64,000 nt of DNA, from the NCBI GenBank assembly GCA_015178975.1, contig WHVD01000070.1, positions 124,001 to 188,000 of the forward strand, in the 5' to 3' direction. Positions within the stretch are counted from its first letter, which is position 1; each line of letters begins with the position of its first letter. Positions 1 to 64,000 of this stretch are shown one piece after another. The notes below the pieces were generated by a model, which did not search any database, had not been told where the DNA came from, and saw only the letters and a list, made by a program, of their open reading frames with translations. The stretch comes from Hysterangium stoloniferum. Its lineage: Eukaryota; Basidiomycota; Agaricomycetes; Hysterangiales; Hysterangiaceae. The position numbers were made by a program, and so were the translations under genes.

Positions 1-486
1 CAACCTATACTCTGGCATCCTGATATTGGTATTTCTGATACAACATCTCTGATGACCATGTACTGACAACTCACCCACTTACATACATACATAATGACTT
101 CATTTTCTAGCCACTCCATCCCATTTTCCTTCTGATGGCATTTCATTATTTCTTGCATCACTTCACCACTATTAGGATCCTCACCCATTCAGGCCCCCAC
201 AACTTGGTTTTACCTTGATAACCTTTCCAGGATCCCAACATCAGTGCCTTAGACCATGGAGCCACCACCTTGGGACCCCAACACTTGGTTTATATTGACA
301 TCCCTGTCTTTCAGCCTCCACAACTTGTTCTTACCCTTATAACCCTCTGGCACCCAATATCAGAGTCCCAGAACATGGTACCACCTCCTCAGCATCCCAA
401 AACCTGTTTTGTTGTAAACTACCCTTTTAGGGATTCTGTTCTGTCTCTGTTTCTGATGCTCTCTTTTTATCCATTCCATGTATAAG
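1..486. other. No gene; relic repeat sequence
   Basis: I see no supported gene here. The sequence is pyrimidine-rich and holds several GGATCC-containing phrases spaced roughly 60-130 bp apart. In reverse complement they resemble 34412-34822 and 35549-35660, so this is probably an old LTR-element fragment. The short ORFs have no recognisable domain. The region ends at the ATAAG target duplication (482-486) of the next LTR. Confidence 0.5.
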
Positions 487-1921
487 TGTTACAACCGGAA
501 TTCCTGCCGGACTCCAGGCACTAACTTATACGCACCCATTGTCAGTTTACCGGAATTCCCACCAGACTCCGACGTCAGACTTGTCTACGTTCGTCTTCGT
601 TACATTGTGTTTCAGTCACTGGAAAACCCACCAGACTCCATCTGTGAAGAGTGGTGGATTCTGACCACTCAATATACGAAGAATAGTGTTTATTCAACTA
701 CTATTAGAGAGTATTGACCGTCAGTACAATACTATAGACTACTAGACTGTTAGTACTAGTATAAGAACGCACTGCACGCCTCAAGAGCAACTGTATAGTT
801 GCTCGTGATGGCTTAGAACAGTAAGATAATGAGTTGACCTTTTACGGTACAACTAGTAGCTAGAAATAAGTAAGATACTCAGCTAAAGACTGAGTATCTA
901 GGATAGAGTAATAGTAGCGCGAGTCGACTACAGTGTCGACGAGCGCAAAGTCTTGAAAGCGGAACTCGACCTTAGCGGTTCGAGTCCGAAAGGCTATTAG
1001 TAGACTAGAGAATGCTACCCTTATGGCAGCTGAGATACTACCCTTGACACCTCTCGCTATTCGACGTCTGAGTCGTTACGAGGTGGTGTCTGCTGGGTAA
1101 AAGTTGTCTTTCTCTTTTGGCGCCGAGAGTGCCCATACGTATACACAAAGCTTCGAACTACGAAATCAAGGTGTGCTCGAAATATAGAAAGAATATAAAG
1201 AAAGAAAATAAAAGGTAAATAATAAAGTACTATAATCCAGTTATTATTCCTTAGTCCAGGTATGCATATATGCATACCCTTTACACCATCCCTGTCTATG
1301 TCCGACCTCATCCCACGCATCAGTCACTGGACCCCACATAGAACCCATCATCCCTCTAACAGAGCCCCATTCCCATTTTAGTCAAATGACCTGTCATGAT
1401 TCAGACTCCACTCCCGCTCTGTTTCCTGTTATGGTTTATGATTTGTCACGATTCGGACTCCGCTCTGTTCTGCCCCATTCCTAACACCAAATTTGGTGTT
1501 TACTATTCCTGTTTTATGTTTTGCTAGTTTCATTTCATTATTACTGGATTTGGTATGTCATTCACTCCACGGTCTATTTAAACTGGCAGATGTTGTACAT
1601 ACAATCCAGTCAGAAAATCAGCTTAGATTCCCCCCAGTAATCTAATACATTTTCCACTCTAAAACCCTACTTGAATCACACCGCTCACACTAGTTAGAGC
1701 CCATGGGCTCCAGCGCATCTATCTCTCTTACCTATCTCAACCTATGTCTCAACTCACGACCTCTCGACCCATGAACCCCACCTGGACTCCCTGGGATTTC
1801 TGTCTGCCTGTCTGAAATTGGACAACACAATCTCGTGAGGGCACAGCCTATAAGCTGAAGCCAAGTCCTACCGGATATTCCATGGGTTTCTCCGGAAACC
1901 CGCCATGTATGTACCCTAACA
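487..1921 (+). mobile_element. Solo LTR of the chromodomain-gypsy (H) family, interrupted
   Basis: It starts TGTTAC and ends CTAACA, and is flanked by the perfect 5-bp duplication ATAAG (482-486 and 1922-1926). Without the nested LTR at 643-1285 and its duplication it is about 787 bp. The block around 1830-1890, with its TATAAGCTGAAGCCAAG core, matches the same region of the H1 LTRs (about 54450-54480), so it belongs to a diverged member of that family. No internal region remains, so it is a solo LTR left by LTR-LTR recombination. Confidence 0.82.
643..1285 (-). mobile_element. Solo LTR, family L1 (G-element LTR)
   Basis: A 643-bp unit starting TGTGAAGAG and ending CCCTTTACA, with the perfect duplication CCATC on both sides (638-642 and 1286-1290). 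It is nested inside the older solo LTR 487-1921. The same unit forms the LTRs of the minus-strand G elements, where the sense strand begins TGTAAAGGG. It holds a chain of near-perfect hairpins: 785-804, 874-898, 917-946 and 964-985. A 20-nt palindrome (GGTATGCATA and its complement) sits at its right end. Confidence 0.9.
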
Positions 1922-2199
1922 ATAAGTGTTATTTGGCACCTCACACCTTTTAGAATACTTTTGTAGTCATGTGACTTATTAGATAAGCCTCCGGTGTTGG
2001 GATGTCACACAAGTCATGGATGTGACTACCTGAGTCATTAATTGATTCCGCCGACTCATCATTTGCTTCTGTCCCGGGACCGCAGCCTTGAACCTTCATG
2101 TTCAAGCAAGAGGTTAGAACCCTTGTCTCAGAGAGGGGAATCATGTGATAAATAAAGGGTAAATAATAAGTAGAATATGAGGTCATTATGATCTAACTA

Positions 2200-2953
2200 G
2201 TGACCTCATAAACTAAATAATTAGCTAATCATTTAGTTATCAAAATGTATATAAGGAGGGCCAAGTTTTCAATAAAATCATCTATCTCACACACATTTTA
2301 CTGCACAGCTTAGAAGCTTATCTAATCATCCTAAGGACAATAATAGCCTTAGTCTGATACACTAACTGCAAGCACCTACACTTGCAGAATCTTGAATCTT
2401 TGTCAGCAACTCTTGAACTTAGCTAATCATCTAAGTTCCCCCAGCCTCACAGCTACCCTTTAGGCTTATTAATTACATAATACACCTAATAAGTATTCTT
2501 ACTGAAATCCCTGCCAATACTAGATTATTCAAGGCCCAGCCCTAAGTTTATTGAATTAATCAAGTACAAGCACTCAGATAATCCAATACATATTATTGTC
2601 TCTATTAATAAATTATTTAACACCTTGTTAAATAACTATCAATAGTTACAAATACGCATACAAGAATCCGAAGCTCTTATATCAAGTCTCTGCCAAGTTA
2701 CTGTGCATATATTCAGCTTCTAGCCCCTATTCTCAAGGAATAGTTCTTTTATTTGCTAAAAGAGTCATACACAGTTCTATTGAACTTTTCAATAATCAAA
2801 ATAAGCATTGATTTGAGTTGTTTAAGCTTAATAGCGCAGCTCATTAATCTATCAGTATTTAAATTACTGGACCTTTGCTTATTTTATTGTTGAAGCTCTG
2901 TGACACTATAGCATATATTGAGCTATCTAAGAGAATCCCCTGAATACATTACA
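2200..2953 (+). repeat. Relic of LTR-like family F
   Basis: The block from the TATA-like GTATATAAGG at about 2248 to the terminal ATTACA at 2953 is similar to 33425-34131 (copy F2). The shared phrases include the AGCTTATCTAATCATCC and CTTGCAG segments. F2 is a bounded TG..CA unit with a target duplication. The left boundary of this copy was not found, so the extent is approximate. No coding potential is seen in 1927-3001. Confidence 0.6.
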
Positions 2954-3006
2954 CTATCCACTTTGTTTGAAATACTGGAGCACCCTAACAGTTCATGTGA
3001 GGGGGC

Positions 3007-3418
3007 TGTCACAACTGTCACAAACAATCAAAGGTAATATTTGACAACTCTTCGACGCATCAAATTTGACTCGACAAACCCAAACATTATTCGACAATAT
3101 CGAATCTCTTTCGACATGTCTCATTTCGATGTCATGTATGATTTCATTATTAGTTCATAACATAGTCATAACGATATGAAGAAAAGCATAAAAGGGCAAT
3201 GAAAGGAGTGAGGGAAGTCAGTTGAAATATCAGTATATTAGTGATATAGCAATCTATCTTGTCGTAACTTCTTTGACAAGTACTCCCATGAGTTCTCACG
3301 ACTGGTAATAGCCTCTTACTTCATCGACAGGGCGAATATATACTTCGTCGAATGAGGCTTCCGAGTTCAATTAGTAGAATATTATTCGACTTTATTGAAG
3401 AATAATTGATTCATAACA
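3007..3418. mobile_element. Solo LTR, 412 bp (family L6)
   Basis: It starts TGTCACAAC and ends CATAACA, with the perfect 5-bp duplication GGGGC at 3002-3006 and 3419-3423. It is rich in TTCGAC/GTCGAA motifs. No second copy was noticed in the window, and it has no coding potential. Confidence 0.8.
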
Positions 3419-3423
3419 GGGGC

Positions 3424-4067
3424 AACACATACATTGAAGCCAAGCTCCACTTTGTGTTGTAGAATTGGACCTCCTGATTAGTACAATTCCCCATTTTCAG
3501 ACCTCCAAAATCATCCCCTTTTGCCCTCCTTGTTTAGACTTAACAACCACATCATTTGCCACCTCAGAGTATTTATTTTTTTTCTCTTATCTTGTATTCC
3601 TTTTCTTGACCCCCTGTTCCATTTCCCTAATTTCCTGTGTCCTGTTAATATAAAATCACCATTTTCAGTCCTCCATACTTCCATTTACATTAATATAAAA
3701 TCCTATCTTGTATACTATTACCCTTCACTTTAAACATTGACTCAGAATACCCATTTAGAATCCCCCTCTCATTTATAGAAGCTTATGGAATAATACCTTC
3801 ATTTACTTCAAAGTATATGGCCATTTCTGGACCCCCATTGAGTTTATTTAATCCCAGTCTTTGAACTTTGGGAGCACCTGAATAGTTATGTGAGGGGCCA
3901 ATAGACTTGAGTCTTGGTTCTTAATAGTACAGTTGTATCTGTTGCCTCAGTTTTTGCCCTTTCCATGATTTAGTTCTTCATAACTCTTAGTGTCCCAAGC
4001 TTCTGGTAATTACACTGGGTGCTGTACATTTAAAATCATTCCAAAATATCAATGAGGATGGAATAAG
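3424..4067. other. No gene; AT-rich sequence up to the G1 insertion site
   Basis: I see no gene. The phrase at 3870-3898 (GGGAGCACCTGAATAG) resembles the sequence before the L6 insertion at 2970-3001, so this may be a duplicated piece of the same relic. The target duplication ATAAG of the large gypsy element lies at 4063-4067. Confidence 0.45.
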
Positions 4068-5179
4068 TGTGAAGAGTCGATAGATTCTGACCGCTTGATG
4101 TACGAAGAATAGTATTTATTCAACTACTATTATTAAGTATTGACTGTCCTGTACAATACTGTAGGTTACTAGACTGATAGTACTAGTAAAGAGATGCACT
4201 ACACGTCACAAGAGCAACTATACAGTTGCTTGTGACGATGAGGACAGGAGAAAAGAAGAGTTGATCTTTACAGTACAACTTGTAGCTAGAAGTAAGAAAG
4301 ATGGTCAGCGAAAGACTGAATTTCAGAGGTAGAGATGTAGCAGCGTGAATCGACTATAATGTCGATAAGTGCAAAGACTTGAGAGTGGGACTCGACCTTC
4401 GCGGTTCGAGTCCAAGGATTATTAGTACGCAAGAAGTTACTACCTTTATAAGTAGCTGAGACGTTACCCTTGACACCTCTCGCTATTCGACATCGAGGTC
4501 ATTATGAGGTGTGAGGAGTACGCTTTTACCACAGTTTCATTGTGGTAAAACACTCCTTTTATTTTATTTATATTTTACATATTCTATTCATATTTTTCTA
4601 TCTTTCATATTCTTCGAATATTGCATATTTCATTAGTTCGAAGCATTGTGTATACTTGTGGGTGCACTCAGCACCAATTAGAACTCAGACACACTTTAAC
4701 CCAAGAACCACCACTCGAAACTAGGTCTACTATGAGTGGTGATCAGGGTAACGTGTCAGCTACTACATAAGTAGCAGTATCTGAACTACTGAGCACTTCT
4801 GGCCTTGAATTGTAATAGTTGAGGCCTCCACTCGAACCATCGCACTCGTTGACTCCTTCGTCATCTCGTGCTCTTTCTCTCACTTTCTCTTATATTGCAC
4901 CGAATAGGTCAATATCCTTCCTTTCTACTCATTTCTTTGTATATAGAACGGTCAGAACTTTAGCCACTCTTCACACGAGGTGGTGTCTGCTGGGTAAAAA
5001 GTGTCTGTCTTTTGGTGCTGAGAGCGCCCATAGGTATACACAAGACTTCAAACTAAGAAATACGGGTATGCTTGAAAGATATAGAGAATTAAGGAAAAGG
5101 AATAGAAACTAGATAATAAAGTACTATAATATGTATATTATTCCATGGTCCAATCATGCATATATGCATACCCTTTACA
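4068..5179 (-). repeat. 3' LTR of G1 (interrupted by a solo L2 LTR)
   Basis: An L1-type LTR split into 4068-4509 and 4976-5179 by the solo LTR at 4510-4975. On the minus strand it follows a polypurine tract (complement of 5180-5192, with six consecutive G), as expected for a 3' LTR. Its right-hand partner is 22526-23806. Confidence 0.88.
4510..4975 (+). mobile_element. Solo LTR, family L2, nested in the G1 3' LTR
   Basis: It starts TGTGAGGAGTACGC and ends CTTCACA. The flanks are TGAGG (4505-4509) and CGAGG (4976-4980). This is a 5-bp duplication with one transition, and the changed base is the C of a CpG. It is close in sequence to the LTRs of the element at 8165-13631, and has the same TTTTACCACA/TGTGGTAAAA hairpin near the end. 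Confidence 0.85.
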
Positions 5180-5204
5180 GTGCCCCCCAGTTCGAAGGGA
5201 TGTG

Positions 5205-7313
5205 CTATACAAGGTGTCGAAGAGCATCTGGGATGCCGCCCCAAGCTTCCTGTGAGGATCCCCCAAGGTCCAAAATGATGTTTCCCCATCGTTCCCTTTT
5301 TACTCTGAAGGACTCGGCTATTCTTGCCCAAGCCAAATCACTAGAATCCCTGTGCAAGGAGTTGGCCCATCATCTGTAGGCTTTCTCCCTGCAACGAATG
5401 ACTGCACGGACACTAACCAGTGGAGCGGAAATCCGCGTGAGAAGAGGAGCATTGGGAAGGGGAAATGAAGACGCGGGTAGCAGGGCAGGAACATGTGGCT
5501 GCGTAGTGGTCTCTGTGGGAGATGTCAGGATGAGGGCCTCGAGTAAATCTACGAAGCCAGCCATAGAGAGGACACTCACTGAGTCTGGGGGCAGACGGTG
5601 GGGTTCCACTATGATGTGCCGGAACATAGAGAGTTTAATCTCCTGAGCTGCTCACGCAAAGTTCTCCCCCTCTGCGGGATCCTCGAAGGAGAGATAGAAA
5701 TCCTCCATTGTCTCAGACAACAGAGCAAGACCACGACAACCCTTAAGGCTCCCTTGAAGGACCGGTTGCTAAAGTACCGGCACTAGCTGTGATAGTACCC
5801 TTCTGACAGGAAACTGTTCGGAAGGGTAGTTGACAGCTACTCGCATCCAGAAAGTGGTGGAGATGAGCTCAGTGGGGGGAAGCGGGCTGTCAGGGACAGG
5901 AATAGGGGATCGCTCTCAGAGAGGAGTGGTGGCCTTCTGTATCTCCTTCGCTTTTCCGCTTGTCATGGGAATGATGACGTCTGGTGTAAAAGGGTCCAAA
6001 TCAACATCCATTCGCTCTTGTGGAAGGTCGTGGATAGGGCTACCTAAGGACACGCAATATGAATACGGAGAGTCGGGAGGGATAGCCGGTGACGGTGGAA
6101 GTGGGGTCGGGACCGGTACAGCTTTTGGAGAGGGAGGGAGATGGGGCACCAGAATTGGGGCTGAGGGAGTGTGTGCTGGGTGGAGGATGGGAGGGGGCCT
6201 TGACGTTGGCGAAAGGCGTGGGACTGGAATTGGGGAAGGTTCGCGTTGGGCTGAGGGAGTGTGTGCCGGGTGGAGGATGGGAGGGGGCCTCGATGTCCTA
6301 AGTGGGGTAGGGACTGGTACAGCTTTTGGGGAGGGAGGTAGATGGGGCGTTAGAATCGGGGCTGAGGGAGGGTGTGCTGGGTGGAGGGTGGGAGGGGGCC
6401 TCGACGTTGGTGAAAGGTGTGGGACTGGAATCGTGGAAGGTTCGCGTTCCTGTGATGGTTGACTAGGGCGATGACCCCTCCATACTTTGGATGACAGTTT
6501 CCACGTTTGTCGTTGGTTGGGGTCGCTGGTTACGAAGTGAACTTTCGATGGGAGGAGGAACCCTTCGTGACAATCCTCTCCCAGATACACGTCATTCCTA
6601 TTCTCATCTTCCTCCTCATCCTCATCCAAGGAAAAATCGATTGGTCCCTTATGATATCCCTTTTCTCGTGGGGGCAGCGCTTGACCATCCCCCCGGGTAA
6701 GGATTATTCGTCGCAACTTAATATGTCGGAGTAGTTCCCAGTCATAGAAGATGGTACCCTCCTTTTCCTTCTAGCTCTTGGTTCCCGTCGTCCTAATGCA
6801 AGGTGTCCCACCCTCGCTATCATCAGTCTCCGTGAAGTCGGCCCATTTCTCTCCCAGGGGGGGAAGGATCGGCGTGGAAGCTCTGCTTCCGAATCGTGCT
6901 CTGTCCTCACGCCGCTGTCGCTTGGAGGGGACTCCTTCTCTTGCTCCCCTCACCTCCTGTTGACTTCTATACTCAGCGGGCCTTTCTCTTTTGGGGGTGA
7001 GCCTTCTTGCATTGTGTTCTTCCATAAACGTTTCCTGCCTCCGCATAGTAGCAGCGACTTCCTCTGATGACGGTCTGAAGGAGGGCCCTAACGGCTTACT
7101 CCAATCCATACCGGTATTCCCCCTCGGCTCAGCACCAAAGGAGAAAGTCGACAGGGGGGTTGGTTCTTGGGTACTCCTATTGCTCTCGACATTGTCTGTA
7201 TGAGGCATGCAGGTGATGAATCCCCCGCCGGTCATGGATGTACTGGCTGTCGGGGCCCACGGGAACTTTTTGAACTTAGGGAGGACTTGCTTGTTTTGTT
7301 GGAATGGGAGCAT
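5205..7313 (-). pseudogene. ORF3 of G1: unknown protein downstream of pol
   Basis: A reading frame of about 700 codons from ATG 7313 to TAG 5205-5207, just upstream of the polypurine tract. It is broken here by a TAG at 6771-6773 (Trp in the G2 copy), a TGA at 5916-5918 (CGA in G2) and indels. The N-terminal part is basic and Ser/Pro-rich. The middle has an acidic DEDEEEDE stretch, then a conserved block (EGFLLPSKVHFVTSDPNQRQ, WRGH). Next come Pro-rich repeats (SRPPP..LHPAH) and a globular-looking C-terminal third (MFRHIIVE, LVDLLEAL). I see no membrane segment, protease, integrase or other known domain, so it is not an obvious env. Related copies at 53726-63548 and 35675-36486 suggest it is a regular part of the element. 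Function unknown. Confidence 0.75.
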
Positions 7314-7513
7314 TGTAGCACGACAAAGTGGTGAAGTTGAAGGTAAAGGGAAGGGCTGTAGAAGGTGAAGGACGTGGTATGAAAGATAAAGAAAATTTAT
7401 GCAAATTTACGTGTACTTTTTATATATATATTGAATTGAAACTCCGCTCGGTTGGTCGTTAAACGAGATTCATTAATTGTGGCTGGGTTTTGGGTAAATG
7501 TGTCTGCCGCCAA
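7314..7513. other. G1 spacer between pol and ORF3
   Basis: About 200 bp of AT-rich sequence with a TA run (about 7422-7430). It is also present in G2 (about 63549-63750), so it is a genuine internal spacer and may hold the ORF3 promoter. No ORF. Confidence 0.5.
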
Positions 7514-8164
7514 TTAGTGGTTGTCCCAGTCAGACTCGTCTTCCTGATTCTCCCTTACTGCATTATGAGAATCCCATTCTGACTGTCGGACCTTTTGAGT
7601 TGCTCTGAAAGGTTCCATAGAATCGTGTATGATAGAAAAGACCGCTTTCTTAGCAGGTTCGTCCTTCCATAAATTTTCCTCAGTACTCTTGTCCAAAGAG
7701 GTCGAGGTGATAGCTTGCAAGTCATCTCTAATAGGGCTCACGAAGGCTGGTACCCGAGGGAGTCTGGAAAGTGGGTCCACGTTGCTGTGAACTCTTCCTG
7801 CTTGGTGTAAAATCTCGAGACCTGGAAATGCAGCGTATATCGCCCCCCATGCGGCTAGTCGACGATTAGTGTTCTCGTATGATCTAGCCCATTGCAGAGC
7901 TGCATGGTCAGTAATGAGCAGAACATGTTCACCTTCAATGAAGGGTTGGAAGTGGACTAGTCCCTCCTTTGCTGCTAACGCTTCCCGTTCAGTAGCAGAA
8001 TAGTTACATTCAGCACTTTTCAGCGTGCGACTCCAATATGCAATGACTCATTCAATGGTAACTTCGGTCTCCTCGAAAGTGGGTCCCCATGAGTCCGACC
8101 ATTCAATCTTGGGCTGTTTGGTTTTATACCGATGAATGAAGGATGGCACATCCTGCGCACCCTC
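7514..8164 (-). pseudogene. pol fragment of G1: RNase H domain
   Basis: The minus strand reads a gypsy RNase H C-terminal half. It includes the conserved run around SRTLKSAECNYSATEREALA, the LLITDHAAL motif and the closing HSNVDPLSRLPR, then an acidic tail ending at 7514. A TGA at 8048-8050 lies where an arginine codon would be expected. The frame continues across the element 8165-13631 into 13632 and beyond. Gypsy pol normally goes on into integrase; here it stops about 90 codons after RNase H, so integrase is absent from this copy. Confidence 0.85.
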
Positions 8165-8638
8165 TGTGAAGGGTATGCTTTTACCACAGTTTCATTGTGG
8201 TAAAACACTCCTTTTATTTTATTTATATTTTACATATTCTATTCATATTTTTCTATCTTTCATATTCTTCGAATATTGCATATTTCATTAGTTCGAAGCA
8301 TTGTGTATACTTGTGGGTGCACTCAGCACCAATTAGAACTCAGACACACTTAAACCCAAGAACCACCACTCGTAAGACACAAACTAGGTCTACTACGAGC
8401 GGTGATCAGGGTAACGTGTCAGCTACTGCATAAGTAGCAATATCTGAACTACTAAACACTTCTGGCCTCGAACTATAACAGTTGAGGCCTCCACTCGAAC
8501 CATCGCACTCGTTGACTCCTTCGTCATCTTGTGCTCTTTCTCTCATTTTCTCTTATATTGCACCGAATAGGTCAATATCCTCCTTTTCTACTCATTTCTT
8601 CGTATATAGAACGGTCTGAACTTCTACCACTCTTCACA
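8165..8638 (+). repeat. 5' LTR (L2) of the 8165-13631 element
   Basis: TGTGAAGGG..TCTTCACA. A perfect 10-bp hairpin (TTTTACCACA, 7-nt loop, TGTGGTAAAA) lies about 15 bp from its start. It is nearly identical to 13158-13631. Confidence 0.92.
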
Positions 8639-8639
8639 G

Positions 8640-8657
8640 TGGTGATCCGAGCCGGAC
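8640..8657 (+). other. Primer binding site
   Basis: TGGTGATCCGAGCCGGAC begins one base after the 5' LTR. The leading TGG pairs with a tRNA CCA end. The same sequence, with one change, lies next to the 5' LTR of G1 (complement of 22507-22524). I could not identify the tRNA. Confidence 0.7.
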
Positions 8658-8796
8658 CGCTCTTTCCCTACGAAGAAAATCTCTTTTTATATTCAATACG
8701 AAATTCTAACTACACAGCTGCGAAGTGTCAACATTCGCAACTTCGCAAAATGCTGTCTGGAACTTCTCGCACGCTGAGCGTTGCGAATCTGGTCAA

Positions 8797-10026
8797 ATGG
8801 AAGGTAACTCGAACTTCGAGCAGTCGAGTCCCTTGGAAAGGCAAAATGCTCGCATCTTCATGAAGGATACACTGGTCTTCCCGCCGAGACAAGTTATGCT
8901 CGAGCATCACAGTCAATTACTTTATTCGGAGCCTGTCAATGTGAAGTGGAGCTCCTATTATGCTTCTCGAGTTTCAAGGGATAAGGTCATTGCTGCCACG
9001 AAGGATTACAGGACTAGATACCCATCCATGCCTGCAACAGTAGCAGTTTGGCTAGGTCGGTATCATGGCATCATATCAGCACACGATTTATTCACTCAGC
9101 CTGGAACTCTCGACGAGGTAACAAAGTTGATCCCGAAGTGGTCAAACGAAGTGATGTTCTTCCGAGAAAAGGGAATAGCGGGTATCAAGATGGAACTGTT
9201 CATTCTGCTCTCCGATTTGCTTTGTGTACATGATGATCTGCTACAGATTATGCATGTATTGCTTGGAGGGAACCACATCATGCCAAGGGTCGATACAGAT
9301 TTCAGATACATTCAAATGTTGAAGGAATCCATATACGGTAAACCCTCGAATGTGTGTTTCGCCTACTTCACTCTCAGGTCGAGATTGATGCACAACCTGG
9401 AGAGATGTAACAAGATGATGGCGGAATTGCTCAGTAGATTTGATGAGCCAGAACGAACATCTTCATCCTCCAGCTCTGGTCCCTTTGTCGAAGAATGTCC
9501 TGGAATCTATGCCAGATCAACTGCCGAAAAAGGACAGTCGTCTTTCTCGAATGTGTCTGCAGAAAGGATCACAGTCAAGGTCGTCTCCAGTTCCCCATCA
9601 TCCTCAGGTCGAGATTCGCAGTGTCCTGACGAATCTCGCCATCCATCACCTATCCATCCTATCCCATTTACTTCCCCGAGTGGACCCTCCAACAAGTCGT
9701 CCAATAGCTTGAATGATTGGGATTGCAGTAGAGGCCTGGGAACTGGGGAGCAGAAATCAGATTATGGTATTGATGATAGAAAAGGCCCAGGACAGGACTC
9801 ACCAACCAAAAGCCTTCCCATGCAGATACCACTGGGAATTCATCGACATAAACCCCTAATCCCAGAATGGGGGGCACTGACAAAGTTTCTGCGAATGGAA
9901 GGCAATCATGGACACACCACAAAGGATACCCCTCGACAGACCAAGCCAAGGACAGATACATTTCCATTTGACCCAGGACGCTCCCTCAAAAATTGTGTCG
10001 CATGGGGGACAATCATGATGTTGTGA
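8797..10026 (+). CDS. Gag-like N-terminal protein of the non-autonomous element
   Basis: About 410 aa from the first in-frame ATG (8797); the frame is open back to 8725 without an ATG. The first 200 residues are collinear with the start of the G1 gag polyprotein (22448-21645, minus strand). They share FPPRQV, the VAVWLGRYHG motif, WSNEV, the MHVLLGG motif and the NVCFAYFTLRSRL motif. The C-terminal half is Ser/Pro-rich and low in complexity, and ends near a DTFPFDP motif that G1 has before its protease. Thus gag core, zinc knuckle, protease and pol are deleted between these points. Unlike G1 this ORF has no stop, and it keeps CGA where G1 has TGA. It may bind element RNA or help packaging, but that is inference. 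Confidence 0.7.
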   Translation: MEGNSNFEQSSPLERQNARIFMKDTLVFPPRQVMLEHHSQLLYSEPVNVKWSSYYASRVSRDKVIAATKDYRTRYPSMPATVAVWLGRYHGIISAHDLFTQPGTLDEVTKLIPKWSNEVMFFREKGIAGIKMELFILLSDLLCVHDDLLQIMHVLLGGNHIMPRVDTDFRYIQMLKESIYGKPSNVCFAYFTLRSRLMHNLERCNKMMAELLSRFDEPERTSSSSSSGPFVEECPGIYARSTAEKGQSSFSNVSAERITVKVVSSSPSSSGRDSQCPDESRHPSPIHPIPFTSPSGPSNKSSNSLNDWDCSRGLGTGEQKSDYGIDDRKGPGQDSPTKSLPMQIPLGIHRHKPLIPEWGALTKFLRMEGNHGHTTKDTPRQTKPRTDTFPFDPGRSLKNCVAWGTIMML

Positions 10027-10053
10027 GATTGTTCTGGAATAACAATGTCGCAA
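10021..10053 (+). other. Hairpin next to a G-tract, copy 1
   Basis: Arms 10021-10033 and 10041-10053 pair at 12 of 13 positions around the loop CTGGAAT. A GGGGGG tract and a TATAGGG repeat follow at once. A matching structure lies at 12550-12582. Confidence 0.55.
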
Positions 10054-10129
10054 CAGGGGGGCAGTATAGGGTATAGGAGAAGGCACATACAGGATCGTCA
10101 CCTATTGCCAGCAAAAGCATGCAAATGAC

Positions 10130-11640
10130 TTCGTCACCTGTCTCGCCGATGGAACAGTCGAGAGCTGGGTGCAGTGCGTGAGCATGTAGCTGCGTAGGTG
10201 TGCTGCGTAGGTGCAAGCGTATGGGTGTGGCGTGTGGAAGTGGAGTGCGGCACATGGATGCAGGTGTGGCAGTGTGCAAATGACTGTATCACCAGTCTCG
10301 CCAAGGAAACGGTCAAGAGCCGGGTGCAGTGCATGAGCTCATAGCTGCGCAGGTGTGAAAACACACTGCATGGGCACACAAACACGTTGCGCGGGCGTGC
10401 AAATGAGTCGCGCGGTGCGCAAGCACGCTGTGTGGGCGCGCGAACACACCATGCAGGTGTGTGAGTATGATGCGCGGGCACACAAGGACACCACACGAGT
10501 GCACAAGGACGCCGCACGAGTGCACGAGGACGCCACGCGGGTGCGCGACGGCGCGACTGCATGACAGCACGATGGCGCGACTGCACGCACGAGTGCATGA
10601 TGGCGCGACTACGCAAGTGCGCGATGGCGCGACTGGATGACAGCGTGATGGCGCGACTGCACGAGTGCGTGATGGCGCAACTATGCAAGTGTGTGACGGC
10701 ATGACTGGATAACAGCGCGATGGCGCGACTGCACGAGTGCATGACGGCGCGACTACGCAAGTGTGCCATGGCACGACTATGCAAGTGCGGTCCATGTGCG
10801 TGGATGTGAAGCGTGTGTGTGGGGTGTAGATGTGGTGCGCGTGACGCATGGATGGGGGGAGTGCGCATGGCGCGTGGACAGGGAGCGTTCGCGCGGCGCG
10901 TGGAGGCGTGTGGACGAGGAGCGTTCACGCGGCGTGTGGAGGCATGTGGACAGGGAGCGTTCGCGCAGCGCATGGAGGCGCGTGGACATGGAGCGTGCGC
11001 GCAGCATGTGGAGGCATGTGGACATGGAGCGTGCGCGCGGCATGTGAAGGCGCGAATGCGCGGGTGTGCAGGTGCGGCACGTTGGCGTGGTTTGAAGGTG
11101 CAAATGCGCGGGTGCGCAGGTGCGGCACGTTGGCGTGGTTTGAAGGCGCGAATGCGCAGGTGCGGCGGGTGGGTGTGGTTTGAAGACGCGGGTGTGCAGG
11201 TGTGGTGCGTGGGTGCGGTTTGAGAGCGCGCAACCACACTACAAGTGCGCACAACGGCACTGCACAAGTGCGTGCAACCGCACTGCACAAGTGCGCGCAA
11301 CCGCACTGCACGAGTGCACACAATGGCGCTGCACAAGTGCGCGCAACCACGCTGCACGAGTATGCACGAGTACACACAACGGCGCTGCACAAGTGCACGC
11401 AAGTGGACTGCGCAGGTGTGCAAGTGCACCGTGTGGGTACACAAGTATGCGACTGCGCTGCACGAGTGCGCACAACCATGCCATTGTGGTCAGTTCGGAC
11501 ATATTGTTTGGAGGTATTGGGGATAGCTGGAAAAGCAGGGCAGATGATGAGGATACTGCTGTTGAGAACTCACCACCCGGGGTGCAAAAGCACATCGTGC
11601 TGCATAAGTGCACTGTGCGGGTGCATAGTGCATGCTAGGG
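10130..11640. repeat. GC-rich degenerate tandem repeats
   Basis: About 1.5 kb of short degenerate repeats of the type GCGACTGCACGAGTGCGTGATG, CGTGTGGAGGCATGTGGACA and CAAGTGCGCGCAACCGCACTG, in successive blocks. The bases repeat in all frames, which makes long accidental ORFs (for example 10134-11444, minus) rich in Cys/His/Thr/Arg. I do not treat these as genes. The repeats are the cargo of the 8165-13631 element. Confidence 0.75.
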
Positions 11641-12549
11641 TTCAAAAGGTGACTGGAACAATACATGTCAGTGCTAGGACTTACCTTACCCAGTCCTTTC
11701 AAACAATGAGGATATGAGGTCGACAGTGGAACACGAAACAGACTAGGGGACTGACTTCCAAAACTTGTGGGCATATGTGGACACAAGGCCGTATCACCTC
11801 ACAACGAAGCCTTCATACCGCCTTCTACTCTTAGCCTTTCCCTCTGCTAAGGCTTCGTACTGAAATAGTCGAAGCCCTGTTCTTCCAAGGTTTTCAACTT
11901 ACAGGTTCAGCACTCACTGTTCAACAAGGCCTTTCCTCATGGTTGAAGCTTCGCACTGAAATAGTCAAAGCTTTGCCTTTCTGACCTTCGCAACTTATGG
12001 GTTTAGTGCACACTTCAACAAGTGTGGCTAACGGTTCAGTTCAGCTTGGGTTCAGCGTGCAATGTTTTTTAACAAGGTATCCATGGGTTCAGCAGATCTT
12101 CAATTTTACCTCTGCCTGGTGCTCTTAGCATCTTCGATGCCTACAAAATGCACTCGTTGCTCACAGTCAAATTTGCGAGTCATGTCAATTTGCTTGTCAC
12201 AGTCGAATCCACGAGCATCCTTCCCACACATATCGACACACACGGACCCTTTCCTCTCCACCCCTCCACTTTACCTTTGTCAGTGGTCGACTAGCTACAA
12301 AAGGTTCAATAACTCGCAGGGCAACACCTAGGTCAGATACGTCTGGACAGAACTATGCGACCCAACCTCAGTGCTGTATTTGGGTCCATCATCACAATTG
12401 TACTGAACTCAGTCAATTTCGTGATTTTTTCTTTTTCCTCCGGACTCGCCTACCTACTTGAAGCATTCCTGGACACTTTCTAGACCTGCCATGGGCTAGA
12501 CCTTTCGGGAACACAGACTGCAACCTAACTGTGCACGATAATGGGTAAT
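11641..12549. other. Internal non-coding sequence of the 8165-13631 element
   Basis: No convincing gene. Two diverged copies of a segment of about 120 bp with a CTTCG(C/T)ACTGAAATAGTC core lie at about 11840-12010. Short ORFs have no domain. Confidence 0.45.
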
Positions 12550-12582
12550 TTGCGAGATCGTGGTGGAATCACAATATCGCAA
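12550..12582 (+). other. Hairpin next to a G-tract, copy 2
   Basis: Arms 12550-12562 and 12570-12582 pair at 11 of 13 positions around GTGGAAT. A GGGGGGCGG tract and TATAGGG repeats follow. Compared with copy 1, one wobble pair has become C-G and the loop-closing T-A has become G-C, so pairing is kept at those positions. Confidence 0.55.
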
Positions 12583-13144
12583 AGTGGGGGGCGGTATAGG
12601 GGGTATAGGGTATACATCCTGGCATGCTGCTAGGTCCCATAGACTAGCAGCATGGAAAGATCCTAATCCCGAGTCTTACACTATCTTGCCACAGCAAAGC
12701 ATCATAAACCTCCTCCGGTACTCATTTAAGGAGGAGGAGATTCTGATGGACTCTAATGATAGCTTACCCTCCTAACCCCAAGATGCACTGCCCAACGAGT
12801 TACATGACAGTCTGTCTGCCTACAGAACATCTACTATGAGGAATGCCTCGTGTCCTGGAAGGAGACAATGTGGCAGTGTCTAGAAGGCTATCAAGTAGTC
12901 CATTTGATGTTCGAGGACTGAAGGAGTGCTCGACTAGGGACTGAAGGAAAAGAATGGATCTATTTTTTTTCCCCTTCCCTTCCCTCCCTTTTTCTACATC
13001 GACATTTTCCCTTACTGCTCCTAAACCCACCAACCTCTCTTCGAATACTGGGGTCTTGGCACCTTGTAGTTTGGGGGGCTCCACACAAAATACCTGGGGG
13101 GCATCCCCAAAGCTTTCCAGAACTTCGTATAGCACATCCCTTCG

Positions 13145-13157
13145 AACTGGGGGGCAC
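13145..13157 (+). other. Polypurine tract
   Basis: AACTGGGGGGCAC directly before the 3' LTR. The same tract lies in G1 (complement of 5180-5192) and G2 (complement of 53701-53713). Its role as plus-strand primer is the usual one for LTR elements. Confidence 0.8.
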
Positions 13158-13631
13158 TGTGAAGGGTATGCTTTTACCACAGTTTCATTGTGGTAAAACA
13201 CTCCTTTTATTTTATTTATATTTTACATATTCTATTCATATTTTTCTATCTTTCATATTCTTCGAATATTGCATATTTCATTAGTTCGAAGCATTGTGTA
13301 TACTTGTGGGTGCACTCAGCACCAATTAGAACTCAGACACACTTTAACCCAAGAACCACCACTCGTAAGACACAAACTAGGTCTACTACGAGCGGTGATC
13401 AGGGTAACGTGTCAGCTACTGCATAAGTAGCAATATCTGAACTACTAAACACTTCTGGCCTCGAACTATAACAGTTGAGGCCTCCACTCGAACCATCGCA
13501 CTCGTTGACTCCTTCGTCATCTTGTGCTCTTTCTCTCATTTTCTCTTATATTGCACCGAATAGGTCAATATCCTCCTTTTCTACTCATTTCTTCGTATAT
13601 AGAACGGTCTGAACTTCTACCACTCTTCACA
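13158..13631 (+). repeat. 3' LTR (L2) of the 8165-13631 element
   Basis: Matches 8165-8638 with one visible difference, a T in place of an A in the TTAAACCC/TTTAACCC segment. This suggests a recent insertion. Confidence 0.92.
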
Positions 13632-14347
13632 CCCTCGAAAGCTAACTTGGCTTGGGCATGGATTTTAGTGTCGATTAAGTCTCCTAAAGCCATCTTCTGG
13701 ACTTGTTGGAGACAACAGCCTAAGGCAAAATCCGAAGTGTCTGTATACAGCTGATAGGGCATCCCACTAACTGGATGTCCCACCTAGCACAGTTTTAACA
13801 TCCTCGTAAGCTCTGACATGTTCAGCAGTCCACGTCCAAGGGGCTCCCTTTCGTAGGAGTGAGAATAAAGGGGACACCATCCAGGAATAGAATGGTATAT
13901 ACGCTGAAAAGTAAAGGACCATCCCAAGGAATCATTGCAGTTCAGAAACCTTAGTAGGTGGGGCCAATTCCAATATAGCGCGAACTTTCTCTTGGTGGGT
14001 CGAGAAACCCAACCTGGATACCTTATGTCCCAACAACAAGATCGAATTATATCCAATAAAACATTTCTTGGGAGAGAGAGTGATGCCGGCCGAAGCAATA
14101 GCACTGAGCACCTGCTGTAGGTGGAGCAGATGATCATCCCAATTCTTAGAGAATATTACTATGTCGTCGATGTAAACCAGACAAAAAATCCACAAGTAGG
14201 GTGCTAAAACTGTTTGCATGACGCGCTAAAATGTGGACGGGCTGTTTCTGAGCCCGAATGGCATCCTTTTAAATTGCCACAGCCCTCTATGAGATCTGAA
14301 GGCTGTTTTGGGCTTATCGTCCTCCAACATTTCTAATTGAGTAAACC
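13632..14347 (-). pseudogene. pol fragment of G1: RT palm, thumb and start of RNase H
   Basis: The minus strand reads gypsy RT: KTAFRSHRGLWQFKRMPFGL, the catalytic VYIDDIVIF motif (14163-14174 encode YIDD), LLGHKVS and the start of RNase H (YTDTSDFALGCCL). A TAG at 14226-14228 replaces an expected CAG, and a TGA at 13932-13934 lies at an expected Arg/Ser codon. A one-base frameshift is at about 13780. The catalytic YIDD is kept but the frame is dead. Confidence 0.88.
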
Positions 14348-16403
14348 TGTTATGTATTTTTAGGTTTTTCCAATTTTTAACCAATCTCCCCCTAAACAAA
14401 TTGAAGAAAACACGTTTAAATGTACTTATATTGTGACAAAATTATTGTACAATAGTCTCTTGAAATTAAGCTGATTTTTACAATTTATTTCATATTTTTA
14501 TCATTTATTTTGGGAGAGTTATCGAATTTCTACTGTTTATTCTTTTTTATCTAAATATCTTCTAAGTCGGCCATCTGGCGCTTATTGTGCAATGCGCGGG
14601 AATATTCGTCACAACAGGTGACATTTGTCACAATAGGTGACATTCATCACAACAAGTGACCAGAGTCACAACAAGTGACCGGAGTCACAACAAGTGACCA
14701 GAGTCACAACAAGTGACCGGAGTCACCACAAGTGACCGGAGTCACCACAAGTGACCGGAGTCACCACAAGTGACCGGAGTCACCACAAGTGACCGGAGTC
14801 ACCACAAGTGACCGGAGTCACCACAAGTGACCGGAGTCACCACAAGTGACCGGAGTCACCACAAGTGACCGGAGTCACCACAAGTGACCGGAGTCACCAC
14901 AAGTGACCGGAGTCACCACAAGTGACCGGAGTCACCACAAGTGACCGGAGTCACCACAAGTGACCGGAGTCACCACAAGTGACCGGAGTCACCACAAGTG
15001 ACCGGAGTCACCACAAGTGACCGGAGTCACCACAAGTGACCGGAGTCACCACAAGTGACCGGAGTCACCACAAGTGACCGGAGTCACCACAAGTGACCGG
15101 AGTCACAACAAGTGACTGTCATCACAACAAGTGACTGTCATCACAACAAGTGACTGTCATCACAACAAGTGACTGTCATCACAACAAGTGACTGTCATCA
15201 CAACAAGTGACTGTCGTCACAAAATGCGACGACTTGTCACAAACGCAACCCAGCTGTCACAAACAGCTGAATAATAAAAATGTCACACATATGGAAACAT
15301 TGTGACATGCGCGGGAAAATTATGTAATCAGCATGTGCACAAAATCAGCAACTTCGCAATGTGCGAGAATATTACATCAGCATATATGCTACAATCGAAA
15401 GTAGTAGAAACTCCTGGAATATTCCAGCAGATTCCAGGTAAAATAGCTAAAAATAGGTAAAACAAGTAGCTAGAACATTCTCCCATGTCTCAGATTTTAC
15501 TGTATATAAGGAGCTCTGCTCCACCACTGAAATATAACTTATTTTAACCCATTTACTACACCACATCAGTGTGCCACTGCAGCAGCAGTTATATTCCACC
15601 CCTAATTGGGCTGTTGGACAAATACATACATACACTTAGTCATCTCTAGTTGAACTGCTGACCTAAGCTAACTCAGAATCCCTTAACCACCTCTAGTTGA
15701 GCTGTTGGTTATCAATCAATAAATAAATAAATAAACATATCAACTGTTCCCTTTTTGCCACCTCTTGGTTAGGTAGCTGGCTATCCTTTATTACTAATCC
15801 ACCTCTAGTTGAGTAGTTGGTTATCAATTAAAGTAATAAATATTTTAGGTTATATTGAGATTAGGAATACATATATTCTAATTTCTACCCGGTTTTTGGC
15901 ATAAACAAATACTGAGAATATTCTTGCAGAATCCTTAAGACTACATTAAGATCCTGATAAGTTAGTATCACAGTAGACCCTGTAGGTTAGTGTAAATAAA
16001 GCATATATTAGCCAAATAGTGTTTCATTCTATATCTAATCTTTTGACCTGTTTATAAATATTTTTACTGTTTGATAAATAGTATAAAATATATATAAACT
16101 AGCTAGAATTGAAGTCGAATCTAGTTTCGGAATCAGTGAATTGTTATTCATATTTTAGTAGTGTTTTTACAGAAAAAGAACAAGCTTGCACAAGCAGCTC
16201 TCAAAACCTTCTTTGTGAAGTAGGGTGCATATATTCAAGTAAACTCTTGACTTCAGGAGTTCGAAGTCTATTTAGGCTGCCACTGATTAATATCAAATAC
16301 TTAAATTATTTTACCTTGCAGTGAATTGAGTATTTGCACATTTTGATAGAGCATTGGACTCCTTTTTCGGAAAATAGTATTAAAATAAGGCTAATACATC
16401 ACA
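14348..16403 (+). mobile_element. LTR-like element B1 (2056 bp) nested in the G1 RT gene
   Basis: It starts TGTTATGTAT and ends ACATCACA, with the perfect duplication AAACC at 14343-14347 and 16404-16408. There is no ORF of note. It holds a 19-bp tandem array (14605-15235), a TATA box (TATATAAGG at about 15503), and just after it a short palindrome GGAGC-TCT-GCTCC. Then follow four or so repeats of a CACCTC..GAG..GTTGG motif. TG..CA ends, 5-bp duplication and promoter signals fit a long solo LTR. Other copies: B2 (51220-53188, inverted) and B3 (28955-29984, truncated). Confidence 0.88.
14605..15235. repeat. 19-bp tandem array in B1
   Basis: About 33 head-to-tail 19-bp units. Most are identical (AGTCACCACAAGTGACCGG), and the last block is a variant containing GTGACTGTCATCAC. 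Each unit junction forms the palindrome GTGAC-N4-GTCAC. The same place in B2 and B3 holds 19-bp arrays of different sequence. There are no unique spacers, so it is not CRISPR. Confidence 0.9.
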
Positions 16404-16558
16404 AAACCCAGCTAGCGCATCAAAAGAAGAGAGAACATTCAATCCCGACAGCACTTGCATGATCTCCGATTGACGTGGTAAAGGGAATTCGTCTGGAACA
16501 GTGAGATGATTAAGTTTCCGATAGTCAATGACCACCCACGGTTTACCATTGCGATATA
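16404..16558 (-). pseudogene. pol fragment of G1: RT fingers
   Basis: The minus strand reads YRNGKPWVVIDYRKLNHLTV and the following PLPRQSEIMQVL run, ending SSFDALAGF at the B1 insertion. This is the conserved first half of gypsy RT. It joins 18158 upstream (across Tc1) and 14347 downstream (across B1). Confidence 0.88.
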
Positions 16559-16770
16559 CAGTGACTTACAAAACGTATCCAATGTTTTGTAGTTTCAGCT
16601 TATATATGCTATATCCCAGTAGATAAAATAGTAGAAATCACCAAGATATTTGTGAACATGACCTATCATGTATATATTTATATGGTAGAACTATATTATG
16701 TAATATCCATATATGGAAACACTATGAATATTTCAATGGAGAGGGTTCATTGGATACGTTTTGTAACTGA
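16559..16770 (+). repeat. Left terminal inverted repeat of Tc1
   Basis: Inverted match of 17948-18157. Outer end CAGTGACTTACAAAACG, inner end CGTTTTGTAACTGA. Confidence 0.85.
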
Positions 16771-16797
16771 TACATTTAGGCAGGAAATTACTAGTAT

Positions 16798-17811
16798 TTA
16801 GTACTTAGTGTAGCCACCCTTTGCCTTTAATACATCTGAAACCCTCCTAGGCATACTTTCAATCAAATCCTGACACACCTTTTCATCAATCTTATACCAT
16901 TCATCCACCACCCTCTCCCACAACTCTTCCATCCCCTGGGGTGCATTCTCATACCCTGCCAACCTCCTTTTCAGGTGATTCCACAGGTGTTCAATGGGAT
17001 TCAAGTCAGGAGACTGTGCTGGCCATGAGAGAACCCTGAAACCATTTTCTTGGAACCAATTCTGGGCCTTCTTACAGGTATGCTTGGGGTCATTGTCCTG
17101 CTGGAAGATGATACCATTGGCAGATTTACCATAGTCCTTACGACTGGCTTGCAGGTCATCCTCCAGAATCCAGATGTAGAGATCCCCATCCATCCTTCCA
17201 TCAATCTTGCATGCATACCCAACCCCCCACAGCATGCACCCCCAAACCATTAAAGATCCACCACCAAACTTCAGGGTTCCCTCAACCAGCCTGTCACTCA
17301 AGCCCTCCCCTGCCTTTTTCCACACCCACTTCCTGCCATCTGACCCCAGCCTATTAATTTTGGTCTCATCATACCACACCACATTCTTCCAATCCTCCAC
17401 AGTCCAATCCTGATATGCCAAAGCAAAATCCATTCTCTCCTTTTTATGCCTCTTAGAAGGAAGAGGCCTTTTCTTCTTTACCACAGGCTTCATCCCAGCT
17501 GCCTTGAGTCAATGATGCACTGTTTGAGGATTGAGTGACTGGTTGGTGATAGTGCAAAGTGCCTTTGTTGCATCTACAGCTGTATCAGCCTTTCCAGAGC
17601 TGATAAGGCGTTGTGCAAAATGGATGTTGGCTGTGGAGAGTTTGGAAGGGTGACCACCAGAGGATTTAGAAAGGTGGGAATGGTGTTTAGAATGAAGTCT
17701 AGAGATAGTAGCATAGCTATAGCCAGTAGAAACTGAAATATGTCTGGCAGAATGGCCAGCATCAAGTAGAGAAAGGATCTCATACTGGGCAGCAGTGGAA
17801 AGGGGATGCAT
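16798..17811 (-). pseudogene. Tc1 transposase, one nonsense codon
   Basis: A 338-codon frame from ATG 17811 to stop 16798-16800, the usual length for Tc1 transposases (about 340 aa). The N-terminal half is a paired-like helix-turn-helix DNA-binding region (AGHSARHISVSTGYSYATIS). The DDE domain is complete: D in VVWYDETK, D in FQQDNDPKH, E in SPDLNPIEHLW, with 34 residues between the second and third (DD34E). A single in-frame TGA at 17509-17511, where CGA (Arg) would fit, splits the frame at about codon 101. No other defect is visible. The rest is intact, so the copy may have died recently, or may be read through if the stop were suppressed; the first is simpler. Confidence 0.92.
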
Positions 17812-17947
17812 AGTTAGAATTGAGGGAATCTTAGCTGAGAAAGCCCTTCAACTTATACTGTAGTATAGAATGATCACATGACATGTTGAAAAACATAAAC
17901 AAATGCAAACAATCAACATAGACATATGGTTTTCATGCCAGAACCTG

Positions 17948-18157
17948 TCAGTTACAAAATGTATCCAATGAACCCTCTCCATTAAAATATTCATAGTGTT
18001 TCCATATATGGATATTACATAATATAGTTCTACCATATAAATATATACATGATAGGTCATGTTCACAAATATTTCGGTGATTTCTACTATTTTATCTACT
18101 GGGATATAGCATATATAAGCTGAAACTACAAAGCATTGGATACGTTTTGTAAGTCAC
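17948..18157 (-). repeat. Right terminal inverted repeat of Tc1
   Basis: Inverted match of 16559-16770 with a few differences (for example AAAATG for AAAACG at the inner motif). Confidence 0.85.
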
Positions 18158-19952
18158 ACAAAGGCCGGCGCCCCCCAGGGGCTTTTAGATGGCTCAATGA
18201 CACCCTGTTCGAACCAGGTATCCATTTGCTCATCTATAACTCTCCTATTGGCAGGGGATAAGGGGAACATAGGCATGGATATGGGCTGGGCACCCTCTTT
18301 CAAGGGGACAGGGACTCTGCATTCCACTTGCCCTAACCGTCCGTCGACTCCGAAAGCCTTAACGTTCTCAGTCAAAGCTGATCTGAGACGTGGCAGGACT
18401 TCCATTGGTATATCTGGTCCCAAATTGACTAGCTTGTGAAGATCCTCTGAGGCAAATTTCTCATTATCAGCCACCACGGCCGTCTTAGGACCAGGCAGTT
18501 TGAAATCGTCCGCAATCTCTGATTCAACAGGTGGCTTATCTCTGAGGCGAATTGACGGTCCTCCTCAAGTTGAGAGAGACTTTCGATAAGATGTGCAATC
18601 TTGGTCACACCTGCTGCCATTAAACCCCTCTCCTCAAGTGACCTGGGCTTGTGAGCCCAACGAGCGGGGTCATGGATTATCCCTATTGTCTCCCCTCGTC
18701 GGATAGTCTTAGGGGTTAGCGATGGATTGGCCAAGGGTACTGCCACACTATTCCTTGAAATTGCCGTGATTGGTGTGGCTAATATGGAACCGTCCTCATT
18801 TTGCAGTACAATTCCTTCAACAATCCACTCCTTTCCCTTTAGATCTTCAACAAAAATGGGCACTAGTCTGGCTGACTCTGGATCGATAGTGCAGTCCTCC
18901 AAGGCTCATGCGACTCTTTCAGTACGCACGCCTTTATCGGGAAGAGAGGTGAGCTTGGGTTGCTCCTTCTCATGCTTCCCGAAAGGGGCCTTGTTGACAG
19001 TGAAGGTCAAAGGTTGAGGTTCCTTAGAAGAACTGGCTGGAATAAAACCCTGTCATCCCAGGAGAATAAGTCTAGTTCCCAACGGCTGATCTCTTAGAGT
19101 ACCAATTTCGTAATTAATATGGAAATCTTCTCCTAAAAGAATTGGCACCGTCATTCCTCTAACGACATAAGTTTCTGCCACGAACTTCAGTAACATTCCA
19201 CTGTCATCCTCCAGGTAAATAGGAATATTAACATATCCGATAACCTTAGCATTACCCGTGAGCTGGATTAGATGTAACTTGAGTCTTTGTTTCAACTTAT
19301 ACAGGCCCTGCAGCCCCTTGTAGAATTCCTCTGATATAAGGGAAAGATCCACTCCCGTGTCCATTCGGACTTTAACGTGTTCGGGTGAATCGGGAGTTCC
19401 TACATGACCGAAAACATGGAGCGCTGCAACTCCTATGCTAGAGTAACCACTGGGGGGGTCCCGTTTTCGATAAAGGATCGTAGTAGTAGTATCCTCCTTC
19501 ATCAGTCGACTGAGATGAGGGTATTGGATTCTAGGCCTCTTACTTTCCTTGCCCAGGGACAAGCTTACGTTCCTGCGCTCACTTCGACAAGGAATATGCT
19601 TCGAAGGGGAATCCAATACTGGATCACTGTTGCTGTCCTCTGAATCTGAGTCATCATACAGTAGTAAGTTGGGGGGGTTTCTGGGATCAAATGGGAATGT
19701 GTCAATATCAGCTCCAGGTGAACAGAGCGAGTTCGAGCTGATTTGTTTGTGAGAATCTCCAGTCTGACGGTAGTTCTCAGTCAGGCCTTCAAGGTCCTGC
19801 TGGTGAGCACTCAACTGGTCTCCCTTTTCAAAGAAATCTGTGGTGAGTATGGATACATAGACTTCAGACGGAAGAGCTTCACTAGTCGTTCGATTTTCCT
19901 CCCTTACTAAATTGTCTCTGACTCGGGGTGCATAAATGGAAACAATAGTCAA
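18158..19952 (-). pseudogene. G1 protease and start of RT
   Basis: The minus strand reads an aspartic protease with the active-site motif MDTGVDLSLI and, downstream, VPILLGEDF. After a linker comes the RT N-terminal region (MPMFPLSPANRRVIDEQMD, GVIEPSKSPWGAPAFV). In-frame TGA codons lie at 19053-19055 and 18906-18908, both at positions where Arg fits, and a frameshift lies at about 18470-18540. It continues after Tc1 at 16558. Confidence 0.87.
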
Positions 19953-19979
19953 TTCATCATCAGAGCTATTTACTTGTCC

Positions 19980-22448
19980 TCATATAGATAGTCCATGAAC
20001 CGCTTCATATAACCTTTGCTCCTCAGCTTCCTCCGACATATCCTGTGTGGAGCATTTGTTGATAGAGACATAATGAGACATTTTGCCAGCGTGGGGGCAA
20101 TCTATCTTGAAATGTTCCGGACTTCCGCATATCCAACATTCCTTGGTGGGTTTGACCGAGCTCTTCTTGTTACTCCTCTTGAAGAACATTTTTCCGTGAC
20201 GCTTTCCCTGCATTGGATTAGCGGCATCAGGGACAGTCCTTCTCGTCGAGCCTCTCTTGTTAGTCTCACTAACGAGAACATGGTTAGGTGAAGAGAAGTC
20301 GTCGGTGACTCTAAAATCCAATTCCTGACCCTCTGATAACATTACACGCAGTTTCTGGAACCTGTAACGTTCCCGGTGTGTTTGGACCCAAGCATTAATC
20401 AGAGCTTCTTGCAGGTTATTAGCATAAGTCTGCAAACTCATGATATCGTCGATGGGTTGTCCTTGAAGAAGGTAGAGCCATTCTGTAGGCAGCGTGAGAA
20501 TGAGTCTGCATGTCTCATCCCTTCTGTCCTGGTGGAACCCGTACAGGAAACGATAGAGTTTAACTCTCCGCTGAATATAGTGGACGGGTGTCTCACGATC
20601 ATGACCTGCTTGTCGAAATCTCATGGCTTCCCATTCTAAGGCCAAGGATTCACGCCAGCGAGTTCCAAGCAATCCTTCCACAATGCCCCAAAGAAATAAC
20701 CCATGAGATTGACTGAATTCAGTACGATGCTCACGGTCTAAGGTGCTCCACCAGACCTTAGCGTGCCCCTTGAGTCGTCTTGGCAGAGCAACTCCTAAGA
20801 TTGCACTCATAGAGTCTGATATCTCTGCGAGACTCATGATATCCATGATATAGTCCAGGGCTTCGGAATGAGCTCCATCGTATTCAGGGAGGTCAGACCA
20901 TTTGATCTTGATGTCATTGGTGTTAAGAGTGATCTTCTTGTCCTTAGGTAAGTCATCAATAAGCGCGCTAACTTGAGACTGCATTGGAGTTCGAAAAGGG
21001 GTATTACGCACTCCATTGTGGCGCTCCCCACGTCCCGAGTTCCCTCCTCGGTCTGAAGTATTCGAACTCCCGGATGAATCACTAGGGGGTCCTCCTGATG
21101 GCAAGAAGGGATTCGAAGTGATCGGCAGAGAATGGCAGGGACCGTCTGAGTTCAGGGATCCTTGACCAGCGACTGGGCCAGCTATACCCTCAGTGAATGC
21201 TGTAGAGAAGGACGGTCGACCCTTGCTGGCGACCGATCAGTTTCTGACAGTGGTCACGTTGTTCCCGAAGTTAGGGCTGTTGGAAACTCCCTCAAACGCG
21301 ACGCGAGAGCGATCTCCCTGAAAGGGTGTGGGACCGGGTTCCATCACGATTTGTCTCTCAATCTCTGTCGTGTTCAGGAGTTGACGCGGCTGAGGTTGAT
21401 GAAAGGGAGTGCAGACCTCAATCCTCTTTTCTTGAAGACGCTCTGTTACCTGCGTCCTCATGTCCAGCAGAAAATCCTCCAAAATTATGGGACGATTGAG
21501 AGAATATAGGAAACGAGTATCAGGAGAACCATTTAGATTGCAAATGAACGAATTAGTCATGGAGAGAGGTGAATCAGGGACCTGGATCAAGTCATTATAA
21601 GGGAGGAGTACCTCTAAAACCATTTTATCGAGTCTTCTTTGGTTTCATTTCAGCCGACCTCTTAAGGTGAAATATGCAAACGATAGATTCGGCGTGACTC
21701 CATTGAGAGACTCCTCCAGCACGCGAATATACATGTACTGGTAGTCAACCTTAGGCACAACATGATCTCCACCGAGCAGGACGTGTAGGATTTGCAGCGC
21801 ATCATCATGCGTACGAAGTGCTTCAAGGAATAGAGAGAACACCTCCCGCTTGAGAATCCTCCTTCCTCCCTCCATGGCAGTTGTGACCTCATTTGACCAT
21901 TCGGGAATCGATCAGGTCAAGTCCTCAAGGTTCCCTGGTCGCGTGAATAAATCACGCACCGATAAAATTGCCTGATAGCGACCTAACCAAACTGCTACGG
22001 TCACTGGTAAAATGGGGTAATCTGTATTGTATTCCTCCACAAAGGGAGTAACCTGGTCCTTGGAGATTCAATTGGTGTAGTACATGTCCCATTGCATGTC
22101 GATAGGCTGAGCGTAAACCATATGTCCTCCAAGGAACTGCTTAAGGATAACCTGCCTCGGAGGGAACGTGAGAATGGGATCAGGTGCTTGACTAGACTCA
22201 ACGTTGACTCGAGGGGTGTTCAACTGCCCAGGTGATGAGCGTTCCTCGGGTGGATCGGGGGGAATGTTCATTGACGATCCAGCTACTACTCCCGTGAGAT
22301 CCTCCGGAGGAGCTGATCCTTGAAACGTCGACGAAGACTTCCTCAAGGTGACGTTACGGGGTGGTTCTAAGTTAGTGGATTTTTGATGAGGCATGGAACT
22401 ACTCGGAGTTGATGAAAACCTCAGTGTTTGATTCTTGCCCATAGTCAT
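19980..22448 (-). pseudogene. G1 gag
   Basis: From ATG 22448 the minus strand reads a long gag. An N-terminal Ser/Pro-rich part is followed by a conserved region shared with the ORF at 8797-10026 and then a capsid-like retrotransposon gag domain (PEYDGAHSEALDYIMDI, GHAKVWWSTL). It ends with a CCHC zinc knuckle (CWICGSPEHFKIDC, CX2CX4HX4C). In-frame stops at 22068-22070, 21912-21914, 21645-21647, 21237-21239 and 19980-19982 are all TGA. At 22068 the paralogue 8797-10026 has CGA. Without these, gag and protease would be one continuous frame. Confidence 0.88.
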
Positions 22449-22506
22449 TCACATGTCCGAGTCTTAGTAGTCAAATAATAAAATCTTTCCTCATAGGAAA
22501 AGAACG

Positions 22507-22525
22507 GTCCGGCCCGGATCACCAC
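22507..22525 (-). other. Primer binding site of G1
   Basis: The minus strand reads G-TGGTGATCCGGGCCGGACC directly after the 5' LTR. It is nearly the same as the PBS at 8640. The TGG start fits a tRNA 3' end. Confidence 0.7.
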
Positions 22526-23806
22526 TGTGAAGAGTCAATAGATTCTGACCGCTCGATGTACGAAGAATAGTACTACTATTATTAAGTATTGACTGTCCTG
22601 TACAATACTGTAGGTTACTAGACTGATAGTACTAGTAAAGAGACGCACTACACGTCACAAGAGCAACTATACAGTTGCTTGTGACGATGAGGACAGGAGA
22701 AAAGAAGAGTTGACCTTTACGGTACAACTTGTAGCTAGAAGTAAGAAAGATGGTCAGCGAAAGACTGAATTTCAGAGGTAGAGATGTAGCAGCACGAATC
22801 GACTATAATGTTGATGAGTGCAAAGACTTGAGAGTGGGACTTGACCTTCGCGGTTCGAGTCCAAGGATTATTAGTATGCAAGAAGTTACTACCTTTATAA
22901 GTAGCTGAGACGTTACCCTTGTGTGAAGAGTCGATAGATTCTGACCGTTCGATATACGAAGAATAGTGTCTATTCAACTACTATTAGCAGATATTGACCG
23001 TACAGTACAATACCGTAAATTACTAGACAAGCTGTGCTAGTAAGAAGACACGCTATGCATCACAAGAGCAACTGTACAGTTGCTCTTGATGGCTAGAATG
23101 AAAGAATGAAAGAGTTGACCTTCACGGTACAACTCGTAGCTAGATGTAAAATAGATAATCAACGCGAAGCTGAATATCTAGAGTAAGAAATAATAGCGCG
23201 AGTCGACTATAATGTCGACTAGCGCAAAGACCTTAGATTGGAACTCAACCTTCGCGGTTCGAGTCCAAAGTACGTTAGTATGCAAGAGAATACTACCTTT
23301 AAAGGTAGTTGAAACGTTACCCTTGACACCTCTCGCTATTCGACGTCTGGGTCGTTTACGAGGTGGTGTCTGCTGGGTAAAAGTTGTCTGTCTCTTTTGG
23401 CGCCGAGAGCGCCCATACGTATACACAAAGCTTCGAACTACGAAATCAAGGTGTGCTCGAAATATAGAAAGAATATAAAGAAAGAAAATAAAAGGTAAAT
23501 AATAAAGTATTATAATCCAGCTATTATTCCTTAGTCTAGGTATGCATATATGCATACCCTTTACACCTTGACACCTCTCACTATTCGACGTCGGGGTCGT
23601 TACGAGGTGGTGTCTGCTGGGTAAAAAGTGTCTGTCTTTTGGCGCCGAGAGCGCCCATAGGTATACATAAGACTTCGAACTAAGAAATACGGGTATGCTT
23701 GAAAGATATAGAGAATTAAGGAAAAGGAATAGAAACTAGATAATAAAGTATTATAATATGTATATTATTCCACAGTCCAATCATGCATATATGCATACCC
23801 TTCACA
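22526..23806 (-). repeat. 5' LTR of G1 (interrupted by a solo L1 LTR)
   Basis: An L1-type LTR in two parts, 22526-22921 and 23571-23806. It ends CCCTTCACA, followed by the element duplication ATAAG. It is close in sequence to 4068-5179 but differs by small indels, so G1 is not young. Confidence 0.88.
22922..23565 (-). mobile_element. Solo L1 LTR nested in the G1 5' LTR
   Basis: TGTGAAGAG..CCCTTTACA, with the perfect duplication CCTTG at 22917-22921 and 23566-23570. It is more like 643-1285 than like the G1 LTR it sits in. Confidence 0.9.
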
Positions 23807-23811
23807 ATAAG

Positions 23812-24440
23812 AGTCCACAAAGGATGTAACAGAATGGTCAGGAATAGAACAATTTAACAATGGTGTTTAACTGAATTTACTGGAATTTACTTAAGCTTAA
23901 TTGGAATTAATTGAAATTTGATTGGATTTAATTAGAATTGACTAAAATTTACTGGAATTTGAAGGTTTACAGATATTTCATATTGACTTCCATTTCCCAT
24001 AATCTTAGTATCTTGTCTGGATATTGATTTTAATTCTTCTGAAATTTATTGTAATTTTTTTTAACACCGTCACATGGACTGACAGATGCAATGGACCCTT
24101 TACACATAACATGCTCAGTAGGTGTTTGGCAACACCTGCACACGAATGGGCACAGCACATTGCGTTTGCATGCACATGTTTGTGAGGTAATGTGCCCAGT
24201 TGTGTGACTGTGAGGGCGCATCTGGCAACACCCATGCACCCCCATATGCATGCAAATGGGTGGGGCATGTTGTACTGTATTTGCATGCATGCATTTGCGA
24301 TGTAATATGCCCAGTCGTGCAGTGTGAGTGAGGTGGCGTGAATGCAATGTGGCACGCCCATTCATGTGCGTGTGGGGTGCACATTATTTCTGAGACCCAT
24401 TGTTTGAATGGAAAGTTTTCAGAGAATGGAAAATGTGGAA
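23812..24440. other. No gene; AT-rich, then a GGGCACAGCACATTG repeat
   Basis: 23812-24060 is AT-rich with repeated GGAATTTACTTGAA-like phrases. 24090-24400 holds repeats built on ATGGGCACAGCACATTG, GCATGCAAATG and ATGTGCCCAGT that recur at 26996-27430. The ORFs in it are products of the repeats. Confidence 0.5.
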
Positions 24441-25310
24441 ACCATGTAAAGAACGGAAACCGTGTAAAGAACGGAAACCGTGTAAAGAACGGAAACCGTG
24501 TAAAGAACGGAAACCGTGTAAAGAACGGAAACCGTGTAAAGAACGGAAACCGTGTAAAGAACGGAAACCGTGTAAAGAACGGAAACCGTGTAAAGAACGG
24601 AAACCGTGTAAAGAACGGAAACCGTGTAAAGAACGGAAACCGTGTAAAGAACGGAAACCGTGTAAAGAACGGAAACCGTGTAAAGAACGGAAACCGTGTA
24701 AAGAACGGAAACCGTGTAAAGAACGGAAACCGTGTAAAGAACGGAAACCGTGTAAAGAACGGAAACCGTGTAAAGAACGGAAACCGTGTAAAGAACGGAA
24801 ACCGTGTAAAGAACGGAAACCGTGTAAAGAACGGAAACCGTGTAAAGAACGGAAACCGTGTAAAGAACGGAAACCGTGTAAAGAACGGAAACCGTGTAAA
24901 GAACGGAAACCGTGTAAAGAACGGAAACCGTGTAAAGAACGGAAACCGTGTAAAGAACGGAAACCGTGTAAAGAACGGAAACCGTGTAAAGAACGGAAAC
25001 CGTGTAAAGAACGGAAACCGTGTAAAGAACGGAAACCGTGTAAAGAACGGAAACCGTGTAAAGAACGGAAACCGTGTAAAGAACGGAAACCGTGTAAAGA
25101 ACGGAAACCGTGTAAAGAACGGAAACCGTGTAAAGAACGGAAACCGTGTAAAGAACGGAAACCGTGTAAAGAACGGAAACCGTGTAAAGAACGGAAACCG
25201 TGTAAAGAACGGAAACCGTGTAAAGAACGGAAACCGTGTAAAGAACGGAAACCGTGTAAAGAACGGAAACCGTGTAAAGAACGGAAACCGTGTAAAGAAC
25301 AGAAAGTGTT
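24441..25310. repeat. 18-bp tandem array, about 47 copies
   Basis: Near-perfect head-to-tail copies of CGTGTAAAGAACGGAAAC. Because 18 is a multiple of 3, two plus-strand frames stay open (repeating VKNGNR and CKERKP), which makes ORFs of 353 and 308 codons. The third frame has a stop in every unit. Units in the core are identical by eye, so the expansion is recent. I see no reason to call it coding. Confidence 0.92.
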
Positions 25311-25744
25311 TAGAGAATGGAAATAACAGTTACAAAAGGAACAATGCTTATAAAAGGATCAATGGTTACAAAGTAAACAACAAAGGGAACAATGTATAAA
25401 AGGATGAATCATTACAAAAGGAAAAATGGGTACCAAAGGAACAATGGTTACAAAGTAAACAACATTTATAAAGAACGAACAGTTACAAACAATGTAGAAA
25501 AGGATGAATCATTACAAAAGGAAAAATGGTTACCAAAGGAACAATGGTCACAAATGGAACAATGGTTACTAAAGGAAGAATGGTTCCAATGGTTGAATTG
25601 ACAGTCAACTAATTAATGTGGTCAGCTGATTTATTTATTTTGATTTACTTATTTCATTTTGATTCATGTATTTTATTTTGATTTATTGTATTTTATTCTA
25701 ATTTATTGAATTTCACTTTAATTTACTGCATTTTATTTTAATTT
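25311..25744. repeat. Degenerate flank of the array and TTTATTTTGATTTA repeats
   Basis: 25320-25600 contains worn, longer-period relatives of the array (ACAAAAGGAAAAATGG and ACCAAAGGAACAATGG phrases). 25620-25744 is a run of (A/T)TTTATTTTGATTTA units. No gene. Confidence 0.6.
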
Positions 25745-27550
25745 TAGGATTGCTGTGATCAGAGGAGGACAAAGAGAGAAGGAAAGGGGACACACACCTC
25801 TGGGAGGACAGACAGGAGGCCAATCAGATGGGGAGGAAGAGAGAAGGAAACAGTACAGACACTCATTGGAGGAAAGAGAGAGGAGGTCAATCAGAGGATG
25901 AAGAGAGAAGGAAATGGCACAGGCACCCTGGAGGAAAGAGAAATGGGGCTGATCAGAGTAGGATGGAGGAAGAAGGAAAGGGTACAGACATCACCTGGAG
26001 GAAAGAGAGAGGAGGCCAATCAGAGTAGGATGGAGAGAGAAAGAAATGGTACACACACCATCTGGAGGAAAGTGAGAGGGGCCCAATCAGAGCAGGAGGG
26101 AGAGTGAAGGAAATGGTATACACACTGGCTGGAGGAAAGAGAGGAGGCTGATCATAGCAGGCAGGAAAGAAAAGGACACACCTAGAGGAAAGAGAGGAAG
26201 CCAATCAGAGCAGGACAAAGGTGAAGGAAACAATACATGCACTGGCTGGAGGAAAGAAAGAGAAGGCTGATCAGAGGAGGACGGAGGAAGAAGGAAACAG
26301 AACACACACTGACTGAAGGAAAGAGAGAGGGGGCTGATCAGCAATCAGAGGAGGACAGAGGAAGAAGGATATGGTAGATGCACCGGCTGGAGGAAAGAGA
26401 GAGAAGGCTAGTCAGAGGAAGATGGAAAGAGAAGGAAACTGTACATGCACTGGCTGGAGGAAAAAGAGAGGGCTGGTCAGAGGAGGAGAGAGGAAGAGGG
26501 AAATGGTACATGCACACGCTGGAAGAAAGAGAGAAGAGGCCAGTCAGAGGAGGTTGGAGAGAGAATGAAAAGGAATGTGCACCGGCTGGAGGAAAGAGAG
26601 GGGGCCAATCAGAGGAGGATAGAGAAAGGGGGAAAAGGACATGCCTCAGCTGGAGGAAAGAGAGGTGACCAATCAGAGGAGGATGGAGGAAGAAGGAAAC
26701 AGTAAACACACCGGCTGGAGGAAAGACAAAGGAGGCCAATCAGAGGAGGAAGAAGAGAGAAGGACAGGGTGCACACACCTCCTGGAGGAAAGAGTGAGGA
26801 GGCTGATTAGAGGAGGACAGAGAGAGAAGGAAAGGGGACACATACCATCTGGGGGAAAGACAGAGGGGGGCAAAGGGAGAAGGAAAAGGGGACACACACA
26901 TCCCTGGAGGAAAGAGAGGAAGACAATCAGAGGAGGATGAAGAGAGAAGGAAAGAGGACACGCACCAACTGGAGGGGCTGGAGGGGCTGATCGGAGCAGG
27001 GTGCGCACCCAATCGGGCACAAATGGGCACAGCACATTGTGAACAAGCGCGGTGCATGCGCGCATTGGCAAACAGAACACGCTTTGCCAGTTTGTGCCCG
27101 AGTGGGCGGGCAGGCATGTGGGAGTGGGTGTGCAGTGGATGGGAGTGGGTGCGTGTGTGGATGGGTGTGCAGCGGATGGGTGCGCCATGGATGGGAGTGG
27201 GTGCACCATGCCTGTTCGTGCTCGCATGCAAAGTGCTGTGCCCATTTGGCCCGGGGTGTGCGCGCATTGGCAAACGATGCGGCATGCCCACGCAAATGGG
27301 CACGGCACATTGTGTTTGAATGTGTGCATTTGTGACGTCACGCACAGAATGCATTTCGTCACAAAGCCCATGAATGGCATGTCGTGGGACCGGGCATGTC
27401 GGCGACCGAGCGCATTATGTCACGAATGCACATTGAAGGATGGTGAAAGAAGGAATGGTACACGCACGCGCTGGATGAAAGAGAGGAGGCCAGTAAGAGG
27501 AGGACATGGAAGAAAGGAACAGGACACGCACATGCTGGAGGAAGAGAGAG
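25745..27550. repeat. Purine-rich minisatellite, 60-80 bp units, split by a different repeat
   Basis: Units read roughly GGAGGAAAGAGAGGAGGCCA, ATCAGAGGAGGATGGAG, AGAAGGAAATGGTACACACACC. They run from 25745 to about 26995 and resume at 27440-27550. Between them (26996-27430) lie the GGGCACAGCACATTG repeats also seen at 24090-24400. A further unit lies at 28915-28953, beyond the TIR element. The strand bias gives long meaningless ORFs on both strands. Confidence 0.8.
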
Positions 27551-27552
27551 TA

Positions 27553-28914
27553 CGGTGTCCCAACTGTATCAGGTCTAGAATCTGACAGCGATGAGTTGAG
27601 TGCAAATGTCACCTACTAGTTCGCTAAATCCGAGCTCATTACATAATGGATAGTTTCACACTTTAGAATTCTCGTTGACAATAGTCTTCTATCACTGTCA
27701 TTTTTTGCTGCCGGCCACCCAATATTACCATTGTTCTCTCCACTATCACCTCCGCCGCTGCCCACTGTCACCGTTGCTGTCGACATTGTCGCTGCCTTCT
27801 ATCACTGTCATTTTTTGTTGCTGGCTGCCCAATATTACCTCGTTCCCCCCACTATCACCTCCACCGCTCTCCACTGTCGCCACTCATATCATTGCCGTTG
27901 ATGTCAGATACCGAGTCTGTGCTATCCCAGCCTTAGCATCCAGTACAATTGGAATCCTTCAGGATCCAATCAATATAAGCACTGCTGTGAGTAATCTTCT
28001 ACTGCCTCATATAATTATGGTTAACATTTTTCGAATAACCATTCGAAAACATAAAACAACTTCTCATTGAATATGACTGATGTGGCATTACCAACTGTAA
28101 GGTACTCAGCAAGCTACTTCTTGCAGAGCATGGGATCCAGATAAGGTATGATTTGTATCACTCCCTAGATATTCAACCTCACTTCTTTCTTTTATTAGTG
28201 AAGGAACTATTGCTCGCCATCGCAGGGCAGCTTGGCTTACAAGGCAGTGGTGCTACAATAAAGAGCCTCCTGACTACTGTGAAGTGGCAACTCATTCTTG
28301 ACCAAATGACTCAGGATCCCACAATTGAAGCCGACAAGGACCATGGGTAGTGAAGGAAGCCATTGGACTGGGGTTAACTTAACACGGTATGTGTGTGCAT
28401 TGCAGCCTACTGCATTTTTTAATAATTCTTTCTAAAAGTTTTATCAGCCTGAACAATGAGGCATAGCAACAGATCAAAAAAAGCTGTTGCGGTTTTTGGA
28501 TAAAAAGCACCATGTATAATACTTTATATAGTTTATATTAAACTTCAGCTTGAGAATACAGTGGAAAGTACTCATCTGTTTTATTCAAAAATGTTGAATC
28601 TTCAGTTGTGTTGATGAGTCAGCCATCCTTGGTCGATGTTTAGCAGTTTGTTTTACAGCATAATAAGCATCGTAAAAATGTAGATTATATTTATTATAGT
28701 GTGAATAATTATGAAAAAAAAAATCATGCAGAGGACTGTACACTAGTTAGCTTCATCATGTACTGTTGATGCCAGTGCCCTATGATGTCACTGTGTAATT
28801 GCACACTGATTAACCTGTCAAACTCAAAATTCAAAATTTATGCTAAGCTGGTAGGTGACATTTGCACTTAACTCATTGCTGTCAGAATCTAGACCTGATA
28901 CAGTTGGGACGCCG
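27553..28914. mobile_element. TIR element with TA duplication, no transposase
   Basis: 1362 bp with inverted ends of about 70-80 bp. The left end reads CGGTGTCCCAACTGTATC; the complement of the right end reads CGGCGTCCCAACTGTATC, about 90% alike by eye. It is flanked by TA (27551-27552, 28915-28916). It sits inside the minisatellite, whose units lie on both sides. Two short ORFs inside (27675-28070, 28153-28350) have no recognised domain, and an imperfect repeat of TTCTATCACTGTCATTTTTTG occurs twice. It is probably a non-autonomous element of the Tc1/mariner kind, judging only from the TA; the TIR does not resemble the Tc1 at 16559. Confidence 0.72.
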
Positions 28915-28954
28915 TAGAGAGGAAGCCGGTCAGAAGAGGGCGGTGGAAGAAGGA

Positions 28955-29984
28955 ATGTGGTATGTATTTTTAAAGGTTTTTCCTATTTTTTGCAATTTCC
29001 CCAAAACAAAATTCTTAACAAAGGCTGTTAAAATGTACCTATATCGCGATTATACAATTGTACAATATTCTCTTGATTTATATTGAATTTATGCAATTTA
29101 TTTTTCATTTTTATCTTATAAATTGAGGGAGCTACGAAATTTCTACTTTTTATTCTTTTTTAACTAATGTATCTTCAAACCCACCATCTAGCGTGATGTG
29201 TGGGAATATTTGTCACAATAAGTGACTGTCGTCACAACGAGTGACTGTTGTCACAATGAGTGACTGTTGTCACAATGAGTGACTGTTGTCACAATGAGTG
29301 ACTGTTGTCACAATGAGTGACTGTTGTCACAATGAGTGACTGTTGTCACAATGAGTCCATTGTCACAATGAGTGACCATTGTCACAATGAGTGACTGTTG
29401 TCACAATGAGTGACCATCGTCACAATGAGTGACCATCACAAAATGTGCAGTGACTCATGAAGCATGGGAATATTATGTCATATATTATATCATCATATAT
29501 TGCTGGGAATATTATGTCATATATTATGTCATCATATATGCTACAATAGAGAATGGTGGAAATGTCTAAAACATTCCAAGTAAAATAGCTAAAATAGGAT
29601 AGAAATAAAGTTCAATATGTCTCTAAATGTCTCAGATCTCAGTGTATATAAGGAGCTCTGCTCCAGCCATGAAATATAACCAATTTTATCAACCCATTTA
29701 CACCACATCTGTGTGTCACTGCAGCAAGCAGCCTACTCCACCCCAATCTGGGCAGTTGGACATCTAATTCCACCTCTATCAGAGCTGTTGGAAACCCTTG
29801 CCACCTCTATCAGAGTTGGTGGCCCAAGTAGTTCACCTTGTCACCTCAATCTGAGTTGTTGACTTACATATTTGTTCCCCCTTGCCACCTCTTAATTGAG
29901 TAGCTGGCTTTATTACTTTTTTCTGACTTCTATTAAGTTGTTGGAATCAGTTGCCACCTCAGTTAGAGTTGTTGGCTATCAACC
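28955..29984 (+). mobile_element. LTR-like element B3, right end missing
   Basis: It starts TGTGGTATGTATTTTTAAAGG, like B1, and runs through a 19-bp array (about 29205-29450), a TATATAAGG box (about 29646) with the same GGAGCTCTGCTCC palindrome, and CACCTC..GAG..GTTGG repeats. It is cut off at 29984 by an L2 LTR, about 500 bp short of B1. Confidence 0.82.
29205..29450. repeat. 19-bp tandem array in B3
   Basis: About 12 units of GTCACAATGAGTGACTGTT and variants, with GTGAC-N4-GTCAC palindromes. Same period as in B1 and B2 but a different unit sequence. Confidence 0.85.
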
Positions 29985-30458
29985 TGTGAAGAGTGGCAGA
30001 AGTTCAGACCGTTCTATATACGAAGAAATGAGTAGAAGAGGAGGATATTGACCTATTCGGTGCAATATAAGAGAAAGTGAGAGAAAGAGCACGAGATGAC
30101 GAAGGAGTCAACAAGTGCGATGGTTCGAGTGGAGGCCTCGACTATTACAGTTCGAGGCCAGAAGTGCTCAGTAGTTCAGATACTGCTACTTATGTAGTAG
30201 CTGACACGTTACCCTGATCACCGCTCGTAGTAGACCTAGTTTGTGTCTTACGAGTGGTGGTTCTTGGGTTAAGGTGTGTCTGAGTTCTAATTGGTGCTGA
30301 GTGCACCCACAAGTATACACAATGCTTCGAACTAATGAAATATGCAATATTCAAAGAATATGAAAGATAGAAAAATATGAATAGAATATGTAAAATATAA
30401 ATGAAATAAAAGGAGTGTTTTACCACAATGATACTGTGGTAAAAGCATACTCCTCACA
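29985..30458 (-). mobile_element. L2 LTR without target duplication
   Basis: 474 bp, TGTGAAGAG..CTCCTCACA. The left flank is CAACC and the right flank is ACAAC; they do not match. It joins a truncated B3 on the left to a truncated L4 LTR on the right, as expected after recombination between LTRs of two separate elements. Confidence 0.8.
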
Positions 30459-30709
30459 ACAACTTACAGGACACTAACAGGTGTCTGGGTAAGTCGTGGT
30501 TGCGGTGTAAAAAGTGTCTGAGTTCTAAACTACGGGCGCTAGAATACATAAATCTGCATGTGTGCCCACAAGAGTCAATGTACCGCATACATAGGTCGTC
30601 GAACTAATTATAGATATAATAAAAGAGAGAAAATAGAAATAATAAAGGAGATATAGTAAGAGTTCATCCGACTATATTTCCTGAGTGTATTTCGCCATAC
30701 CTCTCACAC
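30459..30709 (-). repeat. 3' half of an LTR (L4), related to the L3 LTR
   Basis: It shares with 35305-35543 the phrase TTACAGGACACTA, the AAAAGTGTCTGAGTTCTAA segment and the terminal CCTCTCACA. The 5' half is missing, cut by the L2 LTR. Confidence 0.65.
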
Positions 30710-30924
30710 TGGGAGGCTTGGAGTTTGTGAATGTCGCTACTGTGCTGTTCCAGCACCTGGTGAGGATCGGTCATAGAAGCTGACATGATGGTAAAAATGA
30801 GGGGAGAGAAATGAGCACAAACTCGAAGTTAGTTAGATCTGTAGAGATGTCGAACTCGCGATATTGAATATAGCTTGAAAATTTGCGGCGGTAGCTCCAG
30901 TCACTCAATGAGAGACTTTTCTTC
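30710..30924. other. No gene recognised
   Basis: 215 bp between two LTR pieces. A TGGTGAGGATCGG phrase at about 30759 recalls the G-family PBS, but no coding sequence follows. Confidence 0.4.
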
Positions 30925-31272
30925 TGTAAGGGCGACTCTATAGACCGCACTAACTCACACTATGACAGAGTTGGGGTACTAGCAGAGGAAATCCGAAGTG
31001 AGTTTATACCTATCTAATTACATACATGTAGAATACAACATTACTTACCTAGCAGAGGAAATCCGAAGAGAAAAGTCTAAGGAATCCTCGGCTAGTGGGT
31101 GACTAACTAAAGGGTGCAGCTGAGTTTGAAAATGTGATAACAACAAGGTGCCCCCCTCAGTCTTTACTTATGAAGCTATATTAAGGAAACTATATTAAGG
31201 AGACTATATTAAGGAGAGTATATTAAGGAGAGTCAGAAGTGAAATTGGAAAACTTAAGATTATCCCCTGACA
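30925..31272 (-). repeat. LTR L5, inverted copy
   Basis: TGTAAGGGC..CCCCTGACA, 348 bp. It is the reverse complement (with indels) of the LTR that starts at 32371. The two point in opposite directions on either side of a pol fragment. It contains TATATTAAGGA repeated three or four times. Confidence 0.75.
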
Positions 31273-32358
31273 GAGACATATCTACGGATTTTTGTAAATC
31301 AGTGCCAATCAGACTGGGTTGATCTTCTCCCACTTGCAGAATTCCAATATAACAACCATATCCATGCATCTACACAACAGACACCATTCATGTTAGACTG
31401 TGGATGTCATCCAAGAATGGGCTTTGAACCAGACCTTCAATCCAACAAGGTAGAATCAGCAAATGATTTTCGAGATCGAATGGCTGAAACTCTTGAAGAG
31501 GCAAAAGCAGCACTGGCTAAAGTGAAGGATGAGATGACAAAGTACTATAACCATCGGTGAACCCCAGCACCAAACTTCAAGGCAGGAGACCAAGTCTTCC
31601 TACTGTATGTAGATGCCAGTGACATTCAAATGGCCCAACTGTTGAATGAGTAATGGTTGACCTGGATATATTAATATCTTACTGATGACTAATCATCTCA
31701 GTAGTAACTGGTTCTTAATAGAACTACTCTTAATGGCCTGATAGCTCAGGGGTTAAGAGCACTAGACATGTAATCCAAACTTAATGGTTGCTGGTTCAAA
31801 TCCAGCTCAGGTCAATATTTTCACCCTGCTTATGTAACTCTTACACCAACCCTCAAAGAAGCTTTCACACCTTTGATTAGGGCCATTCAAGGTACTTGAA
31901 CAGGTCTCACCAATTGCCTATAGGTTGGAACTGTCCAGGTCAATGAATAGACTTCACCCAGTCTTCAATGTGGTGAAACTGACACCAAAGATTGAGGATC
32001 CAATCATTGGCCGCCATTCTAAACTACCACCAGATCCAATAGTGGTGGAAGGAGAGGTTGAGTATGAGGTTGAGAAGGTATTGGATAGTAGATGGAGATA
32101 TGGGCTAATTGAATACTTCATAAAATGGCAAGGTTCCAGCATGGAACATAATAGCTGGGAACCAGGACATAAGGTATTTGCCCCTGCCTTGACAGCAGAT
32201 TTCCACACACAACATCCAGAGGCAGTAACAATTCAGGGCCCTATTTGAGGATCAAGACAACCTCCAACCACCACAGTACGAGTGACCCAGATTCCAGGGT
32301 TTCGAAAGGTTAAGCCTGGACTCTATTGGCAGCAACATCATGTTGGGACACCATACCT
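31273..32358 (+). pseudogene. Ty3/gypsy integrase C-terminus and chromodomain relic (G3)
   Basis: The plus strand reads DWVDLLPLAEFQYNNHIHAS and continues to KYYNHR-stop-TPAPNFKAGDQVF. After an insert (about 31630-31850, with a tRNA-like sequence) it reads KKLSHL-stop-LGPFKVLEQVSPIAYRLEL, then LHPVFNVVKL and a chromodomain (EYEVEKVLDSRW, FIKWQGSSMEHNSWEP). Both in-frame TGA codons stand where CGA is expected (NHRR, LRLGPF). This is the C-terminal third of integrase and the histone-binding tail. A polypurine tract AAAAGGGGGGTGA (32358-32370) and an LTR follow. Confidence 0.87.
31735..31814 (+). other. tRNA-Thr-like sequence (SINE head or tRNA pseudogene)
   Basis: An 80-nt cloverleaf-like sequence. 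The acceptor stem GGCCTGA/TCAGGTC pairs with one G-U. The D arm is GCTC/GAGC, box A TAGCTCAGGGG is good, the T arm GCTGG-TTCAAAT-CCAGC is perfect, and box B is GGTTCAAATCC. The anticodon arm is broken: CTAGACATGTAA looks like threonine CTAGACTTGTAA with T33 changed, and the 3' half of the stem does not pair. It lies in an insertion inside the integrase relic. A functional tRNA is unlikely; a tRNA-derived SINE head fits better, though no SINE body or duplication could be delimited. Confidence 0.65.
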
Positions 32359-32652
32359 TAAAAGGGGGGTGATGTCAGGGGACAATCTTAAGTTTTCCAA
32401 TTTTATTTCTGACTCTCCTTAATATAGTTTCATAAGTAAAGACCTAGAGGGGCAACTTGTTGTTATCACATTTTCAAACTCAGCTGCACCTTTAGTTAGT
32501 CACCCACTAGCCGAGGATTCCTTAGACTTTTCTCTTCAGATTCCCTCTGCTAGGTAAGTAATATTGTATTCTACATGTATGTAACTAGACAGGTATAAAC
32601 TTACTTCGGATTCCCTCTGCTAGTGCCCCAACTCAGTCATAGTGCGAGTTAG

Positions 32653-34381
32653 TGTGAAGAGTGGCAGAAGTTCTGACCGTTCTATATACAAAGAAATGAG
32701 TAGAAAGGAAGGATATTGACCTATTCGGTGCAATATAAGAGAAAGTGAGAGAAAGAGCACGAGATGACGAAGGAGTCAACGAGTGCGATGGTTCGAGTGG
32801 AGGCCTCGACTGTTATAGTTCGAGGCCAGAAGTATTCAATAGTTCAGATAATGCTACCTATGTGGTAGCTGACACGTTACTGTGATGTATCTAGTATATA
32901 TTCACGAATTTTCCCTTAATTTTCCCGAATTTATTTCAATTTATTTTATTCTATTTTATTTTATTTATTAATTCAAGAATTAGGCTATTTCCTTTTAACT
33001 TCGAATACTCAAAGCTTCGAATGACATCATATTATGTAATCGAAGCCTAGAGCGGTCGAAATATAAATATAATAAAGCCAGGTTATCTAATTTCGAGAGA
33101 CCGGGTTTTTATTATATTATATTAGTACATATATGTGCATTATTATCACGCGATCACGTGACATCACGTCACGACATGTTTACAAATCGTCGCGAGTAGT
33201 TTTTGCAGCCACCCGGCCGCGTTTATTTCCGTTTCGGCGCCATGGCTTATTTTGCTTCCACCCTCGGCCATCTCGGGTTTATTCTCTGATTCGACCGGTT
33301 TGGATCTTCGGTTTGGATCTTCGAGTCGGGTGATAGCTATGACATCATAGCGGAATTATAGAAACTTTTAGAAGCTTCTAATAATTTCCTAATTAGTTAT
33401 TTAGCTATTATTAAGCAAAAATCTCTACATGTATAAAAGGAGGCCTAAATCACTGAATAAATCACTACTACTTTACTACTATCAACAGCACCAGCTCAAA
33501 GCTTATCTAATCATCCTAAGGACAAAAATAGCCTTAGTCTGATATCTAACTGCAAGCACCTACACTTGCAGCATCTTGAACTCTTGAACTTGAACTTAGC
33601 TAATTCATCTAAGTTCCCTCAGCTTCCCGGAAAACCTTTAGGCTTACTAATCACTTAAGTAAATCTAAATTCTCATTACTGAAATCCCTGCCCGTTTAGG
33701 TTATTCAAGAGCCCATTTTAACAGCACAGTTAATCGATCTTTAAACAAACGCTTGGATATTCGACTCTCGGACGATCTCTCTATTTATATATTATTTAAC
33801 AGCTTGTTAAATCTTTATAAATAGTAAACTAAAAGGCTACAAGAAAGCGAAGGCTTACAACAAGTTTCCGCCAACTTATTGTGCATACATTCAGCTCCCG
33901 AACCTTTATTCTCAAGGAGAACTTAACCTTTGTAGAGCACGTCACTACAAGTTCATCTGAATTTGTCAAGAGACCAAACAAATATTGACTTTAGTTGTTT
34001 AAGCTTAATAGCGCAGCTAATTAATCTATCAGTATTTAAATTACTGGACCTTTATTTGTTTATTTCTTGAATCCCTTGCTGTGTCAATGTTTGTTAACTA
34101 TTTGAGAGAGTAAATAGCCGGATACCTTACAGTTATTCTGATCACCGCTCGTAGTAGACCTAGTTTGTGTCTTACGAGTGGTGGTTCTTGGGTTAAAGTG
34201 TGTCTGAGTTCTAATTGGTGCTGAGTGCACCCACAAGTATACACAATGCTTCGAACTAATGAAATATGCAATATTCAAAGAATATGAAAGATAGAAAATA
34301 TGAATAGAATATGTAAAATATAAATAAAATAAAAGGAGTGTTTTACCACAATGAAACTGTGGTAAAAGCATACTCCTCACA
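32653..34381 (-). mobile_element. Solo L2 LTR, interrupted by element F2
   Basis: TGTGAAGAG..CTCCTCACA, with the perfect duplication GTTAG at 32648-32652 and 34382-34386. It is split into 32653-32880 and 34132-34381 by F2. Confidence 0.88.
32881..34131 (+). mobile_element. LTR-like element F2 (1251 bp), third-level nest
   Basis: TGTGATGTATC..ACCTTACA, flanked by GTTAC (32876-32880) and GTTAT (34132-34136), a 5-bp duplication with one transition. TATA-like GTATAAAAGG lies at about 33429. There is no ORF of note. It is probably a solo LTR of another family; relic copy at 2200-2953. The order of events is G3, then L2, then F2. Confidence 0.82.
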
Positions 34382-34411
34382 GTTAGTGTGGTCTAGAGAG
34401 TTGCCCTTACA

Positions 34412-34822
34412 GGTGCTGGAAAGTTGCTGGAAGGTTTGCCAATTATAGGGGTCCATAATGGTCAGGATCCTAATAAAAGGAGTAATCTACAATAAGCCAA
34501 GTTTTGGGGCACCAAAGTGGTGGCTCCATAGTCCAGGGAACTGTTGTTGGGGTGCCAGAAGGTTCCCAGGAGGTTTCCCAAGGTCAAACCAAGTTATGAG
34601 GGCCCAAAAAGGTTAGGATCCTAACAGAAGGGTGAAACAGATCATAAGAAGTTAATGGCAAGGTGGGAAGACTAAATGTAAAATAATAAACAATACTAAA
34701 GGGGTCTGAGGTGGCAAGTGAGATGTGTAAAGGGAGATGGTAATGGGGGAGTGAATGGGATGGAGATGGAATGGAAAGCTAGAGGGTCAACTACTGTAAC
34801 AAAACAAGTGTCAGGGGCACTG
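34412..34822. other. No gene; relic with GGATCC phrases
   Basis: Purine-rich sequence with CAGGATCCTAA-like phrases at about 34465 and 34612. It is related in reverse complement to 1-486 and continues at 35549-35660 beyond the L3 LTR. Probably the decayed LTR or untranslated part of an old G-like element. Confidence 0.45.
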
Positions 34823-35543
34823 TGTGAAGAGTCATGGAACCATTCTATATATGAAGAATATCAACTGTTTAGGTATGACACAACTATATATTGACTATTG
34901 AAGTACAATATATGTAGAAGGTAAATAGCTTTAGTCAACTTTAGTAGTAGTAAGACAACTAAGACAACTAAGGGAAATGGAATCAACCTTGCAGTACAAT
35001 TCCCTAACAACAATATATTGACTATCAAAGTGCAATATAGGAAGTAAATAGTTTCAGTCGATCTTAGTAGTAGTAAGACAACTAAGAAGACTAAGGAAAA
35101 ATGGGATCTACCTTGCAGTACAATTCCCTAGAGTGAGTTAATGAAGTAATGAGTTGAGGGGAGGAAAGATGATTCAAATGATGTGAGATGCAAGCAGAAG
35201 TTGATAGTAGTTCAAGCTTCGACTATACAGTGCAAAGCTAGATAGTTGTTGTAGATTCAGGTTGGAAGCTGTTCAAGGACAGCTGAGATGATACCCCAGT
35301 CATGACTTACAGGACACTAGAAAGGGTGTCTGGGTAAGTCATGGTTGCAGGGTAAAAGTGTCTGAGTTCTAATTACAGGTGCTAAAGTACATTGGTCTAG
35401 TGTGTATGCACCTACAAGAGTCTATGTACCCACAGGAGTACATAGATCGTAATATATGCATATGATAAAATCGAGAGAAATAGAAATAATAATTGAATTA
35501 TACTGGACTATATTTCAGAATATATTTCACAGTACCTCTCACA
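34823..35543 (-). mobile_element. Solo LTR, family L3 (721 bp)
   Basis: TGTGAAGAGTCATGG..CCTCTCACA, with the perfect duplication CACTG at 34818-34822 and 35544-35548. It shares its start with L1/L2 and its end with L4, so it links these LTR families. Confidence 0.87.
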
Positions 35544-35674
35544 CACTGCAAGTGGTGATACCTTGGGGGGAGGGGGTTCCAACAGTGAGACAACAAAGAG
35601 TATTGAGTCCAAAACAGGCTGTAGGGGTCCAAAAACAATGGGGATCCTAACACCCTATCAAAAAAACCTATTGA

Positions 35675-36486
35675 ATGGGACCTTTCAATTCATCATCTGA
35701 TTTGGAAGGAAGCCAATGGGGTAACCCAGCTTACAAAGCAAAACACCTAAGTGAAGACTCCAGTGAGGAATTCCTTTTGCCAAACCTGATCCACTTCATC
35801 ACAAGCAACCTGAACCAAAGAAGGACTCTTAAACCATCAACTAGAGTCTGGAGGGGATATTGCCCAAGTGAAACCTCTGCCACACCTATGCCACACACTT
35901 TGACCTTGGCCCCCACCACAAATTGCTCAGTGCCCACACACCCCTGCACATCCATCCAATCCCATCCATCATCTAAGCTTCTTCCTTGTCTGCAACCAAT
36001 GCCCCCAAACCTTCCACTACCTCCCCTGTGCCTGCTCATCTGGCTTCTTCAGCCTCCCTAATTGCTACCTCTTTGCCTTCCCCCCCACATAAACACTACA
36101 GTCCTCTACAATAGTCCCAGTTTGTACCCCTCCCTCCACAGTCAATGATGCCCACCAGAGCAGTCTCCTCCCCTTGTGTATCCCTCAGAAGCCCCATCTG
36201 CCTATCTCAACAAGAACCCATAGAAGTCAATCCCCCCTCATGTTGATTTCAACTCTGTGCCATTGGAAGTTGATCCTGCTACTGCTGACTCACACTTCCA
36301 ACCCATCCCCATGAGCAAGAAAGTGAAAGGGAAATGGAGAGCTATCAAGTCAACCAAATTTCAGACTGAAGGGATCCCACCACATGTCATTTTAATAGAC
36401 AAGCCAGTTGGTGAATTGACCCCTCCCCTCCAACAGAGCCATCTTCCTCTAGCAGGGCCAGGCCATTCAATGCAAATTTCCTGGAG
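35675..36486 (+). pseudogene. Diverged copy of the G-family ORF3
   Basis: The plus strand reads GPFNSSSDLEGS, then SEEFLLPNLIHFITSNLNQR and STRVWRGYCPSE. This is collinear with the ORF3 block EGFLLPSKVHFVTSDPNQRQ..WRGH of G1/G2. A Pro/Thr-rich stretch follows, and in another frame (36257 on) LEVDPATADSHFQPIPMSKK, which matches the MDVDLDP segment of ORF3. It is much more diverged than G1 and G2 are from each other, and frameshifted. It is not related to the UTP10 gene next door. Confidence 0.72.
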
Positions 36487-36877
36487 GTTAAGAACAAAAT
36501 TTGGTAAATTCCAGCTCTATCCCCTATCGTTTTTTCTTTATTTTTGCTATTTATTACCTTTGAGGTTTGGGAGTGTACATTTGCTGATATCGAGTGGGCG
36601 AGTTGACTAATCGATGAGCATGCACCAGGAAATCCATCAGCGAACCAATTTCTTCACTTTCGTTTTCATGTTCTTCAGATAGTAGGCTACATAACTAATG
36701 TAAGTATTCATACAGAATTCTTTCAATGACAAGTCATGCCAGCGAAGCCATATTGTGGACGTGCCAAATTCGTGTCAGATACTAGAAGAGGGAATGCAAG
36801 AACCTTGAAAGGGCTGTCAGGGACTCTAATAAGTTGATCTTTACATTACTTTTACTATTATTCAGCATATCTAGTTT
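36487..36877. other. Boundary between transposon relics and the gene island
   Basis: About 390 bp with no gene recognised. The right part should contain the UTP10 3' UTR; no clear polyadenylation signal was identified. Confidence 0.4.
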
Positions 36878-39800
36878 TTATTGCATTAACATGTCAAGGC
36901 TACCGCATCGTTTTTCTGCTGTTCGTTTCAATGCTCTTGCTGTTTTGGCGACCTCATCATGTTCGTCCTCCGCAGATTCTGCAATGAATGTGACGATGTC
37001 TGTCACAAAGCCAACAAGCTTGTCGCCTTGTACTTCCCAGAGATGGTCGGCGCATTGAAGGGCAAACAAGCGGACCTGGGCAGAGTCGGATCGCGTTTTC
37101 ATGAGAATCTGTAGATTGAGCTTCTTGAGCGACGAGTCATCGTCGCTGATCGCTATAAGGGCGCTGAAAGTTTGTTTCAGAACCATCCGAGCATCGTTTG
37201 CTACTTCAAGTGACGGGCAGATATCAATTTGATCTACCAGCGATGCACCCAACTTGCTGAGTTTGTCGTCATGCCAGAATGCTATAATAATATTCTTGAG
37301 CACAAAGTATATTAGATATCAAGCCGAAACCTACCTCCTTCGTCAAGGACAAGACTGGTTTTCAAAAGCTCGATAACAGAGAGCCATAATTGCCCGGATT
37401 GTTGGAAATCAGCACGATAACTGACAAGGAGGTCCGTTATTGGCGTCAATACGACACCCATATAAGGTGTGATGAGACCCTGTAGACACAGTAAGAAAAT
37501 GAGAACGAACTACTAGATGCCAATTACCTTCAACAGTGTAATAAGACCCGTTAAAGCACGGTTGAATATTATCCGACGAGAGACTGGATCTCCTATATCA
37601 AAAAGCACTCTACGTGAATTTAAGTCATGGAGAGGGAATCACCTGAGCTTACCAGGAGTACTGGTGAAGGCCCAATCGAACAGTCGACGGAATAGAGGCT
37701 TGAACGCAGCCTCGTTCAGCTTAATGACCAGCTCAACAAATGCACCAAGCACAATGCTTTCGAAATTTTCTGCCGTCTAGACAGGGTAAATTATAGTCGG
37801 AAGAATATCATCAGTATCATTACCTCTGTTTCCGCACCTCCACAAAGATCAAATCCTTCGAGGAATAACGCGAATAAATCCCTGAGATTTGACTGTATGT
37901 CATCACGGGGGGCATTCCGTATTGTCCGTTTTAAGAGATCAAAGAAAGCTTTTCGTGAATGACACATCGACTAAACCCTATGAAGTAAGCTGCAGTAAGG
38001 AAGGAGAGGAATGCTATACATACGGACTGTATGGCCTCTGACTCGGACCAAAGACGACATAACGCAGGCAATAGTTGCTTGGCTGGAACGCGTTTTGCCA
38101 TGGTTTTTCTCATTCTTAGGAAACTCGGACGGGAATCTAAGCTGAGTTCGCCCAACTTTACTAGCTCATCTACCGTCCAAAACTGGCATATAGACGATAG
38201 AAGTCCCAGAAGCACGGCCTGGGCGTCCTCTTCAACCTCCGCTATAAAAGCACACGGTCATATCTAGCGCTGAAATGGTTTGTACAAAACGCACCGTGTT
38301 TGGCAACTTGAGAACTTGATAAGACATCGCGGCAGAATTGAACGACATCACGGAACATAGGGAGTATACGAGGACCGATCTTCGCACTAATATAGCAGAG
38401 GTTGCAAAAAAAATGTGCACAGTTATCCCTAGCCATAATATTACATACCTTAATGGTAGGATACACGCTAGTGCATCACTAACAACTTCCTTCTGGTTAT
38501 GGACTGCATGCAAAATAAGTGGCAACGCCTTAGTCAAGGCCGGAATTTCTTGCGAGCCAGCAGTTTGTGCAATGACACGCAGAGCATCTAGAATCGACCG
38601 GAGATATTGGGTGTTCAAAGATTTTTTGAGTTGACCGCAGAGGTAATCGATGATGGTGATTACGGTTGGTGATACTTCCTGCCGCATCTTCTCTGCGACA
38701 TTGACAAGGCGAGAGGTCAGTAGGTTTAATGCCCCAGTTTCAACCTAGCAATGCATTGGCATAACGTGATTAAAACACGGCTGATTCTCACCGTAGGATT
38801 CTTTGATGACAGGATGGTACTGATCGTCGAAACAAATTCGCGAGCAGAAATTACACGTAGAAGATGACCAAGAGCTTTAATCGACATCGTGGATATTTCA
38901 GTGTGCTGGGGTGATCCTGGCACATCGTGATCGAGATTGGCCAAAGCTAAAAGGATGCGGACAGAGTCTTTGATGCCTTCTTCGTCGGACACGATTCCTT
39001 TACGCGGCGATTGTTGTAAGATCAAATCAACAAAAATAACCGTTGCCTGGATTCGTTTCTTTGTCGTTGCAACAGGATCGCCTTCCCTGATCACATAACT
39101 CAAAATGTAGCCAGGTGGCAACACAAATTAACACCTACTGGGACAATTCCAGGAACGTTTCAGTATCAGGGTCAGCGATTCGGCTGAACAGCCGAGTTGC
39201 CTCATTCAGTAGTTCTTTGACAGTCTATACGCATGATAAATATGGCCACCTAAAGTAAAATAGCACAACAACTCGACGCACCTTAAATGGATTTTGCTTG
39301 AAATTGGTTTGAACAATGGCTAAAGGTAGACTGAGGGTATTTGCTATCTCTCCAGATTTTTGCCGAACTAATTTGTGTGCTACTTTGTCTACCAGTAGTA
39401 AACAAATAGGCACGACGAATTCACCGGGGTCAAGCACCTCTACAAGGTGATTGAAAAAGCTACATTGGACGTAAATATGTTATGATACAGACTTACAAGC
39501 AGTACTTACTGTGTGCGACGATGCTTCGGGACGTGAGTGGCAGCGTCTGTAAATACGCGGAGAAAATCTCTAGCGGCTACAATAAAGGTGGTCTCTATCT
39601 TATCATACGTTTCAAGGGTATAGCTTTACCTTTCTGCAATTCTAATGATCCGGGATGCTTGTGTTTGAGTGAATTGATGACAACAGGCACAATGCTATCA
39701 ACAGTCTGTAGGGAAAGAGCCGTCAATGTACAATGCCTAAGAGGGAAAGAAATAAGCAACCTTCTGGACAACACGGAAACTATATGTATCGTCTCTATGG

Positions 39801-42800
39801 AAGACATTTGAACCCATGAAGGTGAATATAGGCATCACATTTTGCATCACAAATTCAGGAGCCAAACGCGCCAAATTTGCGATGAGAAGCAAAGTTTGGT
39901 TAAACGTTTGGGGATTGTCGGATACTTACATCATCGTTAAAATGATTTTAATAATATCGAAGCCAGAATAGTAATACTTACCTCGCAGAAGCTCTACTAG
40001 TATCTCCATCCGTATAGAACTAGGTGCTAGAGTAGTTGGGGGCTGATTGGAACCGCATTAACCATACGGCCACTCATGAGCCACTATAACTCACCGCCAT
40101 GGATGTTGTAATGACATCTAAAATTGTCAGAAGCAATTGCGTGACATAGTTCGCCTCAGGTTGCGAAGAGTGCGCATGGCAGACTTGTGTCAACGTGTCT
40201 AAGGCAGTGGACATTAGTTCAATAGAACCTGATAAAGGCTGCGCTATTAATATTTCTATCAGCGTCGTAAGTAACCTCAATGGCGTCTCGTCAGATTCCT
40301 GTTCAGGATTGCTGCGAAAGAGATAATCTTCAGCTGCGATCCCCACAATTTAAAGATAGTGTTTAGGCTTACACGACTATTTTTGCCCGTTTGGAGGCTC
40401 GTTGGGCCGTATCCTGCCCAACGGGTCGGAAATGCGCCAGAAGCGAGACAATAAGAGCGTCGTTGTTCAGCATGCTACTCATATTGGCCTTTACGAGCGC
40501 CTGGTTATCCTGATATGCGGCGTGGAATTTACCAAAAGTACGAGGAACGAGAGGGACTCAAACTAACCTCAGAACGTGCAGCGCATTCAATAAGCACGAC
40601 GCTCACTTCAAGCCTGAGCTCTGCGCTTAAGGATTCGAAAAGACCACTGTTTAGCTGATCAAAAATAGCACTGCGAACATGCAATGGTGCAGACACTATC
40701 ATAAAACATAAATTAACATGGAAACGCAAGAAAGAAGGAACGAACCGTTGCCAAATGCCGAGCGTATTAAACGGACAAAAATGATCCAGGATCCACTACC
40801 TATCTCGTTGAGATCTGGCGCAGTTGTCACGTCATAGACGCCGAAAAGCAGCCGATGGTATGCTGCACAGACGGAATCTTCGGCATCAGCTATTCGCTGT
40901 ACTTGTTCGCTAGTAGAGACGACTTGAACAAGAGGAAGCAACATATGTAACTTGACCCTGTTTGAGATATTTTTCAACATCCCAAGTAACACGACTCGAG
41001 CATGAATAGAACTCCACGTGGTGATATGCGATAGTAGGTAACAAAGGACTCGTTGTTTGTATGCAGCATCCTTCTTGCCGTCCGCACGCAATTTACAGAG
41101 TGACTCTTGAACGAATACTTGCACATAATCGCTATCGTTGATACAGTGCTCCCGTCGAGAATTAAGGGTGGTCACAAAGCGCCCAAAATCTGACCATTCG
41201 AGGTATTGCAAACCTTCCGCTTTAAACGTCGTTGACATTAGTAAAACCTCCATAACATGGAACCAGTTTGACATACTGGTATTAGTACCATACACAGAGT
41301 CCAAAGCATAGACAGACGACGGCACAGCGGAATGTGTCGAGCGCGCAATTATGCCAATACAATCCATAGCCACAGACCGTACGGATCGCTGTCTGGCTTG
41401 TAAAGCAACGAGAAGTGAGGGTAGTATGACTTGGAAATCTTGCGGCTGGCCAACATCTGTTACTTGCGCTTGAAGAAACGCAGCGCCATGGAATAATGCA
41501 GCGTGCGGGAGATATACTGAGTCCGAGTCGATTAATAAGCTTTCCGTCCACACTCCTGCAAGGAACAAAAGCGCATGTTCACGGAGGTTGACGAAGAGAG
41601 CCTTGATTAGATTGGCGGAAAGCGATACGGCACCCGAGGATGAAGTTGCAAGACGATATACAGCGCGTGCTAGTTCCCCGAAACGCTGGCCACGAGTCTC
41701 AGTAAAGCTCTGGTAAAAAGTCAGAACTCTGCCTTATTATTTCTTTGAGACGTTGTTACCAATGAACCTTCTTCAAGCCAATTTATCTTCACATCTACAG
41801 GCTGCCGCACAACCGGAAGTAGCGCCAAGATGCTGACTTGCAGACGATGCAACGTACCCGCATTGTTAGGTTTTAGTATAACTGCTTTCATCATAACATC
41901 GTCTGATATAGTCTATTCAAAAGATGTCAAACGGCTGTCTTGTACAATAGGCCAATACACATACCTCTTGTAAACCGTTCACGCTCGTCAATGCATCCTG
42001 TAAACGGTCCAACGATTGAAGGCCCATTGACGATAGTATGCGGTTAGCAGCATCTACTTGATGCTCACCAGTCAGTGAGACAAGCAAACTTCTAAGAATC
42101 AAGTAGGATATGTTGAGGGTATGGGCATCAGTGTTTTTTAATTGTCGGAGAAGCATTTCAAGATGACTGGAATAAGACTGGGAACTCATGATATTGCCTG
42201 GTGTATAGTTAGCGGAAAATTACGACCGCAAGGAGTGGACGTACTCGCAATACGGGCAGTAAAGGCAAGATTTGCGGCTGCCATATCATCCATTGAAAGA
42301 GCTGATCCCTTTACAGAGGGATTGGCTGCTACAATCTCAGAGCAACCATCGAACAGCTCATAGGAGCCGAATTCAATGTTTCTCAGGACCTGCCACACAA
42401 GGCCAGCTGTCTTCTGTCTAGGCTTGCTGAAAAGAAGATAGGGCAAGAACACATGTTCAAAGATAGTGGGTGCGAGGTCATGATTCTGAGCGTAAAAGGG
42501 CCCTGCGATGAAAGCGAGATGTAGGCGCATGACAGGGCGGGAGACGTCGGGAGATTTCAGGGCTGATGAGACAGCATCGACGAATGAATCGGAGCCAAGG
42601 GCAGGAATAACAGCTTCGGGATCGCTGTAAAGAGCCTCAATAACGGGTACAGTTGTGTCTGCAACGCGTGTTATCAGAGCCTCATACTAAAGGGACAGTG
42701 AGTCAGTGTAAAAGGAGAGGAAGATAAATAGTATCATACAATGTCCCCAAGGGCTGCACTTTCATTGTCATCCCGCTTCAACGCTTTTAATAAATCCTGC

Positions 42801-44495
42801 ACCGCCGTCGCTCTGCTCCCGGCGTCCGCAGACACACTGGATAAGATCATTTTTCCATGACCGCCAGTTTTCAAGTAAGGCTACGAAATTCAGTACAACA
42901 TTAATGTGTGTATCCATACATGACTTACACTACCAATAGACCGAATGACTTCTTCAAGAGCGTCCCGGTCACCTTCCGTTTCGGTCGCCTGCAATATTTC
43001 AGAAGATACCTCAGAGAATATAGAGCTATGGCGTTGAAAGATCATAGCAAGGAATGGGGATGCAGTCTGGCCAATTAAACTCGACAATGTCTCCAAAAGT
43101 AGGCGTAAAAGTGTGCGAATGACACTTTCTGGCACTTTCTCAGACAATATTATTGTATTGACAATGTTGGGAGTATCAAGCCTGTTGTTATCGGAATGCT
43201 AAACACAGGCAATGAAAAGAGATGCACGGATAACATACCGGCTGATGAGATGTGGCATCAAAGGAATCACTAACTTCTCCGCACCAACCCATCTCAAGCT
43301 GTCTGCAAGAGAATCAACAATGTCTCTAAAGATCTCCGTGAGTCTTACCACCAAGTGCAAGGTAAGTAACGTACGGAAGTGACAGGATAGACTTAGCAAT
43401 AGTCTCTGAAAAATCATCTAGTTGATCTTGCGGCCCAAGAACGGCGACAAAAAATGGCAATATGCTCTGTGCTTTGATATGCTTTTGGCCTTTCAACATT
43501 TCAACAAGAACCGCCAAAAGTACTGGAGGACTTAAACGACAGCGTTGTGCCAGTGAGGCTAAGGCGATGTACCCCGTCAACTACAATAAACTGTAAGTGA
43601 TTTCCCTCCGGTACAAATAAACATAAACTCACAACACAATCATGAGTAGAATTATCTGCGAAGAGCCGAGTCGATGATGGAAGCATAAAGGCTATCACTT
43701 CCTCGTTGACTTTTTTAAGCCGCATTATGTAGTCCATCACAACACTCGCAGTGAAACCTACCAGCACACGGTGAGCGCTTGCATTTTCGAGTGTATCCGG
43801 TAAAATGCCAACAACAAAACGGGCTACATCGATATTTGCAACCATTTCGTCAATAAGCATAGACCTTGGTAAAGGTTTTGCAGCTGCTTTTAGCGGAGAC
43901 AGGAATGACCAAAGCATGGAATTCCTACAGTATTCGGTCAATTTTTGAGAGTTTAAATGAGTTAGTTACATACTTGACGTGCAAGATGGTCATCATTTTT
44001 GTGAAATGCGCAGTTTCATGATAGGGTAAAAATAATACCATGAGTGCGTCTACATTGAATTCATGAATCCTATGGTATGTTTTGAGTGCAAAATCAGAAT
44101 CACCAGCCAAGCACATACCTGAATCGCCTGACAAGCCATTCCAGAGCCTTTGAACTAGGTGCCTCTAGTAAGTACGGCCCTAGATCCCTTAAGAAGGAGC
44201 TCAGTGTGCGATCAAGCTCTGCATTCTGAGCCTCCGATTGAAGAGTCCTATCCAATCCTCGTGCCGCGTCTGAGAAGATATTGCCTTCATATCGTGAAAA
44301 CTTGGAGTTGAGCGATCTCAATTTCGAAAGGCCATTCAGACCCAAAGCATGAAGAGAGTGGAAATCATGTTGGTCAGCTTCGCGGCTGTTAAAAAGATAG
44401 GATTCCGCAGGTTTTCGACGAGATCTATCAACAAATAATGAGGCATTCAATGATGCTGATTTGACTAGCTGGGCAGCAATGCTAGAGGAAGCCAT
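36878..44495 (-). CDS. UTP10: UTP10 (HEATR1 family), U3 snoRNP / small-subunit processome protein
   Basis: It should act in the nucleolus in the t-UTP subcomplex that joins nascent pre-rRNA and links rDNA transcription to 18S processing (family knowledge). I modelled 29 exons from ATG 44495 to stop 36878: 44119-44495, 43974-44069, 43633-43924, 43375-43580, 43239-43325, 42929-43181, 42740-42880, 42245-42686, 41965-42197, 41760-41912, 40746-41709, 40568-40695, 40373-40509, 40095-40311, 39982-40042, 39761-39924, 39630-39705, 39510-39576, 39282-39459, 39139-39224, 38792-39086, 38449-38744, 38295-38386, 38024-38241, 37824-37970, 37653-37776, 37528-37592, 37335-37479, 36878-37281. Phases agree at every junction; the total is 6144 nt, 2047 aa, normal for the family. 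The N-terminus has the family pattern ([22 protein letters not shown]). The middle is HEAT-like helices ([20 protein letters not shown]). The C-terminus ends in the BP28-type helices ([20 protein letters not shown]). No stop or frameshift is needed. Confidence 0.93.
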
Positions 44496-45030
44496 CTGAA
44501 GCTCCAAATGCTCAACAAATCTCGAAGACCAAACTGAGAAAAGTTGGTAGACGCCAAAAAGTGTATTATATAATCAGCCTTACACTCGACGCGCCCACAG
44601 CGGAACATAACCCGTTGATGAAAATTACCAGAAAATATTAAAATTTCATTTGTTGCCCAAAATACCGAATCCCCCACTAGATCATCGATGACTGATCTCG
44701 ATCAACATCGGGTACCATTAATCGAAAGATACACCTATATCCTTCCCTAAGGGCAGAGCTTTGGAAATCGCATATATTTGCCGTAACTCGTAGAAAATGG
44801 GCACCTTATTATTGTCCTAATTAACTCGATCAGTTGCCAGTATCGTTTACTTCCCTCTGGCTGCGCCGTACATGTAATCTTACTCCACTCTCCAGGAATA
44901 GCCACGGCTGTCATTTCTGTGACAGATTTGGAAATTGCGAGCGCTACGAGAATGCCAATGGATCCACTTTCTGCAAGCTCCATAAGTAAACCCACCTTTC
45001 TGAGGCTTTCTTACTCTCGTTAAGCCCTAG
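44496..45030. promoter_or_regulatory. Shared intergenic region of a divergent gene pair
   Basis: 535 bp between the start codons of UTP10 (minus) and the PLD-family gene (plus). It must hold both promoters and both 5' UTRs. I see no convincing TATA box; the AT-rich stretch at about 44555-44650 is nearest UTP10. The 82-codon minus ORF here (44747-44995) has no known domain and is probably chance. Confidence 0.55.
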
Positions 45031-47604
45031 ATGCCTTCCGATGCCATTCTTCAGCTCGTAAATAACGGTAAAACTCTAACAAAGGCCGTCGCTAGTAGTC
45101 CCGAAGAACATATCAGCAAACTCGCCGAGAAACTGTACTCTGGTATACATGCTGGCGGCAAGACTGCCAAGAAAGCGAAGCAAGCTGAGGACTACACCCA
45201 AGAACATCTGGACAGAGTAGCGAAATGCGGCAGATTTCCATATAGACCCAGCGATCTCTTTTTAATGGTGAGCGCGCCATTACCATCGTTATAGAGCCAT
45301 CTCCGACCGACCATGTCCCAGGTATACTCTGACGTCTTGGATACTCTGGAGTGCGATCCCTGGAATGGTATGGTATCACCTCCATTATTGGCTTCGTCTG
45401 GTGTAATACCTCTGTCAATTGTCTCAGTGTATGTATAGCCAACATAGAATTAATTTGAGTGCCTTAATGACTGTGTCATCTAGAATACCAGATATTATGA
45501 GACATTATCGAAATCTTATCGCCAATGCCGAAACAGAAGTTATGATTGCAACAAATTACTGGGAATTTTCATATTCGTCCTCCCTGTCAGTGACAATCAT
45601 TATATTAAGAGAATTGCGCTTATAGTCTTTCTGTTAGTGTTCATGACGCTTTGATCGAGTTATCAAAACGTAACGAAGGAAAGCCCACCAAACCTGTGGT
45701 AAAGCTCATATACGATCGCGGAAACCCCAAACAGGCCTTCAAAAACCATCAAAGGGTTCCTCCAGAGAGTTGGGAAGCTGTGGGTCTTCCTAAAAAGGAA
45801 GAAATACCCAACATAGAGTTCGAGGTGCTGGTGAGCTCGTTTTACTTTTATATGCACGCCAAAGGATACTGTCTAAGTAAAATAGAATTATCATAGACCC
45901 ATCATGGGCACATTTCATGCGAAATATATGATTGTTGACCGCAAAATTGCATGTCTCAATTCCAACAATATTCAGGTTTGGTGTTACATCCCCGTCTATA
46001 TTCCATGCATCGAAATTGACCCCCGGGCCCCTAGGATCGTGTCAATGTTGAAATGATGACCCATATTGAGGGCCCAATTGTTGATGCATTCTATGACATG
46101 AGTCTTTTATCTTGGTCTGAGGCCCTCCAACCCCCACTGCCACTTATCAACGGAAGACTTCCCGACAACGAGAGCTATAAATTCGGAGAAGAGAACCTCT
46201 ATATAAATGGTGGGCTTTTTTCCATCCGCTATAACATAAGCCTCACTGATTTTTTTTGTAGATCCCATCCTGACCGAAGGCGCAATAACCGACAGAGCTG
46301 TCTGGGACACCAAAGCCAGCAACCACCAGCGAGACCATGACGATCCTGATCCTTTACCAAACCAGCGCATCCCTGCACCGGAAAATCTGGCAGGTAAAGA
46401 AGTTCAAAATGTCGATGCAGAATTAGCTGCAGCTGTGAATACACATGGAGCACCACGGGCTGTAGCTGACCATTTAAGTTTGTATCTCGACGTACTATGT
46501 TTATAATAACTATTCATCGATCTTCTAGATGCGGGTATACAACATACCAAACCGTCCGCTGGTCCTGAGGCTGCCGAAGGCTTTCATCCTCATATATTAC
46601 ACAAGCCTCACAAGCCATTCCCAATTGCTATGGTCAACAGACCGCCGCATGGAAGTAGGTTATCATTTCACACTGTAGGAAATTTGATCATGACAATTTG
46701 GTCAGCACCCGGACATAGAAATGTAGATGTTCCCCAGAACGCCGCATGGTTGGCAGCCTTTCGATTGGCGAAGAAAACCATATTTATGTGAGTGTGAACT
46801 GGTTTGGTCGAAGCTCTCCAAAGTTCAAATTTGATGAAAAAACCTCCAGCCAAACACCGACATTCAACGCAGAGCCAGTTGTCAAAGAAATCCTGGATGC
46901 TTGTCGACGTGGTGTAGAGTGCACGATATACGTTGACCTCGGCTTTAACGATGGTGGAGGTGCGTCTAATGGACATACTTCGCTGACATTCTTTATCTCT
47001 GGATTCTGCAGAAATGCTACCTTTCCAGGGAGGGACGAATAGCAAGGTTGTTGCCGGGATGTACAAAATGCTAAATGAAGAGCAGAAGCAACAATACTTA
47101 AAAATATACTGGTACACCGCAAAGGATCAAGACAAACCTATTGACGCAGCGGAGAAGCGAAGGAACTGTCACGGTAGATGCCACTATAATAGGCTTGTCT
47201 TATGATAGCTGATGGTGCATTGTAGTTAAATTCTGTACAGTTGATGACCAGATCGCGATCCAAGGTAATGGTAATCAAGGTAAGCAGCACCAAGTCATAC
47301 AAACCTTTATCATCGCTATTCATGAATACCACCCATTTATTTTCCATTTCCAGACACACAATCATGGTTCCACTCTCAAGAAATCAACATCATGGTAGAC
47401 TCCCCGGAAATGTGCAAGGAATGGCGAGCCGGATTAGAAAATAATCAAAACACCGCTTTATACGGGAGAATCGACAAGGACGGATTGTGGCGTGATAAGA
47501 ATGGTACTGTTTTGGACAGTAAAGCGGGGGAGGGGGGACCGGGTGAGATTCTCAAAGGGCTTTTGGGAGCCGTTGCGCGTGTTCAGGGGAAGGGCGGGTT
47601 TTAA
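45031..47604 (+). CDS. Phospholipase D superfamily protein (two HKD motifs)
   Basis: 13 exons: 45031-45267, 45322-45428, 45484-45585, 45626-45830, 45886-45975, 46035-46209, 46262-46477, 46529-46654, 46706-46787, 46850-46959, 47012-47173, 47226-47279, 47354-47604. They sum to 1917 nt, 638 aa, with phase kept throughout. The first catalytic motif is FHAKYMIVDRK (H-x-K-x4-D) in exon 5, followed by NSNNIQD. The second is HVKFCTVDD, whose His and Lys are split by the intron before 47226, followed by GNGNQDTQSW and SQEINIMVDS. Upstream is the ATNYWE signature. Such proteins cleave or transfer phosphodiester head groups (phospholipase or cardiolipin/PG-synthase-like); substrate unknown. No signal peptide or membrane segment is evident at the N-terminus. 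Both active sites look complete, so it is probably active. Confidence 0.9.
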
Positions 47605-48132
47605 TCATTGTTTCTGGTAGACGTCTGTGGGTGGTATCTGGTGAGGGATTTGTTTGGGCTATTGAGCGATGATGCACAATTCGACTTGAATAGTCCGAAA
47701 CTGTTTTGGCTTTTGTCTGTTGTTACAACCACAAATGGTACAATGTATGCCCGAGATACTTTTGGGACTTTTCGAGCTTGGAAGGGACTACTAAGAATTG
47801 TGACGAAAGGGATTTATGTAGATATATTGCCTAAAGCGATTGTGATACATACTGACACCACTTTGCGTATTTCGAGCACGGTGAGAAATTTACAGGTTTG
47901 GGATATTCCCTTTCTTGCCGGAATTATCTCATTCAGGCAAATCGTCGATAAATGTACAAGACCTGTGATAAATACAAGGAGAAAATATAAGTAGAAATAA
48001 GCTAAGATACCGCCATGTCCCGCCCTTGGCCACAAACCCAGTTGGGATCATAAGGCAGGACTTCTAACCCATACTTCTATGATAAAGGTTATACGGTTGA
48101 GAGGAACCTGTGTGCGTCAAAAGTTTTTTTCG
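47605..48132. other. 3' flank of the PLD gene; no gene seen
   Basis: About 530 bp. A plus-strand ORF of 128 codons (47608-47994) follows the stop almost at once but has no domain and no start context of note. I take it as 3' UTR and spacer. Confidence 0.5.
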
Positions 48133-48291
48133 GAACCATGCTACAATAATAATATTCTTGAGTGTAAATCATATTAGATATCAAGCAGAGACTTACCGAT
48201 AAGATTACTTTTCAAAGGCTTGACGACAGAGGGCCATAATCGCTAGATTGTTCAAATTCAACATGATAACTGGCAAGCAGGCTGTAAGCCT
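48133..48291 (-). pseudogene. Fragment of UTP10 (end of exon 28, intron 28, start of exon 29)
   Basis: About 160 bp that align with 37275-37435 in the same orientation, including the intron: ATAATATTCTTGAG, ATATTAGATATCAAGC, AGCCATAAT and GATAACTG are shared. By eye about 80% alike with small indels. The copied piece includes an intron, so it came through DNA, not a spliced mRNA. Confidence 0.78.
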
Positions 48292-48564
48292 AGTTCGGAC
48301 AAGTCACATTTGTCCATTCTATCATTTTAACAGTTCCTACCCAACAAAACAGTCCTGACACCCAACTGGGTGTCAGGACAAGGTAATGAACACGTCAAAT
48401 AACAAAACATACAGTTATTAATTCCAATGCTGACAGTCACCAGACAAACGGGCATCTGATCAACACCAAGCCCATCTCTACCTGATTCTGACCTATCACT
48501 GCTACATACCAAAAGCGGCACGACCCTTACAGGGTGGCCGGTGTTTTACATTCCATGCATCTGC
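48292..48564. other. No gene; contains an inverted repeat
   Basis: At about 48333-48382 there are two inverted copies of a segment around CCTGACACCCAA, so this may be a small hairpin or a MITE remnant. No coding sequence is recognised. Confidence 0.4.
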
Positions 48565-50865
48565 TCAGCCACATCCACCAAACCATTTTGTAGCAGCTTG
48601 ATGCCCTGTCAGCACAGGCAACATCTGCCGCAGTGCAGGGACACCATAATCGCGAGAGTGATTGACAAACAGGGCATCTCTTGAGCGATTAATCATCGCT
48701 TGAATTACTGTTCTGACTTCATTATTGATGTTGCGGTATGCGCGAAGGCCACGGAAATCAATTTGGTAGCGGGGTGCTTCCATATCATACATTGGGAGTC
48801 GGAAGTTGTATTGGGTCGGGCTTGTGACAGTAATACCTTGGTTCTCTGTTAAGGCATAACAATGGACGGCAGCAATATAAGGCAGTTTGTTGGCATGCGA
48901 AAAGAGATAGAGGTCTTCGGCAGATTGGATCCCGACCTTACAAGGATTCACCGACTGCCCCGTTTTGTCTTGGTCAAGATTTACTGAAACTGTACATTTC
49001 CTCGACTAGAAAAGTAGATAGGGGCCATACGGTCGGTAAGATCCTGATTCAGCTGACATACAACTGCTGTCCCGCGTAACCAAATTGCCCAGGCGTATTT
49101 ATCACGCATCGGAGTGGAGTCATTTGCCTTCGCATAGTGGGAGAAATGGAAGTAGGCATCTTCAAATGCATCTTCAAAAGTTTTGCTTGCAGAGGTCAGG
49201 CTCAGCCGCGTACGGTTAGCAGGTATGGATTGACGAAGATCCTTCCATGCGTCATCGGTAAGAAGGGCCTTGTAGTAATCTGCGACTCTCACGGGTGTCT
49301 GGTATTTGAGGTCACAGACCTTTCTTAATCCATTAATCGCGTGGTCCATCGCAGAAATACTGAGAGCGCGACCAATCAGCTCTCCGATGGCACCTTGCCA
49401 TGCCAAGCCATGATCAATAAATTCCATCAACAGATCCCATAAGTTCATGTGTCGACTCCCATTCATATAGTAATTCATGATCTGCGCGGATGCTTCCGCA
49501 ATAAGAGGCTCAGGGGATGATCCGGTCACAATTGTTTGCCTGTTTTCATGCACCGAATAAAGCATTCGCAGGTGGTTACGCACTAGTTCTTCTTCGAATT
49601 GTTTTGCATAGACGGCAGCAGGAGAGAGGTCAAGAAGAAGTCGAGCAGAGAGAATGGCAATTGATGACACATTAAGTTTGGCTGGGGCCTCTGGGGGCCA
49701 AGTGCGGCCAGAAAGCTTCTCACGGATAATGTGCATGATTACATCGTCCGTCATACTTGCTTCCGAGCCTTTACGAGACAAATAGCTTGAATAGAATCTG
49801 TAGTGATGAAGAGGAATGTGAGGTTACAAAACAATCAAGTTAGGTCAACCTACAGAGGTCGTCCAAATTTTGCCGCAAATTCCAAAGTACCAACAGAAGT
49901 CAAGGTCGCTGTGTTGGGGACAAGGGGGTCGGCAATTATATGAACATCAAATGGAAGTTCCGTAAACGGGGCAGGAAGAAGACGTTCATCATCTCTTTCA
50001 CGAACAGATGGTGCGTTCTCTTTCGATGGTGTGAGGCGAGGAATTTGGCTTGCCGTCGAGAGACTGACGACTCCAAAAGCGCACATGACCACCTCATTTA
50101 ACACCGACTTCATGCGCAAGTACAAGGTATAGTCCGATCCTATGTCTATTTTACGATGTGTGTAGAGCACATGGACCTCATCCAAAGAAATGAGGATGGG
50201 GCAGACAGAGGTCAACGGCCAGTCAGAACAGCGCCGCTTCAAACCCTCCTGAAGCTCTTGAAAAGATTGCTGGACATTTTGAGAATGGGTTTTTACAGCA
50301 TTTTTGACCACAACTTCATAGAACTTCATTCTCTGCGGCATATCCGCAAAGAGATCATAGAAGAGCTTCGCCATTTGCACATATGTTTTTGTACCCATAG
50401 GAATAAGCTGCTGGACTTCAAGATGTGCTGATGCGAAGAGAGAGGATAGGAATGATCTGATGTGCGCTTTGCAACTAACTTCGTCTGCTGTACCTGGTGC
50501 AAGATAAAAGTAATTGCGCACTGCTGTGTCGGAAAGAGGGTATGCTGGAGTAAATGTGATCAACTCTCCATCAAATATTCAGAATCCATGCCACGGACCA
50601 AAATAATTTTTCCCAAGCTCCTCGCGTAAACACATGGGGAAGAGAATCCAACTACATCCACAGTCTTGGATTTTCCCGTTCCAGACGATTGGGTGATGGG
50701 GATAATTTTGGCATAATTTCGCTCTACTGGTAGCACGTGAAGATCATCGATGGCTCGGAGCAGGATTGTGTGCGCGTTGCCATGGTATTGCATACCCCAT
50801 GCACTTACTACGGCTAGATCACAAATCTGGTCATTGTGGTAATGACTAAGGTTATGAACAGACAT
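48565..50865 (-). pseudogene. P-loop NTPase-like gene, frameshifted
   Basis: The minus strand reads a Walker A (QSSGTGKSKTVD, about 50670) and, past a one-base frameshift, MCLREELGKNYF. After an intron (50545-50598) comes AYPLSDTAVRNYFYL and a Walker B-like ILISLDEVHVLY. After a second intron (49798-49853) comes a long helical C-terminal part (FEDAFEDAYFHFSHY), and past another one-base frameshift at about 48990 the last 128 codons ending at 48565. I know this layout from large families of P-loop proteins in Agaricomycetes whose function is unclear. The two frameshifts suggest a recent pseudogene, though sequencing error cannot be excluded. The 5' end is uncertain: a further exon may lie at 50935-51040. 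Confidence 0.65.
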
Positions 50866-51219
50866 ACCATCCTCTAAGCCGGGATAAATGTAAGTATAAT
50901 ATCAGAATGAAATGGGGGGAGATCAAGCGTACTTAGTTCCATTGGAACGCCCAAGGCTATCTTCGGCCACACTGGATTTCAGAGCTTTGCTGTGATTGTG
51001 GTTAAACCCGAACGAACCATCTGACAGTCCAAAATATATGCATGATGCATAATTAGACTACTCCAATCATTCTTTGCCACACCTGTGAAGAGTGGTGGAT
51101 TCTGACCGCTCAATATATGAAGAATAGTGTTTATTCAACTACTATTAGAGAGTATTGACCGTCAGTACAATACTATAGACTACTAGACTGTTAGTACTAG
51201 TATAAGAATGCACTGCACG

Positions 51220-53188
51220 TGTAATGTATTAGCCTTATTTTAATACTATTTTCCGAAAAAGGAGTCCAATGCTCTATCAAAATGTGCAAATACTCAATTC
51301 ACTACAAGGTAAAATAATTTAAGTATTTGATATTAATCAGTGGCAGCCTAAATAGACTTAGAACCCCTGAAGTCAAGAGTTTACTTGAATATATGCACCC
51401 TACTTCGCAAAGAAGGTTTTGAGAGCTGCTTGTGCAAGCTTGTTCTTTTTCTGTGATAACAACTACTAAAATAAGAATAACAATTTACTGATTCCGAAGC
51501 TAGATTTAACTTCAATGCTAGCTAGTTTATATATATTTTATACTATTTGTCAAACAGTAAAAATATTTATAAACGGGTCAAAAGATTAGATATAAAATAA
51601 AACACTATTTGGCTAATATATGCTTTTATTTACACTAACCTACAAGGTCTACTGTGATATTAACTTATCAGGATCTTAATGTAGTCTTAAGGATTCTGCA
51701 AGGATATTCTCAGTATTTGTTTATGTGAATATGCTTTACTGATTCACAATAAATGAACAAAGGAACGGGATTATTTGCAATGTAATAAACAGTCAAATTA
51801 CTCAACTAGAGGTGACTGAAGTCTTAAACTACAAATAACAATGTAAGGAAAACTAATAATCAGTACTCAATTAAGAGATGACTATAGTATGAGATTATTT
51901 ATATATTATTAGTTGATAACCAACAACTCTAACTGAGGTGGAAATAATATATAAAAGATAGCCACTATTCAGTTAAGAAGTGGCAAGGGGGAACAAAAGT
52001 CAACAACTCAGATTGAGGTGACAGGGGAACAGCAGATCAGTCAACAGCTCAGATTGAGGTGACAAGGGATCTGATTGGGCCAACAACTCTGATAGAGGTG
52101 GCAAGGGTTTCCAACAGCTCAGATAGAGGTGGAATGAGATGTCCAACTGCCCAGATTGGGGTGGAGTAGCCTGCTTGCTGCAGTGACACACACAGATGTG
52201 GTGGGTTGATGTGATAATATGATTTATTGGTTCTTCTATTCAAGGCTGGAGCTGAGCTCCTTATATACATTTTAGTCTGAGACATTTAGAAGATTCTAGA
52301 AGATTTAATGATGTCATTCTGGGAGGAGTGATGTCATTTAGAATTTTCTAGAATTTTCTAGAGCATTGTGGAAGGTTCTAACTACTTCTAAGACACTATA
52401 GAATATTCTTGGCATAATGGAACATTGTAGAATTTTATAGAATATTCTACAATATTCTATCTAATATTAGTACCTATTAACTAATGTTCCATTGGAAGCC
52501 ACTGGAATGTTCCAGAGAGTTTCCTGTTTTTGTTGCAGTAGCATATATGATGACATAATGCTCTTGCGCCTGTGCGCGCGCATGACACCCTTCGCGTCTT
52601 GTGACTGTCACGTGTTGTGACCGTCGCGCGCCTTTGTGACCGTCGCGCGCCTCTGTGACCGTCGCGCGCCTCTGTGACCGTCGCGCGCCCTTGTGACAAC
52701 TGTCACCTGTTATGACGGTTGTCACTCGTTGTGACGATTTTCCCGCGCGCCGTGTAATAAACGCCAGGCCGGTTTTATATTATTATATAATTATTATATT
52801 TACTTTTAGTTAGTTATAAATATAATATTTTATTATAATAATATAAAAATATATATATATTTCGCCTTGATAATGCGTGAGTATTTCAAATCGCGTTTTG
52901 TCGGCGTCGGAGTTTGAAATATCATGTGAATGTCACATGATTACTCGCGCGTTGTGAATAAGCGCTGAGTCGCCGACATATTAATCAAAAAAGAATAAAA
53001 AGTAGAAATTCAATAATTTGCTTAATATATTAGATACAAATACAAAATAAATTGTATAAATTCAAGATATATCAAACAAATATTGTACAATTTAATCGTC
53101 GCAATATAATTACATTTGAATATTTGTTTTCACAATTTGTTAGGGGAAATTGTTTAAAAAATTGAAAAAAACTTAGAAATACATAACA
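51220..53188 (-). mobile_element. LTR-like element B2 (1969 bp), inverted relative to B1
   Basis: TGTAATGTATTAGCC..AAATACATAACA, with the perfect duplication GCACG at 51215-51219 and 53189-53193. On the minus strand it has the TATATAAGGAGCTC box (complement of about 52250-52267) and the CACCTC..GAG..GTTGG repeats. There is no ORF. Confidence 0.9.
52580..52740. repeat. 19-bp tandem array in B2
   Basis: About five units of GTGACCGTCGCGCGCCTCT and variants, then single GTGAC/GTCAC motifs. It has the same position and period as in B1 and B3 but is GC-rich and shorter. Confidence 0.8.
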
Positions 53189-53804
53189 GCACGCCTCAAG
53201 AGCAACTGTATAGTTGCTCGTGATGGCTTAGAACAGTAAGATAATGAGTTGACCTTTTACGGTACAATTAGTAGCTAGAAATAAGTAAGATACTCAGCTA
53301 AAGACTGAGTATCTAGGATAGAGTAATAGTAGCGCAAGTCGACTACAGTGTCGACGAGCGCAAAGTCTTGAAAGTGGAACTCGACCTTAGCGGTTCGAGT
53401 CCAAAAGGCTATTAGTAGACTAGAGAATGCTACCCTTATGGTAGCTGAGATACTACCCTTGACACCTCTCGCTATTCGACGTCTGAGTCGTTATGAGGTG
53501 GTGTCTGCTGGGTAAAAGTTGTCTGTCTCTTTTGGCGCCGAGAGCGCCCATACGTATACACAAAGCTTTGAACTACAAAATCAAGGTGTGCTCGAAATAT
53601 AGAAAGAATATAAAGAAAGAAAATAAAAGGTAAATAATAAAGTACTATAATCCAGTTATTATTCCTTAGTCCAGGTATGCATATATGCATACCCTTTACA
53701 GTGCCCCCCAGTTCGAAGGGATGTGCTATACTAGGTGTCGAAGAGCATCTGGGACGCCGCCCCAAGCTTCCTGTGAGGATCCCCCAAGGTCCAAAATGAG
53801 GTTT

Positions 53805-54527
53805 TGTTACGACTGTGTCGTAACCCTTCGCAAACCGGCGGCCCCCGACGGAATACCCTCGTTATACGTCTCCGACAATACAACACCTCGGAAGCCGTCG
53901 GACCCCCGACGCTGACGTATGCTCTCCGGTCAATCAAACCCGACTACGCCTTTCTGTCTGGTTATGTTTTGATATGTCCCTTTCATCATGTTGATCCGTC
54001 TCATCTTATGTTCCACATATGTCTAACTATATTCGTAGTCCTCGAACTATTTCCTTTTATCGTAATTTCCATTCTCGGTTATCATCGGCCTCCGAACTAA
54101 TCATAAACTTCCTGTTCCTAGTCAAGCTTATTGTTAATGCCGTTTTCCGCCCTCCTCCCCATTAGTACTTTCTAGACGCCTGTTACTTGTATATGAACTC
54201 GCTGTAATTGTAGTTACTAGGCAATCAGAATATCGACTCAGAATACCCTCATACGTCTGTAGCAGTCTCATACTAGGAGAATCTCTCTTCCGCCTTCGCG
54301 TGCGCTCGTCCACTCTCGGCCCCGACCCCTTGGCCCGACACCTGACTTTTCCTTCGGTTCCGATCGGTGTCTTGCCGAAAAGTTCTTCTTAGGATTTAGT
54401 CTTCGCCTGTCCGAAATTTAAGGACAACCTACGGATATTTGCGAGGGCGCAGCATATAAGCTGAAGCCAAGTCCTTCCGATCGGTCCCCGTCGGCCACCG
54501 ACATTAGTCAGTTTCTAGTTCTTAACA
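53805..54527 (+). repeat. 5' LTR of H1
   Basis: TGTTACGAC..TTCTTAACA. TATA-like TATAT lies at 54190-54194. The segment 54223-54233 is the exact complement of the PBS, which places the likely transcript start at about 54223, 33 nt after the TATA. That gives U3 53805-54222 and R/U5 54223-54527. Confidence 0.93.
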
Positions 54528-54529
54528 GT

Positions 54530-54540
54530 ATATTCTGATT
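54530..54540 (+). other. Self-priming primer binding site of H1
   Basis: ATATTCTGATT, two bases after the LTR, is the exact reverse complement of AATCAGAATAT at 54223-54233 in the LTR. It has no TGG start, so no tRNA primer fits. In Tf1 and related chromodomain elements the first 11 nt of the RNA fold back to such a site. Here the match is also 11 nt. Confidence 0.78.
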
Positions 54541-54565
54541 TCACACTCGCATTTTCCGTCTAATC

Positions 54566-55864
54566 ATGCCTCCGAGGAAAAATGCCAAGCCTAGCGGCGA
54601 AGCAGAATCTTCCACTCTCAAGTCTCCTTTCCTGTATACAGCCCGAACTACTCAGAAAACTCCGTTACCAGAAACCTCCGAAGAATCTCGCTTTGTGGAA
54701 ATTACAGGCGATGCTGAAGAAGTAACCGAAGCAACCGACCCCGAAGCAACTGAGGAGATTAACAATCAACCAGTTTCGGAACACGAACCCGAGGATGGCG
54801 ACCAACCTCAGGCTAGTGGCTCCAAGAAGTCTGCAAAGAAGAAACCGGCTCTCGACCCTGAAGAAACATGGGAATTGTTTTCAGGTACACTAGGATCCCT
54901 TAATGAATTCCTTAAAAGCAATATCAAGGAAAAGGAACCTGGGCAAACCCGAGTCAACAAACCCGAGCCATTTACTGGCTCAAACCCGAAGAAATTGCCG
55001 ACATTTCTCATGCAATGTCGATTCAACTTTCGGGACCGCCCGGCTGCATTCGCAACGGATGACCGAAAGGTAAACTTCGCACTCTCATACCTTAAGGATT
55101 CCGCAGCAGCCTGGTTCGAACCCGCATTCTCTGGCCTCATCTCTGAAGACCCCGATTGGCTCCACGATTGGGATGCCTTTGTCGAGGAACTCGAAACCAA
55201 CTTCGGCCCCTACGACCAAACCGGCGATGCTGAAACCGCGCTTTCTAATCTCAAAATGAAAGACACTCAGCGCATCACCGATTATATTGTCCAGTTCAAC
55301 AACCTCGCCGCGCGTTGCGACTGGGGCGATTCGGCCCTCCGTTACCAGTTTTACTCCGGCCTTCCGTCTCGCCTCAAAGACGAAGTCTCCAAAGGAGAGA
55401 CCGGCAAGCCGAAAACCCTCCCTCTCATGCGCCTGAAAGCCCAAAACGCAGACGCTCGATACTGGGAACGACGTTCGGAAATCAGTCGCGAAAACCCGTC
55501 GGACAAAAAATCATCGGACAACAAAAATGCCAACAAGTCTGGTAACCAAAACACCAATATAACTGGCAACTCGACTTCCGATAAGAAGTCCGAAAACAAA
55601 GGGTCTAACGACAAAAAAGGCAAGGGCAAACAGTCGAATAAGTCTCAAGACAAAGACAAACCCGACCTAACTGGCAAACTCGGCTCCGATGGCAAGCTCC
55701 TTCCACAGGAAAAGCAACGCCGAATGGACAACAACCTTTGTTTGTTGTGTGCAGATCCCGGACACCGAGTCGCTGCATGCCCAAAAGCCACAAAAGCCCG
55801 ATCGGCCAATACGGCCACGACCTCACAACCGGCCAAGCCGGCTGCCGAGTCGAAAAAAGATTAA
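54566..55864 (+). CDS. Gag of H1
   Basis: 432 aa from ATG 54566, 26 nt after the PBS. An acidic N-terminus (to about residue 110) is followed by a retrotransposon gag/capsid domain (FTGSNPKKLPTFLMQCRFNF, YLKDSAAAWFEP, NFGPYDQTGDAETALSNLKM, YSGLPSRLKDE). A Lys/Asn/Ser-rich linker follows, then one zinc knuckle CLLCADPGHRVAAC (CX2CX4HX4C, about residue 390), and a basic tail. The knuckle should bind element RNA in the particle. The stop at 55862-55864 lies within the pol frame. Confidence 0.93.
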   Translation: MPPRKNAKPSGEAESSTLKSPFLYTARTTQKTPLPETSEESRFVEITGDAEEVTEATDPEATEEINNQPVSEHEPEDGDQPQASGSKKSAKKKPALDPEETWELFSGTLGSLNEFLKSNIKEKEPGQTRVNKPEPFTGSNPKKLPTFLMQCRFNFRDRPAAFATDDRKVNFALSYLKDSAAAWFEPAFSGLISEDPDWLHDWDAFVEELETNFGPYDQTGDAETALSNLKMKDTQRITDYIVQFNNLAARCDWGDSALRYQFYSGLPSRLKDEVSKGETGKPKTLPLMRLKAQNADARYWERRSEISRENPSDKKSSDNKNANKSGNQNTNITGNSTSDKKSENKGSNDKKGKGKQSNKSQDKDKPDLTGKLGSDGKLLPQEKQRRMDNNLCLLCADPGHRVAACPKATKARSANTATTSQPAKPAAESKKD

Positions 55865-58800
55865 GCAACTCTCTGGATTCCGTGCGGTTGGAGAGTTGCG
55901 TTGAATCTCCTCGCACACCGGAAAATTGTCATCTTAACGCATCCGCATTGTATGATCCTAATTCTTTGTTCATAAATCTTACTTCGGAACCTCTCGGGAG
56001 TTTCACTTTTCGAGCTCTCATAGATTCAGGTTCAACCCATTGTTTTATAGATACAAGTTTTTCCAGAAAAAATCAGTTGAAAACCTATGCAATAGATCCG
56101 ATTCCGCTCCGACTTTTTGATGGTACCTCAAACTCCGTAATCTCGCAAACCTGCGAACTCCGACTTCGGTTCCCGTGTGGAACCTTTCAGACAGTTACGT
56201 TTTTTGTAACACAGTTGGACTCGAGCTGCTCCGTGGTTCTAGGACATAACTGGCTCACCCGCTATAATCCGTTGATTGATTGGGTATTGGGCAGTATCCA
56301 TTTCCGAACCCCGTCGGCACCCGATACGACTGGTCCCTTTCCGCCTGTTTCGGCAAATATGGCCTCTACAGCACCTCCGGCCCCCGTGGCAAATCCGAGC
56401 TCTCCGCCGCCCGTCTCTCTAATAAACGCCGCAGCTTTTATGAGAGCCATCAAGCTGGACGGCTCCCGAGCATTTACAGTCAATCTTAAAGTTGACGAAG
56501 TCACCGGTCGCTTCGCATCCCCGGTGACCGAACCGATCGCAGATTTAGAAGGTGTTCCTAAAAAATACCATGAATTCGCAGATGTCTTCAGTAAACAAAA
56601 AGCCGATCGACTCGCCCCTCACAGGCCTTACGATTTGAAAATTGATATTGAAGATGGTTCACATCCGCCCCTAGGTCCGGTTTATCCTCTCTCGCAGTCC
56701 GAACTATCGGCTATCCGAGATTTCTTGGATGAACACTTGGCTATAGGTTTTATCCGACCCTCAAAGTCTCCCTATGGAGCCCCTGTCCTATTCGTTCGGA
56801 AAAAAGACGGTTCCCTTCGACTTTGCGTTGACTTTCGAGGACTAAACGCGATTACTCGAAAAGACAAGTACCCATTACCACTAATCTCCGATTTACTCGA
56901 CGCCCCTCGAAAGGCCCGAATTTATACAAAGATAGATCTCAAACACGCCTATCATTTGGTTCGGATCGCCGAAGGTGACGAATGGAAAACAGCTTTTCGC
57001 ACTCGCTATGGTTCCTTTGAATGGTTAGTGATGCCTTTCGGCCTCACCAACGCTCCGTCGGTCTTTCAACGTTTTATCAACGACGTCTTTTCCGACCTAC
57101 TTGACGTCTTTGTCATTGTGTACCTAGACGACATCCTCATCTTCTCCGAAGACCCTACACTTCATGATGAACACGTCCGTGAAGTCCTCCGAAGACTCCG
57201 AAAACATGGTCTTTTTGCGAATGGTAAAAAATGTTCTTTTGATGTCGACACGGTTGAATACTTAGGCTTCATGATGGAACCCGACGGTCTCCGCATGGAC
57301 GACTCTAAAATTCAAGTCATTCAAGATTGGCCGGAACCCCGAAAGGTTAAAGATATTCAGTCCTTTTTAGGCTTCGCCAATTTTTATCGCCGTTTCATTC
57401 ACAATTACTCAAAAATTACCGTTCCGCTCACTCGTCTTACTCGCAAAGACACCCCGTGGAATTTCTCCGACGAATGCCGATCAGCATTCCAGGAATTGAA
57501 AAGTGCATTTACATCCGCCCCTATTTTGTCGCACTGGAAACCCGACGTTCAACTCATCGTGGAAACTGATGCTTCGGACTATGCGCTTGCCGCGATATTG
57601 TCCATTCTGGACACCGATGGTGAAGTACACCCAGTAGCTTTTCTGTCTCGCACATTTTCGGCACCCGAACTCAACTACGACGTTCACGATAAGGAATTAC
57701 TCGCAATCTTTGAAGCTTTCAAGACATGGCGACATTATTTGGAGGGCTCGGCCCACCCGGTAGATGTTATTACAGACCACAAAAATTTAGTTTACTTTTC
57801 AACCACAAAACTTCTCACCCGTCGACAAGCTCGATGGTCCGAATACCTCTCCGCTTTCAACATGGTAATCCGCTTCCGTCCCGGCCGCCTTGGTGGAAAA
57901 CCCGATGCTATGACTAGACGATGGGACGTCTATCCTAAAGAGGGGAGTAGCGACTACGCCACAGTTAACCCGCATAATTTCAAACCTATGTTTTCATCGG
58001 AACAACTGTCCGCATCTATCCGAGCCACTTACCTCATTCATCCAGTCTTGCGAAGTGTTATCCTTATGGATACCGAAAAGTTACATCAAGACATACTATC
58101 GGCAATTCCATTAGACCCAGTCACCAAAGCACACCTCGATAACCCGTCCGACCCCGATCAACCCCGATGGTCATTAGACTCACAAGGTTTCATTCGACTT
58201 GACAATCGCATTTATGTACCGGATTCCGACACCCTTCGGCTGCGAATCCTACAACATAAGCACGACCACCCAATCTCAGGACATTTCGGCCTCAATAAGA
58301 CCCTCTCACTCATTAGAAGAGAATATACATGGCCCGGCATCCGAGATTTTGTTAAGCACTATTGTAAATCCTGTACTACGTGTTTACGCTCTAAATCACA
58401 GCGACACAAACCATATGGCCTACTCAAACAATTACCGATACCGGAAAAACCCTGGAACTCGATTTCTATGGATTTTATCGAGCACCTGCCAGCATCCGAA
58501 GGTCACACAGCAATCCTAGTTGTTGTGGATCGGCTCTCAAAGCAAAGTATTTTCATTCCAACATATGACACGATAACATCTGTACAGTTAGCTGAATTAT
58601 TCGTTACCCATGTATTTTCCAAGCATGGCGTTCCGTCGCATGTCACATCCGATCGCGGCTCCGAGTTTGTCTCTCACTTCTTTAGGTCACTCGGAAAAGC
58701 ACTAGACATGAAGTTACACTTCACTTCGGGCTATCACCCGGAAGGCGATGGACAAACCGAACGCATGAATCAAACCTTGGAGCAATACATCCGTGTCTAT

Positions 58801-59550
58801 TGCAACTATCAACAAGACAATTGGAAATCACTACTACCGCTGGCCGAATTCGCATACAACAACGCACCAAATGCCACTACTGGCATTTCGCCTTTCTTCG
58901 CAAATAAAGGCTACAACCCCAACATCGAAATCCACCCGGAACGCGATCTCGCATCCGCCCGTGCTCAAGACTTTGTTACAAACCTTGACGAGCTACATCA
59001 AGAACTTCGTAAAACTATCGCAATGGCTCAAGAACGATACCAACGGTCTGCGGATAAAAACCGACTTCCACCTCCTGATTTCAAGATCGGAGACCGAGTA
59101 TTCGTTAAAGCCGAGTTTTTCCGAACCACTAGACCTTCTAAGAAGCTCTCTGAAAAATATTTAGGTCCTTTTGAAGTCATAGCACAAGCCGGCACGCTTT
59201 CATGGACGCTTCGGCTCCCCGACAACATGCGTGCAGTACACCCGGTATTTCATGTATCCATGTTAGAACCTTGTGTTGCTAACAGTATACCCGATCGCAT
59301 ACAACCACCACCCCCACCCGTGATCATCGACGGGGAACCCGAATTTGAAATATCGGAAATCCTAGACTCCAAGATCGACAATCGCAGGCGATCGTGCAAG
59401 TTACTTTATTTGGTCAAGTGGACTGGCTATGAAGGTACAGATGAAGAAACTTCCTGGATTCTAGCTACCGAACTTGGCAATGCATCGGAAATTGTTTTAA
59501 CTTTCCATCAAACGTATCCGAATAAGCCCGGTCCTTTAGACTCTCTTTAG
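55738..59550 (+). CDS. Pol of H1: protease, RT, RNase H, integrase, chromodomain
   Basis: Open for 1270 codons in the -1 frame relative to gag, overlapping it by 127 nt. There are six A at 55853-55858 next to the gag stop, where ribosomes could slip; it is not a textbook heptamer. Protease: ALIDSGSTHCFID and VLGHNWL. RT: SPYGAPVLFVRKKDGSLRLC, YTKIDLKHAYH, MPFGLTNAPSVFQRF and catalytic YLDD. RNase H: ETDASDYALAAIL, DVITDHKNL. Integrase: H-x3-H plus CKSCTTC zinc finger, catalytic D in ISMDFIEHLP, D in VTSDRGSEF, E in HPEGDGQTERMNQTLEQ. The C-terminus has a GPFEVI..HPVFHVSMLEP tail and a chromodomain (EFEISEILDSK, LVKWTGYEG), expected to steer insertion to marked chromatin. All catalytic residues are present. 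Confidence 0.95.
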   Translation: MFVVCRSRTPSRCMPKSHKSPIGQYGHDLTTGQAGCRVEKRLSNSLDSVRLESCVESPRTPENCHLNASALYDPNSLFINLTSEPLGSFTFRALIDSGSTHCFIDTSFSRKNQLKTYAIDPIPLRLFDGTSNSVISQTCELRLRFPCGTFQTVTFFVTQLDSSCSVVLGHNWLTRYNPLIDWVLGSIHFRTPSAPDTTGPFPPVSANMASTAPPAPVANPSSPPPVSLINAAAFMRAIKLDGSRAFTVNLKVDEVTGRFASPVTEPIADLEGVPKKYHEFADVFSKQKADRLAPHRPYDLKIDIEDGSHPPLGPVYPLSQSELSAIRDFLDEHLAIGFIRPSKSPYGAPVLFVRKKDGSLRLCVDFRGLNAITRKDKYPLPLISDLLDAPRKARIYTKIDLKHAYHLVRIAEGDEWKTAFRTRYGSFEWLVMPFGLTNAPSVFQRFINDVFSDLLDVFVIVYLDDILIFSEDPTLHDEHVREVLRRLRKHGLFANGKKCSFDVDTVEYLGFMMEPDGLRMDDSKIQVIQDWPEPRKVKDIQSFLGFANFYRRFIHNYSKITVPLTRLTRKDTPWNFSDECRSAFQELKSAFTSAPILSHWKPDVQLIVETDASDYALAAILSILDTDGEVHPVAFLSRTFSAPELNYDVHDKELLAIFEAFKTWRHYLEGSAHPVDVITDHKNLVYFSTTKLLTRRQARWSEYLSAFNMVIRFRPGRLGGKPDAMTRRWDVYPKEGSSDYATVNPHNFKPMFSSEQLSASIRATYLIHPVLRSVILMDTEKLHQDILSAIPLDPVTKAHLDNPSDPDQPRWSLDSQGFIRLDNRIYVPDSDTLRLRILQHKHDHPISGHFGLNKTLSLIRREYTWPGIRDFVKHYCKSCTTCLRSKSQRHKPYGLLKQLPIPEKPWNSISMDFIEHLPASEGHTAILVVVDRLSKQSIFIPTYDTITSVQLAELFVTHVFSKHGVPSHVTSDRGSEFVSHFFRSLGKALDMKLHFTSGYHPEGDGQTERMNQTLEQYIRVYCNYQQDNWKSLLPLAEFAYNNAPNATTGISPFFANKGYNPNIEIHPERDLASARAQDFVTNLDELHQELRKTIAMAQERYQRSADKNRLPPPDFKIGDRVFVKAEFFRTTRPSKKLSEKYLGPFEVIAQAGTLSWTLRLPDNMRAVHPVFHVSMLEPCVANSIPDRIQPPPPPVIIDGEPEFEISEILDSKIDNRRRSCKLLYLVKWTGYEGTDEETSWILATELGNASEIVLTFHQTYPNKPGPLDSL

Positions 59551-59676
59551 TCCTCGCACGGTAACCGACGGCCTCCGGTTCTTCAAACATCAAGTCTCAC
59601 TAGTCGATGCTTTCAAATTTTCAATTTTCAATTCACGTTTCAAAAAAAAAAGGGGATAAAATCAATTATTATTTTG

Positions 59677-60680
59677 CTAACTACCCAAAGTACCCTCCAC
59701 TACTTCCCCTTCCTCCTCGGCCTCCGAAGCTCTTGCTTCACCGACGGCAACCGATATTCCCTTCCCTCCAGTTTCCTCCAAGGCCCTAACCGGCTCAACT
59801 TCGTCCGAACTAGGCAGCTCGAGATACTGCTCGAGCTGCCCCCCGACCCACTGTAACATGGCTGTCTGTTCTCCAATAGCCACTCCCAGCAGTCGCATTT
59901 GCTCTTGTAGGAGCCCCTGCTGTCGCAGAGACTCGTTTCGCCACCGAGTGGTCTCCGAGAAGTACAACCGCATAAGGCGGTTCTGTTCCTCCATCGCGTC
60001 TGTCTGGCGCTCTCCGTAGATCACACCCACGTCGGCCCCCGGGTAGGTACAACCAAGTTTTTGACTCGCACACTCTTGACATGTGCGGCCCCGACCGTTC
60101 GCCCGAGGATGGCAAGCCCGGTTCCGAGCAGTGCAGCGGTTACACCTAGGATCGTTTTCAGGCCCCGCCTTTGGGACTCCTTTTTGTCTCTATCACTAAA
60201 AGTCAGTAACAAGAAAAATATATATATGCATAAATACCTTCGGGCTCGAAGGCCCCGCAGCCTCATCCTCATCTTCCTCGTCCTCTTCATCGGAGACCGA
60301 CGGTGATACTGCCTTTCGCTGAGAAGAAAACATTAGTAGAGATTCGCAGTGCGGTATTTCTCCTAACTTACCTTCCCTTCTCGTTTCTTTCTCGCCTCCT
60401 CCTCTCGGGCCCGACCGGCCTCCTGCTGTTTTTTCCTCGCAAGATCAGCCTCCCGACGCTTGCGTGTAGCTTCCACCTCCGCCCGTCTCTTCTCCTCCGC
60501 CTCGGCCACCTCAATCGCTTTCAGCTCCTCCATCTCCTTTCGTTCCTCCTCCTCGCGTGCCTTTTTCCTTGCCTCGAGTTGGCGACGACGCTCTAGTGCA
60601 TTCAGCGTCCCACTCGGACCCGACGCGGGAGTTACTGTCAGCCTCACAGGGATGGTCTTCGCCCCAGTGTTCACTGACAT
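59677..60680 (-). CDS. Antisense three-exon gene in H1: coiled coil plus Zn2Cys6-type cluster
   Basis: Opposite to gag-pol, between pol and the 3' LTR. Exons 60372-60680, 60238-60318 and 59677-60189; introns of 53 nt (GTAAGT..TACTAAT..CTCAG) and 48 nt (GTATTT..CTGAC..GATAG). Joined in phase they encode exactly 300 aa. Residues about 38-103 are a Lys/Glu/Arg-rich coiled coil (ERRRQLEARKKAREEEERKE), and 112-122 an acidic tract. Residues 146-177 contain six cysteines, C146, C149, C156, C167, C170 and C177, spaced CX2CX6CX10CX2CX6C, the pattern of fungal Zn(II)2Cys6 DNA-binding clusters. The rest is helical (EEQNRLMRLYFSETTRWRNE) and ends acidic. An upstream in-frame extension into the LTR antisense strand (to 60986) is possible, but ATG 60680 is the better start. 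Function is not known; binding DNA or nucleic acid is inference from the cysteine pattern. Introns can persist because the element RNA is the other strand. Confidence 0.8.
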
Positions 60681-60840
60681 TGTGTTTTGGAGGAAAGATT
60701 GAAGAATAAAGCGCCTTGTAACCTCCCATTTCTTATATGCGAAAATTTTACCGGTCACATGACGTTCTGACACACAACCCGTAACCGACGTTGTTTTACG
60801 TACACGATCTAGATTTTCGGCCTCCTTGGGATTTCGGCCA

Positions 60841-60853
60841 AATGAGGGGATAC
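60841..60853 (+). other. Polypurine tract of H1
   Basis: AATGAGGGGATAC abuts the 3' LTR at 60854. Short, but in the expected place for the plus-strand primer. It also lies in the 5' flank of the antisense gene. Confidence 0.6.
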
Positions 60854-61576
60854 TGTTACGACTGTGTCGTAACCCTTCGCAAACCGGCGGCCCCCGACGG
60901 AATACCCTCGTTATACGTCTCCGACAATACAACACCTCGGAAGCCGTCGGACCCCCGACGCTGACGTATGCTCTCCGGTCAATCAAACCCGACTACGCCT
61001 TTCTGTCTGGTTATGTTTTGATATGTCCCTTTCATCATGTTGATCCGTCTCATCTTATGTTCCACATATGTCTAACTATATTCGTAGTCCTCGAACTATT
61101 TCCTTTTATCGTAATTTCCATTCTCGGTTATCATCGGCCTCCGAACTAATCATAAACTTCCTGTTCCTAGTCAAGCTTATTGTTAATGCCGTTTTCCGCC
61201 CTCCTCCCCATTAGTACTTTCTAGACGCCTGTTACTTGTATATGAACTCGCTGTAATTGTAGTTACTAGGCAATCAGAATATCGACTCAGAATACCCTCA
61301 TACGTCTGTAGCAGTCTCATACTAGGAGAATCTCTCTTCCGCCTTCGCGTGCGCTCGTCCACTCTCGGCCCCGACCCCTTGGCCCGACACCTGACTTTTC
61401 CTTCGGTTCCGATCGGTGTCTTGCCGAAAAGTTCTTCTTAGGATTTAGTCTTCGCCTGTCCGAAATTTAAGGACAACCTACGGATATTTGCGAGGGCGCA
61501 GCATATAAGCTGAAGCCAAGTCCTTCCGATCGGTCCCCGTCGGCCACCGACATTAGTCAGTTTCTAGTTCTTAACA
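60854..61576 (+). repeat. 3' LTR of H1
   Basis: Identical by eye to 53805-54527. Followed by the target duplication GGTTT and then the rest of G2 ORF3. Confidence 0.93.
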
Positions 61577-63548
61577 GGTTTCCCCATCGTTCCCTTTTTA
61601 CTCTGAAGGATTTAGCTATTCTCGCCCGAGTCAAATCATTAGAATTCCTGTACAAGGAGTCGGCCCATCGTCTGTAGGCTTTCTCTCTGCAACGAACGAC
61701 TGCGCGGACACTAACCGGCGGAGCGGAAATCCGTGTGAGAAGAGGAGCATTGGGGAGGGGAAATGAAGATGCGGGCAGTGGGGCAGGAACATGTGGCTGC
61801 ATGGTGGTCTCTGTGGGAGGCGTCAGGACGAGGGCCTCGAGTAAATCTACTAAGCCAGCAATAGAGAGGACATTCGCTGAGTCTGGGGGCAGACGGTGAA
61901 GCTCCACTATGATGTGCCGGAACATAGAGAGTTTAATCTCCTGTGCTGCTCGTGCAAAGTTCTTCCCCTCTGCGAGATCCTCGAAGGAGAGATAGAAATC
62001 CTCCATTATCTCCGACAACGGAGCCAGACTGCGACAACCCTTGAGGCTCCCTTGAAGGACTGGTTGCTGAAGTACTGGCACGAGCTGTGATAGCACCCTT
62101 CTGACAGGAAACTGTTCGGAAGGGTAGTTGACAGCTACTCGCATCCAGAAAGTTGTGGATACGGGCTCAGTGAGGAGAACTGGGCTGTCAAGGACAGGAA
62201 TAGGGGATTGTTCTCGGAGAGGAGTGGTGGCTTTCTGCATCTCCTTCGCCTTTCTGCTTGCCATGGGATCGATGACGTCTGGTGTAGGAGGGTCCAAATC
62301 GACATCCATTTGCTCTGGTGGAAGGTCCTGGATAGGGCTACCCAAGGACACGCAATATGAATACGGAGAGTCGGGAGGGATACCCGGTGACGGTGGAAGT
62401 TGGGTCGGTACCGGTATAGCTTTCGGGGAGGGAGAGAGACGAGGCGCCAGAATCGGGGAAGGTTCGCGTTGGGCTGAGGGAGTGTGTGTCGGGTGGAGGA
62501 TGGGAGGGGGCCTCGACATCCCAAGTGAGGTTGGGACTGGTACAGCTTTTGAAGAGGGAGGTAAATGAGGCGTTAGAATCGGGGCTGAGGGAGTGTGTGT
62601 AGGGTGAATGATGGGAAGGGGCCTCGACGTTGGCTAGAGATGTGGGACTGGAATCGTGGAAGGTTCGCGTTCCAGTGACTGTTGACTAGGGCAGTGACCC
62701 CTCCATACTCTGGATGACAGTCTCCGCGTTTGTCTTTGGTTGGGGTCGCTGGTTACGAAACGAACTTTAGACGGGAGAAGGAACCCTTCATGGCAATCCT
62801 CTCCCAGAGATCGGATGCTATACACGCCATTCCTGTTCTCGTCCTCCTCCTCATCCTCGTCCGAGGAAAACTCAATTGGTCCCCTACGGTATCCCTTTTC
62901 TTGTTGGGGCAGCGTTTGACCGTCCCCTCGGGTAAGAACTATGCGTTGCAACTTAATGCGTCGAAGTAGCTCCCAGTCGTAAAAGATGGTACCCTCCTTC
63001 TCCTTCCAGCTCTTGGTTCCCGTCATCCTAATACAAGGTGTCCCACCCTCACTATCATCGGTCTCCGCGAAGTCGGCCCATTTCTCTCCCACGGGGGGAA
63101 GGATCGGCACGGAAACTCTGTTTCCGCATTGCACTCTGTACTCACGCCGCTGCCGCTTGGAGGGGACTCCTTCTCTTGCTCCCCTCGCCTCCTGTTGACT
63201 TCTATACTCAGCACGCCTTTCTCTTTTGTGGGTGAGTCTCCTTGTGTTGTGTTCTTCCATAAACATTTCCTGCTTCCACATGCTAGCAGCGACTTCCTCA
63301 GATGACGGTCTGACGGAGGGGCCTAACGGCTTGCTCCAATCCGTACCGGTATTTTCCCCCGGCTCATCACCAAAGGAGAAAGTCGACAGGGGGGTTGATT
63401 CTTGGGTACCCCAATTGCTCTCGACATTGTCTGTACGAGGCACGCGGGTGATGAATCCCCCGCCGGTCGTGGATGTACTGGCTGTCGGGGCTCGCGGGAC
63501 CTTTTTGAACTTAGGGAGGACTTGCTTGTTTTGTTGGAAAGGGAGCAT

Positions 63549-63898
63549 TATAGCACGATAAAAGTGGTGAAGTTGAAGATAGAGGGAAGGGCTGTAGATA
63601 GGTGAAGGACGTGGTGTGAAAGATAAAGAAAATTTATGCGAATTTACGTGTACTTTTTTTTATATATATATTGAATTGAAACTCCGCTCGGTTGGTCGTT
63701 AAATAAAATTCATTAATTGTGGTCGGGTTTTGGGGAAATGTGTCCGCTGCCAATTAATGGTTGTCCCAATCGACCGAAGGGATAGAAAAATGAAAAAGAA
63801 TAAAAGCCAATGAGATGGCTCACTGAATAACTGAGATATTTCTGAAAGGAAGTTACAAAAGAGAGGGAATAGATGATTCCTTGAGCGCATATATCCCG
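63549..63898. other. G2 spacer between pol and ORF3
   Basis: 63549-63770 matches the G1 spacer 7314-7530. Left of about 63771 G2 and G1 are alike; to the right G2 has about 125 bp of different sequence leading to a pol end, whereas G1 runs straight into its RNase H tail. No gene. Confidence 0.55.
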
Positions 63899-64000
63899 TT
63901 AAATGTTGAACAGCGCCTTGTACGCCCTCAGAAGTGCCGGAGCGTTTCTAAGGTCAGTGCTGCTTAACCACGAATCCTCCTCGGGTCTATAACCTTTCCA
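63899..64000 (-). pseudogene. C-terminal end of a gypsy pol (chromodomain), cut by the window
   Basis: The minus strand reads KGYRPEEDSWLSSTDLRNAP and about 13 more residues to a TAA at 63899-63901. The WKGY.PEE.SW..L.NA pattern is the second half of a chromodomain as found at gypsy pol C-termini. It lies upstream of ORF3 in the same direction, so it is probably the pol end of G2 itself. Only 33 codons are in the window, so whether the gene is intact cannot be said. Confidence 0.7.

Follow-up and report, generated by a model that had tools for sequence, protein, structure and literature searches.

An intron-bearing antisense gene with a Zn2Cys6-like cluster in a gypsy element of Hysterangium stoloniferum

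The gypsy element and its antisense gene

The window (the whole 64,000-nucleotide stretch of Hysterangium stoloniferum DNA analysed here) contains at positions 53805-61576 a gypsy element, intact in outline, which hosts an additional gene on its minus strand (Table 1). The element shows the features of the gypsy (Ty3) group, namely gag, pol with the integrase after the reverse transcriptase (RT), LTRs, a polypurine tract (PPT) and a target site duplication (TSD), and its pol reading frame differs from that of gag. The PPT motif was present in 41 of 44 copies. An internal A10GGGGATA at 59645 was considered as the relic of an older PPT and rejected, as it is absent from the spacers of ten divergent loci. 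The dyad at the tip of U3 is kept as a candidate operator only, since about 1.6 such dyads are expected per element.

Table 1. Features of the gypsy element and of its antisense gene in the window
Feature	Position	Strand	Basis
TSD GGTTT	53800-53804 and 61577-61581		read from sequence
5' LTR, 723 bp	53805..54527	+	identical to 3' LTR; end read from sequence
gag	54566..55864	+	Pfam Retrotrans_gag, Ty3_capsid on 54569-55864; start codon read from sequence
pol open frame: protease, RT, RNase H, integrase, chromodomain	55642..59550	+	ORF; Pfam on 55861-59550
Spacer, 126 nt, pol stop to antisense-gene stop	59551..59676		sequence
Exon 3 with stop, 170 codons: zinc cluster, helical region, acidic tail	59677..60189	-	sequence and copies
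Zn2Cys6-like cluster, residues 146-177	60049..60144	-	copies and profile comparison
Intron 2, 48 nt, GTATTT..CTGAC..TAG	60190..60237	-	47-57 nt in copies
Exon 2, 27 codons, acidic tract, basic ends	60238..60318	-	sequence and copies
Intron 1, 53 nt, GTAAGT..CTAAT..CAG	60319..60371	-	splice ends in 27/27 copies
Exon 1, 103 codons, charged helix	60372..60680	-	sequence and copies
Promoter-like region, 173 nt, ATG to LTR	60681..60853	-	conserved in types A, B and one type C locus (L069)
TATA-like box CATATAAG (CATATAAAA in other types)	60732..60739	-	59 nt upstream of ATG
Conserved boxes GTCACATGAC and TGACACA	60754..60774		column conservation
Strongly conserved block with direct repeat GGCCGAAA (minus strand), candidate binding site	60806..60839		column conservation
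Polypurine tract	60840..60853	+	read from sequence
3' LTR	60854..61576	+	no difference from 5' LTR
Dyad GTTACGAC-TGT-GTCGTAAC, U3 tip	60855..60873, also 53806-53824		not significant by itself

The antisense gene occupies positions 60680-59677, between pol and the 3' LTR, and comprises three exons with 300 codons and a stop. The original prediction had joined three minus-strand ORF pieces through two introns into a product of this length, and both its coordinates and its structure proved exact. The predicted spacing of the six cysteines was likewise confirmed, residues 146, 149, 156, 167, 170 and 177 forming the motif CX2CX6CX10CX2CX6C. With its spacers left partly free, this six-cysteine pattern occurs once in the window and in none of 60 windows of 64 kb simulated by a first-order Markov model. 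The antisense orientation explains how a retrotransposon can retain introns, because on the sense-strand genomic RNA there are none to be removed and they can outlast retrotransposition.

Proteins of the Zn(II)2Cys6 family (PF00172) have the spacing CX2CX6CX5-12CX2CX6-8C, which the antisense protein fits, and the zinc-cluster cysteines are invariant across nine aligned sequences. The claim that this spacing makes the product a Zn(II)2Cys6 regulator was nevertheless not supported as it stood. The window protein matched no Pfam family, PF00172 included, and three of nine relatives gave a weak match to PF00172, the best of which reached 18.4 bits against a gathering score of 21 (E 0.0024, in one relative). 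In these three relatives it is the first half-cluster that aligns to the second half of the PF00172 model in the stretches shown, and, as read from the sequence, the basic contact pattern usual after the second cysteine is absent. Family membership by pattern alone was rejected. What stood is a remote kinship: a profile comparison between five zinc segments of the gene's own copies, low in diversity, and ten host Zn_clus ORFs (10 of the 14 fetched) gave a probability of 90% and an E value of 1.5e-6 with all six cysteines in register, and none of 100 permutations, in which the cysteines were fixed and the other columns shuffled, reached its score (best 29.1 against 32.4). The comparison supports the view that the cluster is Zn2Cys6-like, a remote relative below threshold and not a certified member of PF00172. 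Elsewhere in the genome, PF00172 matches were seen in close pairs or rows (C56:27459-45410, C115:74483-75050 and C309:4792-5007), some with equal open-frame length; this suggests tandem zinc-cluster proteins that recur on several contigs and may form a further expanded or mobile family.

As for the charged coiled coil that had been proposed, the charge was found and the coil was not. Residues 28-102 are 64% charged and lack any heptad signal (2000 of 2000 permutations reach the observed value), so that the N-terminal coiled coil was rejected in favour of a charged helix without heptads, and residues 186-254 give a weak heptad signal (reached by 118 of 2000 permutations). Basic stretches around SPKRQK are kept in the gene types A and B described below and look like a nuclear localisation signal. 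Searches of PDB, NCBIfam, plasmids and IMG/VR returned nothing useful. From these features the product can be predicted, with reasonable likelihood, to be a nuclear zinc-cluster DNA-binding protein.

Upstream of the gene, conservation over 29 copies reaches 90% or more in 86 of 153 columns (the 20 nt on the PPT side being left out), compared with 27 of 126 for the spacer, 16 of 53 for intron 1, none of 48 for intron 2 and 184 of 300 for LTR positions 151-450, where the conservation is ascribed to the closer kinship of this segment between types. The block beside the PPT could also serve reverse transcription. Given the TATA-like box and the conserved boxes, the antisense gene is probably read from a TATA promoter of its own beside the LTR.

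Several observations concern the surroundings and the condition of the elements. The minus-strand ORFs 5919-6770 and 62637-63659 share a closely similar stretch (KEKEGTIFYDWELL...), so that what follows the element on its right seems to be a copy of a further gene repeated within the window. At 24118-25396 there are open frames on both strands, apparently tandem-repetitive (KERKPC and SVLYTV units). In ten LTR pairs, from copies among L013-L024, nearly all differences are transitions (121 of 125) and most fall in a CpG context (87 of 125), a pattern suggestive of cytosine methylation or RIP-like decay of the element. L017 keeps both LTRs, its flanking 5 bp do not match, and it is perhaps a product of recombination between elements.

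Copies and selection in the Hysterangium genome

A DNA search of the window's own genome (111 Mb, 554 contigs) gave 41 places, of which 30, the window among them, are near-complete; the window together with 26 of the other 29 (three were left out) formed a set of 27 close copies. Copies conserving the frame and the six cysteines, whose absence would have counted against the original prediction, were found: the GT..AG ends of both introns are kept in all 27 (intron 2 varying from 47 to 57 nt), and all six cysteines in 26, L030 being without the last one. Six copies are fully intact (the window, L003, L011, L012, L020 and L025), and in L009 the frame is open and the start codon changed. The remaining close copies carry stops or frame changes; most copies are therefore dead.

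In the 16 most diverged copies (L017-L032) the sense dN/dS was 0.13-0.23, and a second count on another alignment gave 0.13-0.30 for the same 16 and 0.13-0.21 for ten divergent loci, so that the comparison of dN/dS among copies, proposed earlier as a check, came out in favour of a constrained sense frame. The opposite-strand control frames lay above the sense value in 16 of 16 copies, two of them at 0.88-2.36 and the third at 0.20-0.36; the third positions of this last frame seem to coincide with those of the gene. The ten closest copies (0.04-0.63) hold too few changes to be informative, and the sense value of L009 and L010 (0.63) lies above some of the controls. Judged by these ratios, the sense frame is under purifying selection and the gene is not a product of chance; with its conserved splice ends, it is almost certainly a real, spliced protein-coding gene.

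A protein search with exon 3 returned about 150 matches (the best 150 of 648 candidates), down to 53% identity. Besides type A, the window's own, we distinguish a type B of ten divergent loci, in which exons 1 and 3 are kept antisense beside pol in all ten and exon 2 in nine, the adjoining pol sequence amounting to only 21 residues in L035. Four of the ten (L033, L034, L036 and L037) are intact, with 288-294 residues and GT..AG introns. In these first two sets, pol adjoins the gene at 36 of 36 gene loci. From the opposite direction, a pol-end search (the best 150 of 2221 candidates) left about 30 pol matches without a listed gene match, and all eight of the pol loci picked by eye from these carried the gene or remnants of it, L047 with part of exon 3 only and L045 cut by the contig end. 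Type C consists of three more distant loci (L067, L068 and L069) with 41-44% identity in exon 3. In L069 the gene, the upstream region and a 72% identical pol occur together; neither pol nor the upstream region was found within the 2.7 kb examined at L067 and L068.

Searches of protein databases gave relatives in Hysterangium stoloniferum only (P0001-P0003), and one search gave none. As all three come from the window's species, they provide no cross-species evidence; residues 3-116 of P0001 have a 100% match in the window's genome. P0002, a public protein model from the same genome, aligns without gaps across both exon junctions of the spliced type B model, and its gene model therefore removed the same introns. 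This protein has an unrelated N-terminal part and ends after the first half-cluster, and P0003 is joined differently.

Mosaic history of the gene types

Compared at the sequence level, gene types A and B are far more diverged than most of the surrounding gag-pol and LTR sequence. Between the types, dS of the gene is 1.3-1.8 in all ten type B loci (values above 1 being rough), whereas that of pol, in the eight loci where over 100 pol codons could be aligned, is 0.34-0.75, which gives a gene/pol ratio of 2.0-5.3. This difference speaks against the notion that the gene simply evolves faster, without any exchange between elements, which we regard as improbable. Such a faster rate finds some support within type A, where the dS of the gene is 0.5-1.75 times that of pol and at least equal to it in 13 of 16 copies.

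A comparison along the length of the element, in 300-nt intervals, points to the same conclusion. A type B element, represented by L043 and L036 (adjoining pieces of one locus), is 88-97% identical to the window's element in gag-pol and 69-78% in the cassette, and the type A copy L026 is 83-93% and 81-88% identical, respectively. The window's element is thus nearer to the type B element than to L026 in 15 of 17 gag-pol intervals and equally near in two, whereas its gene is nearer to L026, which again speaks against a mere difference in rate. Because the last pol interval is one of equal distance, the left border of the block falls within the pol end and not exactly at the stop. In pol, another type B locus (L044/L038) lies at about the same distance from the window's element as L026.

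The LTR is divided in a similar way. Positions 151-724 are little diverged between types, far less than the gene and the first part of U3 (1 to about 150), which is diverged like the gene; this too speaks against rate alone. The distance from the spacer of the window's element to those of 16 type B copies is 0.44-0.57. Among pairs matched for an LTR 151-450 distance of 0.08-0.11 (L028 pairs left out), the U3 1-150 distance is 0.154 for the 18 pairs within types and 0.339 for the 119 pairs between types, and that of LTR 451-724 is 0.124 and 0.134, respectively. At equal LTR 151-450 distance, A-B pairs are more diverged than pairs of one type in the gene, its promoter, the spacer and U3 1-150 and not in LTR 451-724, and the partial r with the gene is 0.57 for U3 1-150 and -0.32 for LTR 451-724. 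The counts of A-B pairs are not independent events, since all of them trace back to a single old split.

Correlations with gene distance were computed over 41 elements (3 of 44 were dropped as the PPT pattern was absent), from the 659 of 820 pairs for which every value was available; they are 0.94 for the upstream region, 0.87 for the spacer, 0.86 for U3 1-150, 0.64 for LTR 151-450, 0.52 for the pol end and 0.32 for LTR 451-724. The low value for the pol end had seemed to uncouple it from the gene, a reading that was rejected because the value arises from two loci whose pol ends are broken: with these excluded the correlation rises to 0.87 and the LTR values become 0.63 and 0.29, and the rank correlation is 0.75 with the two loci and 0.81 without them. 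From the corrected values, the gene is uncoupled from the body of the LTR and not from the pol end. That the pol end then follows the gene exactly as closely as the spacer does is in favour of a mere difference in rate, and so is the correlation of gene distance with every segment within each type (0.86-0.98 in type A, 0.67-0.94 in type B). U3 1-150 is fast-evolving within type A as well, and its co-travel with the gene may be due to linkage and saturation. The copy L028 combines a type A gene (0.118 to the nearest A, 0.337 to the nearest B) with a spacer (0.148) and a U3 tip (0.089, both to the nearest B) that are B-like; in this recombinant the gene has moved alone, and its pairing with the U3 tip is thus not absolute.

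Possible roles and known antisense genes

The best explanation of these data would be a nuclear regulator that the gypsy element encodes for itself, a reading suggested by sequence comparisons and to which we give a probability of roughly 0.56. The antisense gene would be transcribed from a separate TATA promoter adjacent to the LTR, and its transcript spliced at the two introns, steps that we infer from conserved sequence and from an outside gene model. The product would then enter the nucleus by means of the basic stretches around SPKRQK, where its two CX2CX6C half-clusters would form a Zn2Cys6-like DNA-binding module. The protein may bind the conserved blocks in the promoter of its gene, and perhaps also the U3 tip next to it; that it acts on the LTR or promoter of its own element is a more tentative proposal. 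Binding would control transcription of the element, either as autoregulation with copy-number control or as relief from host silencing, and given the host pressure visible in the LTR pairs, silencing relief is as open as autorepression. By analogy with the immunity region of lambdoid phages, the gene, promoter and U3 tip might even constitute a module of self-recognition, which is a speculative and rather unlikely extension. If it were true, the alleles would recognise different operators in the promoter and LTR tip, and recombination would join regulator and operator on shared gag-pol/LTR backbones, allowing escape from mutual copy-number control. The copy L028 and the corrected pol-end correlation slightly reduce the likelihood of both this module and the regulator.

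Other roles for the gene can be considered. The double CX2CX6C could bind RNA, or be a structural or protein-interaction module, in an accessory factor that helps in the cytoplasm or the particle as a chaperone or in trafficking of the pre-integration complex. We consider this unlikely, though not negligibly so: it would agree with the missing PF00172 match above cut-off and the long charged helix, but the six cysteines in register with fungal Zn_clus, equalled by none of the 100 controls, and the basic stretches kept in both types favour a DNA-binding protein. Accessory roles of this kind are discussed for plant antisense ORFs in passages of PMC7264820, as is the possibility that the antisense transcript itself matters, by forming dsRNA with the genomic RNA such that RNA interference limits the element and the protein is secondary. 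The gene does lie opposite the 3' part of the genomic RNA; however, dN/dS values of 0.13-0.30, in-frame exons and kept splice sites denote selection on the protein and make an action through RNA quite improbable. Least probable is a captured host gene that travels as a passenger and does nothing for the element, in spite of the resemblance of its zinc cluster to host Zn_clus genes, as selection has been maintained between types A and B, relatives are as distant as 41-44% identity in exon 3, and the gene or its remnants recurred at every one of the eight pol loci.

The self-encoded regulator would not be isolated among LTR retrotransposons. The original prediction knew of no gypsy element with such a gene, a claim that fails because antisense genes at the same position are published and the kind is known. 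Antisense ORFs between pol and the 3' LTR (aORF-3R) are described for the plant gypsy elements Grande (gene23), RIRE2, Retand and PvRetro13 in the parts consulted of PMC7264820 and PMC11963269, and for a fungus, Botrytis cinerea, the gene brtn of the element Boty/BcGypsy1 has been reported (PMC8365987 and PMC7264820, both citing Zhao et al. 2011); passages of PMC6338049 contributed nothing relevant. Where these sources touch on what antisense accessory genes do for LTR retrotransposons, they call it unknown.

The gene reported here agrees with the plant aORF-3R, as far as those parts go, in its position between pol and the 3' LTR, its orientation opposite to gag-pol and its presence in most copies of the family. 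It would further share with Grande the own promoter and nuclear product (here proposed from sequence features), and with the TRP28 protein of Retand the proposed DNA binding and regulatory role. Unlike the plant genes, which in the same parts carry TRP28 or SMC domains and for which no introns are reported there, it has a zinc cluster and two introns and resides in a chromodomain-bearing fungal element. With brtn, as cited, it has in common that both are antisense extra genes of a fungal gypsy element.

The resemblance to fungal Zn(II)2Cys6 factors comprises the six-cysteine spacing, the order of cluster and then helical region, and the remote profile similarity; in contrast to them, the antisense protein stays below the Pfam cut-off and is without the basic contact pattern in the first half. 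A further parallel is HBZ of HTLV-1, a spliced bZIP regulator of the LTR whose promoter lies in the 3' LTR. It differs in having a bZIP in place of the zinc cluster and in its promoter, which here would be beside the LTR, and we know of no homology between the two genes. HBZ is antisense and nuclear according to passages of PMC11963269, and the likeness is that of an antisense regulator at the 3' end of the element, nuclear by prediction in our case.

Among titles and opening lines of abstracts of open-licence PMC articles we found no Zn2Cys6 or spliced antisense gene in a fungal retrotransposon, which is not proof of absence. Compared with the systems above, what is new here are the introns, the zinc cluster and the exchange of the gene between elements, that is, its mosaic history. 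The gene offers a recognisable candidate DNA-binding domain, a promoter-like region and many natural alleles, and, with different gene types on shared backbones, it makes the function of this class of antisense accessory genes testable.
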